Assembly: GCA_007753915.1 (NCBI GenBank)
Contig: CP036352.1
Location: 2,232,001 to 2,296,000, forward strand
Reading direction: 5' to 3'
Length of the DNA stretch: 64,000 nucleotides
Origin: Phycisphaerae bacterium RAS2
GTDB taxonomy: Bacteria > Planctomycetota > Phycisphaerae > UBA1845 > UTPLA1
Position 1 is the first letter of the stretch; the number at the start of each line of letters is the position of its first letter. A program made the position numbers and the translations under genes. Positions 1-64,000 of the stretch are shown in pieces. The notes under the pieces are model-generated. The model saw only the letters and a program-made list of their open reading frames with translations, had not been told where the DNA came from and searched no databases.

Positions 1-2067
1 GTCGCCGCGTTCGAGCCGGGCAGTCTTTCGCAGGCCGCTCGCCGCGTCGCGCAAGACATCAACGCCACGATGTCCGCATCACCCCGGCCCGGCGGCGTCG
101 CAGTCGTCGGCGCGGGCAGCAGCAACGTCGGTGGCCCCTTGCCTCCGCCGATCATTCCCCGCACCGGACGCACGTCCGATCGCTTTGGCGAGTCGCCGAA
201 GGATGGCGGCGGCCGCCTGCCGCGCCTCGCGGAGCGGTTGACGGGCCGGCTCATCGGCAACGCCGCGCGAAAGTACGTCGACCCCACGGCGCCGCGCGGC
301 AGCCCGGCGGAAAAACTGGTCGTTGCCCTCTTGATCGCGTGCGGCCTGTCGATCGGCATCAGCTTTGTCGCGCCCGAGCGAGGCGGTTCGCAGGTCGCCG
401 CTTCGACCGTCATCTTCACGGAGATGCTCGCCGTCGTTCAGGGCGTCTGGCTGGGCACCTGGCTCGGATACGGCCGGCTCAACGCACAAGGGGCGTTCAT
501 CCCCCGCGTGCTGATGGCGGCGTTCGCATGGATCGCCATGATGGGGAACAGCGCGCTGTGGAGCGGGCTGGACAGTTGGGCACGGGCAATGGTCCCGGTC
601 ATGTTGTTCTGTGACTGGGACGGTCGACTTTACGTCGGCCGGCGCGGCATCGTCTCGCTCGGTTCAGCGTTTTATGCGGGCGTCTGTGGACTGATCTGCG
701 GCGCGATTTTCACGAATCACGACGCAGCGACGATCGGCGGCATCGCCGCAGCGGCATCGCTCACGCTGCAAGCGGTCGCAGGCATGTTCCCGATGGCTCC
801 GGGCGAAGTTGTGCCCGCATCGATTGAAGGTTCGAACTCTTACTCCCAGGAGGGACTGGAAGCTGAACCGAAGAGTCCGGCCGCTCGCACCAACGACTCG
901 CTGCGCCCCTTTGTCGCCGTGGAGATGGGAGTCGGCGACAGCGGCGGTGACGCAGATCGCGGCGAGCGTCGTGCGAAATGGGGTTTCGGGTCGGCGGATC
1001 CAAAGCTCGCGGCGTTGTCGCATGAATCGGATCAAAAGGATCATCGCGAATCGCAGATTCCGCGCAGCAGCGGAGTCCGCGCCCTGTGGCTTCTCTGTGC
1101 GGGTGTCCTGCAATGCACGGCGATTCTCTGTTTCGCCGCGCAGGCCTTCATGCCCGAGATGAGAGGCGATGACCAGGCGATTTCCGTCCTCTGCGGCATC
1201 GTCGCGGAAAACGGATTCCTCTACGCTTTGACGCGCTCCATTCGGAAATACCGTATCGGCCTGTGGCGCGGGGTCATCCGGCCCGGCATCTTTTTCCTCG
1301 GCACAGCCACCGCTTCGTCGGCCGGAGCGGCCATGGGATTGCTCAAGCTCGACGGCGAATCGCAATTCATTGCTCTGGGCTTTTTGCTCTTTGGCGCTAT
1401 GATCTCGCTCTTTGTCTGGTTTATCCCGTCGCCGCCGCCGTTGACCGCCGCGCCGCCCCAGACGCGCGACGAGGCGTTCCGCCGGAATCAGCTTGCGAGC
1501 AGGCTCAAGTTCGCCGGCGTCGCCGGGCTGGTCCTGACCGGCGCCCTCCTGACGATCTTCGGAATCACCCTTAGCGGCAACGACATGGAAGACATCGCCC
1601 CGCCGACCTGCATCCCACTCGGAATAGGCTCGGTCGGCATGATTGTCGCGGGTTTCTGGAAGGGCCGCGCCCGGCGCGAGCCGGTGGAAAAGGTGGAACT
1701 GCCCATCAAGCGGGTCTTTGATGTCGATTCATCCGTGACGCTTTCTTCCATCATGGAGCGTCACATGGCACTCCTCGGATACCAACTCGAGAACCGATCC
1801 GAGTTGCTCTGGTGCTTTACGCGCGGCCAGTGGATGTCGCACCTCTGGCAATCCGACATTCAGAAATGGAAGTCGCGTGTCAACATCGCCGCTTACCGGC
1901 TCGATAACGGCGACCATCGCGTCACCTGCCGGCTCGATCTCGAAGCCGATTTCAATCAACCCAGCCAGAAAATGCTCTCACTTCTCAAAGACGAGCTTGT
2001 TGAGCTGCAGCGCATCCTCAACGGGCGCGACGTGATCTCGCCCTTCGGAGGGGAGGCGCGCTCATGA
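1..2067 (+). CDS. Multi-pass membrane protein of unknown function, 5' end outside the window
   Basis: The frame is open from base 1, with no stop before the ATG at 70, so the true start probably lies upstream and the gene is 5'-partial. From the Met at 70 there are 665 codons. A Pro/Gly-rich linker of about 75 residues is followed by several hydrophobic helices, roughly at residues 83-100, 108-130, 145-165 and 195-245. A charged loop (about 250-335) follows, then another group of helices and a soluble C-terminal domain of about 110 residues (VFDVDSSVTLSSIMERHM onward). I do not recognise the family. The stop overlaps the next ATG by 4 nt, so the two are translationally coupled, and an ECF sigma factor follows. 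Membrane location is seen; any role is unknown. Confidence 0.7.
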   Translation, partial: VAAFEPGSLSQAARRVAQDINATMSASPRPGGVAVVGAGSSNVGGPLPPPIIPRTGRTSDRFGESPKDGGGRLPRLAERLTGRLIGNAARKYVDPTAPRGSPAEKLVVALLIACGLSIGISFVAPERGGSQVAASTVIFTEMLAVVQGVWLGTWLGYGRLNAQGAFIPRVLMAAFAWIAMMGNSALWSGLDSWARAMVPVMLFCDWDGRLYVGRRGIVSLGSAFYAGVCGLICGAIFTNHDAATIGGIAAAASLTLQAVAGMFPMAPGEVVPASIEGSNSYSQEGLEAEPKSPAARTNDSLRPFVAVEMGVGDSGGDADRGERRAKWGFGSADPKLAALSHESDQKDHRESQIPRSSGVRALWLLCAGVLQCTAILCFAAQAFMPEMRGDDQAISVLCGIVAENGFLYALTRSIRKYRIGLWRGVIRPGIFFLGTATASSAGAAMGLLKLDGESQFIALGFLLFGAMISLFVWFIPSPPPLTAAPPQTRDEAFRRNQLASRLKFAGVAGLVLTGALLTIFGITLSGNDMEDIAPPTCIPLGIGSVGMIVAGFWKGRARREPVEKVELPIKRVFDVDSSVTLSSIMERHMALLGYQLENRSELLWCFTRGQWMSHLWQSDIQKWKSRVNIAAYRLDNGDHRVTCRLDLEADFNQPSQKMLSLLKDELVELQRILNGRDVISPFGGEARS

Positions 2068-2771
2068 GCCGTCCTCGGAGAAGGAGTTGGGTGCACGCCG
2101 CCCTGATTGCTGCGGCCGGCGCGGTGACGATGTTATCGATCAGCGCGGTCCTGCTAAGCGGATATCAGACGGTTGACGCAAAAAAGCGAGCCGAGGCCCA
2201 GCGGCAAAAGGCTTTGTCCGTTCGAGCTGACTACGAGTCGCAAAAGCGCGGAGCGAAGTCATCGGTCGCCCTTTCGAGCGATGCAAATGACCTTGACGCG
2301 GTGATGGACGCAGAACCGGTTGCCGTGGAGTTTGACACCACAGTCCTTGCGGTCAACGTCGAGGGTCTTCCGCCGGCCGCGGCCGACGCACCCGTCGCAC
2401 CGATTCCGCCTCACCAAACAGGAAGCCGCGTCACGGCGCAGGGCAATGCCTTCGGCGCGCTGGCGCTGGTCATGCTTGCGTTGCTCGGGGCCGCGCTCGC
2501 CATGGGTCTGTTTCACGCCGACCCATCGACAAAGAACTGGATCGGTGCGATGACCATCGCGTCGCTCATCGGTCTCGCACTGGCCTGGCGCGGCGTCATC
2601 CCGCCGCAATACGTCGGTCGCTCGGCGATTGTCGCGTTGTTTGTGCTGATGGCTTATGGATTCATCGACGCACGGCGGCGCGGGCGTTATACTTGGCCCG
2701 TCCGGATCGGCGTGGTGGCGGCATTCGTCGCTGTCTGTTGCGTGCTGTCGTGGTATGGTCGAGCCGTCTAA
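2064..2771 (+). CDS. Small multi-pass membrane protein of unknown function
   Basis: 235 aa, starting at an ATGA overlap with the preceding membrane-protein gene. An N-terminal hydrophobic segment (about residues 10-32) is followed by a Lys/Arg/Glu-rich stretch, a Pro/Ala-rich linker, and four closely spaced helices in the last 105 residues. The topology suggests an extracytoplasmic or linker segment between one N-terminal anchor and a four-helix C-terminal membrane domain. No motif was recognised. It is co-transcribed with its upstream partner and lies 36 nt before an ECF sigma factor, so the three may form one envelope-signalling unit, but that is inference from position only. Confidence 0.65.
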   Translation: MSRPRRRSWVHAALIAAAGAVTMLSISAVLLSGYQTVDAKKRAEAQRQKALSVRADYESQKRGAKSSVALSSDANDLDAVMDAEPVAVEFDTTVLAVNVEGLPPAAADAPVAPIPPHQTGSRVTAQGNAFGALALVMLALLGAALAMGLFHADPSTKNWIGAMTIASLIGLALAWRGVIPPQYVGRSAIVALFVLMAYGFIDARRRGRYTWPVRIGVVAAFVAVCCVLSWYGRAV

Positions 2772-2807
2772 GAGCCGTTCGGGCACGTCGCGGCGGCCGC
2801 TCATCAA

Positions 2808-3758
2808 ATGAAGCGCCGCGCGGATTTTCGCTCCCTGTTCGGCGTGGGACTGCTCGCTTTGGACAAAGATTCCGATGCAGATGCGTTTCTGATTGCGGCG
2901 ATCCGCTCCGGGGATCAGCGCGCCTGGAAGCAACTGATTGATCGGTATTCCGGCCGCCTGCTGGCCTTCGCCCGAACTCGGCTTCGCGGCGTCGGCGAGG
3001 CGGAGGACGCGTTACAGGAAACGTTTCTCGGTTTCCTGACCAGCCTGCCGCACTATGACCCCGAGCGATCGCTCGAAACCTATCTCTTTGCCATCGTGCG
3101 GTACAAGATCGGAGAGGCGCTGGAGAAGAAGCGTCGCGGCGGCGCGCCGGCCCCCGGCTTCGACGCCGACGAATCCTCGCGGCCCCTCGAACCCGCAGTG
3201 TCCGAAACACCCAGTCAGTCGGTCATCCATCGCGAACGCGTCGCGCGGCAGGAGCAGGTCATCGCCACGCTGCTGCGAGGATTAATTGAGTCGTTTCGTG
3301 ATCGCGGGAAACTCGAGGATCTCCAGGTGATCGAATTGCTGTTCTACGTCGGCTTGCGCAACAAGGAAGCCGCCGACCGGCTCGGGCGCGATGAAAAGTC
3401 CATCGCCGGAGTGAAGTTCCGCGCCCTGGGAGCCCTCCGAGAGATGCTCGATCAGCTCGAAGCCGAGGATCGCGGGTTGCTGGACGAGGTGGTCTCCTCC
3501 GATGCCACCATCGCCCGCGTCTGGCGCGAACAGCGATTGAGCTGCCTCAAACGCAGCACCATCGGATCGTTCCTGCTCGGGGTTCTGGATGAGCCGTGGC
3601 AGTCGTACACGGCTTTTCATCTCGATGGGGTGAAGTGCGAAATGTGCATTGCCAATCGCGAGGATCTTGCGGCCGAAGCGGCCGAAGCGAGCGACACAGC
3701 AGTCCCGGAGCGAATGTTCCAATCGAGCGTGGGTTTTCTTTCGGCGGGGCCGCGTTGA
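2808..3758 (+). CDS. ECF-family RNA polymerase sigma factor with a C-terminal Cys/His extension
   Basis: 316 aa. Region 2 lies at about residues 25-95: AWKQLIDRYSGRLLAFAR followed by DALQETFLGFLTSL. Region 4 lies at about 150-215, with a helix-turn-helix (LRNKEAADRLGRDEKSIAG). Typical ECF factors are about 170-200 aa; here a further 100 residues follow. They contain H271, C277 and C280 (H-x5-C-x2-C), reminiscent of, but not identical to, the H-x3-C-x2-C zinc motif of anti-sigma factors. The extension could be a built-in regulatory or metal-binding module. No separate anti-sigma gene is adjacent; the two upstream membrane proteins are possible partners. There is no clear ribosome-binding site before the chosen ATG. 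It converges with the next gene, 4 nt apart. Confidence 0.85.
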   Translation: MKRRADFRSLFGVGLLALDKDSDADAFLIAAIRSGDQRAWKQLIDRYSGRLLAFARTRLRGVGEAEDALQETFLGFLTSLPHYDPERSLETYLFAIVRYKIGEALEKKRRGGAPAPGFDADESSRPLEPAVSETPSQSVIHRERVARQEQVIATLLRGLIESFRDRGKLEDLQVIELLFYVGLRNKEAADRLGRDEKSIAGVKFRALGALREMLDQLEAEDRGLLDEVVSSDATIARVWREQRLSCLKRSTIGSFLLGVLDEPWQSYTAFHLDGVKCEMCIANREDLAAEAAEASDTAVPERMFQSSVGFLSAGPR

Positions 3759-3762
3759 GCTG

Positions 3763-4227
3763 TCAACGTGGCAGTTCAGCCTCCTCGCCGTTGCGTGATT
3801 CCGCGAAGGGATCGTATTCGAGCGCAATCTGAAACAGCTTTGCCGGGTCGATCTGGATGTGCCGCGTCTCCAGATCAACCAGCGCCGGCTCGATCGCGCA
3901 ACGCACGTTCTCAAGATGCCGCGGAATCGACAACCCCATGAACGTCTCCGGCAATCCCTCGAACAATTCCTGGCTGGTGACAAATACCTGGCGCACTCCG
4001 ACGGCTCGACCCCGCCGAAGCAGCTCCAGCACGACAGCCGATTGGATCAAGGCTCGGTAGAATCGCTCGCGGCGGCGATCTCGCGTCAGATTCCACGCCT
4101 CCTCCCACGTATCATGCGCTTCGAAGAACTGCCCTTCGTTGAATAAGGCGATGCCTTCGGTGTAGATGCGACGCTCCTCAAGCAGGTCGCTATGGGCGTC
4201 GCGCGATCGTGCAGATCCGTTTTGCAT
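3763..4227 (-). CDS. DUF309 family protein
   Basis: 154 aa. The core (residues about 15-80) has the DUF309 signature: an acidic helix with GIALFNEGQFFEAHDTWEEA, a Trp, then RFYRALIQSAVVLELLRRG. This forms a small all-helical fold whose biochemical role is not known. The length is usual for the family. On the minus strand a TACAAT hexamer sits 6 nt before the ATG and there is no Shine-Dalgarno sequence, so the mRNA may be leaderless; the -35 region is poor. The gene converges with the sigma factor and diverges from the MoaD-like gene. Confidence 0.8.
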   Translation of the reverse strand: MQNGSARSRDAHSDLLEERRIYTEGIALFNEGQFFEAHDTWEEAWNLTRDRRRERFYRALIQSAVVLELLRRGRAVGVRQVFVTSQELFEGLPETFMGLSIPRHLENVRCAIEPALVDLETRHIQIDPAKLFQIALEYDPFAESRNGEEAELPR

Positions 4228-4311
4228 GCGTGAATTGTACCGTGGCGGGGGGACTCAATACGACGCAACCAGCGTATGGCAATCTGTCGGATTGCCCGAT
4301 GACGCTCCGAT

Positions 4312-4341
4312 TTGCGGATTCGCTTTCGGCGGTGATATACT
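4312..4341 (+). promoter_or_regulatory. Candidate sigma-70-type promoter for the MoaD-like/BNR pair
   Basis: TTGCGG, an 18-nt spacer, then TATACT. The predicted start site is near 4348, about 25 nt before the GTG at 4373. Found by eye only. Confidence 0.5.
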
Positions 4342-4372
4342 GCGCAGGCAGCGAGCCATCCTGGAACACGCC

Positions 4373-4642
4373 GTGGCCCACGTCGAATTCACACAAAACA
4401 TCCAGCGCCACGTCGCCTGCGCGCCAAGGCAGCGGCCGGGCGCCTGCGTGCGCGAGGTGCTTGAAGCCGTCTTCGCCGACGTGGATCGCCTTCGGGGCTA
4501 TGTCCTCGATGAACGCGGCGAAGTGCGCAAGCACATCGTGATTTTCGTGGACGGCAAGCCGATCCGTGATCGCGTCGCGCTCTCCGATGCGGTCGACGAT
4601 CGCACTCGCATTCACGTGATGCAGGCGCTCTCCGGGGGTTGA
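4373..4642 (+). CDS. MoaD/ThiS-like ubiquitin-fold sulfur-carrier protein
   Basis: 89 aa from a GTG start. The frame extends further upstream, but that part lies antisense to the DUF309 gene and ahead of the promoter, so I prefer GTG. A beta-grasp layout is visible: an N-terminal strand (VAHVEFTQNIQRHVAC), a helix (VREVLEAVFADV), then GEVRKHIVIFVDGKPI, and a hydrophobic end. It stops exactly in a C-terminal Gly-Gly, the residues that are adenylated and thiocarboxylated in MoaD and ThiS. It is 19 nt upstream of the BNR propeller gene and surely co-transcribed. No MoeB-like E1 or MoaE gene is in the window, so the sulfur acceptor is unknown. Confidence 0.8.
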   Translation: MAHVEFTQNIQRHVACAPRQRPGACVREVLEAVFADVDRLRGYVLDERGEVRKHIVIFVDGKPIRDRVALSDAVDDRTRIHVMQALSGG

Positions 4643-4661
4643 GCCTCGTCAAGGAGTTCCC

Positions 4662-5774
4662 ATGGCAGATCGTCTTTTTGTCGCCACTCGGAAAGGCCTC
4701 TTCACCGTCCACCGCGCTTCTGCCGGCTGGAAGATCGCTCGTTGCGACTTCTTCGGTGACAACATCCCCATGATGCTGCCCGACCGGCGCGACGGCGCAC
4801 TCTACGCGGCCCTGGCACATGGGCACTACGGTTCCAAGATTCATCGCTCGCGCGACGATGGCAAGACCTGGGAAGAAATCGGCGTACCGACGTACCCCGA
4901 ACCGCCGGCCGGAGCGGAACCGGTCTTGTGCCCGATGCGCGGCACGCCCGTCCCCAACAAGCTCGAACTGATCTGGTCGCTTGAATCCGGCGGGGCTGAC
5001 GAACCCGGCGTGCTCTGGTGCGGCACCGTTCCCGGCGGCCTTTTCAAATCGACGGACTCGGGAGCCACCTGGTCGCTCGTGCAATCACTTTGGGACCATC
5101 CCTCGCGTCGAAAATGGTTCGGCGGCGGGCTCGACTGGCCCGGCATTCACTCGATCTGTGTGCATCCTCATGACAGCCGCCACGTCACCATCGGCATTTC
5201 CTGCGGCGGCGTGTGGGTCACGCGCGACGGCGGGCAGTCGTGGGCCTGCAAGGCGGACGGCATGCGCGCCGAATACATGCCGCCCGAACAGGCCGGCACG
5301 CCCGACATCCAAGACCCCCATCGCGTCGTTCAATGCGCCGCCAATCCCGACGCGCTCTGGGCGCAACATCACAACGGCATCTTCGTCACGATGAACGGTT
5401 GCGAGTCGTGGAGTGAAGTGAAAAATGCGATTCCATCCGGGTTTGGTTTCGCCGTGGCCGTTCATCCGCGCGACGGACAGACCGCCTGGTTTGTTCCCGC
5501 GGTCAAAGACGAGCGACGCGTTCCGGTCGATGCTCGGGTTGTCGTTTCGCGAACGCGCGACGGCGGACAATCGTTCGAAGCGCTCCGCGACGGGCTGCCG
5601 CAGGAACATGCCTACGACATCGCCTTTCGCCATGCGCTGGACATCGATGAATCCGGCGAGCGGCTCGCCTTCGGCACAACCACCGGGTCGGTCTGGATCA
5701 CCGAGAACGGTGGTGGTCGCTGGGCGCAACTGACCGCGCACCTTCCACCGGTGTATTGTGTTCGATTTGGGTAG
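4662..5774 (+). CDS. BNR/Asp-box beta-propeller protein (sialidase/VPS10-like fold)
   Basis: 370 aa, with AAGGAG placed 7 nt before the ATG. Six Asp-box motifs of the S-x-D-x-G-x-T-W type recur at propeller spacing: SRDDGKTW (63-70), STDSGATW, TRDGGQSW, TMNGCESW, TRDGGQSF and TENGGGRW. There is no signal peptide, so it is probably cytoplasmic. The fold is clear, but the Arg triad and Tyr/Glu pair of true sialidases cannot be confirmed by eye, so an enzymatic assignment would be unsafe. It sits directly behind the MoaD-like carrier, suggesting joint function. The gene converges on the DUF1844 gene, 7 nt away. Confidence 0.8.
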   Translation: MADRLFVATRKGLFTVHRASAGWKIARCDFFGDNIPMMLPDRRDGALYAALAHGHYGSKIHRSRDDGKTWEEIGVPTYPEPPAGAEPVLCPMRGTPVPNKLELIWSLESGGADEPGVLWCGTVPGGLFKSTDSGATWSLVQSLWDHPSRRKWFGGGLDWPGIHSICVHPHDSRHVTIGISCGGVWVTRDGGQSWACKADGMRAEYMPPEQAGTPDIQDPHRVVQCAANPDALWAQHHNGIFVTMNGCESWSEVKNAIPSGFGFAVAVHPRDGQTAWFVPAVKDERRVPVDARVVVSRTRDGGQSFEALRDGLPQEHAYDIAFRHALDIDESGERLAFGTTTGSVWITENGGGRWAQLTAHLPPVYCVRFG

Positions 5775-5781
5775 AGTCCAT

Positions 5782-6180
5782 TCAGCGCGGCGCGCCGGGC
5801 CGAATTGGGGCGGCCGCCTGCACCGATTCCACATACGCGATCCGAAGCTGATGAAGCGTCGTATCGAGCATCGCCTTTTCATCCGGCGTCAAATTGCCCT
5901 TGGTCTTCTGCTCAAGCATGTCGAGCATGTCGATGTGCATCTTGGCCAGTTCGAGATTCGGCGGAATCTCCTGCCCCCCCGGTCCGGCAAACCCTCCCAG
6001 ACCAACCAGTGCCTGCATCGCCAGCAATTGAACTAGACCGGCGAACCCGCCTTCCGGCAGCGGGCCGACGCCTTCGCGCCTGCCGCCGCCTTCTTCCACG
6101 GCCGCCGCGAGCTGCTCCTTTTCGCGGGCCGCCTGCTGCTTCCAGTCGTCGTCAACGATGATTCGTTTGTCGTCGCTCAT
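5782..6180 (-). CDS. DUF1844 family protein
   Basis: 132 aa from the ATG at 6180 (MSDDKRIIVDDDW). A longer reading to 6261 exists but lacks support; GAGG lies before 6180. The sequence matches the DUF1844 pattern: an N-terminal DDDWKQQAAREKEQL helix, a Gly-rich linker, then GLVQLLAMQALVGLG and a C-terminal LELAKMHIDMLDMLEQKTKGNLTPDEKAML segment. The family is common in Planctomycetota and related phyla and has no established function. It is probably cytoplasmic and helical. Confidence 0.85.
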   Translation of the reverse strand: MSDDKRIIVDDDWKQQAAREKEQLAAAVEEGGGRREGVGPLPEGGFAGLVQLLAMQALVGLGGFAGPGGQEIPPNLELAKMHIDMLDMLEQKTKGNLTPDEKAMLDTTLHQLRIAYVESVQAAAPIRPGAPR

Positions 6181-6501
6181 GTGCCGCCTCGCTTGTTGGG
6201 GATTGAGAACCCGCAAATTTAACCCGAAACGCGCCGTCGGCAACGTGTTCTCCCCATGCATCGCCCCCCTTGCGGACCTCCCACCGATTCTTAATAATGC
6301 TCCACCTGCGATTTGCAGCGTCGGGCGCGGTCATTACTTGTCCATTGGCGGACAGTCGCCCACCAATCAGGCCGTCCTGGCGGCCGCCTGCTTCGGCCGG
6401 TAGGCCACGCCCTTGCGGCTAACGGCCGGGTCGGGCATGGGTCTTGGAGAGTATTGCCGGCTGCGGTTTCCCCGTGTCGGCCCGTTCGCCATAGAGTCCG
6501 A
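6181..6501. other. Intergenic region between divergent genes, no gene seen
   Basis: About 320 nt between the DUF1844 and SDR genes. A longer in-frame extension of the SDR reading frame runs through its right part but has no family similarity. Presumed to hold the two divergent promoters; no convincing -35/-10 pair was found. Confidence 0.5.
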
Positions 6502-7635
6502 ATGATCGATCAAACCCCCACGACGTTCCTAACCGGCGCCACGGGTTTCCTGGGCCATTACCTCCTGCGTGACCTGCTTCGCAGCGGAAGGCGGATGGTC
6601 GTCATGCTCCGCGCGCCGCTGACCGAATCGCGCGAGCGGCTGGCGAAACTGATGCGCCCGCTCGAGATCGACCTCGACGAATACATTGATGCAGATCAAC
6701 TCGTCCTGGTTGAGGGCGCCTTGCCGGACGAGCTTCCAGAGCCGACTTGGGGTCGCACTGACGAAATTGTCGCCTGCGCCGCCTGCCTGCAATTGCTCGC
6801 CAACGGCAATCAGGAGCCGCACCGGACGAATGTCCTCGGCACGCAATCAATCATCGAGTGGGCCGAGCGACACGGTTGTCGCACCATCCACGCTGTCAGC
6901 ACAGCCTATGTTTGCGGTTATACACAAGGCAGCGTGCGCGAAGTGTTTCACGCGCCGCAGCCGACCTTTCAAACCGATTACGAGCGCTCGAAATGGATCG
7001 CTGAAGCCGAGCTGCGAGAATGGTCGAATCTCCCCGAGCGAAGCCTGACCGTCTATCGGCCCAGCTTTCTCGTCGGCGACTCGGCCAACGGCTACACGAC
7101 CCAGTTCGGAGGCTTCTACCAGTTTGCCCGACTCGTAAGCCTTCTCAAGGAGCAGAACAACGGCAACAACGGCCACACGACGTACGTCCCCCTTCGCATT
7201 CCGGGTTACCCCACCGATCAAATTCAGAATCTCGTGCCGGTTGATTTCGCGTCGCAGACCATCGCGCGCATCATGGACGATCCGGCGTTTCACGGACACA
7301 TTTACCACCTCGCCGATCCGTCGCCGCCGACATGGGAATTCTTCAAGTCCTGTATGGAGGAATACTTCGGGCTTCACGGGGGATATTTCGTCCCGCCGGA
7401 GGAAATCACCGCCGACGTGAACACGCCCGAGTCGCTCATGTGGGAGAAGTACGACCTTTTGCTGCCGCGATTGAGACACCTTCCGCGGTTCGATTGCTCG
7501 AACACGATGGCCTTCCTCGCTTCGCGCGGGCTTGCCTTTCCATCCTTCGATCAGGGCCGCATCGCCACCTTGCTGGACTATGCCCAGTCGCGCAACTGGG
7601 GCACCCGCTCCGGCCGCCTCGCCCGCGCCCATTAA
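6502..7635 (+). CDS. Extended SDR / thioester-reductase-like NAD(P)-dependent oxidoreductase
   Basis: 377 aa from the ATG at 6502. The Rossmann motif TGATGFLG is at residues 11-18, NVLGT at 110-114, the catalytic Ser at 133 (STAYVCG), and the YxxxK pair at Y160 and K164. The arrangement matches the extended SDR branch that includes the reductase domains of carboxylic acid and fatty acyl-CoA reductases (male-sterility type). This gene encodes only the reductase domain, with no adenylation or carrier domain attached. The substrate cannot be read from sequence. The C-terminal 100 residues should form the substrate lobe. It is a monocistronic unit followed by a repeat-rich gap. Confidence 0.8.
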   Translation: MIDQTPTTFLTGATGFLGHYLLRDLLRSGRRMVVMLRAPLTESRERLAKLMRPLEIDLDEYIDADQLVLVEGALPDELPEPTWGRTDEIVACAACLQLLANGNQEPHRTNVLGTQSIIEWAERHGCRTIHAVSTAYVCGYTQGSVREVFHAPQPTFQTDYERSKWIAEAELREWSNLPERSLTVYRPSFLVGDSANGYTTQFGGFYQFARLVSLLKEQNNGNNGHTTYVPLRIPGYPTDQIQNLVPVDFASQTIARIMDDPAFHGHIYHLADPSPPTWEFFKSCMEEYFGLHGGYFVPPEEITADVNTPESLMWEKYDLLLPRLRHLPRFDCSNTMAFLASRGLAFPSFDQGRIATLLDYAQSRNWGTRSGRLARAH

Positions 7636-7706
7636 CGCGATTCCTGAATTGCGCGTTGATCTCGCAACGCACTTCACGAATTCTATGAGCGAGGATTCCC
7701 TCCCTT

Positions 7707-7733
7707 CCGAGCCGCCGCAGTGATGCGGCGGAA
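7707..7733. repeat. Palindromic intergenic repeat, copy 1
   Basis: 27 nt, identical to 10591-10617. It contains the hairpin CCGCCGCA-GTGA-TGCGGCGG (8-bp perfect stem). It lies 70 nt after the SDR gene. Confidence 0.75.
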
Positions 7734-7849
7734 TGTGCAGGGGTGCCCACCTTGCTTCAACGAATTTGGTGCTTCGAGGACGCACCTACAACGGCTCAAA
7801 GCACGGGTTGATGTTTGCAGCTCGTCGTAAACCGGAAGCGCCCCTCGGC

Positions 7850-7878
7850 GTTCCCTGACGGTCGCGGCTTGGATTCAA
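7850..7878 (-). repeat. Dispersed GAACCGAGCCGC-family repeat, copy 1
   Basis: On the minus strand it reads TTGAATCCAAGCCGCGACC followed by GTCAGGGA. This is a variant of the elements at 10547, 10666 and 48441. Confidence 0.55.
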
Positions 7879-7935
7879 CCGCATCGCCCAAGCGCCCCAT
7901 CCTTTGCGTAGCAAGGGTGGGCTGACGCGCGGAAC

Positions 7936-8018
7936 CGTCCACTGACGACTGTCCACTGACCACCGGCCCCTGACCACTCCCTTCCGGCTAATGGCTTAAG
8001 GCTTATGGCTAAAAGCTT
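7936..8018. repeat. Two blocks of degenerate short tandem repeats
   Basis: Block one (7936-7980) repeats GTCCACTGAC/CTGACCAC units. Block two (7986-8018) repeats GGCTTA/GGCTAA-type units. They end 13 nt before the strong promoter of the beta-helix gene. Confidence 0.6.
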
Positions 8019-8030
8019 CTTCTAATTCGC

Positions 8031-8060
8031 TTGACACGCCCGTGGCATTTGTGTTATACT
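8031..8060 (+). promoter_or_regulatory. Strong sigma-70-type promoter of the beta-helix gene
   Basis: A perfect TTGACA, an 18-nt spacer and TATACT, the best promoter I see in the window. The start site should be near 8067, giving a leader of about 79 nt before the ATG at 8146, which has AGGAGG at 8131-8136. Confidence 0.8.
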
Positions 8061-8145
8061 CGCGTCATCTCGTGGGGCCGGACGGGCCGTCCACCGGGCA
8101 AGCGGGCGGCGAGAAGTGTGCCGTTGGCGAAGGAGGCCAGGACCA

Positions 8146-8220
8146 ATGGACCGTCGTAGTTCGCTTCGACCCGTAGCTGTTCTCTCTCTCTCTCTCTCTC
8201 TCTCATGCTCTGCGCGCTGA
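8146..8220 (+). other. Signal-peptide-like reading frame, out of frame with the beta-helix protein
   Basis: The ATG at 8146 is preceded by a consensus AGGAGG 9 nt away. It encodes MDRRSSLRPVAV and Leu-Ser repeats from the TC tract, then stops at 8218-8220 after 24 codons. If one TC unit is removed (or two added), the frame runs into the downstream protein and yields a typical signal peptide: a basic n-region with three Arg, then a hydrophobic VAVLSLSLSLMLCAL core. In the sequence as given, the protein is therefore in an OFF configuration. Confidence 0.75.
8181..8204 (+). repeat. (TC)12 dinucleotide microsatellite inside the signal-peptide coding region
   Basis: Twelve uninterrupted TC units between the upstream ATG (8146) and the downstream in-frame ATG (8205). 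Unit counts of 11 or 14 join the frames; 12 does not. This is the classic architecture of a slipped-strand phase-variable gene, or else a sequencing or assembly indel in a low-complexity tract. Confidence 0.85.
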
Positions 8221-9806
8221 CCATTCGGTCTACCACTGGTGAAGAACCCGGCCCGCCTCCGTGCGGCTCGGTACCGGTCGAGGGCACACCGGTCTTCACC
8301 GGGGCGATGGGCTGGGCCAAGTACGCCTTTCACAACCCACCACAGACCTACAACCCCGGCAATCCCGTTGAGGTAACCAACGGTGACGATTATCTGCCGG
8401 GCGTCGAGACACCGATCGAAGGCAGCCTGCGCTATGCCATAAACGGCGGTGGCCCGCGGCTCATCAAAGTCCTGTACAACGGCGTCATTGTCCTTAGGGA
8501 TCAGCTTCGGCTGGAGAATCAGTCCCACGTCAAGATCACCGGCGAATACGCCACGGGCATCGGTCCGACCATCACCGGGAGCGAGTTCCTGATCAAGGAC
8601 TGCGACAACATCGTCCTGCGCTACATGCGGTTCCGATCCGCTTACGACACGAACTACCATTGCGGCCGCACCCTCAATATCTACGGAAGTTCATCCGGCG
8701 GTTGCAACGACATTATCGTCGATCATTGCTCGATCGGCGCTTCGCGCGACGACAATATCTCGGTCAGCGGCAAGCTCTGCCGTGTTACGGTTCAGAATTG
8801 CATCATCGGCGGTGCGGTCATGGGTACTTCCTACGCCGGCATCGGTTCGGGCGGCGAAAACGGACACGAACATGAACGATTGACCTATTGCCGCAACCTG
8901 ATCACCAACACCTTCGCGCGGCAGCTTATCTTCGGCGGCAGCGGTCGTGTGGACTTCTTCAACAACGTGGTGGCCGTTGGCGCGACGCACCTGGAGCTTT
9001 GCGCCTTGGACGGCGTTCACGGCCCGAAGATCAACATCATCAATAACCTGTTCCGGACTATTAATATCCCGTATTGGGGGGACCGGAACGGCCTTTACTT
9101 TGAGGACCCCATTCGCGCGAAGGTCGTTGAGAACCCTGGCACGTACCCGTTCGGTGAGCTTCCCTGGAGCACCAACGAGGACTCGATCTATATCAGCGGC
9201 AACATCTTCATGCGGCGCGACTGGAAGAACGACTTGTGGGAGGAGCCGCACACCAGCGATCAGTGGGATTTCACCTTAGACGCCAACGTGGAAGACCCCG
9301 ATCCGTCCGGCGAGCCGAATTTTCCGACTGATTTGAAGCGCGACGACGCCTGGACCATGCCCAGCGGCGATACGATTGAAGACGCCGAGGATGTCGAAAC
9401 CTTTGTGTTGAACGATGCCGGTTGCCGGCTTCCAACGTCGCAGCCCGTGCTGGACGACTACGATGCGGACCTGGTCCATGCGGCGGAAACCGGCGCAAGA
9501 CTGTTTCCTCAAGCCACTCCAGAGAACAACGGCTTCCCCGGCACGCCGATCTTAATCGCGCCGACGGACGAAGCCACCGGTGTTTCAACCACCATCACGC
9601 TCTCGTGGACGGCGACAGATGAGACTGATGATTATGAAGTGTTCCTCGACACAAACACGATTCCATCAACGAGCATCGGCGTGACTTCGAACACACAGAT
9701 TCAGGCCTCGAATCTCCAAAACGCAACCTTGTATCGCTGGAGAGTAGAAGCCCGAAATAGTTGCCGCATCTCGCTTAGCGCGATTCGTGCGTTCACAACC
9801 GAGTAA
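8205..9806 (+). CDS. Secreted parallel beta-helix (pectate-lyase-like) protein with a C-terminal Fn3-like domain; N-terminus frameshifted
   Basis: 533 codons from the ATG at 8205, but the likely real start is 8146, one TC unit out of frame. Residues about 40-320 carry the repeated short Asn/Ile/Val-rich rungs of a right-handed beta-helix (VKITGEYATG, IVLRYMRFRS, IIVDHCSIGAS, VTVQNCIIGGAV, LTYCRNLITNT, INIINNLFRTI). This resembles polysaccharide lyase family 1 and related folds. The catalytic residues cannot be assigned. The last 90 residues (PILIAPTDEATGVS to the end) resemble a fibronectin-III domain. It is probably an extracellular glycan-binding or glycan-cleaving protein. It is followed 20 nt later by the PEP-CTERM gene, likely in the same transcript. 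Confidence 0.75.
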   Translation: MLCALTIRSTTGEEPGPPPCGSVPVEGTPVFTGAMGWAKYAFHNPPQTYNPGNPVEVTNGDDYLPGVETPIEGSLRYAINGGGPRLIKVLYNGVIVLRDQLRLENQSHVKITGEYATGIGPTITGSEFLIKDCDNIVLRYMRFRSAYDTNYHCGRTLNIYGSSSGGCNDIIVDHCSIGASRDDNISVSGKLCRVTVQNCIIGGAVMGTSYAGIGSGGENGHEHERLTYCRNLITNTFARQLIFGGSGRVDFFNNVVAVGATHLELCALDGVHGPKINIINNLFRTINIPYWGDRNGLYFEDPIRAKVVENPGTYPFGELPWSTNEDSIYISGNIFMRRDWKNDLWEEPHTSDQWDFTLDANVEDPDPSGEPNFPTDLKRDDAWTMPSGDTIEDAEDVETFVLNDAGCRLPTSQPVLDDYDADLVHAAETGARLFPQATPENNGFPGTPILIAPTDEATGVSTTITLSWTATDETDDYEVFLDTNTIPSTSIGVTSNTQIQASNLQNATLYRWRVEARNSCRISLSAIRAFTTE

Positions 9807-9826
9807 CTGCAAAAAAGGGGTTTGCA

Positions 9827-10552
9827 ATGCGGAACTCCGTTATTGCTATGATGTTCCTTTTGTCCCTAGGGTCCACAGCAACCCGGGCAGCCATAGTTGT
9901 TTGGCAAACAGCTGAAACTCTGACGCCGAATTCGTTTATTGTGGAACAAGGGAATTTCGCCACGCGCCTCGACCTCGGCTGCAACGCCACCGTCGGCGAG
10001 TGCAAATGGAGAATTACTACGCACGCGTGGATAGGCGACGGCTCGCTAAACGGCTACGATGTGTGGCTGCGCGATCCGGCAGGGGTTGGGACGAACTTGA
10101 GCATTTCCGACACGTCCTTCGCCGGCGCGCCGTGGTCGAATGTCCAATATGCGCATCAAAACAGCGGGCCGTTTCTGTCGCGAATTGGCGCTTACGTGCC
10201 GGTCGTCCAGCCGGCGGTCCCCGCCGGACCGACGATTCATACGATGTACAGCTATGTGCTGACTTCGCAGGCCGGCGTTGCCCCCGGTACGCTGACGCAG
10301 CTCCGCGCCGGATCGGATGGCTTTTTGGGCTTCGAACCTGGTGACCCCATCGACCCGTGGCGCATTGTCGCTTTCGGAGCCAATCCCGGTTTTGAAATCG
10401 GCGGCGGCGAATGGCCCAACCCGGTCATTCGCATCAACTACGTCCCTGAACCCGCCACCGCCGCGATGCTCCTCGCCCCGGCGGTGCTGCTGCTGCGACG
10501 GCGGCGTTCGCGCGATCGCTCCCACCGGCGCGATCAGCGTCGCCGCGATTGA
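9827..10552 (+). CDS. PEP-CTERM sorting-signal secreted protein
   Basis: 241 aa. An N-terminal signal peptide (MRNSVIAMMFLLSLGSTATRA) is followed by a beta-rich domain of about 180 residues containing one Cys pair (C46 and C51). The C-terminal tripartite PEP-CTERM signal is V-P-E-P (206-209), a hydrophobic helix (AAMLLAPAVLLL), then RRRR. PEP-CTERM proteins are cut and sorted by exosortase in exopolysaccharide-producing bacteria. The Arg-rich tail here extends about 18 residues beyond the helix, much longer than usual. No exosortase gene is in the window. AAGGGG precedes the ATG. The stop overlaps a dispersed repeat, so the tail may have been extended by repeat insertion. Confidence 0.85.
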   Translation: MRNSVIAMMFLLSLGSTATRAAIVVWQTAETLTPNSFIVEQGNFATRLDLGCNATVGECKWRITTHAWIGDGSLNGYDVWLRDPAGVGTNLSISDTSFAGAPWSNVQYAHQNSGPFLSRIGAYVPVVQPAVPAGPTIHTMYSYVLTSQAGVAPGTLTQLRAGSDGFLGFEPGDPIDPWRIVAFGANPGFEIGGGEWPNPVIRINYVPEPATAAMLLAPAVLLLRRRRSRDRSHRRDQRRRD

Positions 10553-10574
10553 ACCGAGCCGCAACCGTCAAGGA
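10547..10574 (+). repeat. Dispersed GAACCGAGCCGC-family repeat, copy 2
   Basis: Begins GATTGAACCGAGCCGC and continues AACCGTCAAGGA. It overlaps the stop codon of the PEP-CTERM gene. Confidence 0.6.
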
Positions 10575-10590
10575 CCGGGTTCGTGCCGGT

Positions 10591-10617
10591 CCGAGCCGCC
10601 GCAGTGATGCGGCGGAA
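10591..10617. repeat. Palindromic intergenic repeat, copy 2
   Basis: Identical over 27 nt to 7707-7733, including the 8-bp hairpin stem. It lies between the convergent PEP-CTERM and enolase-superfamily genes, where a hairpin could help end transcription from either side. Confidence 0.75.
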
Positions 10618-10665
10618 CTCATTTCTCGTGGGGCGTCGAGGGCACACCCTACGACTACGACGCGC

Positions 10666-10699
10666 GATCGAACCGAGCCGCGCGCGTCAGCAAGCGGTC
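10666..10699 (+). repeat. Dispersed GAACCGAGCCGC-family repeat, copy 3
   Basis: Reads GATCGAACCGAGCCGCGC then GCGTCAGCAAGCGGTC. It is closely related to the inverted copy at 48441-48474. Confidence 0.6.
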
Positions 10700-10819
10700 A
10701 GCTTTCGAGTGTGACGGCCCGCACTTTGAGCGCAAACCGCTCCGTAACCGTCGCAGCTTTGATCAAGAGATCTACGGCATGGATCAAGCCGTCCAGGTAA
10801 GCAATCGCAATCGCCGCAC

Positions 10820-12013
10820 TCAAAAGACGATCACATCTTTCGGATGCGACGCCAGCGCAGCGAGCTTCGCGGCGCTCACAATCACTCCCGACCCTGGACC
10901 GGTCATCGGCGTCCACCCGCCGCCGCAGCCGAAGCGAATCGGCCGGTCCGTCACGTCGTCGCGCAAAAGGAAACGCCCGAAGCTGCCTTCGGCAATCTCG
11001 ATGCCGGGTGTCCATTGAAGGAACCAGCGCCCTGCCGCCGATAGCAAGCTCGTTTCGCCGACCATGCAGCCAAGTTGACACTGGACACCGTGCCGCCGCG
11101 CCAGCAGCGCCAGTCGCAGCGCCGGCAGCAGGCCGCCGTTCTTGCTGATGCGAATGTTGAACCACGTCGCGGCGCGATGGGTGATCAACTGTTCTCCGTC
11201 TTCCAGCGTGACCAACGACTCATCTGCCATCAGCGGCAGGTTCGACTCGCTCGCCAATGTCGCCCAGTCTTCCATCCGACCTCGCGGCAACGGCTGCTCC
11301 ACGCAAAGAATCGGGTGCATCTCCCACGCGGCGAGCTTCCGACGCGCGGTCTCCAAAGTCCATGCGCTGTTCGCGTCCACCCGAAGCGTTCCGCCACCCG
11401 ACGTCAGCAGGCGTTTCAGCAGCCGCGCCGCCGATTCCACGCGCGCGTCATCTTCCTCGTCCCCCACTTTCAGCTTGAAATGCCGCAGGCGAATCAGCCG
11501 CATCTTGCGGATCGATCGAACAACCCGGTCCGCGTGTTCCCCCGAAACGACTCCGCTGAATCGAGCCGTCGCGCGACTGCCCGGCGGACCAAGCGATTGG
11601 TCCGCGAGGTATCCGGGGATGCTGTTCCAGGACCGCTCGAACGCCCGCGCGTAGGCATCCAGAATCGCCACTTCGACGGCCGCCCGCGCCGCGTTCAGCA
11701 CGCGCCCGGACTTGTCAACGAACGGCAAACTGTCGGCCGCCTCTATCGCCTCGCCGAAGTTCGCCGGCCGCATGTCAACCAGTCGCGGCACGAAGACATC
11801 CCTAATCGCGGCGATGGCGTCGTCCATCGACTCGCCCGTGACGTATTCACGCGGGTGCGTCTCGCCGAAGCCCACGACGCGATTGGCCAGCTCCACCTCG
11901 ACGATCAACGGCTCGGCCACCGCGCGCTGCGCCGCCGAATGGCGAAACGATTGCTTCATCGGAATGGCCAACCGATGGATCGTCAGGCGAGCGATGGGGA
12001 GCGGCGCGTTCAC
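10820..12013 (-). CDS. Enolase-superfamily (muconate-lactonizing/dipeptide-epimerase subgroup) enzyme
   Basis: 397 aa from a GTG. The N-terminal capping domain is residues 1-130, followed by the barrel. All acid/base and metal residues of the MLE subgroup are visible: K180-x-K182 (FKLKVG), metal ligands D213 (RVDANSAW), E239 (VEQPLP) and D264 (MADESL), and the second catalytic Lys at 291 (RISKNGG). Members racemise or epimerise dipeptides, make o-succinylbenzoate, or lactonise muconates; which applies here cannot be decided, though dipeptide (muropeptide) epimerase is a fair guess. No menaquinone genes are nearby. A promoter lies just upstream with no leader space. Confidence 0.85.
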   Translation of the reverse strand: MNAPLPIARLTIHRLAIPMKQSFRHSAAQRAVAEPLIVEVELANRVVGFGETHPREYVTGESMDDAIAAIRDVFVPRLVDMRPANFGEAIEAADSLPFVDKSGRVLNAARAAVEVAILDAYARAFERSWNSIPGYLADQSLGPPGSRATARFSGVVSGEHADRVVRSIRKMRLIRLRHFKLKVGDEEDDARVESAARLLKRLLTSGGGTLRVDANSAWTLETARRKLAAWEMHPILCVEQPLPRGRMEDWATLASESNLPLMADESLVTLEDGEQLITHRAATWFNIRISKNGGLLPALRLALLARRHGVQCQLGCMVGETSLLSAAGRWFLQWTPGIEIAEGSFGRFLLRDDVTDRPIRFGCGGGWTPMTGPGSGVIVSAAKLAALASHPKDVIVF

Positions 12014-12020
12014 TCGCGGA

Positions 12021-12050
12021 ATCGTAGGGCCAAGCGCGCGCCGCGCCCAA
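12021..12050 (-). promoter_or_regulatory. Promoter giving a predicted leaderless mRNA for the enolase-superfamily gene
   Basis: On the minus strand TTGGGC, an 18-nt spacer, TACGAT, then 7 nt to the GTG start. The transcription start should coincide with the start codon; no Shine-Dalgarno sequence is present. Confidence 0.5.
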
Positions 12051-12110
12051 CGATCTCACGATGATCGCCAACGAGTTGCCCCATTCTCTCTTCGCGCGAT
12101 GGCTCTCCCG

Positions 12111-14789
12111 TCACGGCCTGGACGCATCAGCCCCGAGCACATCAGCCAGGTGGCTCGTGGCCTCCACGTCGCCGTCGCGAATCACCACGCGAACACATCC
12201 CGCATCGACGGTGCTGAAATAGGTTCGCCCTGCGCACAACCCCTCGATTCCGTTCGTCGCCATGGCTCGCCGTTGGCCCGTCGATCGGATGCACACTTGC
12301 GGATTGACGGCGGCGATGAACGCGGCCGTGTTTCCCACGACGCTGCCGTGATGTGGTAGCGCGAGCACATCGGCGGTGAGGTCGATGCGCGGGGTCGTTT
12401 CGCCAGGCTCGGGCTTCGACATCGCAAGCAGCCCTGCCATGCCGCCGTGTTCGATGTCGCCTGTGAGGAGAATCGTGCGGCCCTGCCACGAGAGCCTCAT
12501 CACCATCGATGTGTCATTGGGCTGGGCGAATTGCCGTTCACTTCGAGGTGGCGGCCAGAGGAGCGTCGCATTCAGACCTGGTCCCAGTTCGAGCGTGTCG
12601 TTGCCGGTGATGGTTTCGATCGGAACGCCCGCCCGACGAACGGACTCCAGAAACTGACTCGGCGAGCTGCGCGGTGGCGCGAAGGATTCAAAATGATCGG
12701 TGATAACGACGCGCCCGATGTTCACCCGCCGGAGGAGAGTTTCAATGCCGCTGTAATGATCGAAATCCGTGTGCGATACATAAACCGCATCGAGCCGCGC
12801 AATCCCGCGGCTTTCCAGAAACGTATGCACGGTCGGTCCGGCGTCGAACGGCGAGCGTGTGCCAATGTCGAATGCGATGACCCGGCCGTCCGGGAGTTCG
12901 AGAATCGTCGCGGTGCCGTCACCGACCGCGAGAAACCATGCCGTGAGCGAGCCGGGCTGGCGATGCACCAAGCGAGGCGGTATCCACCACCAGATCGCAA
13001 GCAGCATCGCCGCGACGGGAATCCATCGTGCGCGAGGGAATCTCCACGGACGATAGGCCCACCACGCCAAGACACCGTACGCACACACAACCCACGCGAT
13101 GGAAGGGCTGCGAGCGGGCAACATCGTGCCGGGAAGCTTCTCCAGCAATTGAACAGTGACCAGGATGCAACGCGTGCCCCCTTCCAAAATGGGCCCGAAG
13201 ACCGCCGAAGACGATGGAAGAATCATCCCGACGAGCACTGCCAGAAATCCTACGCAGGTCAACGGCGCAACCAGCATCCACAGAGCAAGCGTGCCCAGCG
13301 GCGCCCACGGGGTCAGCATGTTGAACTGGTGCATCACCAGCGGCGCGGCCAGCAACCATATTGCGACAGAGGTCGTGAACAGGCGCACGGGTAACATGCG
13401 AATAATCAATCTGCGCGGCAGTGAAACGCCCTCGTACTCGGTCGTCGCAGGTCGCCGCAGGCCTCGCCCGCGCGGAGCAAATCGTGCCGCAAGCAGCGGC
13501 CATCCAAGACGCAGGCATGCGCCCGCCGCCGCTCGACTCAATCGTGGTTCCACGTCCGCAAGAGCTAGAACCGCGAGAAAGCTCAATTGAAACGCCGGCC
13601 GAAAGAGCGCTGTGGGATCAAACAAAAGAATGATGATCGCCGCGCAGGAGAGCCAGTTGCGTACGTTCGGCCGACCGGTTCGATACACACTGAAACAGCC
13701 CAGCAAACCGATGACCCCCGCCCGCCAAATCGACGGCTGCGGCTCGGCCACAAGCACGTATGCCAGAATCAGCGCGGCCACGGTGATGGCGGCCTTGCGG
13801 TAATGGACCCCGCCGATGCGCGTCAGGATCCACCAGCCGATGAGCGCGACCCAGCCGACATTCGTTCCGCTGGCGGCGAGGAAGTGCGAATTGCCCGTTC
13901 GCACGAATGCCTCGTTGATGGCACGCGGCACGGCGCCGCGCTGACCGAGCACCATCGCTTCGAGAATGCCGGCTTCCGGCTCGCCTTCATCAAAGGCGCC
14001 GTCCAGCAGGTAACCCCGAAGATGGTCACGCAGCGAATTAAGCGTGCGACTCCATCCGCCGGCCGCACGACGCGCCACGATTCTTACGCTCTCCGCATGA
14101 TCGCAGGTAAACCCCACGCGAACGCCGGCTCGTCGATGATGCAGGCGCCAGTTGTATGCACCGGGGTTTCGTGGAGGCGGGTATCGATACAGCCAGCCGG
14201 TCAGTTGCACTGCGTCACCCACTTCGATAAATCCAACCGGGGCGCGAATCGTGGTCAGTGCAATGCCCGATGCCTCCATTGCGCCGGCGTTTGCTTCAAT
14301 CGCGGTTGCCCGCAGGAGGAATCGCGTGCGCGGACCGATGTCGTAGGCCCGCGGCACATTCGGTTCGGGTTCGTGAATAAACGGCTCCGCGATCACGACG
14401 CCCGTAACCGTTGTCAGAAGCGGCTCGGTACTGGTGTAGTGCTCCAGGTGATCACGAGCCAGCCATCGATCGCATATTGCGTGACGAATGGCTCCAACCG
14501 AGAGCGCCAGCAGACAGACGGCCATGACTGGCCCGCGCCCGGTACCGCGTCGCCACGCCAAAGTCGCAGTCCCCAAACCCGCCGGAACGACGCTCCATGC
14601 GAGCCCTAGAGTCATCGCATGATCCATCGCGATGCCGGCCACCATGAATATGGCAGGTAGCAGCAGCGGTGCCGGTGAGGCGAAACTCCGCATCTGGTTC
14701 GCGTTCGATGCTGACAAATTTTCTGAAAGAGCTGAATGAGGCGCGGGCGGTACAAGGGAGCTTTTCAATTCCACGTTTGAGTCGTGCAT
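12111..14789 (-). CDS. comEC: ComEC/Rec2 family DNA-uptake channel protein
   Basis: 892 aa. N-terminal hydrophobic helices (residues about 38-100) are followed by a DUF4131-type soluble domain (about 110-240) and the multi-helix Competence domain (about 270-590, starting EAGILEAMVLGQRGAVP and FLAASGTNVGW). The C-terminal metallo-beta-lactamase domain (about 620-880) carries H-x-D-x-D-H (SHTDFDHYSG) near residue 672. Such proteins form the inner-membrane channel that passes single-stranded DNA during natural transformation, and the MBL part may degrade the other strand. All three parts are present and the length is normal. The start may be internal (Met 33). No other competence genes are in the window. 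Confidence 0.9.
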   Translation of the reverse strand: MHDSNVELKSSLVPPAPHSALSENLSASNANQMRSFASPAPLLLPAIFMVAGIAMDHAMTLGLAWSVVPAGLGTATLAWRRGTGRGPVMAVCLLALSVGAIRHAICDRWLARDHLEHYTSTEPLLTTVTGVVIAEPFIHEPEPNVPRAYDIGPRTRFLLRATAIEANAGAMEASGIALTTIRAPVGFIEVGDAVQLTGWLYRYPPPRNPGAYNWRLHHRRAGVRVGFTCDHAESVRIVARRAAGGWSRTLNSLRDHLRGYLLDGAFDEGEPEAGILEAMVLGQRGAVPRAINEAFVRTGNSHFLAASGTNVGWVALIGWWILTRIGGVHYRKAAITVAALILAYVLVAEPQPSIWRAGVIGLLGCFSVYRTGRPNVRNWLSCAAIIILLFDPTALFRPAFQLSFLAVLALADVEPRLSRAAAGACLRLGWPLLAARFAPRGRGLRRPATTEYEGVSLPRRLIIRMLPVRLFTTSVAIWLLAAPLVMHQFNMLTPWAPLGTLALWMLVAPLTCVGFLAVLVGMILPSSSAVFGPILEGGTRCILVTVQLLEKLPGTMLPARSPSIAWVVCAYGVLAWWAYRPWRFPRARWIPVAAMLLAIWWWIPPRLVHRQPGSLTAWFLAVGDGTATILELPDGRVIAFDIGTRSPFDAGPTVHTFLESRGIARLDAVYVSHTDFDHYSGIETLLRRVNIGRVVITDHFESFAPPRSSPSQFLESVRRAGVPIETITGNDTLELGPGLNATLLWPPPRSERQFAQPNDTSMVMRLSWQGRTILLTGDIEHGGMAGLLAMSKPEPGETTPRIDLTADVLALPHHGSVVGNTAAFIAAVNPQVCIRSTGQRRAMATNGIEGLCAGRTYFSTVDAGCVRVVIRDGDVEATSHLADVLGADASRP

Positions 14790-14873
14790 AAAGCAAATCG
14801 AGCACGTCGTCGAGATTGAAGCTGTTCGCCCGCTTCACGCATCTTGCGAGGTGCGGGAATTACTCGCGGCGTC

Positions 14874-15755
14874 TCAACTGTGTATGAGCGGCCAGAACGC
14901 GCGATACAGCATGAGAAAAGTCAGTTGCGCCACCTGCGCCGTTGCGAAGAGTGAGTGCCGTGTTTGGCCGCCGCCTCGCCGCGCAATGGCGATGGAGACC
15001 ACATACGTCGTCGCAAAGACAATCAGACCGATGATGACCCCGGTCAGCAGGTTTTGATCGCGACTGCAATACAGGGATGTCAGCCCCATTGGCAACACAA
15101 GGTGGCCCAACAGGGTGCTTGGCGAGATGGACTCGCTCAACGCAACCGTGCGCCGATCGGCCTGCGGCGCGGCACGCCCAATCGACGCGGCGAGCAGGAT
15201 CGCCCAACGGCCCCAGATCGGCGCGAGCACGAGTGGCCGGTAGATCGGGGCGGGATAAAGCCAGACGAACGGATGTCGCCAATCGGTCTGGGAGGGGTAC
15301 CACGGTGTCGCATTCGGTACGCTGACGAGCAACACCCATTGCGCCAGGATTGCCAGCACCAGGGCGAGCGAGCCGACCGGCGAGAGCGGTTCTTCGTCGT
15401 GAGTCTGACTCCGATGGGGCGAAGCGCTGGTCAGCAGGTGCATTGTTCGCGCCAGCCCCAGGGCCAGGAAAGGACCCGTAAGCAGGCATTCGACTAGGAC
15501 GATCACCAGCGCGGGAAGGACGCGCATGTTCGCCGTTTCTCCATAGAGCCTCCAGGAGACGCGAAACAGGGCGGCCCAGACGATGCCCGTAGCAAGGCCG
15601 ATCGGCACGATCCAGCCGATCGCAAGCGAAACCATTCGCATGTCGCCCGATGCGAGGGGCGTCGGCGTAAGCAGCCCGAGTGCTTCGCGCAACCCCCGAA
15701 TGAGCCGCTGTCCCCGGCCAAGAGGCTGCATCGTTTGAGAGTGAACTGGTTCCAT
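14874..15755 (-). CDS. Multi-pass integral membrane protein of unknown function
   Basis: 293 aa from the ATG at 15755 (MEPVHSQTMQPL). The reading frame continues upstream but would run antisense into the divergent propeller gene. About six to seven hydrophobic helices are spread over the sequence (for example MVSLAIGWIVPIGLATGIVW and LVIVLVECLLTGPFLALGL). The opening, LREALGLLTPTPLASGD, faintly recalls the N-terminus of CobS (cobalamin synthase), but the CobS acidic motifs are absent, so I do not assign it. It is followed after about 85 nt by comEC on the same strand. Confidence 0.6.
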   Translation of the reverse strand: MEPVHSQTMQPLGRGQRLIRGLREALGLLTPTPLASGDMRMVSLAIGWIVPIGLATGIVWAALFRVSWRLYGETANMRVLPALVIVLVECLLTGPFLALGLARTMHLLTSASPHRSQTHDEEPLSPVGSLALVLAILAQWVLLVSVPNATPWYPSQTDWRHPFVWLYPAPIYRPLVLAPIWGRWAILLAASIGRAAPQADRRTVALSESISPSTLLGHLVLPMGLTSLYCSRDQNLLTGVIIGLIVFATTYVVSIAIARRGGGQTRHSLFATAQVAQLTFLMLYRAFWPLIHS

Positions 15756-15846
15756 GTGGGATTGGTATACGTTACTGGGTGACGAGTTTAAGATACAGCC
15801 GCCTCGGAGATGAGTGCTCGGCGGCGAACCTGCCTGCTGAATTGGA

Positions 15847-18800
15847 ATGGATTCTATCCTGCCTCGATATGCCGTTGCATGCCTGTTGCTGGCCGCCCTT
15901 GTCACGACGTTGGGGCCCACCCCCCCTTGCCGCGCCCAGGAGCCTGCCGCAAACCTGACGCTGCGGATCGAGCCTCGTCGAGACGGTGAGGGGCTGATTC
16001 CTTCCAGTGATCCCGACGTCGAATCCTGGCTTAAGCGTGCGGCTGATGCAGCCGCCGAAAAGCAATGGAAACTCGCGGTCGATACGCTGGCTCGCGTGAT
16101 CGAGCAATTCCCGGATCGCACGGTTGCCCTGGATCATAAGACCTTCGTCTCGGCGACCGAAGCCGCACAGCGGCAGTTCGCACAGTGGCCCGCTGAGGGG
16201 TTAACAGCGTATCGCGTTTTGTTCGACCCCATCGCCCAGCAGGAGCTGAATCAAGCGATCGCGAGCCAGGATGTCGAGCGGTTGCGGCGCCTGACGCGTT
16301 TGTACCGAATGACGACTATCGCGCCCGAGGCGTTTTCGCGCCTTGCGACCCTGCTGATTGATTCCGGGCAGTCGCTCGAAGCGCTGGATGTGCTTGATCA
16401 CCTTGAGAACCTTCCGGGAATGACAATCCCGCCTTCAAAGCTGCTCCTTTCACGCGCGCTCGCGCTGGCCCAGTTAGGGCAGTTGGATCAGGCGCACGAC
16501 ACGATCTCGAAACTGCGAGAGGTCGGGCGCGACTCCGCGGCAAAGCTGCCCGCAGACTGGGACGCCCGGCTCGACGCTTTGTCTCGGTATGTTGACGCCG
16601 CCAAGAAGTCGCGAGCGGATTCCAGCGGCTCAAAGCCGACCGTCGACCCGGCAGGCGCCGATTTGTCGCCTGCGGTAACAATTGACGCCCTTTGGCAGGA
16701 TGCGCTGCCCGGTTCCGGCCGACTGCATCCCGACTCGATCACCCAGCTCATCCTGCGAACCGGACGGCCGCCCGTCTGGCAGATGGCCTCCGACGGCGAT
16801 TCGCTCTTTGTGACCAGCCCCGACGGCCTGATGGCGAGGGATCTGACCACGCTGGACCTGCTCTGGAAGTCGCACACCCGCCTCGTCGATCGCGACCCGC
16901 GCATCGATGCCCAGCGACGACTAGCCCGGATGTACCAATCTGACAACAGCGGGCGGCTCGACGAGCTGTCGACGCAAAGCCTGTTTCACGAATACCGCGG
17001 CGCGGTCACGACCGGACTGGGCCTCGTGTTTATCCTCGAGCAGAACGGCACCTTGAGCGAGCTTTTTCCGGCCCGCGATGGAACCCTGCCGCCCAACGAT
17101 GGACTCGAGCCCGAGCCAAACTCAATTCGTGCCTTTGAGGCGCGCACCGGCCGCGTTCGATGGACAGTCGGTCGAGGCGGTTCGCCCGGCGATGAATTGC
17201 GCTTTGCTCATTTTTATGCACCGCCGATCGCCGTCGATGGTCGCCTGCTTGCCCTCTTTCAACAGGAGAACGATCTTCACCTGGGCGTCTTCGATGCTGA
17301 CGGCCGCATCCTGCGCAATGTTCTGCTCGGCTCGGCCGACAAGGGCATGTTCACCCTCAACAACGTCCTTATGCCTTGCGTGGACGAGACATCGATCTAT
17401 CTCCCGACCGCCGCGGGGTTGCTGGTTTCGTTGAACCGGCACGATTATTCCCTTCGATGGCTTGCCATGTACGAACGGAGCCGAAGCGGCGAAGTTGCTC
17501 CAGCACGTCGCGCAATGCCTCTGGGAACGGCGCAGGTCACCTACTCTCAACCAGACGAATGGCTAAGCACGCCGCCGATCCGCGCCGGCCGCTTTGTGCT
17601 GCTCGCCGCGCAGGACAGCGGCCACCTGCTTGCATTCGATCGGCGCGATGGATTGCTCAAGTGGTCGTTTCCGCGAGGCGACCATCGGTTCATTGCGGGC
17701 CACGACGCGCGGCGTGTTATCCTCGCAGGAGCAAACGTGCTTGCGGTGGATCTGGAAACGGGCCGGGGCCTCTGGTCGTACTCCCAGCGAAAGCTAACGG
17801 GGCGGCCGGTTGTCCATGGCTCAAGATTGTTTGTCCCGACGCGTGAAGGGCTTGAGACCCTCTCACTCGAAACGGGGCTGCCGGCGGACCCGTTCAAGCC
17901 GTCGAGTCAGCCTTTGGGCAACTTTTTCGTGCAGGACGGAGCGCTGTACAGCGTCAGCACCGTGCAAATTGCAAGATTCCCTGACATGGCGCGATCCCGC
18001 GCCGCTGCGCTGGCCCGGCTCGACGCTTCGCCGCTCGACGCGTCGGCTCACTTGCGGCTCGCCGGGCTGGACGCGCTCGAGGGAAGCTGGAATGAGGCGC
18101 TCGGGCATCTTGACCGCGCCGAGAAATGCCTCCCCGGAAAAGGCGACCAACCCTCCGCTTCGCCGCTCGACGAAGACTTGCGGGCGCGCATCGCACATCA
18201 GCGCGTCGACGTTTTGCTCAAGCTTGCATCCACTTCGACGCCGCAGGCATCCTCCGAGTTGATCGATCGCGCAGTCGCCGCGGCCTCTTCGCCGAGGGAT
18301 GTTCTCGCGGCGGGATTGGTCCAATGCGATCACTTCGCCGAACAGGGTGACCCGCGCAATGCTTTCGCCCGCGCCTTGAATCTCCTCACCCGCACACCCA
18401 CGCAAACCGTCGCCTTGACGACGGAGCTGCGCGTCGGCGCGACGGTTGCTATCGCCGAGCGCCTCCATCGCTGGTGGAGTGCGGCCGAGCCGGCCGTGCA
18501 AGACGCAATGGATTCAGAGTTTCGCCGAACCTTTGAGAACAGCTTCAGCGGGTCAAACACGGAGGCGTGCCGATGCCTCATCGATGCCTGCGGCTTTGTT
18601 CCGTCGGCGCCTTCACTTGAGTTGATGCTGGCGCGGCGAGACTGGTCAGAAGGCTCGTTTGAGAACACCGTCTTTCACCTGGAGCGATCCCTTCGCACGC
18701 TGGAAAGCCGGCGCGATGGCGCAGCCGACAACGTGCCGGAGGAATCCCGCGAGACCATCGAACTGGCATCGCTCCTTCTGCTGCATCGCGCCTACGCCGA

Positions 18801-20478
18801 ACCGGGCGAAGGACTCCCCCGTCGCGCCGCCGATGCCCGACGCATCCTTGGTAAGCTCACGACGCGCTTTCCTCAAGCCACCGTGCCGGACATGCTCACA
18901 GAATTGCCTGCCGGATACCGCGGCAAGTCGATTTCGCAACTCGCCGAGACATTCCCGCCGAAATGGCGTACCGCCGGCGGCACTCCGAATCGGCGTCCAT
19001 CCTTACTGCAATCGCCGGCCTATCTGGAGATCGGCGCTCACGAGGTCGTCGCCGCCAATTCGCCGTCCGATGTGACCGCGTATTTTGATCCTGCCGCCGC
19101 GATGGATGTCGACGCGGACCTGTTGCCGGTCCGCATCATGCGACAGATTCGCGGCGTTGATGTGCGCGGCAATTCAGAAGCTGAAGTCTTCTGGGCCTAC
19201 AACCTCGAACCAACCCTGGAATCGATGGATGATCCCGCATCGCAGCGCATTGTCTCAATTCGTCCCGGCGACGGCACGGCATCCGGGTGCATCGCCCTGC
19301 TCGCCGGGTCGCGGCAATTGGCCGCGGTCGGATTGTTGAGCGGCCGTGCGGCCTGGCCCCCGATTCCGATCGAGGGTGATTGGAGTGAATTGCCCCGCCC
19401 CGCCATGGTGCAGGTCGACGGCATTTTTGTGTTTGCCACGCTTGGCAATGTTCTCACGGCGGTCCCGGCCCGAATGGATGCTTCGCCGCTTTGGCGTCGC
19501 ACATTCCCGAACCATCGCCTGGAGAGCTTGAGCATCGCGGGAGGTCAGGTCGTCGCCATGGATCGGCGCACGTCGACGGTTTTCGTGCTCGATCCGCAGA
19601 GCGGGCGCATCCGACGCCAGTTTAGCCTCGCACCGACTTCCACACCTTCGGACGATGATGAGGATGCACTCGAGGACGAGGCCCAGCGCGATCGGGATGC
19701 AGCGCCCGTGACTATCAATCGGGTGGTGTGTCAGGCCGCCTTCAAGAAAGTCATCGCGCGAGACGTTTCAACCGGCCGCGTGCTCTGGGAGCGCGCCGTC
19801 GGCGGGCGCGTCCGCCGGTTGCTGCCGCTCAATCACGAATTGGTCGGCATCTGCTACCGCAGCCAGCACATCGCGGTCGTTCGCACGTCAACGGGCGAAG
19901 TGGTCGCCGACATTGATACGGCGGGCGTGCTTCTTCCGCCGGCCGATGCCGTCATCGAGCACCCGACCTCCGGATTGTCGACGGCGCGAACCGCGACCTC
20001 CGGCGCGCGACTCTTTGTGTACTCCAACACCGACGACGACCCGCCAGATTACATCGTCGCCTGCTACGAGCTGGAATCAAAGTCGCTCCTCTGGAAGCGC
20101 AACCTGGGCCGATTCGCGGTCATCAGCCCGAACATGCTCCGGGCGTCGTCGGACTACCTTCCGATCATTGAGTACCGTGTTCGATCCGATGCGCCGCGGC
20201 AACTGATGGATCGCGGCGCCTCCCATCTCGACATCGCGGCGTTTGATGTCGTTGACAAGGCCACGGGCAAGAGCCTGCTCGCCGCGCCGTTTGTTCACAA
20301 TCGCGACCTGGTGGCCGACGAATTCGGCCGGGCAAGGCTCTTCACCGATCTGCTCGTCTTCAACGAGCGAATCGTTGCGGTGGCGTCGGAAGGGTACTAT
20401 GTTCTGCAAAAGGCGGCCGGCCCGCCGCGCGACGATGCGGCCGAAGCCGACGAATCGGAGGGGCAATCCAGACCATGA
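15847..20478 (+). CDS. Giant secreted PQQ-type beta-propeller protein, first gene of the MoxR/VWA operon
   Basis: 1543 aa. The signal peptide is at residues 1-30 (LLLAALVTTLGPTPPCRAQ). A helical TPR-like segment (about 60-245) contains repeated LAVDTLARVIEQFPD-type helices. The first propeller (about 290-710) has PQQ-enzyme-like blades such as FEARTGRVRWTVG, FDRRDGLLKWSFP and VDLETGRGLWSYS. A helical middle (about 720-1050) is followed by a second propeller (about 1120-1530) with DVSTGRVLWERAVGG and YELESKSLLWKRN. It has no PQQ-dependent dehydrogenase active site, so a scaffold or BamB-like role in the periplasm is likely. It overlaps the next gene by 4 nt. Confidence 0.8.
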   Translation: MDSILPRYAVACLLLAALVTTLGPTPPCRAQEPAANLTLRIEPRRDGEGLIPSSDPDVESWLKRAADAAAEKQWKLAVDTLARVIEQFPDRTVALDHKTFVSATEAAQRQFAQWPAEGLTAYRVLFDPIAQQELNQAIASQDVERLRRLTRLYRMTTIAPEAFSRLATLLIDSGQSLEALDVLDHLENLPGMTIPPSKLLLSRALALAQLGQLDQAHDTISKLREVGRDSAAKLPADWDARLDALSRYVDAAKKSRADSSGSKPTVDPAGADLSPAVTIDALWQDALPGSGRLHPDSITQLILRTGRPPVWQMASDGDSLFVTSPDGLMARDLTTLDLLWKSHTRLVDRDPRIDAQRRLARMYQSDNSGRLDELSTQSLFHEYRGAVTTGLGLVFILEQNGTLSELFPARDGTLPPNDGLEPEPNSIRAFEARTGRVRWTVGRGGSPGDELRFAHFYAPPIAVDGRLLALFQQENDLHLGVFDADGRILRNVLLGSADKGMFTLNNVLMPCVDETSIYLPTAAGLLVSLNRHDYSLRWLAMYERSRSGEVAPARRAMPLGTAQVTYSQPDEWLSTPPIRAGRFVLLAAQDSGHLLAFDRRDGLLKWSFPRGDHRFIAGHDARRVILAGANVLAVDLETGRGLWSYSQRKLTGRPVVHGSRLFVPTREGLETLSLETGLPADPFKPSSQPLGNFFVQDGALYSVSTVQIARFPDMARSRAAALARLDASPLDASAHLRLAGLDALEGSWNEALGHLDRAEKCLPGKGDQPSASPLDEDLRARIAHQRVDVLLKLASTSTPQASSELIDRAVAAASSPRDVLAAGLVQCDHFAEQGDPRNAFARALNLLTRTPTQTVALTTELRVGATVAIAERLHRWWSAAEPAVQDAMDSEFRRTFENSFSGSNTEACRCLIDACGFVPSAPSLELMLARRDWSEGSFENTVFHLERSLRTLESRRDGAADNVPEESRETIELASLLLLHRAYAEPGEGLPRRAADARRILGKLTTRFPQATVPDMLTELPAGYRGKSISQLAETFPPKWRTAGGTPNRRPSLLQSPAYLEIGAHEVVAANSPSDVTAYFDPAAAMDVDADLLPVRIMRQIRGVDVRGNSEAEVFWAYNLEPTLESMDDPASQRIVSIRPGDGTASGCIALLAGSRQLAAVGLLSGRAAWPPIPIEGDWSELPRPAMVQVDGIFVFATLGNVLTAVPARMDASPLWRRTFPNHRLESLSIAGGQVVAMDRRTSTVFVLDPQSGRIRRQFSLAPTSTPSDDDEDALEDEAQRDRDAAPVTINRVVCQAAFKKVIARDVSTGRVLWERAVGGRVRRLLPLNHELVGICYRSQHIAVVRTSTGEVVADIDTAGVLLPPADAVIEHPTSGLSTARTATSGARLFVYSNTDDDPPDYIVACYELESKSLLWKRNLGRFAVISPNMLRASSDYLPIIEYRVRSDAPRQLMDRGASHLDIAAFDVVDKATGKSLLAAPFVHNRDLVADEFGRARLFTDLLVFNERIVAVASEGYYVLQKAAGPPRDDAAEADESEGQSRP

Positions 20479-21578
20479 TGGGGAATCGACGCCGTCGACG
20501 CGCGACTGCCATAATCGCGACACTCACCTTGCTGCCGTTCGGCGCACTGGCGTCGACCGCGTGGTTGTCTGTGCCGGCCGCATCGCTTGGCGCACCGGCC
20601 GATTCAAGCCGCCACCCGCCTCTCGTGACGCCGGAGGCCCGGGCCGCCATGGACAAGGCCCTCAAGTTTCTCGCCTCGCGGCAAGCGTCCGACGGCGCAT
20701 TTCGTGAACAAGGCGGACTGGGAACCTATCCCGTTTCCATGACGGCCTTGGCGGGCATGGCCCTGGCCGGCTCGGGCAGCACCCCGACCCAAGGCCCCTA
20801 TTCTCCCCACCTTCGAAAATCGCTCACCTACATCCTTCGTTCGGCGCAACGCAACGGCCTGATCTGCCGCGCCGGCGAGGAAGAAGCCCGCTCCATGTAT
20901 GCACACGGTTTCTCCATGCTCTTCCTCGCGGAAGTCATGGGCATGGAGGACGACGCCGATCGACTGAACCAGATTCGTTTCACGCTGCAGAAAGCCGTTG
21001 AACTGACCGGCCGTTCGCAAAGCGATCTCGGCGGATGGTTGTACACGCCCGACATGAACGGCGACGAAGGATCCGTCACGGTCACGCAGGTGCAGGGGCT
21101 ACGCGCCGCGCGCAACGCGGGAATCGCCGTTCCCAAGAAGGTCATTGACCACGCCATGGGCTATCTTGAGAAATCGATCCAGCCGGACGGTGGCATTGCC
21201 TATCGCGTCGGCATGACCGGCTCGCGCCCGCCGATCACCGCGGCGGCGGTTGCGTGCTGGTTCAACGCGGGGCAATACAACAGCCCGCTGGCGCTCAATG
21301 CCCTGCGCTTTTGTAAGCAGACCATCGGCATCGGCGAAAACCGCGGAGGCACCTGGGGTCACTGGTTTTATGCACACTTGTATTACGCGCAGGTGAACTA
21401 CCTCGCCGGTGAAGAAACCTGGAAGGCGTATTACCCGAAGGTGCGCGACCATCTCCTCGCAACGCAGAACGAGGACGGTTCCTGGGAGGGCGACTCCGTC
21501 GGATACGTGTACGGCACCGCGATCTCTCTCACCATCCTCCAGCTTCCCTACAACAACCTTCCGATCATGCAGCGCTAG
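20475..21578 (+). CDS. Secreted terpene-cyclase/prenyltransferase-like alpha-toroid protein
   Basis: 367 aa, ATGA-coupled to the propeller gene. A basic N-terminus and hydrophobic helix (about 12-38) form a signal peptide or anchor. The rest is an alpha/alpha toroid with squalene-cyclase-type QW-like repeats: FLASRQASDGAF, SQSDLGGWLYTPD, YLEKSIQPDGGIAYR and LLATQNEDGSWEGDSVGYVYGT in sequence. The DxDD acid motif of squalene-hopene cyclase is not visible, so it is probably a binding or scaffold protein, not a cyclase. Genes of this kind often sit next to MoxR/DUF58/VWA clusters in planctomycetes. Confidence 0.8.
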   Translation: MMGNRRRRRATAIIATLTLLPFGALASTAWLSVPAASLGAPADSSRHPPLVTPEARAAMDKALKFLASRQASDGAFREQGGLGTYPVSMTALAGMALAGSGSTPTQGPYSPHLRKSLTYILRSAQRNGLICRAGEEEARSMYAHGFSMLFLAEVMGMEDDADRLNQIRFTLQKAVELTGRSQSDLGGWLYTPDMNGDEGSVTVTQVQGLRAARNAGIAVPKKVIDHAMGYLEKSIQPDGGIAYRVGMTGSRPPITAAAVACWFNAGQYNSPLALNALRFCKQTIGIGENRGGTWGHWFYAHLYYAQVNYLAGEETWKAYYPKVRDHLLATQNEDGSWEGDSVGYVYGTAISLTILQLPYNNLPIMQR

Positions 21579-21625
21579 ACCCACAAGAGCCCGCGCGGCG
21601 CGATCGCCGCCACGGAGAGCATCTC

Positions 21626-22687
21626 ATGCAGACGCATTCAAATGAAACACCCGATTCTTCCGACCTGGCAGCCGCCCAGAAGCTCCGCGATTCGCATCGT
21701 CGCATTCGTGACGAATTGCGGAAGATCATCGTCGGTCAGGACGAAGTGATCGAGCAACTGCTCATTGCCCTGTTTTCCGGCGGGCATTGCATTCTCGAAG
21801 GCGTGCCCGGGCTGGCCAAGACTCTCATGATTTCCAGCCTGGCGCGGTGCCTGTCGCTTACCTTCAATCGCATCCAGTTCACGCCCGATCTGATGCCCAG
21901 CGACATCACCGGCACCGAGGTCATCGCCGAGGATCGCGCAACCGGCAGCCGCGTCTTTCGCTTTCTCAAAGGCCCGGTGTTCGCGAACATCATTCTTGCT
22001 GACGAAATCAACCGCACCCCGCCCAAGACCCAGGCCGCCATGCTCGAGTCCATGCAGGAGCGTCAGGTCACGGTCGGCGGCGTGCGCCATGCGCTGGATG
22101 AACCGTTCTTTGTTCTCGCGACCCAGAACCCGATCGAGCAGGAAGGGACTTACCCTCTCCCGGAAGCACAGCAGGACCGATTCATGTTCAAGGTCTTCAT
22201 CGGCTACCCCACCTACGAAGAGGAATGCGAGATTGCCCAGCGCACGACGACCGACACGGCAGCCGAGGTGGCGTCCGTCCTAAGCGGCGCGGAGATTGTC
22301 GAATTGCAGCGCATTGTGCGCCGGGTGCCGATCGCCCCGCCGATCGTGCGCCATGCCGTGGATCTGATTCGCAAGAGCCGGCCGGCCGATCCGACTTCGC
22401 CTGAATTCGTTCGCAAGAATGTGGCGTGGGGCGCGGGTCCTCGCGCGGTTCAGTACCTGATCCTCGCGGCCAAGGCTCGTGCGGTGTTGCGCGGCCACTA
22501 CCACGTTTCAACGGAAGATCTTCGCGCCCTGGCAGCACCGGTTCTCCGACATCGCGTAATTCCGAACTTCGCTGCGCAGGCGCTGGGATACACACCGGAT
22601 CGGCTCGTGACGGAATTGCTGGAGGCCACGCCGCCGCACCAGAGTGGATCGTCCGCGGACGATCGCATTCAGAAAGTGTTGTCCTGA
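21626..22687 (+). CDS. MoxR-family AAA+ ATPase
   Basis: 353 aa. Walker A is GVPGLAKT near residue 60, Walker B is IILADEINR near 120, followed by TPPKTQAAMLESMQERQVTVGG. Sensor 1 is FFVLATQNPIEQEGTYPLPEAQQDRF near 165, and the C-terminal lid domain includes WGAGPRAVQYLILAAKA. All ATPase motifs are intact. MoxR proteins act as chaperones that mature or insert metal into partner proteins carrying von Willebrand A domains; three MIDAS proteins follow directly. GGAGAG precedes the ATG. Cytoplasmic. Confidence 0.93.
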   Translation: MQTHSNETPDSSDLAAAQKLRDSHRRIRDELRKIIVGQDEVIEQLLIALFSGGHCILEGVPGLAKTLMISSLARCLSLTFNRIQFTPDLMPSDITGTEVIAEDRATGSRVFRFLKGPVFANIILADEINRTPPKTQAAMLESMQERQVTVGGVRHALDEPFFVLATQNPIEQEGTYPLPEAQQDRFMFKVFIGYPTYEEECEIAQRTTTDTAAEVASVLSGAEIVELQRIVRRVPIAPPIVRHAVDLIRKSRPADPTSPEFVRKNVAWGAGPRAVQYLILAAKARAVLRGHYHVSTEDLRALAAPVLRHRVIPNFAAQALGYTPDRLVTELLEATPPHQSGSSADDRIQKVLS

Positions 22688-22735
22688 CATCAGGGGCGAA
22701 AGCGGGCCACCGCGCGGGCTACCGAAGGAATCATC

Positions 22736-23662
22736 ATGCCGGCATCCAATCGACCCTACCTTGACCCCGCCGTGCTCGCGCGCATCAGCGATCTTGAGCT
22801 GCGCGCCCGGTTTGTCGTTGAGGGCGTCGTCAGCGGCATGCACGCCAGTCCGTACCAGGGCCACAGCATCGAGTTCGCGCAGCACCGGGAGTATGTCCCG
22901 GGTGACGACATTCGCCACCTCGACTGGCGCGTATATGGAAAGAGCGACCGGTTCTACATTAAGCAATATGAAGAGGAAACAGACCTGCGGGCGCACATCG
23001 TGCTCGATTGCTCGGCATCGATGCGCTACCCCGAGCATCCCGTCGAGTCGGGCCGACTCACGAAGTTCGAATACGCCGCCACGTTTGCCGCGTCGCTCGC
23101 TTACCTGTTGATCCAGCAGCAGGATGCTGTCGGGATGTTGCTCTTTGATGACGCCGTGCGCGACGAATTGCAGCCCTTGTCAAACACCGCACACCTGCAG
23201 GCCATCATTCACCTGCTCGAGCGCGCACGGCTGGAGCGCCCGACCGATGCGCGATTGTCCTTCACTCAACTGGCCGGTCGCCTTCGCCGTCGAAGCGTGG
23301 TCGTGCTGATCTCTGATCTGCTCGCCGATGCCGACGAGGTCATCGCCGGAATCGAGCGGATGCGGCACACTCACCACGAAGTGATCGTGGCGCACATCCT
23401 CGATCACGACGAACGCACGTTTCCCTTTGCGGAAAACACGCTCTTCGAGGGCATCGAGCAGGCGGATACGGAATTGTTCGTCGATCCACAATCATTACGC
23501 ACGGCCTACCTCGAAGCCCTGAATCGACATCTGGAGCGAATCCGCGCTGCATGCATCAATCAGCGTGCCGATTACCTGCCGCTTTCCACCGGCGAGCCGA
23601 TTGACGTAGCCCTGCGGCAATACCTGGCGGCACGAACTTACCGCGTGAAGGCGAGGGTTTGA
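22736..23662 (+). CDS. DUF58 protein (von Willebrand A-like) partner of MoxR
   Basis: 308 aa. The DUF58 signature lies near residues 40-75 (HASPYQGHSIEFAQHREYVPGDD then IRHLDWRVYGKSDRFYIKQYEEETDL). A MIDAS-type DxSxS follows at about residue 84 (LDCSASMRYPE), so divalent metal binding is likely retained. The protein is soluble. MoxR-DUF58 pairs are among the most conserved bacterial gene neighbourhoods and probably form a chaperone-client or adaptor unit at the membrane. AAGGA precedes the ATG. Confidence 0.92.
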   Translation: MPASNRPYLDPAVLARISDLELRARFVVEGVVSGMHASPYQGHSIEFAQHREYVPGDDIRHLDWRVYGKSDRFYIKQYEEETDLRAHIVLDCSASMRYPEHPVESGRLTKFEYAATFAASLAYLLIQQQDAVGMLLFDDAVRDELQPLSNTAHLQAIIHLLERARLERPTDARLSFTQLAGRLRRRSVVVLISDLLADADEVIAGIERMRHTHHEVIVAHILDHDERTFPFAENTLFEGIEQADTELFVDPQSLRTAYLEALNRHLERIRAACINQRADYLPLSTGEPIDVALRQYLAARTYRVKARV

Positions 23663-23725
23663 TTCGGTGACACCGCACACCCCTTCTTCCCGTTTGCAAC
23701 CTCCGGCCCTGCATGGGAGTCGCCC

Positions 23726-26011
23726 ATGCTGACGTGGCTGTCTGGGTTTTTCATGAATCCGGTGCTCGCGGCCGGGGCATTGGGCGTCGCCAGTCCGATT
23801 CTGATTCATTTTCTCTCACGGCGAAAGTTCCGGCGCGTCCGCTGGGCCGCCATGGATTTTCTGCTCGATGCTCTCAAGAAGAACCGCCGGCGCGTACGGA
23901 TGGAGCAGATCATTCTGCTCACCCTGCGCTGCCTTGCCGTCCTGCTGATCGCCATGATGGTCGCGCGGCCATTTCTCTCGCGCGGTTCGCTCGCGTCGTT
24001 GCTCGGAGCGTCGCCGCGCAGCGAGCGGATCATTGTCGTGGACGACTCGTTTTCGATGGCTGCCCGGGTCGGGTCCGGGGAGTCGGCCTTTGATCGTGCC
24101 ATGAATGCGACACGCCGGCTCGTTGAGCTTCTTGCCGCGGAGTCTCCGCAGGATTCAATAGCGATTTGGCTGACATCGAACCGATCGCAACCCCTCGTGG
24201 CCGCCCCCCGCCTCGATGGTGAGTCCGCCCGCCGCGTTCACGATGCCCTCGAGATCGCGAAACCTTCGCACCGGACCGCACAATTCGACGCGGCATTCGA
24301 CGCCGTGAACCAATCGCTCCGCGCCGCCGCCGGTCAAGCCAACGCCGTCGTTTACGTGGTCAGTGATTTTCAGCGGTCGGACTGGGCGACGGACGATTCG
24401 TCGCGCGCGCCGACTCCGGCTTCGGTTGCCTTGATTCTTCTCGCCGCTCCGCCGCGCCAGACCGAGTTCGTGCTGATCGATGTGACCACGACAACGCCAT
24501 CGAATCTCGCATTGGTCGAGCTTCGCGCGGTCCAGCCCCAGGTTGTGTCCGGCGTGCCCGCGCGGTTCGAGGCGGTCGTCGCAAACTTCTCATCTGACGA
24601 TGCGAGCGATCTGGAATTGAGCCTTTCGCTCGCCGATCAGGTGATTCCTCCGGTGCACCTCGGGCGTTTGACTGCGGGAGAGGTGAGGCGCGAGCCGATC
24701 GAAATCACTTTTCCCCTCGCCGGCTCTTGCCTCCTGTCCGGACAAATCGTCGGCGATGCCGCGCGCGACTCGCTGGCGCTCGACGATCGCCGCATGGCGG
24801 CCGTTGACGTGCAGGCAGCCGTGAACGTGCTGTTGGTGGACGGCGAACCCAGCGGTGACCCTTTCAAGGACGAGGTGTATTTGCTTCGCACCGCGCTTCG
24901 GCCCGCCGGCCGCGCCGCAAGCGGCAACGACATCACCGTCGTTTCCGAAGCCGATCTCGATGGGATTGAACTTTCTTCTTTCCATGTTGTTGTCCTCGCC
25001 AACGTCGCGCGATTGAGCGCCGCAGGCCGGGCACAACTGGAGACGTTCCTTCGCGCAGGCGGCGGCGTGCTGGTGGCCGTGGGCAGGCAACTGGACATCG
25101 ACTGGTACAACGAATCGCTCTATCGCAACGGCGAGGGGTGGCTCCCCATGCCGCTTGGCGAACAGGTGGAATCGGCGGCCGCGGGAAGCGCCTTGCACCC
25201 GCTTGAATGGGAGGCGGGCCATCCGGCGCTGCGTGCCTTCGTTGATCCGCTTGCCGGTGCGCTGCGCCAGGTGCAATTCGATGCTTTCATCCGATTGAAC
25301 GAAGCCAGCACAGCGAAGCCCATCACCGCAAGCCAACCCGGCGCGACCTCGGCACCGGATCAACCCGCGCCCCGAGTGCTGATTCGTCTCGATGACGAGG
25401 CGCGTTCGCCATTGCTCGTCGAGCGGCGCGTGGGCCGGGGAACCTGCGTGGTACTGGCCTCCACGCTCGATCAGGATTGGAACAACTGGGCGTCAAGTTT
25501 CAGTTATGTCCCGATCATGCTCGAACTGGTTCAGCACATTGCGCGGCCGCCTCAAGCGTTGTTTCAATCCTCCGTCGGACAGCCGCTGGTCTTCCCGGTC
25601 GATCCGGCCCGGTATTCCGACACCGCAGCGGTGCGTGGTCCCGAATACCCCGTCACCGCAGAATGGCCGATTCGCGCGCGGGCAACCGAGCATGGTGCCC
25701 TGTTCGAGTTCGACCAAACCGATCGAGCGGGTGCGTATGAAGTTATTTTCTCCACCAAGAGCGGGCAGTCGCAATCGCGGCGCGCGTGCGTCAATCTCGA
25801 CCCGCGCGAATCGAACCTCGGCCCGGTCAACAGGGAACAGCTGCAGGCTGCCTTGCCCGACGTTCGATTCACCCTCGTGCAGGACATTGACTCCTTGATG
25901 GCGGACAATCAGACGCTGCGCACCGAAATGTGGTGGCCGCTCCTGCTGATGGCGGTGGCCGTGTTGATGGCCGAGCAATCCCTGGCATGGTGGTTTGGAA
26001 CGCGAGGATAG
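23726..26011 (+). CDS. BatA-like membrane protein with a von Willebrand A domain
   Basis: 761 aa. The N-terminus matches the BatA domain: helix FMNPVLAAGALGVASPILIHF, then LSRRKFRRVRWAAMDFLLDALKKNRRRVRMEQ, then a second helix (LTLRCLAVLLIAMMVARPFL). A VWA domain follows with MIDAS D-x-S-x-S (VVDDSFSMA near residue 110). After it come beta-rich extracytoplasmic domains and a C-terminal helix (WWPLLLMAVAVLMAEQSLAWWF) as a second anchor. Most of the protein should face the periplasm. It abuts the next ATG exactly, the stop TAG being followed at once by ATG. Confidence 0.88.
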   Translation: MLTWLSGFFMNPVLAAGALGVASPILIHFLSRRKFRRVRWAAMDFLLDALKKNRRRVRMEQIILLTLRCLAVLLIAMMVARPFLSRGSLASLLGASPRSERIIVVDDSFSMAARVGSGESAFDRAMNATRRLVELLAAESPQDSIAIWLTSNRSQPLVAAPRLDGESARRVHDALEIAKPSHRTAQFDAAFDAVNQSLRAAAGQANAVVYVVSDFQRSDWATDDSSRAPTPASVALILLAAPPRQTEFVLIDVTTTTPSNLALVELRAVQPQVVSGVPARFEAVVANFSSDDASDLELSLSLADQVIPPVHLGRLTAGEVRREPIEITFPLAGSCLLSGQIVGDAARDSLALDDRRMAAVDVQAAVNVLLVDGEPSGDPFKDEVYLLRTALRPAGRAASGNDITVVSEADLDGIELSSFHVVVLANVARLSAAGRAQLETFLRAGGGVLVAVGRQLDIDWYNESLYRNGEGWLPMPLGEQVESAAAGSALHPLEWEAGHPALRAFVDPLAGALRQVQFDAFIRLNEASTAKPITASQPGATSAPDQPAPRVLIRLDDEARSPLLVERRVGRGTCVVLASTLDQDWNNWASSFSYVPIMLELVQHIARPPQALFQSSVGQPLVFPVDPARYSDTAAVRGPEYPVTAEWPIRARATEHGALFEFDQTDRAGAYEVIFSTKSGQSQSRRACVNLDPRESNLGPVNREQLQAALPDVRFTLVQDIDSLMADNQTLRTEMWWPLLLMAVAVLMAEQSLAWWFGTRG

Positions 26012-28525
26012 ATGCTCGAACTAACGATTCACATCCTTGCGCAGCTGCCCCGATCCGAGCGGATCGAGAACCAGTTGGAACTGGCGAGATGGTCCTCCGG
26101 CAATGCGCTGTTGATCGGCGCCGCGGCCACAACGATCTGTCTGTTTCTGATCGTGCGGATGTACCGCCGGGAAGGGCGTGGCCGCCTGACGGCACGCGCG
26201 CGCGGCGGGTTGATCGCGATTCGCGCGGCCGTGCTGATGATGCTGGGTTTGATCGGCCTCGAGCCGGTCCTCGTCAAGTACATTCATCGACGGCTCGACG
26301 CCGTCACCCTCGTGTTGTCCGATCACTCGGCGAGCATGGCGATTGCGGATCGTTATCGCGACGACGAAGACACGAAGCGCATGCGCCGGGCGGGCATCGA
26401 TCCGGAGCCGGGCAATGTGAGCCGCGCCGAAGTGATCGACTCGCTCTTGAACGTGGGAGATACCTCGCTGCTTCGGTCGCTGGCGATGCGCAACGCCGTT
26501 CGCCGAATTGATTTCGCCCGCAAGCCAATTGGGCGAGAATTCATTCCGCGAAAGAACGAAAGCGAATCGACCTCGCCGATCGCGCGGAGCGGGATTGAAT
26601 CCGCGGAACTCTCCCCGGCCGACACCGACGTGACGGATCTCTCTGCCGCCGTGCGCGGTGCCCTGGATGGCCTTGGCAGCGTTCCCGCATCAGCCGTGGT
26701 GCTGCTCAGTGACGGCAACATCAATCACGGCGAATCACTCGAGACAATCGCCCGGATACTCAAACTGCGAGGCGTGCCGCTCTATGCCGTCGGCATCGGG
26801 GACCCGTCGCCGCCCGTCAATGTCGCGGTGCGCGAAATCGCTGCGCCGCGCCATGCCTTCAAGAACGATCCGTTCAACATCACGGTTCGCTTGGACGCGG
26901 AGGGCCTCGCCGATCAGCCGGTAAACGTTCAGTTGTGGGAACAGGCCGGAACGGCCTCGCCCCGCCTCCTCGCGACTCGCTCGGTTCGCCCATCGGGTCG
27001 TGGAGTCGTTGATCCCGTGACATTTGAGCACAAGGCCTCGTCGCCCGGCGCGCTGGGGTTTGTCGCGCGCGTCGATCCAATCGATCATGAGTCGATCACG
27101 ACGGACAATTCTCGCGCCCTCACTCCCCCCGTACAGATTCTCGATGACAAGGTGCGCGTGCTGCTCATCGCCGGCGCGCCGTCGTACGACTACCGCTTTC
27201 TGGCTCGAATGTTGGAGCGCGACCCGGGGATCGAGGTCAGCCTCTGGCTCCAGTCGGCCGATGCCAACGCTGTGCGCGAGGGCGATGTCGTCATCACGTC
27301 GCTTCCATCCAATCAGGAGGATCTGTTCAAGTACGACGCGCTGATTCTGATGGATGCCGATCCCGCGGAGTTCGATCCGACCTGGGCCAGCCTCGTCGCG
27401 AGCTTTGTCAGCGAGCACGGCGGAGGCCTGCTGATCGAGGCCGGAAACAAATACACCGGACGGTTCCTGCGCAGCCCGCGCACGACCAGCCTCGTCGAGC
27501 TGCTGCCGATCGTTCCTGACCCCGACGCTGAAATCGTCCTCAACGACCTGGGCCAGGTCCAGACCCGAGCCTGGCCGATCACCATTCCTGAACAGGCCGC
27601 GTTTGATCCAATCCTGCGACTTGCCGGCAGCCCGATCGAGAACCGATCGCTCTGGTCGAAACTGGACGGCGTCTATTGGCACTTTCCGGTTCGCCGAGAG
27701 AAGCCGGTGGCATCGGTGCTCATGCGCCACAGCGACCCGCGCATGGTCGGTGCCAGCGGGCCCCAAGTGCTCTTTGCGACGCAGTTCGTCGGCGCCGGGC
27801 GCGCCGCGTGGCTTGGGATCAACTCCACCTGGCGATGGCGACAGGCCGATGAGGCACCCTTCAATCGCTTCTGGATTCAAACAATTCGCTATCTTGTGGA
27901 AGGCCGCCTCGCGGGAGGAAGAAGCCGCGGGCAGATTCTCACCGAGCGCGACGAATTCGAAGTCGGGCAGTCCATCTCACTCACGTTGCGCGCCCTCGAT
28001 GCGCGTTTCTCCCCCATCATCGCACCCGATCTTGAAGTGCGGCTGGAAGAACCGGCGAGCGACGACGGCGCGAACCAGCCAACCTCCGCGGAGAACTCGG
28101 TTGCGAAAGGACCCGCTCGCACGATTCAGGCCGTACCCATCCCCGGGCGCGACGGATATTTCCAGGCGCGCTTCACGGCTGATCGCCCTGGGACATACCG
28201 CGTTGCGTTTACGTCGCCGGGGATGGATGGCGCCGCGCCGTCTTCGGTGATCGCGCGAGAAATCCCCGTCGTCCGCCCAGACCTGGAGATGCGCGGCACC
28301 GCGATGAATCGCGCTGCCCTGGAGCAACTCGCCGCGGCAACAGGCGGGCGATACCTCCATGTCGATGAAGCTCGGCAACTTCCGGAGCTGATCCCCGACG
28401 CCGGCCGAACGCAGGTGACCCGAGAACGCCCCCGGCCTCTCTGGGACAACGGGACCGTCTTTGCGATTCTCCTGGTGCTCCTTAGCGCGGAGTGGATCTT
28501 GCGCAGACAGGCCCGGTTGCTATGA
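26012..28525 (+). CDS. Large membrane-anchored VWA protein with a glutamine-amidotransferase-like domain
   Basis: 837 aa. Two N-terminal helices (about 28-50 and 66-88) are followed by a VWA domain with MIDAS residues D-H-S-A-S near residue 105 and a second VWA strand with LLSDGNINHG near 230. A beta-sandwich comes next, then a class-I glutamine-amidotransferase-like fold (VRVLLIAGAPSYDYRFLARML and FVSEHGGGLLIEAGNK, about 380-490). No nucleophilic Cys occupies the elbow, so this domain is presumably non-catalytic. A C-terminal helix (FAILLVLLSAEWILRR) ends the protein. The architecture is typical for planctomycete Bat-type operons. Confidence 0.85.
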   Translation: MLELTIHILAQLPRSERIENQLELARWSSGNALLIGAAATTICLFLIVRMYRREGRGRLTARARGGLIAIRAAVLMMLGLIGLEPVLVKYIHRRLDAVTLVLSDHSASMAIADRYRDDEDTKRMRRAGIDPEPGNVSRAEVIDSLLNVGDTSLLRSLAMRNAVRRIDFARKPIGREFIPRKNESESTSPIARSGIESAELSPADTDVTDLSAAVRGALDGLGSVPASAVVLLSDGNINHGESLETIARILKLRGVPLYAVGIGDPSPPVNVAVREIAAPRHAFKNDPFNITVRLDAEGLADQPVNVQLWEQAGTASPRLLATRSVRPSGRGVVDPVTFEHKASSPGALGFVARVDPIDHESITTDNSRALTPPVQILDDKVRVLLIAGAPSYDYRFLARMLERDPGIEVSLWLQSADANAVREGDVVITSLPSNQEDLFKYDALILMDADPAEFDPTWASLVASFVSEHGGGLLIEAGNKYTGRFLRSPRTTSLVELLPIVPDPDAEIVLNDLGQVQTRAWPITIPEQAAFDPILRLAGSPIENRSLWSKLDGVYWHFPVRREKPVASVLMRHSDPRMVGASGPQVLFATQFVGAGRAAWLGINSTWRWRQADEAPFNRFWIQTIRYLVEGRLAGGRSRGQILTERDEFEVGQSISLTLRALDARFSPIIAPDLEVRLEEPASDDGANQPTSAENSVAKGPARTIQAVPIPGRDGYFQARFTADRPGTYRVAFTSPGMDGAAPSSVIAREIPVVRPDLEMRGTAMNRAALEQLAAATGGRYLHVDEARQLPELIPDAGRTQVTRERPRPLWDNGTVFAILLVLLSAEWILRRQARLL

Positions 28526-30822
28526 CGACGCCACGCGAGACCGCTCTGTCTGACTTTCAGGCGCAAGCGCTCGCGCCGCTGGCGCGCGTGGCGCGTGCTG
28601 CACAGCGCCGGGCCGTGCTCGCAACCGGCGCGACCTGGCTCGCCGCGCTGATCGCACTGCTATTGCTGCAGTTCGGCCTGGATCGACTGCTCGCGCTGGG
28701 ACTGGGCCCGCGCATTGGATTGACGCTGATCGTTCTGATCGCCGCGGCGAAGCTGTTCCATCGGCATGTCTGGTGGGCGGTCGCTGCACGACCCCGCGCC
28801 GAGCATGTCGTCGCCGTCCTCGAACGGCGTCACCCCGCCCTGCACGATCGCCTGATTTCCGCGGTCGCCTTTGCCGAACAGGGGGCGCTTCCGGGGGAGG
28901 CCTCGACGGCGTTGGTCGCCGCGCTGATGAAACAGGCCGTGAAGGATGCTGCCGGATTGGATCCTACGGAAGTCTATAATCGAGGCCGGTTGCGCCGTTC
29001 GCTTGGCTTTGCGGGGCTTGCGCTGGCACTGGCCGCCTCTGTGGGCGCGGTGGCCGGTTCGTCCGCGCGGGTGTATCTCGCGCGGAATTGGTTGATGCAG
29101 GATGTTTCGTGGCCGTCAAATGTTCGAATGATCCTGGAAGGTTTTGACGACGGCGTGCTTCGCTGGCCGCTTGGGGATGAATTGACGCTCGCGGCCACGG
29201 CCGCGGGGGCCATTCCGCCGGGCGTTGCTGTGGAGATCGAGGCGTCGGACGGCCGCAGCCGTATCCGCGACATGGCGCAGCGAGGCGAACAGCAGTTCGT
29301 CCTCGACTACGGACCGCTCGATGAGTCGTTCCGACTGCGCTTGTTGATCCGCCGATTCGGGGCGGATGAAACTACGGACTGGTTTCATGTCATCGGAGCT
29401 GTGCGCCCTTCGATTCGCTCCATTCAAATGGAGATCATTCCCCCTGCGTATTCGGGTGCGGACCGGTTTGCCCTTCCGCCGGGGCAGGCCGCAGCCGAAT
29501 TGCTTCGCGGCTCGACGGTCTCGCTTCATGCCGAAACCAACAAGCCGGTTCGCTCGGCGACGCTTCGCGGCTCGGTCAGAAAGGATACTCCCGCGACGCT
29601 CGTAGACAACAAGAATATCACTGCGACGTTTGAGCCGGCTCAAAGCGGGCAATTTCACTTTGAACTGGAAGACAACGAGGGCCTTTTCGACTTGCGGCCG
29701 ATCACGTTCGCACTGCGGCTGATCAACGACCCGCCCCCAAAGGTCAAGCTCACCCTGCCCGGCACGGGAGATGCCGTCGTGCCGCAGGCCGTGATCGACC
29801 TCGCCATTCAGGCAGAAGACAATCTCGGTATCCGCGACGTGAGTCTCGTTCAACAGGTTCGACTCTCGGATCATGGGGGCGAAGGCGATTCGGTCGTTGC
29901 CGATGGCGATTCCGCCGACCTTTCTCCATCTGTGTCCGAGGCGCTGCCCGGCCTTGAGCCGAGGCAATTGCGCTATGAACAGCTCCACGTCTTGCCGCTC
30001 CTTCCGATGTCGCTCAAGCCCGGCGATCAACTCACCCTCGCGGCGACGGCACGCGACTACCAACCCGGCGGGAATGACATCACTCCATCGCCGACCACAG
30101 CTCCCGCGCCGGGTTCGCCAGACGCAGGCACTGCCTCGCCATCCCAAGCCGGCCTCGGTCGAAGCACCGCCTTCACGCTTCGCATTGTCACGGCGGAAGA
30201 ATTGCTGGCGGAGCTTGGCCGGCGCGAGAGCGAATGGCGGCGCGAATTCGAAATGTTGATCAAGGCGCAGGAACAGATTCGCGACCGTGTGATGAATCTG
30301 AATGACGAAGTTCGTGCGGGATTGAGTTCGGCTCAATTCACTGCGCGATACGCCTCGGAACAACGCTCACAGCGGCAGATTGCCGTTCGACTGACGACGA
30401 TCCGCCGACAATTCGAACAAATTCTCGGCGAGCTGCGCACCAATCAGCTGGATCATCCCGCGGTTCGCCGTCGACTGGATGCGGGGGTTCTGGCTCCCAT
30501 GGGTCGGCTTGTTTCGACCGACCTGCCGGGTGTCGCCGATCAATTGGGGCAGTTGGCCGGCGGCGGTGACACGAAAATCGCCGATACCATCGAACGGGGG
30601 CATGCTGCAATTCTGGACACGATGTATTCGGTCCTTTCCAACATGCTAAAATGGGAAGGGTACAACGAGGCGGTCACCCTGTTGCGGGACATCATTCGCC
30701 TGCATGGCGACGTCTCCCGACAGACACAGACGCAGTTGGAATCCGAGATCGATCGCCTGCTCGGCGGCGGCGCGACCTCGAAACCTGCCGGCGACGTACC
30801 CCCTCCGGAGCCGCGACCTTGA
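28522..30822 (+). CDS. DUF4175-like membrane protein
   Basis: 766 aa from the ATG at 28522, which overlaps the previous stop (ATGA); an upstream in-frame start at 28492 lies inside the preceding gene. Two N-terminal helices (about residues 32-55 and 58-77) precede an ERRHPALHDRLISAVAFAEQ segment, a third helix near 160-180, then a long beta-sandwich periplasmic region. A helical, partly coiled C-terminus includes RRESEWRREFEMLIKAQEQI. The same general layout occurs in DUF4175 proteins beside VWA genes in proteobacteria. It likely acts with the next, coiled-coil, protein. Confidence 0.75.
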   Translation: MTTPRETALSDFQAQALAPLARVARAAQRRAVLATGATWLAALIALLLLQFGLDRLLALGLGPRIGLTLIVLIAAAKLFHRHVWWAVAARPRAEHVVAVLERRHPALHDRLISAVAFAEQGALPGEASTALVAALMKQAVKDAAGLDPTEVYNRGRLRRSLGFAGLALALAASVGAVAGSSARVYLARNWLMQDVSWPSNVRMILEGFDDGVLRWPLGDELTLAATAAGAIPPGVAVEIEASDGRSRIRDMAQRGEQQFVLDYGPLDESFRLRLLIRRFGADETTDWFHVIGAVRPSIRSIQMEIIPPAYSGADRFALPPGQAAAELLRGSTVSLHAETNKPVRSATLRGSVRKDTPATLVDNKNITATFEPAQSGQFHFELEDNEGLFDLRPITFALRLINDPPPKVKLTLPGTGDAVVPQAVIDLAIQAEDNLGIRDVSLVQQVRLSDHGGEGDSVVADGDSADLSPSVSEALPGLEPRQLRYEQLHVLPLLPMSLKPGDQLTLAATARDYQPGGNDITPSPTTAPAPGSPDAGTASPSQAGLGRSTAFTLRIVTAEELLAELGRRESEWRREFEMLIKAQEQIRDRVMNLNDEVRAGLSSAQFTARYASEQRSQRQIAVRLTTIRRQFEQILGELRTNQLDHPAVRRRLDAGVLAPMGRLVSTDLPGVADQLGQLAGGGDTKIADTIERGHAAILDTMYSVLSNMLKWEGYNEAVTLLRDIIRLHGDVSRQTQTQLESEIDRLLGGGATSKPAGDVPPPEPRP

Positions 30823-32825
30823 TGCTCGCTCGATCCAACCAGCAATGTCCCGTTTTCTGCGCTATCGTCTGCGCGCTGGTGCTGATCGCATCGCATTCGG
30901 CGGCATTCGCGCAGCAGGGTCCGTCGCCATCGCCGGCCGGCCAGCGCGCCGATCAGCCCGCGCGCGCGGAAGACTTGCAGCCCCTCACCGATCGTCAGGC
31001 ACTGGTTCGCGATCGGGTCACTCGGCTCGAAGACCGCATGTTCCAGCTGCATGACGCGCTGCGGAAGAACGAACCCGAGAAGGCACAGAAGCTTCTATCG
31101 ACGCTCGGCGCTTCGCGCAGCATGCTCGTGCGCCAGAAAATCGACGAAATCATCGCAACGCTCAAGGCCGGGCAGTACGCCGATGCGCGCGACCAGCAGG
31201 AGGCCGTGACGCGCGATCTTCAGACGCTCCTGAAGTACCTGCTCGAAGAGCCTGACAATTCCGAGGCGCGCAAACATGAAATGGAGCGGCTGCATGCCGC
31301 GCGCGAGTCGCTGGAGCGCGTCATCGCGGACCAGCAGCGCGAGCTGGAGCAGGCCCAGGCAGCCGCGGATGCCCAGGCACGCAGTGCCGCGCTTCAAACT
31401 GCCAGGCGGGCACTTCAAGAGCTTGCAGAGCGGCAGGCGGAGCTGCGCACCAAGTCGCAGAATGGAACTGTCCCCCCGGAGACCGCCGCAGCCCGCCAGC
31501 GCAGCCTCGCGGAGGACACAGCACGGCAGGCGAAGACGCTACATGATCTGCCGCGGAAGGAAGACTCTCCCGCGACGCAGTCCGCCAAGTCCGCGCAGCG
31601 GGCGGTCGACGAGATGAAGCAAGCCGGCGATCGACTCGACCAATCCGACAAGGACAGCGCATCGAAGGCACAAGAGCGGGCGGAGTCGGCGCTGAAGGAC
31701 GCGATCGATCAAATCGAGAAGCAACTTCAAGCCGATGCGGCTGCAACCCCCGCAAGCGATCAGGCCGTTGAACAGGAAAAAACGGCTCGCGACACCGAGC
31801 AGCTTGGCGGTGAGATGAAGTCCGCCGATGCGAAGTCGCCCGACGCAAACAGCCCCAGCCAACCCGATGATTCGAACAAGCCTGGAGAATCCGGCGATTC
31901 GAAGGGTCAACCCCCGCCGAATGGCCAATCGCCTCCCGAGTCGAATTCTCCCTCTGATGCACCCGACAAACCGGGCGAACAATCCGAACAGGATCTGGGT
32001 GACAACAAGCCGCTGCCGGGGCAACAGGAAGTGGAAAACGCCGTGCCACTGCAGCGCGAAGCCGCTGAAGACCTGAAAAAAGAAAAGCCGAAAGACGCGG
32101 CCGAGAAGCAGGCCGAGGCGCTCAAGAAGCTCAAGACGGCTCGCGAGCTGTTGGATGACACCTTGGAGCAATTGCGTAAGGAACAGCAGGAGACATTGCT
32201 CGCCGCGCTGGAGACTCGTTTCGCCGCGATGCTTGCGAAGCAGCTTGAGTGCATGAAGGCGACGATAGCCTTGCACGAACTGGGCCGCGCAAACTGGAAG
32301 CGCACCGACCAGCTGGCCCTGGCCGAACTGGCCGGCGGTCAACAGTGGATTTCGCAGGAGGCGGATCAGGCGCTGACGATCCTGAAGGAGGAAGGCACGA
32401 CGGTGGCTTTCCCGCAGATCGTCACCCAGATTCGCGACGACAGCCGAGTCGCCGGCGACCAGCTCGCCGGCGCCGATGTGTCGGAGCTCACGCAAGGGCT
32501 TCAAAAGGGAATCGAAGAAGCTTTGCGCGAACTGCTTGAAGCCGTGAAAAAGAAGCAGGAGGAACTGCAATCCGCGCCCGACGAATCCGAAGGCGGCCAG
32601 TCGCAGGACCAGAACCCGCCCCTCCTGCCGGGATCGGCCGAGTTGAAGTTGCTGCGGTCATGCCAGATGCGTATTAACTCCGCGACATCCCGGCTCGATG
32701 CGCAGCGATCCGGCGAAAATGCCGATCCAAGCCTCACGGCCGAACTCAAGCGCCTCGCCGAGCGTCAGAAGCAAGTGTCGGAGATGGCGAAGCAAATGCA
32801 CGAGAGCCTGACGCGAACACAATGA
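30822..32825 (+). CDS. Secreted long coiled-coil protein
   Basis: 667 aa from the ATG at 30822, which shares one base with the previous stop (TGATG). Signal peptide residues 1-30 (FCAIVCALVLIASHSAAFAQ). Heptad-rich helices run from about 45-330, with Glu/Gln/Arg/Ala-dominated sequence. A low-complexity Pro/Ser/Asp/Asn/Lys linker (about 335-405) is followed by a second coiled-coil half (about 410-660). There is no enzymatic motif. It is probably an elongated periplasmic scaffold spanning between inner-membrane VWA proteins and other envelope parts. Confidence 0.75.
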   Translation: MLARSNQQCPVFCAIVCALVLIASHSAAFAQQGPSPSPAGQRADQPARAEDLQPLTDRQALVRDRVTRLEDRMFQLHDALRKNEPEKAQKLLSTLGASRSMLVRQKIDEIIATLKAGQYADARDQQEAVTRDLQTLLKYLLEEPDNSEARKHEMERLHAARESLERVIADQQRELEQAQAAADAQARSAALQTARRALQELAERQAELRTKSQNGTVPPETAAARQRSLAEDTARQAKTLHDLPRKEDSPATQSAKSAQRAVDEMKQAGDRLDQSDKDSASKAQERAESALKDAIDQIEKQLQADAAATPASDQAVEQEKTARDTEQLGGEMKSADAKSPDANSPSQPDDSNKPGESGDSKGQPPPNGQSPPESNSPSDAPDKPGEQSEQDLGDNKPLPGQQEVENAVPLQREAAEDLKKEKPKDAAEKQAEALKKLKTARELLDDTLEQLRKEQQETLLAALETRFAAMLAKQLECMKATIALHELGRANWKRTDQLALAELAGGQQWISQEADQALTILKEEGTTVAFPQIVTQIRDDSRVAGDQLAGADVSELTQGLQKGIEEALRELLEAVKKKQEELQSAPDESEGGQSQDQNPPLLPGSAELKLLRSCQMRINSATSRLDAQRSGENADPSLTAELKRLAERQKQVSEMAKQMHESLTRTQ

Positions 32826-34036
32826 AAGGACCGCGGCCGACGCCGCGCAACCGCACAATGCAGTTCAGAACCAGCCAACTCGTGGTGCTCGCAATGGTCA
32901 CAAGCTCGATCGCCATGGAGCAGCCGATCCTTTCTGCCCCGGGGCAAAGTGAGTCGTCGCCGCAACCACCCGTTGCAAGTCGGCCGGCCGACGCCGAAAC
33001 GCCAGCCAGCCAACCATCTTCACTGCCTGCTCCCGAACCGCCCTACACCGTCCCCGCGGCCGAACCTCGGCCTGCTGAAAAGGTCGTCGAGGATTTCGTC
33101 CGTACCGTGCAGTCTCATGCGACTTATCCCGAAGCAGCCAGGAAGTTCGTGAGTGAAAAGGCCCAGGCGGTCACGCCCGATGGCGCTGGTGATTTCCTGA
33201 ACAGCGCCCTTGCCGTCTGTTCCACCGATTATGCCGATGCACTGAAGGCCATGGAAGACGAACGAACGGCTGATGCAGCGGAGCGCTTTGAGCGACTGGC
33301 CGGCGGCGCGCCGAATGAGCCTTTCCTGGCCGTGAACGCCGCGAACATGGCAGCAACGGCGATGGTGGAACTGGAACAATTCCCGCGCGCGATTGCGGCG
33401 CTGGAGCCTGCTTTCGCGGGCCATGCACCGCTGGATCGTTACACGATCGGCGCCGATCACATGCTCTTCATGCTGGGGTACAGTTATGTTCGAGAACTGC
33501 GGTACAACGCGGCAAAGGCCGTACTGACTCGCTTTCTTCAAACGTATCCCGAAGCGCCGCAGCGGCTGCGTGTCACGGCCACGCAGATCGTCACCGAGAT
33601 TGATCGGCGCGTACCCGGCAAACTTGGGGACGTGCGCGACTTGCTTGCCTACGCGCACCATCGAATCGAACTCGGGGACACCGGAGAACCCGTTGCCCTG
33701 CGTCAGGAGCAGGCGGTCGCCCTGCTGGACAACATGATCGAAGAAGCCGAAGAGAACGAAAAGAACGCAAGGCAAAAGTCACCCAGCGGCGGAGGCAAGG
33801 GAACCAAGCCGCAGCCGAGCTCCGGCGCAAAGGAATCGCGCATTCCGACCGGGGCACCGGCCGGTGACACAGCCCTGCGCCGAGCCCGCATCGCGCCCGG
33901 CGAAGCATGGGGCAAGATGCCTCCTCGAGAACGTGAACAGATCATCCAGACGTTGCAGCGGCAGTTCCCCAGCCAGTATCGCGACCTGCTTGAACAATAC
34001 TATCGCCAACTCGCAAAGGATCAGCCACCCTCGTGA
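32822..34036 (+). CDS. Secreted TPR-like helical protein
   Basis: 404 aa with an ATGA overlap; a second Met 12 residues in (MQFRTSQLVVLAMVTSSIA) begins the signal peptide core. A Pro/Ala/Ser-rich linker (about 35-85) is followed by TPR-like helical pairs (about 95-270, for example DALKAMEDERTADAAERFERL and AAKAVLTRFLQTYPEAPQRLR), then a Lys/Gly/Ser linker. A short conserved C-terminal segment (AWGKMPPREREQIIQTL and FPSQYRDLLEQYYRQLA) is of a type seen at the end of planctomycete Bat-operon proteins and could be a docking motif. Confidence 0.75.
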   Translation: MKGPRPTPRNRTMQFRTSQLVVLAMVTSSIAMEQPILSAPGQSESSPQPPVASRPADAETPASQPSSLPAPEPPYTVPAAEPRPAEKVVEDFVRTVQSHATYPEAARKFVSEKAQAVTPDGAGDFLNSALAVCSTDYADALKAMEDERTADAAERFERLAGGAPNEPFLAVNAANMAATAMVELEQFPRAIAALEPAFAGHAPLDRYTIGADHMLFMLGYSYVRELRYNAAKAVLTRFLQTYPEAPQRLRVTATQIVTEIDRRVPGKLGDVRDLLAYAHHRIELGDTGEPVALRQEQAVALLDNMIEEAEENEKNARQKSPSGGGKGTKPQPSSGAKESRIPTGAPAGDTALRRARIAPGEAWGKMPPREREQIIQTLQRQFPSQYRDLLEQYYRQLAKDQPPS

Positions 34037-35361
34037 ATCACCGGCCATCAATTCCGAACCGAGCAGGCCCTCGCCTTGCGGCGCGAGCATCTTGTCTCCG
34101 CCGCGCTGCGTTGATCTTGTGCGCCGCCTCCACCATCTCCCTTTTTTCCGAGTCCGTATCGGCAGGCCCCGAAGCAGCCGCAGCCTCTTCGCCACGCTAT
34201 CAGATTGACACGATTGCCGGCGAGTCGCTTCGCGCCTCGGCACTAAGTGTGACAGACCAACGGCTTGAAGTAACCACGGATGGCGGACATCGCTCAATGC
34301 TGCTGTCAGAAGTCGCCGCCATCACCGCGTCCGGCCGGCAGACTCGCAGCGACGCGCCGGCTCCTGCCGCACAGCGTTTCGAGCAAGTCGTCACACTAAT
34401 TGATGGAACCGTCATTCACGGTGCGATCAAACAATCATCGAACACTCTGCCCGGCGCGTTCGCGTTCCATCCCGCATGGAGCGATGGGTTATCGATTCCA
34501 TACACAGCCGTCGCGGGCATTCGATTCCGCAGCGCCGATGCCGCCGAATATGACGACCGCCTGCTTCGCCGGGAGCCGGGGCGAGATGTGCTGCTGCTGG
34601 CGCGCGATGGAAAAGTGCTGGCCGTGCCCGGGGCGGTTGAATTGCTCGGGGCCGATCAATGCGAATTTCGCGTCGGACGAAAGCTCCAAACCGCTCCGAT
34701 CCAGTCGCTCGTCGGCATCGTGTTTGGGTCACAGGTCCCGCGGCAGAAGCCTGCGGCGCGAATCGCGCTTCGGGGTGGTGATGTCATCGGAGCAGCCCTG
34801 ATCGCCATTCGTGACGACCGCGTGCAAATCGCCAGCGAATTGATTGGACCGCTGGATCTTGCCCTGGGGGCCGTGCAGCGACTGGAACTATCCAGCGCAC
34901 GGGTCGTGTCGCTGGTCGATCTCGCACCCGCCACGACGCAGGTCCGCTCGGTTCTCGACACGACCTGGTCGGTCGGGCGCAACGCGAACCTTCGAGGTCA
35001 GCCGTTGTCCATCCGCGGTCAGGTCTTCCAACGCGGCATCGGCGTTCATGCCTATACCTTGCTGGCTTATGACCTGTCCGCGGCGTATGAGTATTTCACG
35101 GCCACGGTCGGCATCGACGATTCCGCACCCGAATTCGCAAGCGTCATATTTCGCATCAAGCTCGACGGACGCATCGCCTATGAATCGCCGGTGTTGCGCC
35201 GATCCGACGCGCCAGCGCAGGTCAACGTGAAACTGACCGGCGCGCGCGTCCTTGAGTTGGAGTGCGACCCCACCGAGGATCTTGATATGGGAGATCACGC
35301 GGTCTGGGGCGCGCCCAGTCTGGTCAAACCGCGGCCGACCGCCAACCGTTCGGATGACTGA
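34033..35361 (+). CDS. Secreted NPCBM/NEW2-domain protein
   Basis: 442 aa starting at a GTG that overlaps the previous stop (GTGA). Signal peptide about 1-45. The middle (about 55-300) is beta-rich with three internal segments that look like repeats (a motif near IDGTVIHGAI, again near LRGGDVIGAALIAI). The C-terminal 140 residues are a carbohydrate-binding NPCBM domain: GVHAYTLLAYDLSAAYEYF and TATVGIDDSAPEFASVIFRI are characteristic, followed by LELECDPTEDLDMGDHAVW. It probably binds envelope glycans. It overlaps the protease gene by 8 nt. Confidence 0.85.
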   Translation: MNHRPSIPNRAGPRLAARASCLRRAALILCAASTISLFSESVSAGPEAAAASSPRYQIDTIAGESLRASALSVTDQRLEVTTDGGHRSMLLSEVAAITASGRQTRSDAPAPAAQRFEQVVTLIDGTVIHGAIKQSSNTLPGAFAFHPAWSDGLSIPYTAVAGIRFRSADAAEYDDRLLRREPGRDVLLLARDGKVLAVPGAVELLGADQCEFRVGRKLQTAPIQSLVGIVFGSQVPRQKPAARIALRGGDVIGAALIAIRDDRVQIASELIGPLDLALGAVQRLELSSARVVSLVDLAPATTQVRSVLDTTWSVGRNANLRGQPLSIRGQVFQRGIGVHAYTLLAYDLSAAYEYFTATVGIDDSAPEFASVIFRIKLDGRIAYESPVLRRSDAPAQVNVKLTGARVLELECDPTEDLDMGDHAVWGAPSLVKPRPTANRSDD

Positions 35362-37003
35362 CATGCTCGTGCCGGCAATCACAGCATTCCAGTTTCTTAT
35401 TGCCGGCCTCTTGGCGGGCAGTTTAGCGCCGACCCAAAGTGAAGACGAGCTCGCCGCGCGCCGCGCGCGGGTCGAGGTGGCCCAGTCAGCTCGAATTGAA
35501 CTGATTCACCGCTTGACACCGAGCGTGGTGTGCATCTTCCCGAAGGACAATCATGCCGGAGGAGGGTCGGGCGTTCTGATCGACTCTGACGGCTACGGCC
35601 TGACGAATTACCACGTCATCGCGTCGCTCCTTCCATCGCGCGAGGGCGAGGGCGGGCTTGCCGATGGCAAACTCTACCCGCTCGAAGTGCTGGGCCTGGA
35701 CCCGGTCGGCGATGTCGCGATGTTTCGTCTCAAGGGGGATGCGCCTTTTCAAGCCGCCGTGGTGGGCGACTCCGACTCGCTGGTCGTGGGCGACGAAACC
35801 CTGGCACTTGGCAATCCGTTTCTCCTTGCCGAAGACTACACGCCGACTGTCACCTTCGGCATCGTCTCCGGGTTGCACCGCTATCAACCGGGCGCGGGCC
35901 GGGCGCTGATCTACTCCGATTGCATTCAGGTTGATGCATCGATCAACCCCGGCAATTCGGGCGGGCCCCTGTTCGACATGTCGGGCAGACTGGTCGGTAT
36001 CAACGGACGCGTCAGCATTGAGGAGCGCGGCCGCATCAACGTCGGTGTCGGCTATGCGATCACGATCAATCAAATTCGGCGATTTATTCCTGCGCTGCGT
36101 GCCGGCCTGACCACCTCCCATGGAATGACAGGATTCACCGTGGCGGATGAGCCGCGCGGCGTGGTCGTCAATCGCATCGAAAAAAACTCCGTCGCCGCGA
36201 AGGCAGGCGTTCAAGTCGGAGATCGCCTACAGCAATTCGCAGGCGTTCCGATTCGATCGGCGAATCACTATTTGTCGCTCCTGGGGACATTCCCTGCTGC
36301 GTGGCCGATCGAGGCAATTCTGGACCGCGGGGGCACCACGGTTCGACTTCGCGCCCGGCTGGACGAATCGCCGCTTCCTCGACCGCGCGCTCCGCGCCAT
36401 GCAGGGAACATCAAGATGCCCGACCCGTTTGCACCGATTCCGTCGGACAGCGAGGCCAATCGCCGCGCCGTTCGCCGGGCGTTGAGCTTGTTTATCGAGT
36501 CCTGCGGCGGACGGCGCGCGTTGAGCCAGGTCGCACGCCTGGAATGGTCCGGCCGGCGCTTCAACGTCGATCAACCTGGCAACGCACCCGTTCCCATTGA
36601 GCGTGATGAAGAAAAGACTGCAGGCACTGCTCCGCTTGGGCCCAATGCTTCCCCTGAAGAAATCGAGCGAATGACACGCTGGAGCCTGTACGCGGTTGCC
36701 CCGGACGGGGCACTGTCTTCGTTTCAGGTCGCAGGCGGCGACGAAGTTGACGGCCGCATCGCGGTCGTGCTGGAGCAATCCGAAAGATCGGATCGAGCGC
36801 TACGCATCGGCCTTGACGATGTCACCGGCGAATTGCTTTTTATCGAATTCTCGCACGGCCCAACGTCCGTCCGATCGCGCTACGAATACGGCGACGTGAA
36901 GCGCAGCGGCGTCTTACGCCTGCCATTACGGCGGCGCGTTTTCGAAAGCGATCGTCTCATCGCCGACGAACAGTATGAATCCGTAACGCCAGTCGGACCA
37001 TGA
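35354..37003 (+). CDS. HtrA/DegP-type (S1C) serine protease with a PDZ domain, active triad
   Basis: 549 aa from the ATG at 35354 (or Met 35363). Hydrophobic N-terminal segment about 7-22. The trypsin fold carries the complete triad in S1C contexts: H87 (LTNYHVI), D120 (DPVGDVAMF) and S202 (NPGNSGGPL). A PDZ domain follows at about 265-345 (RGVVVNRIEKNSVAAKAGVQVGD). The last 190 residues are an extra C-terminal domain with no recognised homology, unlike DegP, which ends in a second PDZ. The protein should be periplasmic and act as protease or chaperone. It is the first of three tandem relatives and the only one with the triad. Confidence 0.9.
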   Translation: MTDMLVPAITAFQFLIAGLLAGSLAPTQSEDELAARRARVEVAQSARIELIHRLTPSVVCIFPKDNHAGGGSGVLIDSDGYGLTNYHVIASLLPSREGEGGLADGKLYPLEVLGLDPVGDVAMFRLKGDAPFQAAVVGDSDSLVVGDETLALGNPFLLAEDYTPTVTFGIVSGLHRYQPGAGRALIYSDCIQVDASINPGNSGGPLFDMSGRLVGINGRVSIEERGRINVGVGYAITINQIRRFIPALRAGLTTSHGMTGFTVADEPRGVVVNRIEKNSVAAKAGVQVGDRLQQFAGVPIRSANHYLSLLGTFPAAWPIEAILDRGGTTVRLRARLDESPLPRPRAPRHAGNIKMPDPFAPIPSDSEANRRAVRRALSLFIESCGGRRALSQVARLEWSGRRFNVDQPGNAPVPIERDEEKTAGTAPLGPNASPEEIERMTRWSLYAVAPDGALSSFQVAGGDEVDGRIAVVLEQSERSDRALRIGLDDVTGELLFIEFSHGPTSVRSRYEYGDVKRSGVLRLPLRRRVFESDRLIADEQYESVTPVGP

Positions 37004-37016
37004 CACACAATTGAAC

Positions 37017-38126
37017 ATGACTCGTCTGCAATCCACTATCATGGGTTTTCTCATCATGCTCCCGGCGATGGCCGCGACGTCGAGACCTTCAACGGCCGAT
37101 GCACCGGACACAAAATCCGAACCGCAGCCTGCTGCCCAACCAGAACGAACGGCAAGGGAAGTCTTCGCCCTCAATGCACCCGCGGTCGTCAAGCTCTACG
37201 GGGCCAGCGTCGGTCGGCAGCAAGGCTACGGCTCCGGCGTTCTTGTCTCACCAGACGGACTCGTTCTTACCAACCTGTCCGTCATGCTCACGGGCCGTTC
37301 CGTTCGCGTCGTGTTGCACGATGGAACGTCGCACGAGGCCGAATTGCTCCGACGGGACGACGCCCGAAAGCTTGCCTTGCTGCGGTTCAAGGCATCGGGA
37401 CTTCCTTTTTTGACGCCCCATCCAAGTGACGCATTGCAAACCGGCGACGCGGTCTATGCGCTGGGCAACTGGTTCAAGATCGCCGAGGGAGATGAAAGCG
37501 TCTCCCTGACGCGAGGCGTTTTCAGCTTCAAGGCGACCATCGACGCCCGACGCCTCGCACAGCAATACGACTATCCCGGGCCGGTGCTCATCTACGACGC
37601 CATAACGGCCAATCCCGGCGCGGCGGGCGGACCCCTGCTTGACGCGCGCGGGCGGCTCGTGGGGCTGGTCGGCCTGATCGTCGAGTCCGCCGCGACCAAT
37701 ACACGCGTCAATCATGCGATTCCCGGCGAGGACTTGATCGCATTCCTCAAACAAGATCCGGCACGTCCGACCCCATCCGATGCGGCATCCGCCGCGAGCA
37801 CCGATGCCGATCCATCATCAACTGCCAAACGCCCGTCAACAGCCGAGCCGTACATCGGCCTGACGCTCTCAAAAGTCGGATACCGCCAGACCTGGGCCTT
37901 TGTCGAACGCGTACGGCGCGATGGGCCGGCCGATCGAGCCGGCATCCGGCCCGATGACCTGATCATCGCGATTGATGGTCGACGTGTCGCAGACGGCGCG
38001 GATTATCAAACACAGCTGGCGGCATTAGTGCCGGGCCAGCGCGTGCCGTTCACACTCAAGCGCGGGACGGAAATCGTCACCGCCGAAGTTACAGTTGCGA
38101 CCAAACCGGGAGGAGTTCAACCGTGA
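37017..38126 (+). CDS. HtrA-like pseudoprotease with a PDZ domain (triad lost)
   Basis: 369 aa from the ATG at 37017 (a TTG six bases earlier is also possible). Signal peptide about 1-20. The trypsin fold aligns easily with the preceding protease, but every catalytic position has changed: His to S88 (LTNLSVML), Asp to K118 (DDARKLALL) and Ser to A203 (NPGAAGGPL). The oxyanion-loop glycines remain, so the fold is conserved while catalysis is impossible. A low-complexity Ser/Ala/Asp linker leads to a PDZ domain (about 275-365: FVERVRRDGPADRAGIRPDD). The role is likely ligand binding or regulation of the active paralogue. Confidence 0.85.
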   Translation: MTRLQSTIMGFLIMLPAMAATSRPSTADAPDTKSEPQPAAQPERTAREVFALNAPAVVKLYGASVGRQQGYGSGVLVSPDGLVLTNLSVMLTGRSVRVVLHDGTSHEAELLRRDDARKLALLRFKASGLPFLTPHPSDALQTGDAVYALGNWFKIAEGDESVSLTRGVFSFKATIDARRLAQQYDYPGPVLIYDAITANPGAAGGPLLDARGRLVGLVGLIVESAATNTRVNHAIPGEDLIAFLKQDPARPTPSDAASAASTDADPSSTAKRPSTAEPYIGLTLSKVGYRQTWAFVERVRRDGPADRAGIRPDDLIIAIDGRRVADGADYQTQLAALVPGQRVPFTLKRGTEIVTAEVTVATKPGGVQP

Positions 38127-39373
38127 GGCGGACCATGGCCCCTGCCGGCGCTGCAATCCACCTTCGATCCAACAAATGCCTTCGACGCGGCCTCTGCGCA
38201 GTGTTCGCGGTATTTGCATCTGGGGGCGCGCTTTTCGATGCGCAACATGCCGATGCCCAGCCGGTTTCCGTTGCAAGCGCCGACCTGTCGTCCGCCGTTC
38301 GGTCCGCCGTCGCCGTCATCGAGCCGTCGATTGTGGTCATCGAGACTATTGGCGGAGCACAACCGATCCGCCAGGACACGCGGCGCGGCCCCATGGAGGA
38401 GTCGTTTCGCCTTGCCGAAGGGCCCACGACGGGCGTCATCGCATCACCGGACGGTTACATCGTCTCAAGCAGCTTCAACTTTGCCCGCGATCCATCCGTC
38501 ATCACCGTCGTACTTCACGACGGCCGGCGGCTTGTGGCGCGCCTCGTCGCGCGCGATCACATTCGCCGCCTCGCGCTGATCAAGGTCGATGCGCGCAATC
38601 TTCGCGAAGCCGCATGGGCCTCGCGAGGCGACCTGCGCGTCGGACAATACGCCATCGCCTGCGGCAAGGGCATGACCGGCGAGACACATGGCCCGGGCAC
38701 GCGCCACACCTTCACTTCTCTCGGAATCATTTCCGCGCTAAACCGGCGAAACGGAAACGCCGTTCAGACGGACGCCAAGATCAGTCCGACCAATTATGGC
38801 GGACCGCTGATTGACCTTGACGGCCGGGTCATCGGCATCCTTGTTCCCATGGCCGGCGACGGCAGCCCGCTGGCGGGCGCGCAGTGGTATGACGGCGGCA
38901 TCGGGTTTGCGATCTACAAGGATCGAATCGACGCGGTCCGCGAGCGATTGGCCGCCGGGCAGAACATCGAACCAGGCAAGATCGGTGTCCAGCTGGAGTC
39001 GGATGATGTCGACGACGCGCTGGATTTTCTCGACAAGCTGCTGCCGCAATCGCGCGGCGTGAAGATCGCGCGCATTGCCATCCCGTCGCCCGCGCAGCGC
39101 GCCGAGTTGAAGGGAGGCGACAAGATCATTGCATTGGATGGGAAGCCCACCGCCGACCTCGCGGAGTTGCAGCGTCGCTTGAGCGACCGCGCCGCGGGCG
39201 AAACCGTCGTGTTGACGATCAAGCGGCGTTTTCAACGAATCGAAGTCGCCGTCGAACTGGCACGCTTCGAAGACATCGGCGAATGGGAAACACCTCCCTC
39301 GCCCGCTACGCCGAAATCAGGCAAATCACCGGAAGGCGACGACGCGCCCGCCACGCAGCCATCCGCGGACTAA
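38123..39373 (+). CDS. Second HtrA-like pseudoprotease with a PDZ domain (triad lost)
   Basis: 416 aa from a GTG overlapping the previous stop (GTGA), with GGAGGAG 7 nt before it. Signal peptide about 18-45. In the trypsin fold the triad is again replaced, by different residues: His to F118 (VSSSFNF), Asp to R149 (HIRRLALI) and Ser to Y225 (SPTNYGGPL). A PDZ domain follows (about 285-380: RAELKGGDKIIALDGKPT), then a Pro/Lys/Asp tail. It differs from the first pseudoprotease at each triad site, so the losses look independent or the two diverged long ago. It ends the long operon; its TAA overlaps the opposing gene's stop. Confidence 0.85.
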   Translation: MRRTMAPAGAAIHLRSNKCLRRGLCAVFAVFASGGALFDAQHADAQPVSVASADLSSAVRSAVAVIEPSIVVIETIGGAQPIRQDTRRGPMEESFRLAEGPTTGVIASPDGYIVSSSFNFARDPSVITVVLHDGRRLVARLVARDHIRRLALIKVDARNLREAAWASRGDLRVGQYAIACGKGMTGETHGPGTRHTFTSLGIISALNRRNGNAVQTDAKISPTNYGGPLIDLDGRVIGILVPMAGDGSPLAGAQWYDGGIGFAIYKDRIDAVRERLAAGQNIEPGKIGVQLESDDVDDALDFLDKLLPQSRGVKIARIAIPSPAQRAELKGGDKIIALDGKPTADLAELQRRLSDRAAGETVVLTIKRRFQRIEVAVELARFEDIGEWETPPSPATPKSGKSPEGDDAPATQPSAD

Positions 39374-40305
39374 TGCATAGCTTGTCGTAATGCACCCGGA
39401 ATGCACGCCAGGATGTCCGTAGCGATGAGCGAAACCTCACCGAATTCCCCGGCTGCCAGATCGCCCGCGAGACCGTGAATGTGCGTTCCCAGGCGCGCCG
39501 CGCCAAACAGGCTCATTCCTTGCGCGATCAAGCCCGCGATGATTCCCGTCAACACATCACCGCTGCCGCCGGTGGCCATCCCAGGATTGCCCGTCGTGTT
39601 GACGAACACTCCATCGCTCCCCGCGATGATCGTGCCGGCTCCTTTCAGCACGATGACGATTTCCGTTCCCCCGCCCGCGAGCGCTTTCTGCAATCGCATT
39701 GCGACGCCGCGCCGATCGCGCTGAACCGCTTGGATTGTCAGGCCGGTCAGCCGTGCCATTTCGCCCGGATGCGGCGTGAGAACTGCGCGGCCAAGCCGCG
39801 GAATCTGTTTGCGCCCCGCACCGATGCGTCCCTCACCCAGCGGAATCACGGGCAGCGCATTGAGTGCGTCGGCATCCACGACCATCGGCACGCCCGTCGA
39901 TGCAATCAATTCCATCAGACGTGTCAAATTGGTGTCGCTCCCGGCTTTTCCTCGGCCCAGACCCGGGCCGATCGCCGCCACCGTCGCCGATGACTTGGTG
40001 CCAAGGAAGCCTTCTTTTCGCAGCGCGTTCGTTGCCGCGCGAAACTCGATTCGACCGGTCCCATCCTCCGGCAGCGGCAAGGTTGTGGCACAAGGACAAA
40101 GGGTCGCGACCGCAAGCTGAATCGCAGTAGGGCACGCAACCGTTGCCAGCCCCGCCCCACTGCGCAGCGCAGCGTTCGCCGACAGGGCCGGCGCACCGAC
40201 CATGCCGCGTGAGCCGCCAACAACGAGCACGCGCCCGAAATCGCCCTTGTGGGCGTCGCGCTTTCTACGCGGCATCTTCGGCTGTGCTTCGCGCTTGGTT
40301 CTCAT
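39370..40305 (-). CDS. nnrD: ADP/ATP-dependent NAD(P)H-hydrate dehydratase
   Basis: 311 aa. Ribokinase-like fold of the YjeF C-terminal family: GRVLVVGGSRGMVGAPALSANAALRSGAG near residues 25-55, LTPHPGEMARLTG near 175, and the nucleotide-binding GNPGMATGGSGDVLTGIIAG near 240. The enzyme repairs damaged hydrated NADH and NADPH. The N-terminal epimerase domain (NnrE) found fused in many bacteria is absent here, so the epimerase must be encoded elsewhere. The start overlaps the LarB stop (4 nt); the stop overlaps the opposing operon's last stop by 4 nt. Confidence 0.9.
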   Translation of the reverse strand: MRTKREAQPKMPRRKRDAHKGDFGRVLVVGGSRGMVGAPALSANAALRSGAGLATVACPTAIQLAVATLCPCATTLPLPEDGTGRIEFRAATNALRKEGFLGTKSSATVAAIGPGLGRGKAGSDTNLTRLMELIASTGVPMVVDADALNALPVIPLGEGRIGAGRKQIPRLGRAVLTPHPGEMARLTGLTIQAVQRDRRGVAMRLQKALAGGGTEIVIVLKGAGTIIAGSDGVFVNTTGNPGMATGGSGDVLTGIIAGLIAQGMSLFGAARLGTHIHGLAGDLAAGEFGEVSLIATDILACIPGALRQAMH

Positions 40306-41078
40306 GAACGATTCGACTCCTGCGCGCGATTCGCCATGCGATTGATCATGGACGCAAGGTAGCCCGCGCCGAAGCCATTGTCGATGTTCACCACCGAGAC
40401 GCCCGGCGCGCAGCTGTTCAGCATCGTCAGCAACGGCGCCAGGCCGTTAAAACTCGCTCCATACCCGACGCTCGTCGGAACGGCGATGACCGGCGCTTCC
40501 ACGAGGCCGCCGACCACACTGGCCAGCGCGCCCTCCATGCCCGCCGCCACAATAACGACTCGTGCCCGGCGGATTTCATTTGTGTTTGCAAGCAATCGAT
40601 GGATACCTGCCACTCCCACGTCATAGTACGACTCTGTCAATTGGTCCATAATGTCGCAGGTGATGCGCGCTTCCTCGATCACAGGAAGATCGCCTGTCCC
40701 CGCGCAGACCAGCGCGATCGTCCCATGGGTTGGCCGGCGCTCCAGCTGGCGAATCGTGATGCAGCGCGAAATCTCGTCGTACTGGGCATCAGATCGCGTG
40801 GCCGCAACAGCCGTAAAGTGTTCCCGGCTCGCCCGCGTCGCTAGCACGTTCCCGCCGGTTGCCGCCAGCCTCTCGAATATGCCGGCCACTTGCGCGGGAG
40901 ACTTACCCTGACACAGAATGACCTCCGGAAACCCGCATCGCAGGGCACGGTGATGATCTACGTTCGCGTAGCCGAGCGATTCGAACGGCAAGTTCGCCAG
41001 GGCCGACATGGCGTCGTCAACTGACTTTTCCCCGCTTCGCACCAGCTCCAGAAGCGTCCTGACTTGCCCAGGTTCCAT
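40302..41078 (-). CDS. larB: LarB, nickel-pincer cofactor biosynthesis carboxylase/hydrolase
   Basis: 258 aa from the ATG at 41078 (MEPGQVRTLLELVRSGEKS). A frame extension to 41132 is unlikely because the promoter -10 box would then be 1 nt from the start. The PurE-like (AIR carboxylase) C-terminal domain shows GTIALVCAGTGDLPVIEEA and VIVAAGMEGALASVVGGL, followed by IAVPTSVGYG. LarB carboxylates and hydrolyses nicotinic acid adenine dinucleotide in the first step to the pincer cofactor of lactate racemase. LarC and LarE, which complete the cofactor, are not in the window. AGGCGG precedes the ATG. Confidence 0.88.
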   Translation of the reverse strand: MEPGQVRTLLELVRSGEKSVDDAMSALANLPFESLGYANVDHHRALRCGFPEVILCQGKSPAQVAGIFERLAATGGNVLATRASREHFTAVAATRSDAQYDEISRCITIRQLERRPTHGTIALVCAGTGDLPVIEEARITCDIMDQLTESYYDVGVAGIHRLLANTNEIRRARVVIVAAGMEGALASVVGGLVEAPVIAVPTSVGYGASFNGLAPLLTMLNSCAPGVSVVNIDNGFGAGYLASMINRMANRAQESNRS

Positions 41079-41133
41079 TGGCAGAACCGCCTTTGTGAGA
41101 GCCAAACCGCTGAATTTCGAAGAGAACCGCACT

Positions 41134-41139
41134 GTTATA
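41134..41139 (-). promoter_or_regulatory. Extended -10 element (TGTTATAAC) for larB-nnrD
   Basis: On the minus strand, TATAAC is preceded by TG at the extended -10 spacing. The start site should be near 41127, which favours the Met at 41078 as the LarB start. Confidence 0.45.
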
Positions 41140-41374
41140 ACAATCGGTAGATGTTAACACATAAACTTTTGCCCTGCCAAGTGCTGCGCGTTTGATTCCC
41201 TGGAATTCACAGGCGTATAGTTGGATGCCGCACCCGACTCCGGGTGGCGAACCGGGAACTCCCCTTTCTGACTCTCCTGGTTCGTGCTTGCCTCACTCGA
41301 CGCGGACCGCCGCGCATGGCAAGACGTTTGTCTGGACATCACTGGATCAGGACGGCTCACTGGAGGCGCCCTTC

Positions 41375-42043
41375 ATGGATGAGAACACCGTCGCCGGTTC
41401 CCGGCTGCTTGACCTGGCGACCCCGTACCTCGCACGTCGCGACCGTGACGGTCTCGCCATCGCCCTGCGCGAAGCGTGGTCCGTCCCGTGTCTTGTGCTG
41501 TTGCTGGACCAATCCGACCCGGTCGTCGTCGCGACGGCCGCACTCTGCGTCGGGCTCATCGGCCACGCCGACAGCCTCCCGGGATTGGCAACCCTCTTGC
41601 ATCACGCGGATGAGCAAGTCGTGGAAGCCGCTGAAGAGGCGATGTGGACCATCAGCTTCCGCGCCGGAACGCCGCTGGAACACCAGGCCCTGTGGCGCAT
41701 CGCGGAATCGATTCGTGCCGGCGTTTCCGAGAATGTGGCGACCCTGCTGAAGCCCTTGATTCGAGCCAACCGCCGATTCGCCGAAGCTTTTCACCAGCGC
41801 GGCCAGGCACATTACCTCGACGGCGCCTTCTCCCACGCTCTGCGCGACGCCGACCGCACGATAGCGATCAACCCATATCACTTTGCGGCGCACGCGTTGC
41901 GCGCCAACTGCCTCGCGGCGATGCATCGCGAGAAGGAAGCGCTTGAGGCTTATCGCCGCGTCCTGCAAATTCACCCGCGATTCTACGGCGCACGAGACGC
42001 GATTCACTGTCTGCAGCGGCATCTTGCGGGCAACGCGGGATGA
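41375..42043 (+). CDS. HEAT-repeat plus TPR protein
   Basis: 222 aa from the ATG at 41375, which has GGAGG 8 nt before it; the frame is open further upstream to 41192 but the sequence there is not repeat-like. Residues about 10-100 hold HEAT/PBS-type pairs (PVVVATAALCVGLIGHADSL then ATLLHHADEQVVEAAEEAMW). Residues about 130-215 hold two TPRs (AEAFHQRGQAHYLDGAFSHALRDADR and AAHALRANCLAAMHREKEALEAYRR). It is a protein-interaction scaffold with no enzymatic motif, and is cytoplasmic. It lies between larB and a DUF971 gene, without operon partners. Confidence 0.75.
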   Translation: MDENTVAGSRLLDLATPYLARRDRDGLAIALREAWSVPCLVLLLDQSDPVVVATAALCVGLIGHADSLPGLATLLHHADEQVVEAAEEAMWTISFRAGTPLEHQALWRIAESIRAGVSENVATLLKPLIRANRRFAEAFHQRGQAHYLDGAFSHALRDADRTIAINPYHFAAHALRANCLAAMHREKEALEAYRRVLQIHPRFYGARDAIHCLQRHLAGNAG

Positions 42044-42076
42044 GTTGGCTCGTCGCCGCGATGCCCACGCGCGGCG

Positions 42077-42517
42077 CTAAGGCGGCGTGATCACACGCAA
42101 ATAGCGAAAATCGTATATTCCAGTGCTGTGCCCGTCGCCCCACGTGATCTGGATCGCGTACGTTCCGACCACCTTCGCATCAACGAATTGTGTCGCGCGG
42201 TCCACCCCCTCGGGCAGAATCGACAGGCTGATCGACCGCTTTCCCGGTTCATCGCTCGAGGAGGCCAATGCGCCGGCGGGTCCGCCCGCGCTCGCCCCCA
42301 TCGCTTCTCGTTCGGTCCGGCAGGTCGCACATGGACAACGCTTGCGAAGATACACCAGCGGGTAGCGGCTCATCGCACCATCGCCCCACGTGACCGTAAG
42401 TCCTTCGCGGCGGTCCAACCGCAGATCGGTCGGACGAAACGCCGGCGACGTAGCGGGCTGATTCGTCGCCCATGCTGCGAGTTGATCGTCGTTGAGGCCG
42501 GTTGGTACGCTGGTCAT
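42077..42517 (-). CDS. DUF971 (gamma-butyrobetaine hydroxylase N-terminal-like) protein
   Basis: 146 aa from the ATG at 42517. The family pattern is visible: LRLDRREGLTVTWGDGAMSRYPLVYLRKRCPCATC at residues 29-63, then an insert, then VGTYAIQITWGDGHSTGIYDFRYLR. The two Cys (CPCATC context) and a His are the expected zinc-site residues. Stand-alone DUF971 proteins have been suggested to work in iron-sulfur protein or cofactor maturation; that role is not shown here. TATGAT lies 6 nt before the ATG and there is no Shine-Dalgarno, so the mRNA may be leaderless. Divergent from the rhodanese-methyltransferase gene. Confidence 0.85.
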   Translation of the reverse strand: MTSVPTGLNDDQLAAWATNQPATSPAFRPTDLRLDRREGLTVTWGDGAMSRYPLVYLRKRCPCATCRTEREAMGASAGGPAGALASSSDEPGKRSISLSILPEGVDRATQFVDAKVVGTYAIQITWGDGHSTGIYDFRYLRVITPP

Positions 42518-42523
42518 GAAAGG

Positions 42524-42529
42524 ATCATA
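42524..42529 (-). promoter_or_regulatory. -10 element TATGAT for the DUF971 gene, leaderless spacing
   Basis: TATGAT, then 6 nt, then ATG. The -35 region is weak. Confidence 0.4.
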
Positions 42530-42574
42530 ATCGCATGGGGCCGGCGCTTCATCCTGCGCCCTTGAGGAGACGCC

Positions 42575-43420
42575 GTGCAGCCATCCACCGAGTCCAACCA
42601 TTCAATATCAGGCGACTCGCCATTCCTGGATGTGCGCTTGGAAGCAGAATTCCTCAGTGCGCACCATCCCCACGCCGTGAACATTCCGCTGGAAGAACTG
42701 GTCGATCGCATTCACGAACTACCGCCGCCGTATGAAACTCTTTGGCTATTTGACGCCGACTCGCAACGCGCCGGGCAAGCCGAAAGGATGCTTCGCGAGC
42801 GCGATCGAATGGTCGCAATCATCGAACCCGGCGACCCGCGCGCCCAGTACGGGAGCACTGTCTCCGGCGCATCGACCGCACGCCTCTGGCGGCCGCACCG
42901 GCTCATGCATGAGTTGCTCGCCGCGATGCGAGCTGAATGGGGCGACGTGAAGGGCCGAACCGCTCTGGACGTCGCATGCGGGGCGGGACGCGATGCGGTC
43001 TTTCTCGCGGAACACAGCCTGCAGGTGACCGCGTGGGACATTCTGCCCGACGCCGTGGCGCGGTGCGAAGACCTCGCGCGTCGCACGGGCGTGACGCTTG
43101 CAGCAAGCGCGCGCGATATTACCGTCGCCGGAGAAATCCTGCCCGATTCGGTCGATATCGTGTGTTGCTTCAACTTCTTGCATCGCCCACTCATGCCGTC
43201 GCTGGCTGAGGCGGTTCGACCCGGCGGGTTCGTGTGCTATGAGACGTTTGTCGATCCACAACGCGAGCGATTCGGCAAGCCCACCCGGCCGGAGCGCGTG
43301 CTGCGGCCCGGCGAACTGGCGAAATTCTTCAAAGGTTGGACGCTGCTCGTGTCGCGTGAGGGGTTGGTTTCGCCGCGGCGCATTGCGGCGTCGCTGATCG
43401 CCCAGCGGCCGGTAGCTTGA
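42575..43420 (+). CDS. Fusion of an inactive rhodanese domain and a class-I SAM methyltransferase
   Basis: 281 aa from a GTG with GAGGAG before it. Residues 1-90 are rhodanese-like (FLDVRLEAEFLSAHHPHAVNIPLEEL and LWLFDADSQRAGQAERML), but the loop that should hold the catalytic Cys reads D-A-D-S-Q-R, so sulfur transfer is lost. Residues about 110-275 are a Rossmann methyltransferase with motif I ALDVACGAGRDAVFLAE, then VTAWDILPDAV, then IVCCFNFLHRPL, resembling TehB/UbiE-like enzymes. The substrate is unknown. The dead rhodanese may be a binding domain. The layout recurs in planctomycetes as far as I recall, but I cannot verify that here. Confidence 0.8.
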   Translation: MQPSTESNHSISGDSPFLDVRLEAEFLSAHHPHAVNIPLEELVDRIHELPPPYETLWLFDADSQRAGQAERMLRERDRMVAIIEPGDPRAQYGSTVSGASTARLWRPHRLMHELLAAMRAEWGDVKGRTALDVACGAGRDAVFLAEHSLQVTAWDILPDAVARCEDLARRTGVTLAASARDITVAGEILPDSVDIVCCFNFLHRPLMPSLAEAVRPGGFVCYETFVDPQRERFGKPTRPERVLRPGELAKFFKGWTLLVSREGLVSPRRIAASLIAQRPVA

Positions 43421-43496
43421 TTGGCGCTTCCGACTGCTTGCACAGCCGGCTCTTTGAGCCTCACGCGTGCAAACCGTTGCGTAATCGGCTCCTTGG

Positions 43497-44630
43497 TCAA
43501 TCGCCGAATCCGGTGCCCACGGCGCGGGCAGCCCGGACGAGATCATCGTCCGACGAAACGACGCGCTGGCGATTGGCCACTTCGCCGATCGGCACACTGC
43601 CGTATTTGCCGCGATTCACAACGACGAGCCGATTGTATTCGCCGCGGGCCAGCATCTCCGTTGCGTGAAAACCGAACTGCGTTGCAATCGCCCGGTCAAA
43701 GGCGCACGGTGTGCCGCCACGTTGCACGTGCCCCAGCACCACCGCCCGCGCTTCGATGTTCGAGCACATCTCCAACTGCCGATGCAGCACGTTGGCGATG
43801 CCGCCGTAGCGGATCGGGTCTGGGCTGTCGGCAATGGTGCGATCAACCACAACATCCCCATCGATCGGCTTGGCCCCCTCCGCGACGGCAACAATCGTTG
43901 ATTTCTTGCCGGCCTTCTTGCGGTCCTTGCAGAAGTCGCAGAGCTTCGCGATGTCGTACGGTATCTCCGGGATCAGAATGATGTCCGCCCCGCTCGCGAC
44001 GCCCGTGTGCAACGTCAACCAGCCGGCGTTGCGACCCATCAACTCCACCACCATGATCCGGTGATGGCTCGCCGCCGTCGTGTGAACCCGATCGATCGCC
44101 TCGGTCGCGGTCTCCACCGCGGTCTGGAAGCCGAACGTGACCTCGGTGTGCATCAGATCGTTGTCGATGGTCTTGGGGACGCCGACGCAGCGCATGCCAA
44201 GCTCGATCAGTCCGTTCGCGCCGCTCATCGTGCCGTCGCCGCCGATCACCACCAGCGCGTCCATGCCGTACTTCTCGTACGTCGCCATGGCCCGGTCGCG
44301 AACATCGCCGAAGATCGGCTCGCCCTTCTTGCCGACCCCGACCGGGTACCGGCTCGGCTCGGCCTTGTTGCTCGTGCCGAGTATCGTGCCGCCGTGCGTC
44401 AGGATGTTGCTTACATTCCCTGCGGAGAGCGGCCGCACTTTGTCCTCGATCAATCCGAGGTAGCCGTCCTCGACGCCGAAGACCTGCCAGCCGTGATCGA
44501 AGATCGCGGTCTTGGTCACCGCCCGAATGACGGCGTTGAGACCCGGGCAGTCGCCGCCGCCGGTCAGGATGCCGATGCGTCGAATTACCTTGTTCCCGCC
44601 ACCGGTTTGCTTCGCGTCAACGGATACCAT
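43497..44630 (-). CDS. pfkA: 6-phosphofructokinase
   Basis: 377 aa. GILTGGGDCPGLNAVIR (19-35) binds the phosphoryl donor; GGDGT (130-134), PKTIDND (152-158) and MGRNAGWLTL are the other signatures. The residue that separates ATP from pyrophosphate enzymes (E. coli position 104) is Gly (G133), as in ATP-PFKs. The companion position (E. coli 124) is Lys (K153), as in pyrophosphate enzymes. This mix is known from group-III actinobacterial ATP-PFKs, so ATP is the better guess. The length (longer than the 320-aa E. coli enzyme) agrees with group III. AAAGGG precedes the ATG. Confidence 0.92.
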   Translation of the reverse strand: MVSVDAKQTGGGNKVIRRIGILTGGGDCPGLNAVIRAVTKTAIFDHGWQVFGVEDGYLGLIEDKVRPLSAGNVSNILTHGGTILGTSNKAEPSRYPVGVGKKGEPIFGDVRDRAMATYEKYGMDALVVIGGDGTMSGANGLIELGMRCVGVPKTIDNDLMHTEVTFGFQTAVETATEAIDRVHTTAASHHRIMVVELMGRNAGWLTLHTGVASGADIILIPEIPYDIAKLCDFCKDRKKAGKKSTIVAVAEGAKPIDGDVVVDRTIADSPDPIRYGGIANVLHRQLEMCSNIEARAVVLGHVQRGGTPCAFDRAIATQFGFHATEMLARGEYNRLVVVNRGKYGSVPIGEVANRQRVVSSDDDLVRAARAVGTGFGD

Positions 44631-44790
44631 GGTTGAACCCTTTCACTTGCGCCCCGAATATCGGCTTTTCGAGGTATCGCGCTTGCTACCCTTCAGTCAG
44701 TGAGCTTTGCGCAATAATAACGCTCATTGCGGTACCCCGCCTGCAACCGGTTGCCGCACCAATCCGGTACAATTCGCGCCGTCTACCGCC

Positions 44791-44819
44791 ATGACATTTC
44801 GCCGCCCCAGTCATATATT
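44791..44819 (+). promoter_or_regulatory. Promoter giving a predicted leaderless polX mRNA
   Basis: ATGACA, a 17-nt spacer, TATATT, then 6 nt to the ATG at 44826. No Shine-Dalgarno sequence separates them. Confidence 0.55.
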
Positions 44820-44825
44820 CGTGGC

Positions 44826-46556
44826 ATGCCAACGACCAGCGACCTGATCAGCCTCTTCAACGAAATCGCCGACATCCTTGAGATCAACGGCGAGCAGGTC
44901 TTCCGCGTCAATTCCTATCGACGCGCCGCGCGCAGCCTCAAGGACGTGACCGAGCCGCTGGACGAGCTTGCTGCTCGCGGAGGGTTGGCTGACCTACCCG
45001 GCATCGGCAAGAGCATGGCCGCCAAGATCGAGGAATTTCTCTCGACCGGCAAAGTCGCGACGCACGACGAACTGCGCGCGACGATCCCCTCGGGGCTGCT
45101 CAAGCTCCGCGCCATTCCCGGCATGGGGCCGAAGAAGATCGCGCTGGTTTGGAAAGAACTGGGCGTCGATTCGCTGGATGCCCTCCGCGCGAAAATTCAG
45201 TCCGGCGAACTGGCGAAGCTCAAGGGAATGGGCGAGAAGAGCGTCGAGCAGATTGCCAAGGGAATCGACTTTGCCGAACACTCGAGCGACCGCACGCCGC
45301 TCGGAGTAGCGTGGACGCTCGCCGACGAGATCCTTGCCGTCTTGCGAAAGGTCAAGGGCGTGCGGCGCGCCGAGGCGGCCGGCAGCTTGCGTCGCGGGTG
45401 CGAAACCATCGGCGACGTGGACATCCTTTGCGAATCCGATGACGGCGCGGGCGTGATCGAGGCGTTTACGAAGTTGCCGCAGGCGGTGCGGGTTCTGGCG
45501 GCGGGCGACACGAAAGGGTCGATCCTCGTGGAGCGCCGGGGCGGCGGTGAGTTGCAGGTGGATTGCCGCGTTGTCCCGCGCGAGTCGTACGGTACTGCTT
45601 TGCAATACTTCACCGGCAGCAAGGAGCACAATGTCCGGCTGCGCGAATTGGCTGTGAAGAAAAAATTCAAGCTCAACGAGTGGGGTTTGTTCGCCGGCGA
45701 CAAAGCCGTCGCGGGCGAGAAAGAGGAAGACGTTTACAAAAAGCTGGGCCTGCCCTGGATTCCGCCGGAGCTGCGAGAGGATCGCGGCGAACTGGATTTT
45801 GACCAAACGCCACGTCTGATTGAGCTCTCCGACATCCGCGGCGACCTCCACATGCACACGACGGCCAGCGACGGCACGATGAGCGCCGCCGAAATGGCCG
45901 AGGCCGCGTCGAAACGGGGCTACGAGTACATCGCCATCACCGACCACTCGCGCTCCAGCACCATCGCCAACGGCCTCACCATTGATCGCATGTGGCGGCA
46001 GATCGAGAAGATTCGCGCGCTCAACAAAGACCACAAGACGATCTCCGTGTTGATCGGTTGCGAGTGCGACATTCTCTCCGACGGCAAGTTGGATTATCCC
46101 GACTCGCTGCTGGCCGCCTGCGATCTAGTTGTCGCGAGCGTTCACGTGGCGCAGCGACAGGACCGTGCGAAAGTCACGTCACGCGTGCTCAAAGCAATAG
46201 AGAACCCCTACGTGACCATCCTCGGCCACCCCACCGGCCGGCTCATCAACAAGCGCGAGCCGATGGACCTCGACATGGCGGCGGTTGTCAGGCAGGCGGC
46301 CAAGACCCAGACGATTCTTGAAATCAACTCATCGTGGCAGCGGCTGGACCTGAACGACCTGCACGCTCGCATGGCCCGCGACGCAGGCGTCATGATGGTC
46401 ATCAATACCGATTCACACGCAGCCATCCAGATGGAACAGATGAAGTTTGGCGTGACGGTCGCGCGACGTGCCGGGCTGGAGGCGAAACAGGTGCTGAACA
46501 CGCTGCCGCTTCCATCGGTCCGCAAGCGCATCGCGCGCAAACGAAGCGGCGAATAG
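44826..46556 (+). CDS. polX: DNA polymerase X family protein with a PHP exonuclease domain
   Basis: 576 aa, the usual length of bacterial PolX. Helix-hairpin-helix motifs (LADLPGIGKSMAAKIEEFL, LRAIPGMGPKKIALVWKEL and LKGMGEKSVEQIA) occupy residues about 50-145. The polymerase palm has GSLRRGCETIGDVDILCES with catalytic D197 and D199. The C-terminal PHP domain (about 338-570) starts with GDLHMHTTASDGTMS (H342, H344) and continues with ITDHSRSS, GCECDIL and TDSHA, the metal-binding set for 3'-5' exonuclease and AP-endonuclease activity. The enzyme fills short gaps in base-excision and double-strand break repair. It appears fully intact. Confidence 0.93.
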   Translation: MPTTSDLISLFNEIADILEINGEQVFRVNSYRRAARSLKDVTEPLDELAARGGLADLPGIGKSMAAKIEEFLSTGKVATHDELRATIPSGLLKLRAIPGMGPKKIALVWKELGVDSLDALRAKIQSGELAKLKGMGEKSVEQIAKGIDFAEHSSDRTPLGVAWTLADEILAVLRKVKGVRRAEAAGSLRRGCETIGDVDILCESDDGAGVIEAFTKLPQAVRVLAAGDTKGSILVERRGGGELQVDCRVVPRESYGTALQYFTGSKEHNVRLRELAVKKKFKLNEWGLFAGDKAVAGEKEEDVYKKLGLPWIPPELREDRGELDFDQTPRLIELSDIRGDLHMHTTASDGTMSAAEMAEAASKRGYEYIAITDHSRSSTIANGLTIDRMWRQIEKIRALNKDHKTISVLIGCECDILSDGKLDYPDSLLAACDLVVASVHVAQRQDRAKVTSRVLKAIENPYVTILGHPTGRLINKREPMDLDMAAVVRQAAKTQTILEINSSWQRLDLNDLHARMARDAGVMMVINTDSHAAIQMEQMKFGVTVARRAGLEAKQVLNTLPLPSVRKRIARKRSGE

Positions 46557-46602
46557 CGCAAATCTCGACGGCCGCGCTAAGCGGCTTGCGATTGCTTCTC
46601 GC

Positions 46603-46637
46603 AAAAAAAAGCCGACGGATCGCAACCCGTCGGCTTC
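46603..46637 (-). terminator. Rho-independent terminator for ahcY
   Basis: Stem AAGCCGACGG/CCGTCGGCTT with an 8-nt loop, followed on the minus strand by a run of T. It sits 75 nt after the ahcY stop; polX ends 47 nt to the left on the other strand. Confidence 0.85.
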
Positions 46638-46711
46638 GTGAATTGTCAATTCCCCAGACGCACACAACACACGTTTGCACGCGTCATCGCGCAATGCAAT
46701 CGCATTGCTTA

Positions 46712-48139
46712 TCAATAGCGATAGTGCGTAGGCTTGTACGGTCCTTCGGCCGGGATTCCCAGGTACGCGGCCTGTTCCTTCGAGAGCTTCGTCAGCTTCG
46801 CACCAAGTTTTTCCAAGTGCAGCATGGCGACCTTCTCGTCCAGATGCTTCGGCAGCGTATAGACCTTCTTCTCGTACTTCTTGTGGTTCTGCCACAGCTC
46901 GATCTGGGCGATCACCTGGTTCGAGAAGCTGTTGCTCATCACGAAGCTCGGATGCCCCGTCGCACAGCCGAGATTCAGCAGCCGCCCTTCGGCCAGCACG
47001 ATCACCGAGTGCCCGTCGGCGAACTTCCACTCATCGACCTGCGGCTTGATGTTGATCCGCTTAACGCCCGGCACCTTCTTCAAACCCGCCATGTCGATTT
47101 CGTTATCGAAATGGCCGATGTTGCCGACGATCGCGTTGTGTTTCATCTTCTTCATGTGGTCGGCGGTGATGATGTTGAAGTTGCCAGTCGCCGTGATGAA
47201 GATGTCGGCCGTGCTGATCACATCGTCAAGCGTCAGCACCTGGTAGCCTTCCATCGCCGCCTGCAAGGCGCAGATCGGGTCGATCTCGGTGACGATCACG
47301 CGGCTCCCCTGGCCGCGCAGGCTCTGGGCGCAACCCTTGCCCACGTCGCCATAGCCGCAAACGACGGCGACCTTCCCGGCCAGCATGACATCCGTCGCCC
47401 GCATGATGCCGTCCACCAGCGAGTGGCGACAGCCGTATAGATTGTCAAACTTGCTCTTCGTGACGCTGTCGTTGACATTGATCGCCGGGAACGGCAGCGT
47501 GCCCGCTTCCTGCATCTGGTACAATCGATGCACGCCGGTCGTCGTCTCTTCGCTGACCCCGACGATCGCCTTCTCAATTCCGATCCATCGCTTGGTGTCG
47601 CGCTTCTGTTCCGCCGCCAGCAACTTGAGGATGATCTGCATTTCCTCCACGTCCGTCGAATCCGGCGACGGCACGCTGCCGGTGCGGTTGTACTCCGCGC
47701 CTTTGACGACCAGCAGCGTCGCGTCGCCGCCATCGTCCACGATCAACGTCGGACCGCTGCCGTCCGGCCACGTCAGCGCCTGCAGCGTGCACCACCAGTA
47801 TTCTTCCAGCGTCTCACCCTTCCAGGCGAAGACAGGAATGCCCGCCTTGGCAATCGCCGCCGCGGCATGATCCTGTGTGCTGAAAATGTTGCACGAGCAC
47901 CAGCGCACGTCGGCACCCAGCTCGGCGAGCGTCTCGATCAAAACCGCCGTCTGGATCGTCATGTGCAGCGAGCCGGTGATCCTCGCGCCGGCCAGCGGCT
48001 TCTTCGCGGCGTACTCTTTGCGAATCGCCATCAAGCCAGGCATCTCGTGTTCGGCCAGCTCGATCTCTTTGCGGCCGAACGCGGCCTGGCTCATGTCGGC
48101 GACTTTGTAATCCTCGCGGACGGCGGTTGCGACGGTCAT
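46712..48139 (-). CDS. ahcY: S-adenosylhomocysteinase
   Basis: 475 aa from the ATG at 48139 ([18 protein letters not shown]), with GGGAG before it; a longer reading to 48244 overlaps the promoter. The enzyme hydrolyses S-adenosylhomocysteine to adenosine and homocysteine and keeps methylation running. The NAD-binding motif [17 protein letters not shown] lies near residue 262. The C-terminus [21 protein letters not shown] then PYKPTHYRY, with the Lys/Tyr pair that closes the NAD site, is intact. The length, slightly over 430, fits the bacterial form with the extra insert. Its own promoter and terminator mark it as monocistronic. Confidence 0.96.
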
Positions 48140-48214
48140 GCGAAATGGCTCCCTGTTTTCTCTGCGGGCCGGCTCTCCCTCGAGGCAGCCCCGGTCGGTC
48201 GTCGGAAACGGTCT

Positions 48215-48244
48215 ATGATAGCGGCTCTCCGACGCCTTCGCCAA
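48215..48244 (-). promoter_or_regulatory. Promoter of ahcY
   Basis: On the minus strand TTGGCG, an 18-nt spacer, then TATCAT. The start site should be near 48208, giving a leader of about 70 nt. I looked for an S-adenosylhomocysteine riboswitch in this leader and did not find one. Confidence 0.55.
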
Positions 48245-48440
48245 ATGCCCCGCGGCGTTCCCATGAGGCTGGAGACCAATACATTACGAAACAATGGCAT
48301 TGGCGGATCGGTGAATCCATCGGCCTTTTTGAGTGAACGAATTGAGGGAATGGGTAGCGATTTCGCTTCGATCCGAGCCTCGGCCATCAGGGAGCGGGTT
48401 CTTGGTGTGGGGAACTCCGAGCCCGCCCGCCACGGCGGAT

Positions 48441-48474
48441 CTGCGACTTGCTGACGCACGCGGCTCGGTTCAAT
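48441..48474 (-). repeat. Dispersed GAACCGAGCCGC-family repeat, copy 4
   Basis: On the minus strand it reads AATTGAACCGAGCCGCG then TGCGTCAGCAAGTCGCAG, closely matching the element at 10666-10699. It lies in the 378-nt gap between ahcY and the coiled-coil gene; nothing else was recognised there apart from the ahcY promoter. Confidence 0.65.
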
Positions 48475-48517
48475 TGTTACCAGTACCGCACTAAGAGTGA
48501 GGGCGATTTGAACTTGT

Positions 48518-50374
48518 TCAACCCGGCGACTGCTGGAGATACTCCAGCGCGTCCAACGCGGGCATCAACAACGGGCTTTGTTCGCGACCCTTACCGGCTT
48601 CCTTGAGCAGATCGTACGCCAGCTTCTGCTCGGCCAGGGCAGCGCTCTCTTCATCGGCTACAGCGGCCAGCATCATGTGGACCGCCGCCTCACCGACCTG
48701 CACCTGCCAGAGCGAGTTCTTTCCGGAGATGGAATCGGCCTTGGTCTTTCCGATGGCGGTGGAGGCTTTTTTGAACGATGCCACGGCGTCCGCAAGCTGG
48801 GCGCGGGCAGCCTTGCGAGAGTCTGTCACGGTTTTCTCGTCCATCGACGCGGGCTTCCCTTCGATCACGCCCGATGCAACGGCTTGATCCATCGCGGCCC
48901 GCAAGCGCGCCACATGTGTCAGCGCTGCGTGATATCCGATCTCGGCGGCAAGGAAGTGCATGGAGCCTTCGGTGTCACCTTCGGTCGCGACTCGGGTCAG
49001 ACACTCATCCGGAGTCGTACGGCCCTCGGACGCCGCCGAACCCGCATCGCGCGTGCGGGTCGCGGCAATCGTCGCGGCCTGCCGGGCCAGTCGCCCTGCA
49101 TCAGCAAACGCCTTCAGGGCCGCATCCTCGGCCTTTTGCGCCGACGCGTCGTGCTTGGCGGATTCCGCAATCAGCTCATTGCTTTGCTGCGTCAGGGACG
49201 AAAGCGCCTCGGCCGATGCATCGCGATCCGCTTCAAGTTGCTGCGCCGACTTCTTCAGGTCATCGAGCTGCGCCTGCAGCTTCGTGCGAATTCCCTTGAC
49301 CGTCTCAAGCTGCTCGGCGAGCGCGGCCGCTTGAAATTCCAGATCGCGAAGGCCCACGCGCCGCGTGCCTCCGGAATAGGTCGGCGGCTCAATGGCTCCA
49401 CTCTGACTTTGCTTCGCCACGGCGTCATCCAGCGTGCCGTTCACGATCGCCATGGACTGCGCCTCGGCCTCTCGCGCTTTGGTCGAAAGCGTCTCGTACT
49501 CCGCGGGAAGTGCGCCGGGTTTGCCTTGGTACGATGCCATCGCGGTGCGAGCCTCGGCCGCCTCCCGGTCGTGTGCTTCCGCCTGCTGCTTGCGCTCCGA
49601 TACCTGCGCTGCCAGGGCGGACTCCGCCTTTTCGAGCGCTTGCAGTTGCTCGCCGGCCTGCTGAATTCTCGCCTCCATGTCGGTCATCGCCTCGGTCGGG
49701 ATGTGCGCTTCGGTTGTTGCCACGCGAATCCGCAAGTCGGAGATCGAATCGACCAGTTCCATGGCCCGGTCGCGGTACTGCCGCGCCTGCCACCGCTCGA
49801 ACGCCGCGCGGTTGCGACTGATCCGAGCCTTGGCGTAGGCAATCAGGGCCTGCACGCGCGCGGCCGCGAGGCTGTCCCGCGAGCCGTCGGCCGAAGTGAG
49901 CGCACGCACCTGCGCCTCGGCATCGTTCAAGACTTTTGTATGAGCCGCGATGTGGCGCGTGCGAAGTTCGTTGGACGCCGACTTGGCGTTTGGCAGACCC
50001 GACTGAATCTTGCTGGCCGCCGTCATGGCCGTACCGCGCTGATTGTCTTGTTCGGCCGCGGCGCGAAGCAGCTTGGCCGTGTCCTCAAGTTGTGCCCGGA
50101 TCGCCGACGGGAACAGTTCGTCTGACTTCGCGCTGACTTCGGGAGCGTCCGTTCGCGCTGCCGTCGCATCCGCGATCACCGCGAGATGCTCGTCCAGTGC
50201 CAGGACGGCACGGCGAAGGCCCTCGACCTGCTCCGACAAGGCCGACTCGGCCCGCGCGGATGGGGACTGAAGCATCGGCAGATAGAACGGCGTCGCCGCA
50301 AGCCCACCCGCCAGCACAACGCCCGCGACCACGCCGACAACCACGCCCATCTTTCCAGACGAATTTCCCGCCAC
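48518..50374 (-). CDS. Membrane-anchored long coiled-coil protein of unknown function
   Basis: 618 aa from a GTG at 50374 (reading V-A-G-N-S-S-G-K-M), with GAGG about 10 nt upstream; an ATG 24 nt later is the alternative. A single N-terminal helix (GVVVGVVAGVVLAGGLAATPFYL, about 10-32) anchors the protein. Almost all the rest is Ala/Glu/Gln/Arg-rich coiled coil, interrupted near residue 330-350 by a Gly/Pro/Ser stretch (TYSGGTRRVG). Most of it should lie in the periplasm. No family was recognised. It shares strand and spacing with the secreted protein gene upstream. Confidence 0.7.
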   Translation of the reverse strand: MAGNSSGKMGVVVGVVAGVVLAGGLAATPFYLPMLQSPSARAESALSEQVEGLRRAVLALDEHLAVIADATAARTDAPEVSAKSDELFPSAIRAQLEDTAKLLRAAAEQDNQRGTAMTAASKIQSGLPNAKSASNELRTRHIAAHTKVLNDAEAQVRALTSADGSRDSLAAARVQALIAYAKARISRNRAAFERWQARQYRDRAMELVDSISDLRIRVATTEAHIPTEAMTDMEARIQQAGEQLQALEKAESALAAQVSERKQQAEAHDREAAEARTAMASYQGKPGALPAEYETLSTKAREAEAQSMAIVNGTLDDAVAKQSQSGAIEPPTYSGGTRRVGLRDLEFQAAALAEQLETVKGIRTKLQAQLDDLKKSAQQLEADRDASAEALSSLTQQSNELIAESAKHDASAQKAEDAALKAFADAGRLARQAATIAATRTRDAGSAASEGRTTPDECLTRVATEGDTEGSMHFLAAEIGYHAALTHVARLRAAMDQAVASGVIEGKPASMDEKTVTDSRKAARAQLADAVASFKKASTAIGKTKADSISGKNSLWQVQVGEAAVHMMLAAVADEESAALAEQKLAYDLLKEAGKGREQSPLLMPALDALEYLQQSPG

Positions 50375-50513
50375 GTTTAAAAACCTCGCTGATCGCCCGG
50401 CCGGGTCTGCGGTTGCGCCTGCGGTCCCCCCGGAAGCGGCTGGCCGGTATTGTTGGTTGCTTCGACGGGCCCGGCGTTCCGAGCGCAATCGAAGTAATGG
50501 CTTGCAAGTACCA

Positions 50514-50542
50514 TATTTATCATCCCGTCGCTCGAAAGTCAA
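50514..50542 (-). promoter_or_regulatory. Promoter of the coiled-coil gene
   Basis: On the minus strand TTGACT, a 17-nt spacer, then TAAATA; the leader would be about 130 nt. Confidence 0.5.
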
Positions 50543-50609
50543 TGCGGCCGGTAACGTCTGGGACGAGACGGGAAAGGATGCCGGTGCGTCGGCGCGGGGC
50601 TGGAGCTGT

Positions 50610-52151
50610 TCAGGGCTTGCGGCGGGATTTGTCCTGCTGCTCGACGTATTCAACGCATTCCCGAAGGGCCTGCGGCGACCAACTGATGAGAACATACCGG
50701 TCCATGACTTTCATCGCGGGGCCGAGAATGCCCGCCTGAAGGTACCAGACATTGTCGGGATCGCGGCGGACTTTAATCCGCATGAGCGTCGTCTTGTTGC
50801 GCTCGGCCCGTTCGTCAAGATAACGCGTCCACGCGTCGAGCAGCGCGTCCGTCGCCGCCTTCACAGCCTTGGCGTCGTCGATCTCGATGGCCAGTGTGAA
50901 CGCGAACGGGATCTTCAACGGGTGGGGCGGGTAGTCGTACAAGACAATTGTCTGTCCAAAATGACTGATCAGATTCCCGCCAATGTCGACGCCGCTGTCA
51001 CGTTCAAGCTGCCGCCAGGCCCGCCGCCACTTCTGCACGTTGCTCACCGACTGCGCCGCCAGCCACCCGCGCGGCACGTTGTCCACCAGCCAGCTCGTCG
51101 GGACCGAGATCACCGCGACATGCTCCGCTTCCTTCGGAACGATCCGCAAATGATCCTCCGAAAACGCCTGCGGATCGCTGTAACTCTGCACGATGTCCTT
51201 GCCGGCCTTCTGGTAGCAGCGGTGACAGCTCAACCGCTCGCCATCCGCGCCGATGGTCCACAAGTCGCGGTCCAAATCCGCCGCCTGCAACGCCTGGGTC
51301 ACTGCCTCGAACCGCCCCCCTGCCTGCGGCCCCAGCGCCTGCTCCAGCCGCATGAACGCGATCAACCAGTGCGCAAACGCACGCTCGCCGTTCGTCCGGC
51401 CAAATGCCTTGCGATACCACTCATCCCGATGCATGGCGGGGCGCTTCCCGGACGCCGTGCCGACCACTTTCGAGAAGGCATCCGAGCCGAAGCTGATGAT
51501 GAAGAACTCTCCCACCTGGCCCCATTCCCACACCGCCCAGCCCGGCAGGCGCGAATCGACAAGCCGATCGAATGCGACGCCCCCCAACTCGCCTTTCTCA
51601 AGTTTCGCGACTTCGTTGTTCGTGTAGCGCCCGATCACCCGGCGGAGCTGGTCCACCACCGCCTGATGCCGACCCTGTGTGCGAAAAATAACGGCCGCCT
51701 GCATGTTGCGCAGGCGTAGGCTGATGTGAACGTCTTCCCCTTCCGACCGTTGGCTCGTGCCGCGAGGCTGCTCCACAATCCGGCTCGACACATCCAGCAG
51801 CACCAGCGCGTGTTCAAACTGGGCCAACAGGGGCAACGCGCCGGCGATGTCCGCGAAAACCTGCCCCTCGGCCGGGATGAGGCCCGCCGTGTTCAACATC
51901 GAGACAATTGACGCAATCGAGGCCGCCGTGCCCGTCGGCTGCGTCGTGCCTTCCGAATCCCCAATCGGCTGATCCAGCCACGTATAAGGTTTCGCGCAGT
52001 ACATGACCAGCGCGTCGGCCGGAACCAGTTCGGTGATGGGTCGCTCATTCGCCCGTGCGGCAGAACGATGCATCGCGGTAGAGAGCAGGAACGCCGCGAC
52101 GATGGTTCTCACAACCGTTCGCCGGCGCATGGGAGAACCACAGACTGACAT
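50610..52151 (-). CDS. Secreted DUF3352-like protein of unknown function
   Basis: 513 aa from the ATG at 52151 (MSVCGSPMRRRTVV), which has GAGG about 9 nt upstream; earlier in-frame Met codons exist at 52181. Signal peptide residues 8-36 (RRRTVVRTIVAAFLLSTAMHRSAARA). The mature part starts ERPITELVPADALVMYCAKPYTWL, a pattern of planctomycete secreted proteins that begin with a VPADALVY-like strand and carry repeated alpha/beta lobes. I compare it with DUF3352 only loosely. One Cys-x2-Cys (CHRC) occurs near residue 309. Its function is unknown. Confidence 0.7.
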   Translation of the reverse strand: MSVCGSPMRRRTVVRTIVAAFLLSTAMHRSAARANERPITELVPADALVMYCAKPYTWLDQPIGDSEGTTQPTGTAASIASIVSMLNTAGLIPAEGQVFADIAGALPLLAQFEHALVLLDVSSRIVEQPRGTSQRSEGEDVHISLRLRNMQAAVIFRTQGRHQAVVDQLRRVIGRYTNNEVAKLEKGELGGVAFDRLVDSRLPGWAVWEWGQVGEFFIISFGSDAFSKVVGTASGKRPAMHRDEWYRKAFGRTNGERAFAHWLIAFMRLEQALGPQAGGRFEAVTQALQAADLDRDLWTIGADGERLSCHRCYQKAGKDIVQSYSDPQAFSEDHLRIVPKEAEHVAVISVPTSWLVDNVPRGWLAAQSVSNVQKWRRAWRQLERDSGVDIGGNLISHFGQTIVLYDYPPHPLKIPFAFTLAIEIDDAKAVKAATDALLDAWTRYLDERAERNKTTLMRIKVRRDPDNVWYLQAGILGPAMKVMDRYVLISWSPQALRECVEYVEQQDKSRRKP

Positions 52152-52299
52152 TGGGGAGAATCCTCGCATGCGCAGGGGCATCCCGAGAAAAACGAGGCGA
52201 ATCGGCCTCGTTCACGTTGCGAATGATACGAGCGAAATCCGAGCGGATCAAACCGCGCGACGCCGGCCCGGTCGCGCGGGTTCATTTGGCGGGTTGCTC

Positions 52300-52548
52300 T
52301 TAGCGGCCCCAGAAGCTCTTGCGGGTGTGCGTGGCGGGCTGAACGGCGGCCTTGGTCGCGGATTCCTGCTTGGCCTTGAGAATCGCCGCCTGATGATTCT
52401 TGTTCGCCTCGGTCAGGAGATTCTCCAGCCGCATGAAGTCGCGCTGCTGTTCCGGCGTCATGTGGCGAATCAACTCATGGCGAAGGCGCTTGGCCATGTC
52501 CAGCGCCACCGCAATCGGCATCGGTGATGAATGCGTCATGTCCGTCAC
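52300..52548 (-). CDS. Small hypothetical protein
   Basis: 82 aa from a GTG at 52548 (or the ATG at 52539). A helix-rich central part (DMAKRLRHELIRHMTPEQQRDF and MRLENLLTEANKNHQAAIL) is followed by a basic C-terminal tail ending FWGR. AGGAG lies upstream of both candidate starts. The charged, helical composition and reasonable codon use argue for a real gene, but no family was recognised. Confidence 0.5.
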   Translation of the reverse strand: MTDMTHSSPMPIAVALDMAKRLRHELIRHMTPEQQRDFMRLENLLTEANKNHQAAILKAKQESATKAAVQPATHTRKSFWGR

Positions 52549-52935
52549 TCGCTCCTGTCCACAACCGACCGCGTCATGTCCGTTGATTCGCGGGCGGCCG
52601 CTTCATTGACGTTCGTCAGGCTGGTCATCCCGATCGCGGCGGTCGCGGTCGGCTCCATCCCTGGATTCTCGGGCCGGTGCGCCCGATGGCGTAGTGGCTA
52701 CGGTCCGGCCCTACACCCACCCCACACGGTTGTTTTAGGCCGCTTCGCCAGCCGTGTCAATACAAATCTCATAGCGATCCGAGCGCCGCGCGGCGACGAG
52801 ATTGAATCTCCGAGCCAAGCGCCGGCCTCGCCATGCCCCTTGTTGTACTCAATTCGATGGCTTGCTATTCCCATACTGCACCGGGATACAATCCATCGGC
52901 GCTGAATACGCAACCTTTATCGATAACCAATAACC
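52549..52935. other. Intergenic region, candidate promoter of the Bpt gene
   Basis: 387 nt without a supportable gene. A TACAAT at 52887-52892 with TTGCTA 19 nt upstream could be the promoter for the aminoacyl-transferase gene. A tRNA-like D-arm string near 52690 was examined and rejected. Confidence 0.4.
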
Positions 52936-53682
52936 GTGACCGCACCCTTTGAACCACGCATCTCCATCGCCCTGCCGCTCATCGAGAGCGAGCCGCATCC
53001 CTGCTCGTACCTGCCGGGGCGCACGGCTGTCACCGAGTATTCCGTGCCCGGAGCGTTCGCGCCGATCGGAGCCATCCCACCGCTGACCGCGGAAGATTAT
53101 CAGGCGTTGATGGATGCGGGCTTTCGTCGAAGCGGCATCGCAGTCTATCGCACCGCCTGCGATTCGTGTCGCGAATGCGTCCCGATCCGCGTGCCGGTGG
53201 CAGCTTTCCGCCCGAGCCGTTCACAGCGACGCGCATGGCGGCGCAACCAGGATGTCACTTTGCAAAGCGGCAAGCCGCACGCCAGCGAGGAGAAGTATCG
53301 CATCTTCGCCGCCTACCAGCGCGAGCATCACGAATCGGACACGGTCGATTCCTACTCCCAGTTCAGAGATTTCCTGTATCGCTCGCCGGTGCAGTCGCTG
53401 GAGATGGTTTATCGCGTAGGATCGGCCATCGCCGGCGTCGGAATCGTAGATGTCGCGTCGCAATCGCTGTCGAGTGTGTACTTCTATTTCGACCCGGTCC
53501 ACGCACGCCGCAGTCTCGGCATTTTCAGCGCGCTAATGGAGATCGACCTCTGCCGGCAGATGGGTAAGCCGTACTGGTACGCGGGCTATTACATCCGCGA
53601 GTGTGATCGCATGAATTACAAGGCGAGGTTTGAACCGTGTGAATTGCTTTTGGCAGATGGGAATTGGCGATCCTTCTCATAG
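52936..53682 (+). CDS. bpt: Aspartate/glutamate leucyltransferase (arginyl-tRNA-protein transferase family)
   Basis: 248 aa from a GTG. The N-terminal region has CSYLPGRTAVTEYSVP, then GFRRSGIAVYRTACDSCRECVPIRVPV (residues 61-88), whose Cys cluster is typical of the family. The C-terminal N-acetyltransferase-like fold shows SSVYFYFDPVHARRSLGIFSAL then YWYAGYYIRECDRMNYKARFEPCELL. The enzyme moves Leu (bacterial Bpt) or Arg (eukaryotic ATE1) from tRNA onto acidic N-termini, feeding proteins to ClpS/ClpAP. Length and motifs fit bacterial Bpt. It is monocistronic. Confidence 0.9.
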   Translation: MTAPFEPRISIALPLIESEPHPCSYLPGRTAVTEYSVPGAFAPIGAIPPLTAEDYQALMDAGFRRSGIAVYRTACDSCRECVPIRVPVAAFRPSRSQRRAWRRNQDVTLQSGKPHASEEKYRIFAAYQREHHESDTVDSYSQFRDFLYRSPVQSLEMVYRVGSAIAGVGIVDVASQSLSSVYFYFDPVHARRSLGIFSALMEIDLCRQMGKPYWYAGYYIRECDRMNYKARFEPCELLLADGNWRSFS

Positions 53683-53713
53683 TGTAGAGACTTGAAATGT
53701 TGTGGCTGATCCC

Positions 53714-53832
53714 AGCCCCGAGCGCAAGCGAGTGGGCACCCGGTGCAATCAATCTTACATTCGTGGTAATTACGGTGGGAGGTGGTTGTCCCCTTATGTC
53801 CCGTCGGTGCCCGCTCGCTTGCGCTCGGGGCT
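53714..53832. repeat. 119-bp element with 27-bp terminal inverted repeats (MITE-like)
   Basis: The left arm (53714-53740, starting AGCCCCGAGCGCAAGCGAG) and the right arm (53806-53832) are inverted copies that differ at one base. The spacer is 65 nt with no ORF. The right arm runs exactly up to the stop codon of the alanine racemase gene. A transcript through it would fold into a very stable hairpin and could end transcription from both convergent genes. Confidence 0.8.
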
Positions 53833-55045
53833 AGGAATGATGCGGACTTGCTCGCTCCACCCGCTGCCCCAGCAGGCACGTCACCTCATAGGGAATCGTG
53901 CCGAGTCTCGTGGCAATGGCCTGCACCGAGTTCGGCGCGGCGGGGTCGTCGCTGATGATCGTCACATCACAGCCCGAATTGATGGGTCCGGCCGCGCCAA
54001 TCACATCCGTCAAATCCACCGCCATCTGATCCATGCTCACCCGCCCCACCACCGGCGCGGCCGCGCCGCAGACCGTCACAACGGCCCGGTTCGACAGCGC
54101 CCGCAGGAACCCGTCGAAATACCCCATCGGCACGATACCCAGCTTCGTCGGCCGCTTCGTCACAAACGTCCGCCCGTAGCCGACGCAGTGACCGACCGGG
54201 AGGTCCTTCACCGCCGTCAGGTGCGACACGAGCCGCAGGCACGGGCGCAAGTCAATCCGCTCGCGCATGTGCAGCGCGGGCCAGTAGCCATAGAGCGCCA
54301 GGCCCGGCCGCACCATGTCGTAATGCGCCTCGGGCAGCGTGATCGTCGCGGCGGAATTCGCCAGGTGTCTGATGACGCCCGGAGGCAGGAAGTCGCCCGC
54401 GCGAGCCAGCGACTCGGCGAAGACCGCCTGCTGGTGTTGCACGAGATCGCGCTGCGACGGGTCAAAGTCGGCCATGGCGAAATGCGAATAAATGCCCGCC
54501 AGCCGCAACGACGAACAGGCCCGCACGCGCTGGATCAATGGGAGCAGACCATCCGGCATGACACCCATCCGCCCCATGCCGGTATCGAACTTGATATGTG
54601 CGTCGATTCGCCCGTTCGAGGCCCGCGCCGCCGCGCCACCCGTAGGTCGGGTCACGGACCCGACATTCCCCACTGCGCCGCCCCGCTCCTCCACGACGCG
54701 CACCGCGGCCTCGTCCGCCACGGTGATCGTCAACCCATGCTGCACGATCGCCGTCAGCCGCTCATTGCGCTCGGCCGCATCCACCGTCGCCAACACGCTG
54801 CCCAGCACCAGAATCGGCCGCGTCCACCCCGTCGCGCGCAGCTCGACCGCCTCCGGCACCGTCGCCACCGCCGCCATGTCGGCCCCGGCCTCGTGCAACA
54901 CCGGCGCGACGATCCGCACGCCGTGGCCGTACGCATCGGCCTTCAGCGGCGCGCAGAACTTTGCCGCGCCGGCCGCAGCGCGCAGCGCGCGGTAGTTATG
55001 CCGCAGTGCGTCAGGATTGACTTGTGCGATGAGGTCGCTTCGCAT
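53831..55045 (-). CDS. alr: Alanine racemase
   Basis: 404 aa. The PLP lysine is K35 in PLKADAYGHG. Later signatures are the Tyr in GYGRTF (near residue 290), VPMGYFDGF, and GRVSMDQMAVDLTD. The N-terminal barrel and C-terminal beta domain are both present. The enzyme makes D-alanine for peptidoglycan, in agreement with evidence that planctomycetes have a murein wall. The start has TTGATG-N17-TACGAT upstream. The stop codon coincides with the end of the inverted-repeat element. Confidence 0.93.
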   Translation of the reverse strand: MRSDLIAQVNPDALRHNYRALRAAAGAAKFCAPLKADAYGHGVRIVAPVLHEAGADMAAVATVPEAVELRATGWTRPILVLGSVLATVDAAERNERLTAIVQHGLTITVADEAAVRVVEERGGAVGNVGSVTRPTGGAAARASNGRIDAHIKFDTGMGRMGVMPDGLLPLIQRVRACSSLRLAGIYSHFAMADFDPSQRDLVQHQQAVFAESLARAGDFLPPGVIRHLANSAATITLPEAHYDMVRPGLALYGYWPALHMRERIDLRPCLRLVSHLTAVKDLPVGHCVGYGRTFVTKRPTKLGIVPMGYFDGFLRALSNRAVVTVCGAAAPVVGRVSMDQMAVDLTDVIGAAGPINSGCDVTIISDDPAAPNSVQAIATRLGTIPYEVTCLLGQRVERASPHHS

Positions 55046-55068
55046 GGGTGTCGTCCGTGACCACCACT

Positions 55069-55097
55069 ATCGTAGTCGTCGGAATCACTTGCATCAA
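55069..55097 (-). promoter_or_regulatory. Promoter of alr
   Basis: On the minus strand TTGATG, a 17-nt spacer, then TACGAT, about 23 nt before the ATG. Confidence 0.55.
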
Positions 55098-55120
55098 AGG
55101 AACGGCGGCCGTGACCCTCA

Positions 55121-57388
55121 TTATCTCGCCGCAACCGTATTGGGCTTCGAACTGGCGGCCAAGCGTGCATCGAGGACCTTCTCAACGGCGAGTGCGATGT
55201 TTGCCAGGCGCGCCATGATCTTCATGTAGAGGGCACCGATGTTCTGATGCATGGCTGGGGCGACCTGCGCGATCGCGACGTAGTTCCGTGCCGAGGGGAG
55301 ATGCGGAATCGCATAAGCCGCAAGTGTCGCAGGGCCACCGTGAGGGAGCGGATACGGATCCTCCTTAACGGCCTGCTTGAACTCTTTTAGCCGCTCGAAA
55401 AGAACTTTGCCGGCATTGGACACGATGCCGGCGCCTTTGGAAGAACTGCGCTCAAACTCCTCAAAGGTACACCCCGCTTCCGAAAACGGGAGCATCGGCG
55501 CCCATTGTTCCCAGATGTCGTTCCAGATCGGGAACGTAGCTTCCAATCGGCGCAAGGCAGCCATGAGCCGCTCGGCTTCGTCGATGTATTCATCAGCCTG
55601 CGGCAAGCGTTTGCGAATCAGCGGCACATGGAGCAATTCCAGTGCGCTCCGCAGCCGGACTCGCTGGAGTTTCAGGCAGGCTTCCAGCTTTCCTTGAACG
55701 GATTCCACCTGGGCCATGTTTTGTTTGATTAGCGATTCGATGTCCAGCGGCTTCACGGATGGCAATTTCATCTGCACGCGATCGATCGGGAGATTCATGC
55801 GCAAGTAAATTTGCGCGGTCATTCCAGCACGTTGCTTCTCGATCCCTTCCTGCCGCAGGGCCATCCATTTAGCGATACTGGCTTCGGCGGCCTTCAGCTT
55901 CTGCCTCGCGGCGACCAGTCGTCGGGCCGATTGATTGGCATCGGCCGGACCGATGATCGGTTCATCCCTAAGAAAGAGCGGCAATCCGCTCATGATGCCC
56001 GGCTTGTAATAATCGCGCGTGGCCTCGAACTCTTCTGCAAGCCGTTCGTGCTCGCCGAACAGTTTCTCCGTCGGCACGAGATTGTCCGCCGTGACCTCCA
56101 GTTCAAATTCATCGCGATACTGCGCCAACGTGACCGCGTGAGCGATCTGCCGGTAATTGCCGAATAGCGTGGTCGCTGGACCGTCATCGTGAAGCACGCC
56201 CTCGGCTTCGCGCTTCTTCACGCGGGCAATCCGAGCTCGCGAGCATGGATGCGTGTCAAACAGTCCGGTCTTTTGCTCGGCCAGCCGCTTATCCAATTTC
56301 GCTTGAACATCGGCCGGAAACCGGCGCGCGCACAAGGCAACGAGCAACGGGAAATTGTCGACCAGTCGCCGTTCCTTCCAGGAATGTTGCAGATCGGAAA
56401 TCGCCGACGCCATCGCAGCGTTGAGCAGCTCCAGCTTTCGCGCCGTGGACTCATACGTGCGCGAACCGACCAGGTTGGCCTCGTACTGGTCGGCGTGGTA
56501 TTCCATCTGCCGCAACAACACGGCACTCGAGAGCAGCCCTATGAGCATGAACGCCTTGAGGATCAGTCGGCCGAGCCAGACGCCGAATTGCGCCATCATC
56601 AGGACCAGCTTGAAGGCTGCGTACTCCGTCGACTCGCTTTCGCCCGCCAACCAGCCATCCAGGGAGTCGCGCTGGTACACCACCCTGGCGAACCAATGAT
56701 TGATCGATGAGATGACATAAGTGAGCCGCAACGCAAACCATTGAGTGAAATGGCCGAATTCGTGCGCGATCACACCGGCCAGTTCGGCGCGCGTGAGTCC
56801 GCTAACGAGCGGCAAGCCGAGCGTCAGGACCATGTCGTTGCCGAAGAAGCTAAGAAACCCGCGTCGGAACGAGGCCGAGGCGTTCAGGTCGCAACTGATG
56901 TCGATGCGCCGGGGCGACGGAGTTCCCAGCGCCTTGCAGAGCATGCCAACAAACGCGAACAGCTTCGGCTCCTGGGATGCGTCGAGCGAGAGCGGCATCT
57001 CCTCGCGCGGCCCGCGGATGACGATCGGCTTGATCATGAAGACAATCAGCAGCCCGCCGACTACCATCGGCGCGAGATAGGCGAAGAGTTTCGCCCGGCC
57101 GATACTGACTCCTCCGGAAGCCTCGTACATCCAAGTGTGGTTATGCGCTGCGTGCAGATAGGTGCCGTACGCGATCAACCCGATGAGGGCCAGATACAGG
57201 AGCGGCAACAGAACCATGATGATGCTGACGGGCAAGGCCGCCAGCACATAAAAGAACGGTAGCCGTACCCGCGGGACCGGGCCGGAAAGAATTGGAAGGT
57301 CTGACGCCTCTGGCGAATCGGTCGCGGATGGCTTTGATTGCACGGAGCCGGGTCGTGGGGACCTTTTGGACTTGGCTGGATCGACCAT
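55121..57388 (-). CDS. Large membrane-bound M48-family zinc metalloprotease
   Basis: 755 aa from the ATG at 57388 (MVDPAKSKRSPRPG), which has AGGG upstream; a TTG 51 nt earlier is possible. After a basic, Pro/Ser-rich N-terminus there are two helices (about residues 43-78 and 95-118). The peptidase domain has HEFGH at 209-213 followed by two further hydrophobic segments and SSAVLLRQMEYHADQYEANLVG, which supplies the third zinc ligand (Glu). A C-terminal helical region of about 350 residues (MYKIMARLANIALA near the end) is unusual and has no assigned function. HtpX/Ste24-like relatives degrade misfolded membrane proteins. Confidence 0.85.
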   Translation of the reverse strand: MVDPAKSKRSPRPGSVQSKPSATDSPEASDLPILSGPVPRVRLPFFYVLAALPVSIIMVLLPLLYLALIGLIAYGTYLHAAHNHTWMYEASGGVSIGRAKLFAYLAPMVVGGLLIVFMIKPIVIRGPREEMPLSLDASQEPKLFAFVGMLCKALGTPSPRRIDISCDLNASASFRRGFLSFFGNDMVLTLGLPLVSGLTRAELAGVIAHEFGHFTQWFALRLTYVISSINHWFARVVYQRDSLDGWLAGESESTEYAAFKLVLMMAQFGVWLGRLILKAFMLIGLLSSAVLLRQMEYHADQYEANLVGSRTYESTARKLELLNAAMASAISDLQHSWKERRLVDNFPLLVALCARRFPADVQAKLDKRLAEQKTGLFDTHPCSRARIARVKKREAEGVLHDDGPATTLFGNYRQIAHAVTLAQYRDEFELEVTADNLVPTEKLFGEHERLAEEFEATRDYYKPGIMSGLPLFLRDEPIIGPADANQSARRLVAARQKLKAAEASIAKWMALRQEGIEKQRAGMTAQIYLRMNLPIDRVQMKLPSVKPLDIESLIKQNMAQVESVQGKLEACLKLQRVRLRSALELLHVPLIRKRLPQADEYIDEAERLMAALRRLEATFPIWNDIWEQWAPMLPFSEAGCTFEEFERSSSKGAGIVSNAGKVLFERLKEFKQAVKEDPYPLPHGGPATLAAYAIPHLPSARNYVAIAQVAPAMHQNIGALYMKIMARLANIALAVEKVLDARLAASSKPNTVAAR

Positions 57389-57525
57389 TGCATCGGCCCT
57401 GACGTGCGGCGCGCGGGAATCGCCCGCTTCCGACGGCAATCACGTGTGTCTAATTTACCCTGATCGACCGCTGCAATTCAAGCCGCCCGCGCTCATATCC
57501 CGACCCGGCCCGACTAATCCCCGGC

Positions 57526-58110
57526 TTAATGCGTATCCGGCTCGGGCACCTCTGCCAACTTTGTCCGAAGGTCTGGCGGCAGCTTTGAGGCGAGATCAGG
57601 CGTGATCAACCCGACGGATTTCATATCGACTAGGTGTGCAATATCAATGGGCCGACCGGACTGTAGTTTCATGCCGATCAATGCGGAAAGGCTAACCACA
57701 GGATAAGGTGCGATGTCCTTTGTGACCTCGGTTACATTCGGCGCTGGATGCATGTAATGCGGGCGTACTCGTTCGTTGGCTGCGACGAAATGAACGCCTC
57801 GCTTGGGACTTGGGTCGTCAGGGTCGATGAAAACTACTACGCCGAAGACCTCCGTCTGCTCCATCCCGATTGACTTCAACGCTTCCGCCATGCGGGGCAA
57901 ATCGGAGCGACGGGCCAAGATATCGACGTCTTTCGTTGCTCGCACGGCATCGGGATCGACCGTCGCCACCCACGCGGCTATTGCATTGCCACCGACGACC
58001 GCGTACTGAACACCAGAGGCATTGAGCGCTTCCGTCGCCTTCCTCAACAACTGTTCCACGCGCCACATGGCCATGTAGGGAGCCCATATAGGTCGAGTTA
58101 CCGTTGCCAC
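57526..58110 (-). CDS. Nucleotidyltransferase-fold protein (pol-beta superfamily)
   Basis: 194 aa from a GTG at 58110 (Met codons at 58074 and 58068 are alternatives). The core motif is VGGNAIAAWVATVDPDAVRATKDVDILARR at residues 38-67, matching the G-G-x-A plus D-x-D metal site of minimal nucleotidyltransferases. ALIGMKLQ and IDIAHLVDM in the C-terminal part resemble AbiEii-type antitoxin/toxin kinase-like proteins. No toxin or antitoxin partner lies next to it; ProRS is 83 nt away. The function could be RNA or protein nucleotidylation. It is not associated with mobile genes here. Confidence 0.7.
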   Translation of the reverse strand: MATVTRPIWAPYMAMWRVEQLLRKATEALNASGVQYAVVGGNAIAAWVATVDPDAVRATKDVDILARRSDLPRMAEALKSIGMEQTEVFGVVVFIDPDDPSPKRGVHFVAANERVRPHYMHPAPNVTEVTKDIAPYPVVSLSALIGMKLQSGRPIDIAHLVDMKSVGLITPDLASKLPPDLRTKLAEVPEPDTH

Positions 58111-58193
58111 GAATGCATTTTATCCTGCTTGTGGAGATTCCGCCAGCGAGTTCGTCGTCCCGGCCGTCGCAATCGGAGACATGACCCATCGAA

Positions 58194-60029
58194 TCAGCTC
58201 TTTGATCGAATCAACGCCATCGCCCGCTTCGCGGCTTCGCCCGGTGCGATCTTCTCTACGTCCGCCGAATCGCGCCGCTTCAATTCCACCACGCCGTCCG
58301 CCAGACTCTTCCGGCCCACCGTGATACGGACTGGAATGCCGATCAGATCGGCGTCCTTGAACTTGAAGCCCGCGCGTTCGTCGCGATCGTCGAACAGCAC
58401 GTCGATACCCGATGCCTCCAGTTCGTCGTGCAGCTTCTGGGCCGTGTTCATTACGTCTTCCTCGCGCGGGTCCAGCGCGACGATCAGCACATTGAACGGC
58501 GCGATCGACGCCGGCCAGATGATGCCGGCCTCATCGTGATGCGCCTCGATGGCCGCCGCCATGATGCGGTTCAGGCCGATGCCGTAGCAGCCCATGATGA
58601 GCGACTTGGGCTTGCCGTCGTTATCGAGGAATGTCGCCTTCATCGCGTCGCTGTACTTGGTGCCGAGCTTGAAGACGTGGCCGATCTCGATGGCTTTCTT
58701 GAGGCGAATCGGCGAGCCGCTGCCGGTCGGCGACAAGTCGCCATCGACCACGTTCCGCACGTCGGCGACGGTGACATTTTCACCTTGCAACGGGAAATCG
58801 CGGCCGGGATTAACGTTGATGGTATGGTAGTCGGTCTTGTTCGCGCCGGTCGCCGCGTTGCGCATCACCGACACCGCTTGATCGACGATCAATCGGTACG
58901 GTACGCCGGTCTTGCCCAGCGTGTGCGGCCCCGCGAAACCGACGGCCGCGCCGGTGAGCGCGGTGATCGCTTTGTCATCCGCCAACTCCAGTCGGGCGCC
59001 GGCAACGCGATTTAGCTTGTTCTCGTTCACTTCATGATCGCCGCGTACCAGAACGACGGTCGGAATCGGCGCTGCCTGTTTCGGCGTTTTGGCGTTATCC
59101 GGCTTTGGCGTTTCAATGTAAATCAACGTCTTAATCATCCTCGACGCCGGGACTTTCAGAAACTCGCAGACTTCGTCGATCGTTCGCTGGTTCGGTGTGT
59201 GTACGTCCTGCATTGGAAGCAATTCGTCGCCCGACGCTCCCATTGACGTCGCCGCGCTGGCTGAAACCCGCGGCTCGTTGGCTGGCAGCGGCGCGCAGAC
59301 GGCCCGCTCGGTGTTGGCCGCGTAGTCGCCGTCCTCAGTGAGCGCGACCATGTCCTCGCCCGCCTCGGTCAGCACCATGAACTCGTGCGAGGCGTCGCCG
59401 CCAATCGGCCCGCTCTCGGCTTCGCAGGCGACGTACGGTAGGCCGCACCGCGCGAAGATGCGACAGTAAGCGTCGTACATCCGCTGGTAGCCCTCATCGA
59501 GACTCTCCTTGTCGCGATGGAAGCTATACGCATCCTTCATCAAAAATTCGCGCGTGCGCAGGACGCCGCTCTTGGGCCGGGCCTCGCCGCGGAACTTCAC
59601 CTGAATCTGATACAAATTGACCGGCAGCATTTTGTAGCTGTTCAAATACGCCCGCGCGATCTCCGTCACCGGCTCCTCGTGCGTCGGACCCAGCACCGTC
59701 TGCGCGCGCCAGTCGCCTTCGTCGCCATCCTTTACCGGCCGCAGCCCCAGCAGCACATCGCCCATCGCCGCCGTGCGCCCCGTCTGTTGCCACAATTCCT
59801 TCGGGTGCAACACCGGCATGTGCAATTCGATGGCCCCGGCGCGGTTCATCTCATCGCGCACGATCGCCTCGACTTTTCGAAGCGTGCGATAGCCCAGCGG
59901 GAGATAGCTGTAAATGCCGGCCGCGAGTTGGCGGATCAATCCCGCGCGAAGCATCAACTGATGCGACGGCACGACGGCATCTTTGGGGACTTCCTTGGTC
60001 GTGGGAATCAGAAACTGGGACCAGCGCAT
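58194..60029 (-). CDS. proS: Prolyl-tRNA synthetase, bacterial type
   Basis: 611 aa. Class-II motif 1 (AGLIRQLAAGIYSYLPLGYRTLRKVE) is near residue 30, with motif 2 RGEARPKSGVLRTREFLMKDAYSFH near 140. A YbaK-like editing insertion (about 230-390) distinguishes the bacterial form and removes Ala mischarged on tRNA-Pro. Motif 3 GCYGIGLNRIMAAAIE is near 490. The C-terminal anticodon domain includes VLFDDRDERAGFKFKDADLIGIP. The length is normal. GGAAAGG precedes the ATG. The gene is essential for translation and has no operon partner. Confidence 0.96.
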   Translation of the reverse strand: MRWSQFLIPTTKEVPKDAVVPSHQLMLRAGLIRQLAAGIYSYLPLGYRTLRKVEAIVRDEMNRAGAIELHMPVLHPKELWQQTGRTAAMGDVLLGLRPVKDGDEGDWRAQTVLGPTHEEPVTEIARAYLNSYKMLPVNLYQIQVKFRGEARPKSGVLRTREFLMKDAYSFHRDKESLDEGYQRMYDAYCRIFARCGLPYVACEAESGPIGGDASHEFMVLTEAGEDMVALTEDGDYAANTERAVCAPLPANEPRVSASAATSMGASGDELLPMQDVHTPNQRTIDEVCEFLKVPASRMIKTLIYIETPKPDNAKTPKQAAPIPTVVLVRGDHEVNENKLNRVAGARLELADDKAITALTGAAVGFAGPHTLGKTGVPYRLIVDQAVSVMRNAATGANKTDYHTINVNPGRDFPLQGENVTVADVRNVVDGDLSPTGSGSPIRLKKAIEIGHVFKLGTKYSDAMKATFLDNDGKPKSLIMGCYGIGLNRIMAAAIEAHHDEAGIIWPASIAPFNVLIVALDPREEDVMNTAQKLHDELEASGIDVLFDDRDERAGFKFKDADLIGIPVRITVGRKSLADGVVELKRRDSADVEKIAPGEAAKRAMALIRSKS

Positions 60030-60300
60030 GTTTATGGGCCTTTCCCGGGTCGCGCCCGGATGTCGTGAATCGGTTCAAGACATGGCATTAGCGCGAAAGT
60101 ACGCCCATCTTTCAAGCCGCGCGGCTCGGCCGACCGATGCGCGATGCCGGCGGATTGGAAAGTGCCGGCACACCGGGGGTCGCTCGCCATTTCTAACTAA
60201 ACGCACGGTCCGTTTCGCACGATTGGGGGGTGCGGGTGTCCCAGAATCCGGCCGCTTCGCCGATCCTGCCCCGCACAACCGACCTTCGCGGAGATCTGAC

Positions 60301-60762
60301 ATGGACTTCTCGTACCTCGAACGACGCATCGACACGCGACGTGCCGCCTACATGCCGATCGAGCTTCGCCTCGACGACTCTCCGCAGGCCTTGCCCGCTC
60401 ATCTCGTGGACCTCTCGCAGGGAGGCGCGGGCATCATGACGACTGCCATGAATGCTCCGATGCTCGGCCAGCGCATCGACATGATCTTTCAGACGTTCAG
60501 CGACGAACCGACCGAAAATCCCCGGCAGCGCCGCGAAACGGGAGTCGTCGTCAACCTGCGCGCCCCGCAGCGCGGTGTCACGCGGTGCGGCGTCCGGTTC
60601 CTGCACCGCCGTGAGGATGAATGCGATCTGATTGACCCGATCGATCCTTTGAGGGACGACAAAAAGACGCCTCCCGCTCCTCGGTTCAACCGCCGATGGG
60701 AAACGGCTCGCGGCTTCAGCGACCTTGAACAACTCGAAGAATCGTCCGTTGGCGCCAATTGA
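60301..60762 (+). CDS. PilZ-domain protein
   Basis: 153 aa from the ATG at 60301 with GGAG upstream. Residues about 10-110 match a PilZ fold: RRAAYMPIELRL, then VDLSQGGAGIMTT, with the D-x-S-x-x-G-x-x motif that contacts cyclic di-GMP, then TRCGVRFL. The preceding R-R pair (ERRIDTRRAA) is the other half of the c-di-GMP motif. It is probably a small cytoplasmic effector for motility, adhesion or exopolysaccharide; no output partner is adjacent. A longer frame upstream lacks similarity. It ends at a strong terminator. Confidence 0.85.
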   Translation: MDFSYLERRIDTRRAAYMPIELRLDDSPQALPAHLVDLSQGGAGIMTTAMNAPMLGQRIDMIFQTFSDEPTENPRQRRETGVVVNLRAPQRGVTRCGVRFLHRREDECDLIDPIDPLRDDKKTPPAPRFNRRWETARGFSDLEQLEESSVGAN

Positions 60763-60825
60763 CGCGGCCCAATCTTCGTCGCCGAAATTGATCCCGCCGG
60801 CGCCGCAACACTGTGAATTAACCTG

Positions 60826-60860
60826 AAGCCGATGGATTTCGATCCATCGGCTTTGTTTTT
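60826..60860 (+). terminator. Rho-independent terminator after the PilZ gene
   Basis: A perfect 12-bp stem (AAGCCGATGGAT / ATCCATCGGCTT) with a TTCG loop, then TGTTTTT. Confidence 0.92.
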
Positions 60861-60885
60861 CATCCGCGCATGACGACGGTATCAT
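60857..60885 (+). promoter_or_regulatory. Promoter giving a predicted leaderless mRNA for the YhaM-like gene
   Basis: TTTTCA (weak -35), a 17-nt spacer and TATCAT, then 7 nt to the ATG at 60893. The T-tract of the terminator provides part of the -35. Confidence 0.4.
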
Positions 60886-60892
60886 GCGGGGC

Positions 60893-61918
60893 ATGGCCAC
60901 CACCAAAGCCCCCGAGCATCGGTTCATTGATCAGATGCAACCCGGCGAGCAGCTCGCCGATCAGGTCTTTCTCGTCTGCAAAAAGGACCTCCGCACCACG
61001 ACCAACGGTGGGCTGTACATCCACCTCGTCCTCGGCGACCGCACCGGGCAATTGCTCGGCCGAATCTGGAACGCGTCACAGCAGCAATACGAGATGATTC
61101 CCGACGGCGGGTTCCTGTGCGTGCGCGGGCGGACCGAGAGTTACAAAGGCGCTTTGCAATTCATCGTCGACGGCCTGCGAGCGGCGGATAAAGGCACGTT
61201 CGACATCGGCGACTACATCCCGCGGACCAAGCACGACATCGACAAGATGTGGAACGATGTGCTTGCGATCCTTCGTACGATCAAACATCCTCTGGTGCTG
61301 GCGCTCATCAAGGAATTCGTGAAGGACGAGGGCATCGTGGAGGGTTTCAAACGCGCCCCCGCAGCCGTGACGAATCACCATGCATACGTCGGCGGTCTAT
61401 TGGAGCACACGTTGAGCGTGCTGACGCTCGCGACGCGCGTCTTTGGCAAAAACGACGACAGCGAAAGCCACTATCCCGAAGTCAGCCGTGACCTCGTGCT
61501 GGCCGGCGTGTTCCTGCATGACATCGGCAAGACAGCCGAACTGACGTACGACACGAATTTCACATACACCAGTGCGGGCCAACTGGTCGGGCACATTACG
61601 CAGGCGGCGATCTGGATCGACCGCAAGGCTGCTGATGTTGCCGATGCGATGGGCCAGCCGTTCCCGGAGGACCTGCAAAACGTGCTGACGCACATTGTGT
61701 TGTCGCACCACGGGACGTACGAGTTTGGCAGCCCGCGCCTGCCGGCGTGCCTCGAGGCGATCGCGGTGCATTACCTTGACAATCTCGACGCGCGACTGAA
61801 CATGGCACTCTCGGCCATTGAAGACGCCCGCAACGCGGACAGCGACTGGACCGAGTACGCCCGCCCGCTCGAGACCAAGGTGTTCAAGAAGAACGTGATG
61901 GGCCTGCCGAAAAAATGA
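60893..61918 (+). CDS. YhaM-like 3'-5' exoribonuclease (OB fold plus HD domain)
   Basis: 341 aa from the ATG at 60893; another ATG 9 nt earlier lies within the -10 box. Residues about 15-105 form an OB-fold nucleic-acid binding domain (VFLVCKKDLRTTTNGGLYIHLVLGDRTGQLLGRIWN). Residues about 150-310 are an HD domain with HHAYVGGLLEHTLSVL, H209-D210 (FLHDIGKT), and VLSHHGTYEFGSP. This domain order and length are those of YhaM/CbfI, which trims RNA (and possibly DNA) 3' ends in Gram-positives. All metal-binding residues look intact. The gene is preceded by a terminator, so it has its own promoter. Confidence 0.88.
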   Translation: MATTKAPEHRFIDQMQPGEQLADQVFLVCKKDLRTTTNGGLYIHLVLGDRTGQLLGRIWNASQQQYEMIPDGGFLCVRGRTESYKGALQFIVDGLRAADKGTFDIGDYIPRTKHDIDKMWNDVLAILRTIKHPLVLALIKEFVKDEGIVEGFKRAPAAVTNHHAYVGGLLEHTLSVLTLATRVFGKNDDSESHYPEVSRDLVLAGVFLHDIGKTAELTYDTNFTYTSAGQLVGHITQAAIWIDRKAADVADAMGQPFPEDLQNVLTHIVLSHHGTYEFGSPRLPACLEAIAVHYLDNLDARLNMALSAIEDARNADSDWTEYARPLETKVFKKNVMGLPKK

Positions 61919-61974
61919 GGATGTAAGCTATCTCCGCGTGTAGCCCCGGACAGGCTATCCAAATCGGGTTAAGC

Positions 61975-62304
61975 ATGATTGCGGGTACTGCAAGATTCTT
62001 ACGATTGAAGTGCTCAAGCAGGATGGCTAAGTGTGGGTCTTTTATCCTTCTGGCAACTCCAATGTTCGGGGCAGGTTGCCAAACCACAATTCAGCAACGT
62101 GTACAGAACCTGGAAACCAGGAATCAACAGCTTGAGCAGAGAGTTGCTGAATTGGAACACGACGCAGAGAAGGCGAGAGAGTGGCGCTCTCGTCTTTCAT
62201 TTGAAGTCGCCGGCGCAGAACTGAATATCACGCAGACACACGGTGCGGCGTCCAAGACCACAAACACCATAGGCACGACAACGTCCCGCCCCGCAGACGA
62301 TTAG
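61975..62304 (+). CDS. Small secreted coiled-coil protein, possible lipoprotein
   Basis: 109 aa (start 61975, or ATG at 62023). A basic N-terminus and short hydrophobic core (FILLATPMFGAGC) end in a Cys. The lipobox has Gly at -3, where Leu is usual, so lipidation is doubtful. A coiled coil follows (RVQNLETRNQQLEQRVAELEHDAEKA), recalling murein lipoprotein Lpp-like or YbgF coiled segments, then a Thr-rich tail. Base composition is lower in GC than its neighbours. No clear Shine-Dalgarno sequence was found. Confidence 0.55.
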   Translation: MIAGTARFLRLKCSSRMAKCGSFILLATPMFGAGCQTTIQQRVQNLETRNQQLEQRVAELEHDAEKAREWRSRLSFEVAGAELNITQTHGAASKTTNTIGTTTSRPADD

Positions 62305-62415
62305 TGGTTTCCTTTGGTTCCATCCCGGCGCGCAAGGAATCCATCTGTTGCTACCTTTCGAGGCCCCTTCGGGGCTGATTGGTGCAAGAGGACTGGAATC
62401 ACTCTATCACAACTG

Positions 62416-62443
62416 GTAAAATGTTTTACTAGCCAATATTGGC
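62416..62443. promoter_or_regulatory. Two adjacent palindromes, candidate operator
   Basis: GTAAAA-TG-TTTTAC (62416-62429) and the perfect 12-bp GCCAATATTGGC (62432-62443) are 3 nt apart, 25 nt before the glycosidase start. They are AT-rich compared with the surroundings. They may be regulator binding sites or, less likely, an AT-rich promoter region. Confidence 0.45.
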
Positions 62444-62467
62444 GATCATTTTGGAAAGGGTTTGACA

Positions 62468-64000
62468 ATGCCCCGGCCAATTCGCTGCATTTTCAATTGG
62501 TGTAAATACGCGAGTCTCTTGGTCGTACTGGCTACTACGACCCGTTTGCACGCCGTCGAGCCGATTCACGTCGGTTTCCTCTGGCACATGCACCAGCCGA
62601 TCTATTACCCCTACGAGTCCATCCTTCAAACCCAGGCCGCCAATCGCTTCTCCTTCAACGTCATCGACGTTCACAACCAGCGCTTCGGGCCGTACACCAG
62701 TTGGCCGCGCGACGCGATCACGATCGGCGGCGCCCTGCCGCACCTTGGCGCGCAGATCAGCTTCAGCGGCTCGCTCATCGAGAACCTCAATGCCCTGCGC
62801 GATGCCGGCGTCAACGGAGGCATGTGGAACAACTGGAACGCGAACTACCAGGCCGGCGTCGCCACGCTCACGACCCTCGGCAACCCGCGGCTGGACATGG
62901 TCGCCTTCGGCTACCACCACCCGCTGATGCCCCTGCTGGACTATGAAGACATCCGTATGCAAATCCGCCTGCACAAGCAGGTCTTCAGCAACACCTGGTC
63001 CACCGGCGGTTACACGCGCGGCATGTTCCCCGCCGAGACCGCCTTCAGCCGGCGGATGATCCCCGCGCTTATCGATGAGGGAATCGACTGGGTGCTCGTG
63101 GACAACATCCACTTCGACCGCGCCTGCAAGGGTTACCCCCACACCAATGCCTCCAACCTCTTCACGCCAAACAAGGCCGACCAGGTCAACCCCGATCCGG
63201 CACTGTCCGGCGGTGCGTGGGTGCAATTGAGCAATCTCTGGGCTCCGAGCCGCGTCAGCGCCCCCTTCGGATATCAACCGCACCACGTGCAACACATCGA
63301 TCCGCAGACCGGCGCGGTCTCGCGCGTCGTCGCCGTACCCGCGGCGCGCTACGAAGGCAACGAGGACGGTCGCGGCGGCTACGGCGCGTTCCTCTACGAC
63401 GTGGTGATGGATCAATATCTGCAATACAACACTGACCCGGCGCACCCGATGTTTGTCGTGCTTCATCACGACGGCGACAACTTCGGCGGCGGCACGCACG
63501 GGTACTACCATCACAACTTTCAACAGATGGTCAACTGGGTCAGCGGCGATGCGGATTACGACGTATCCACCGTGCAGGATTACCTCGAACGGTTCCCGCC
63601 TGCCGCCAACGATGTCATCCACGTTGAGGACGGCTCGTGGGCAGGGGCGGACAACGGCGATGCCGAGTTCAAGAAATGGCTCGGCGATCCGAACGGCAGC
63701 GGCTGGAGCCCCGACTGGAACAGTTGGGCCGTGCTGACTGCGGCGAAGAACCGCGTCTTCATGGCTGAGGCGATCGCGCCGGTCGCATCCATGCAGAACG
63801 TCCTCACGGGCGGACCGGCCGCCAGCAACACCGAGAAGGCCTGGCACTTCCTACTGTGCGCCGAGGCGAGCGATTACTGGTACTGGGACGGCACCGAGAT
63901 CTGGGACAGCAACGTGACACGCGGCTGCAATCAGGCCGTCACGTTCGCCAATGCCGTCATCGCCGGTCAGCCGGACGCGACGCCGCCGACGGTCTTCGTG
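62468..64000 (+). CDS. Secreted glycoside hydrolase family 57-like protein, 3' end outside the window
   Basis: Open from the ATG at 62468 (GGAAAGGG 7 nt before it) to the window edge, 511 codons with no stop. Signal peptide residues 1-31 (RCIFNWCKYASLLVVLATTT, then RLHA). Residue 39 onward matches a GH57 start: W39-H-M-H-Q-P44. A second motif is FPAET (E190), in the position where GH57 enzymes often have W-x-P-E with the nucleophile, and HHDGDNFGGGTHGYYHHNF lies near 334. GH57 enzymes cleave or transfer alpha-glucans. Assignment of the nucleophile is by eye only. A long frame on the opposite strand is its antisense shadow. Confidence 0.8.
   Translation, partial: MPRPIRCIFNWCKYASLLVVLATTTRLHAVEPIHVGFLWHMHQPIYYPYESILQTQAANRFSFNVIDVHNQRFGPYTSWPRDAITIGGALPHLGAQISFSGSLIENLNALRDAGVNGGMWNNWNANYQAGVATLTTLGNPRLDMVAFGYHHPLMPLLDYEDIRMQIRLHKQVFSNTWSTGGYTRGMFPAETAFSRRMIPALIDEGIDWVLVDNIHFDRACKGYPHTNASNLFTPNKADQVNPDPALSGGAWVQLSNLWAPSRVSAPFGYQPHHVQHIDPQTGAVSRVVAVPAARYEGNEDGRGGYGAFLYDVVMDQYLQYNTDPAHPMFVVLHHDGDNFGGGTHGYYHHNFQQMVNWVSGDADYDVSTVQDYLERFPPAANDVIHVEDGSWAGADNGDAEFKKWLGDPNGSGWSPDWNSWAVLTAAKNRVFMAEAIAPVASMQNVLTGGPAASNTEKAWHFLLCAEASDYWYWDGTEIWDSNVTRGCNQAVTFANAVIAGQPDATPPTVFV

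Follow-up and report, generated by a model that had tools for sequence, protein, structure and literature searches.

The bpt-alr intergenic element

The window analysed, a 64,000-nucleotide stretch of the genome of Phycisphaerae bacterium RAS2, carries two convergent genes: bpt (52936-53682, forward strand), which encodes an amino acid-tRNA-protein transferase with the Pfam domains ATE_N and ATE_C, and alr (53831-55045, reverse strand), which encodes an alanine racemase with the domains Ala_racemase_N and Ala_racemase_C. Both genes are confirmed by these domains, and the short inverted-repeat element that the first-pass annotation placed between them is confirmed as well. The left core arm, AGCCCCGAGCGCAAGCGAGTGGGCACC (53714-53740), has an inverted partner at 53806-53832; on re-reading, the arms are indeed 27 nt long, match at 26 of 27 positions in inverted orientation and lie 65 nt apart, and an inverted-repeat search stretches them to 31 nt with 94% matching (53710-53740 and 53806-53836). 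In this longer form the left arm (forward strand) is comprised of the foot TCCCAG, the imperfect hairpin GCCCC-GA-GC-GCAA-GC-GA-G-t-GGGC and a final ACC, followed by the 65-nt spacer (53741-53805), whose length is close to that of four other doublets in the genome. The right arm (reverse strand) has the foot CCTAG, and the TAG in this foot is the stop codon of alr, at which the right arm had been reported to end; the stop codon of alr is thus supplied by the arm.

The element folds into a very stable hairpin on both strands (RNA fold z-scores of -7.45 on the forward and -9.85 on the reverse strand), and 0 of 200 shuffles folded as well on either strand. Together with the convergent setting, this would suit a bidirectional terminator or mRNA-3'-end hairpin that is kept for its function and whose repeat origin is incidental; the lack of a T-run after either arm argues against such a role, which we consider unlikely in view of this and of the genomic evidence presented below. 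A terminator scan of the element, which allows loops of only 3-8 nt and to which a 65-nt loop is invisible, returned none. An RNA gene or regulatory RNA could be suspected from weak Rfam matches to MIR156 (31 and 26.1 bits). These lie under the gathering score of 62 and concern a microRNA family, against which any long hairpin may score, and are here taken as hairpin artefacts; since the spacers of the doublets are also unrelated, an RNA gene is given almost no credence.

Copy number, consensus and genomic context of the arms

The genome searched (G000) is a single contig of 4,324,589 bases. BLAST with 151 nt of the element gave 74 rows, many of which represent one arm matched by both query arms, and a scan of the loci fetched around these hits identified 31 arms with at most 5 mismatches to a 23-nt core. 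A covariance model built from the 31 arms, which match it by construction, gave at least 44 matches at E≤1, at least 37 of them with E<2e-5, with 150 of 6727 first-look candidates scored. The repeat, whose copy number had been left open in the first-pass annotation, is multicopy by either count. The alignment of the 31 arms displays an invariant C..AG foot, followed by GCCCCGAGCGCNAGCGAGYGGGC and ACC; the foot conforms to CNNAG in 31/31 arms and to GTAG in none. The exact string GAGCGCAAGCGAG occurs 6 times in the genome, versus 0 for the reversed pattern, and is unremarkable in the window alone at two mismatches (7 found versus 6.5 expected). The minimum-energy fold of a single arm is an interrupted hairpin (GCCCC..GC-loop-GC..G.GGGC), and as DNA this fold is no more stable than those of shuffles (z -0.56 and 0.05).

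Gene context was assigned for 26 rows: 12 lie between convergent, 9 between tandem and 2 between divergent genes, and 3 overlap a predicted gene. The rows correspond to 25 places (11, 9, 2 and 3, respectively) when the two arms flanking a transposase gene are counted as one. The genes were predicted with a codon-score caller trained on the window, which is rough, takes its background from the window alone and missed the transposase gene itself. With 22 of the 25 places between predicted genes, compared with a non-coding share of 9.4% in the window (p 4e-20), the family is composed, like REPs, of short palindromic, multicopy and mostly extragenic units. Convergent gene pairs hold 11 of the 22 intergenic places versus 21% of the intergenic length in the window (p 0.002), an over-representation that would favour a terminator function, against which stand the 9 tandem and 2 divergent places and the 3 of 25 that overlap a predicted gene.

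Inverted doublets and single arms

Five inverted doublets were found in the genome, at 862558, 1453253, 2285715 (the window element), 2455595 and 2815086. Measured from AG to CT they are, in this order, 115, 117, 119, 117 and 119 nt long, with core-to-core gaps of 67, 69, 71, 69 and 71 nt, and their arms are identical at 21-22 of 23 positions. The family thus contains inverted doublets with the constrained spacing of REPINs, although 18 of the 31 arms are singlets, a count from which the doublet arms (ten), the arm at 547006 and the two transposase-flanking arms are excluded. At 547006 a sixth doublet pairs a normal arm with a longer one. The singlets do not look like decayed doublets: no partner was found within 130 nt, except perhaps at 1396056 and apart from the long arm at 547006.

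Once the outer 10 nt per side, which are arm tails such as ACCCGGTGC, are excluded, no word longer than 7 nt is common to the five doublet spacers in either orientation, and spacer folding compared with shuffles gives no signal (z -1.54 to 1.66). The spacers being unrelated, the doublets are not simple copies of one another. The most unusual property of the family, observed in five doublets only, is that doublet length hardly varies while the spacers are unrelated. Perhaps it is single REP arms that are copied, and a doublet forms when a second arm lands on the opposite strand at an approximately fixed distance (67-71 nt between cores), a suggestion that we put forward tentatively and with more doubt than conviction. 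Arms would then be homogeneous while the DNA between them differs from doublet to doublet, and the enzyme, not inheritance of the doublet, would set the spacing, unlike in REPINs, which are thought to be copied as a unit.

Target-site duplications, a check proposed in the first-pass annotation, were looked for in the five doublets: none reached 5 nt, and none of 3-8 nt was consistent across them. Near the ends, four doublets have direct repeats of at most 3-4 nt, at offsets that vary, and the fifth has none. These observations bear on a classical DDE-type MITE, that is, an element with terminal inverted repeats moved by cut-and-paste with target-site duplication. Such an origin would fit a short, non-coding, multicopy sequence with inverted ends; it is made highly improbable by the small and irregular direct repeats, by the many single arms, each of which can fold as a hairpin by itself, and by the gene found between arms elsewhere in the genome, which is of the HUH/Y1 type.

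A second REPIN-like doublet, of mixed type, lies in the window at 48371-48471: its left arm (ATCCGAGCC..AGGGAGCGGGTT) belongs to REP family 2, and its right arm is long and includes CCGCCACGGCGG. It resembles a copy at genome position 542068, and an inverted-repeat search at 48371-48471 found no simple inverted pair.

An arm-flanked Y1 transposase and its homologues

A profile search with PF01797 located nine Y1-type places in the genome, eight of them above the cut-off. One is a gene for a 165-aa HUH/Y1 transposase (P0001, contig C1, 1637361-1637855; the frame starts with TTG), which is bounded by arms of the family at 1637274 (forward) and 1637918 (reverse), in the same inward layout as in the doublets. 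The protein displays the motifs NHVH and YVMDGQ (HUH and Y----Q). The related transposase that the first-pass annotation proposed to look for is thus present between the same arms, and its suggestion of a transposase-dependent miniature element is supported by the multicopy arms, the arm-flanked Y1 gene and the lack of longer target-site duplications. The position of family arms on either side of a transposase gene also argues against an element kept as a terminator. P0001 scores 21 bits against the NCBIfam model REP_Tyr_transpos (NF047646; cut-off 80) and 22.3 bits against transpos_IS200 (cut-off 55); because of the CNNAG foot and the former cut-off, the system does not qualify as GTAG/RAYT proper.

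Arms of this kind are present at 2 of the 9 Y1 places. A second Y1 gene, at 2706306 and 38% identical to P0001, is accompanied by a perfect inverted pair of 32 nt with a different sequence, ATCCGAGCCGCGACCGTCAGGGAGCGCCGAGT; this would be expected if every transposase had a separate REP family. The Y1 gene at 27272 (49% identical to P0001) has no flanking inverted pair. Another inverted pair, GCCGACGGATTGCAATCCGTCGGCTTC, flanks a Y1-like frame at 3207543 (L045), which is more distant and scores under the Pfam cut-off.

A contig search confirmed 194 relatives of P0001, of which 80 were kept. Judging from their titles, 77 of the 80 belong to what we take to be planctomycete taxa; among the other three, two titles say only bacterium and one Myxococcales. 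An inverted pair scoring at least 15 within 350 nt was found for 56 of the 80 homologues, and these pairs differ between lineages. For a control, the comparison was restricted to 75 homologues having 200 nt or more on either side: 54 of the 75 real flanks contained an inverted pair, versus 0 of the 63 flanks that could be shifted by 700 nt. The motif AG-stem-GNNA-stem is common to 47 of the 56 homologue arms. Among 43 distinct arms of equal length (9 of the 56 lacked the motif, 1 of odd length was dropped and 3 duplicates were merged), covariation exceeds that of 2000 shuffles at stem pairs 2, 3 and 4 and is absent at pairs 5-12, and pair 1 does not vary; the loop-anchored test is biased towards a hairpin and towards pairs near the loop, since the arms were picked by the motif. 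The planctomycete extragenic palindromes mentioned in the first-pass annotation are in keeping with the arms of similar kind found next to the homologous transposases and in related genomes.

The matched stretches of 6 of the 80 homologues contain a stop codon; among the 74 stop-free ones, HxH is present in 73 and Y-4-Q in 66. Of 50 homologues compared at E≤0.01, 45 match the REP_Tyr_transpos model and 49 the IS200 model, the first of the 50 with 20.5 and 19.7 bits, respectively. P0001 itself found no transposase among PDB sequences, and a profile of the 50 homologues placed four transposase sequences at the top (E 0.0016-0.029), with SETD2 chains appearing from 0.074 among further transposases; folds were therefore compared instead. 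The predicted structure of the homologue L058 (pLDDT 95.1), which is 47% identical to the protein of this genome, matches the IS608, ISDra2 and IS200-type transposases with Z 13.4-14.5 and TnpA_REP (4er8) with Z 10.8, while unrelated folds begin at Z 8.3. The modelled fold of this homologue is that of an HUH/Y1 enzyme.

Comparison with a congener and other relatives

Among 40 relatives, G001 is the only genome of the same genus. It contains 4 arms and is without a close transposase, the best match (36%) lying within an 867-aa frame. Since bpt and alr are not neighbours in G001, where a long distance separates them, no clean empty site is available for the bpt-alr element. Neither the bpt nor the alr end carries an arm in this congener, a further point against a conserved terminator, and the alr stop lies at the same codon, which is TGA in G001 and the TAG of the arm foot in the window. 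A single copy at a conserved position, which according to the first-pass annotation would have left a terminator only, is excluded by the many copies and by the absence of the repeat from both gene ends in this one congeneric genome.

The other loci compared were 862558, 1453253, 2815086, 547006 and the transposase locus, leaving out 2455595. The four doublet sites among these aligned on both sides, with flanks 81-91% identical, and all four are without a doublet in G001; at the transposase locus the right flank alone aligned; exact junctions could not be drawn because the intergenic remainder is too diverged. The absence of the doublets may also reflect loss in G001. At the 1453253 site the corresponding intergenic region of the congener contains a hairpin-like sequence of a different kind, which would again be in keeping with a terminator function. 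The G001 singlet at 1783437 is orthologous to the singlet at 3848111 of this genome, indicating that some copies were inherited.

At E≤1e-4 the covariance model, the stricter of the two approaches, found 4, 14, 4 and 14 hits in G001, G011, G030 and G032, where pattern matching found 4, 47, 74 and 30, respectively. Over 41 genomes, arms and transposase are associated no more than suggestively: at least 4 pattern matches occur in 9 of the 22 genomes that have a P0001 match (E≤1e-8) and in 2 of the 19 that have none. Some relatives carry arm-like sites but no close transposase, with 11 sites in G020 and 184 in G038. Several of the G038 sites (≤3 mismatches) form same-strand pairs about 94 nt apart, in a genome with no P0001 homologue at E≤1e-8.

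Relation to known systems and proposed mechanism

The arm-flanked transposase, the homologous transposases paired with arms and the absence of the doublets in G001 together lead to the reading that the bpt-alr element is, very likely, a non-autonomous REP doublet (REPIN/BIME-like) of a REPtron with the 165-aa HUH/Y1 transposase, of a kind similar to class 3. REPIN-like working of the family is well supported, and its arms were probably spread by the arm-flanked transposase. Elements of the IS200/IS605 family (IS608, ISDra2) end in hairpins. The Y1 fold modelled for L058 is the same as theirs, and the present family differs from them in its many gene-less arms, in its inverted, near-identical ends and in the low transpos_IS200 score given above.

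The REPs and RAYTs of Pseudomonas fluorescens SBW25 are of the GTAG/RAYT type. The paper that defined REPINs gives a 71-bp spacing for GI and describes spacers as less conserved (PMC3116915). Conserved bases on each side of the spacer are reported there to pair into a hairpin (PMC3116915). The REPs and RAYTs of SBW25 are different from those found here, and the five spacers here share nothing beyond the arm tails and do not fold unusually. The E. coli REP/BIME system with TnpA_REP (4er8) is similar in its imperfect stem with conserved mismatches, which the E. coli REP requires (PMC8266576), and in an HUH/Y1 enzyme that, by the L058 model, has the same fold; it differs in its GTAG foot and in that the transposase here stays far below the REP_Tyr_transpos cut-off.

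The relevant literature found on REPs, RAYTs or MITEs in planctomycetes comprises PMC3733652, which describes GTAG and CGTC REPs in 8 phyla, and PMC6006769. The latter presents the class 3 TnpA_Y1 proteins as rare, found mainly in Planctomycetes, Acidobacteria and Proteobacteria, marked by a Y----Q motif and by atypical REP-like hairpins whose foot is CnGA, and calls for experiments. The transposase described here resembles this class 3 group, and not canonical GTAG REP/RAYT, in the planctomycete host, the Y----Q motif, the lack of a GTAG foot and a gene flanked by atypical REP-like hairpins of which many copies are possible (PMC6006769). With respect to the published CnGA foot the comparison points both ways: the invariant arm part is C..AG, yet CCGA/CCGAG is found at the arm to the left of the transposase gene and in the second REP family. 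Near-constant-length inverted doublets are not mentioned for class 3 in the sections of PMC6006769 considered here.

In the proposed mechanism, the transposase would recognise the arm as a single-stranded hairpin with a CNNAG foot, an interrupted stem and a GNNA loop, and its catalytic tyrosine would cut near the foot. The piece so cut would be joined to other single-stranded DNA, probably at replication forks, without target duplication. At this locus the insertion would have landed at the alr stop codon and provided a new TAG, leaving a strong hairpin in both convergent transcripts; any effect on mRNA ends would be secondary. The element is a representative of a poorly studied, though not unheard-of, kind of bacterial mini-mobile DNA. 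It exemplifies a REP/transposase lineage that is not of the GTAG type and has received little study, and of which dozens of genomes contain matched enzyme-repeat pairs. With such pairs, the joint evolution of a Y1 enzyme and its hairpin and the factors that determine REP doublet spacing become open to study. The bpt-alr element also illustrates that a gene may receive its stop codon from an insertion of this kind.

Several variants of the repeat were also observed. Of the six long arms in this genome, one is weak (E 0.019); all six span 64 nt, compared with the 43 positions of the model. At an apparently orthologous pair of loci (L211, G000 260751; L199, G001 2454063) the arm is long in one species and short in the other, the difference being a 21-nt internal palindromic segment. 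The inner palindrome, GATYCGCCGYGGCGGRCGAG, is also found outside arms, with 63 genome matches in all at ≤3 mismatches versus 6 for the reversed pattern. Further repeat-like intergenic runs lie beside the elements at L002 and L010 and at the bpt 3' end of G001 (AATAGCGAATGG.., GAATGTAGAAAGG; in G001, CTCTCCCTCTTGGGGAGAGG...GGGTGAGGGG).
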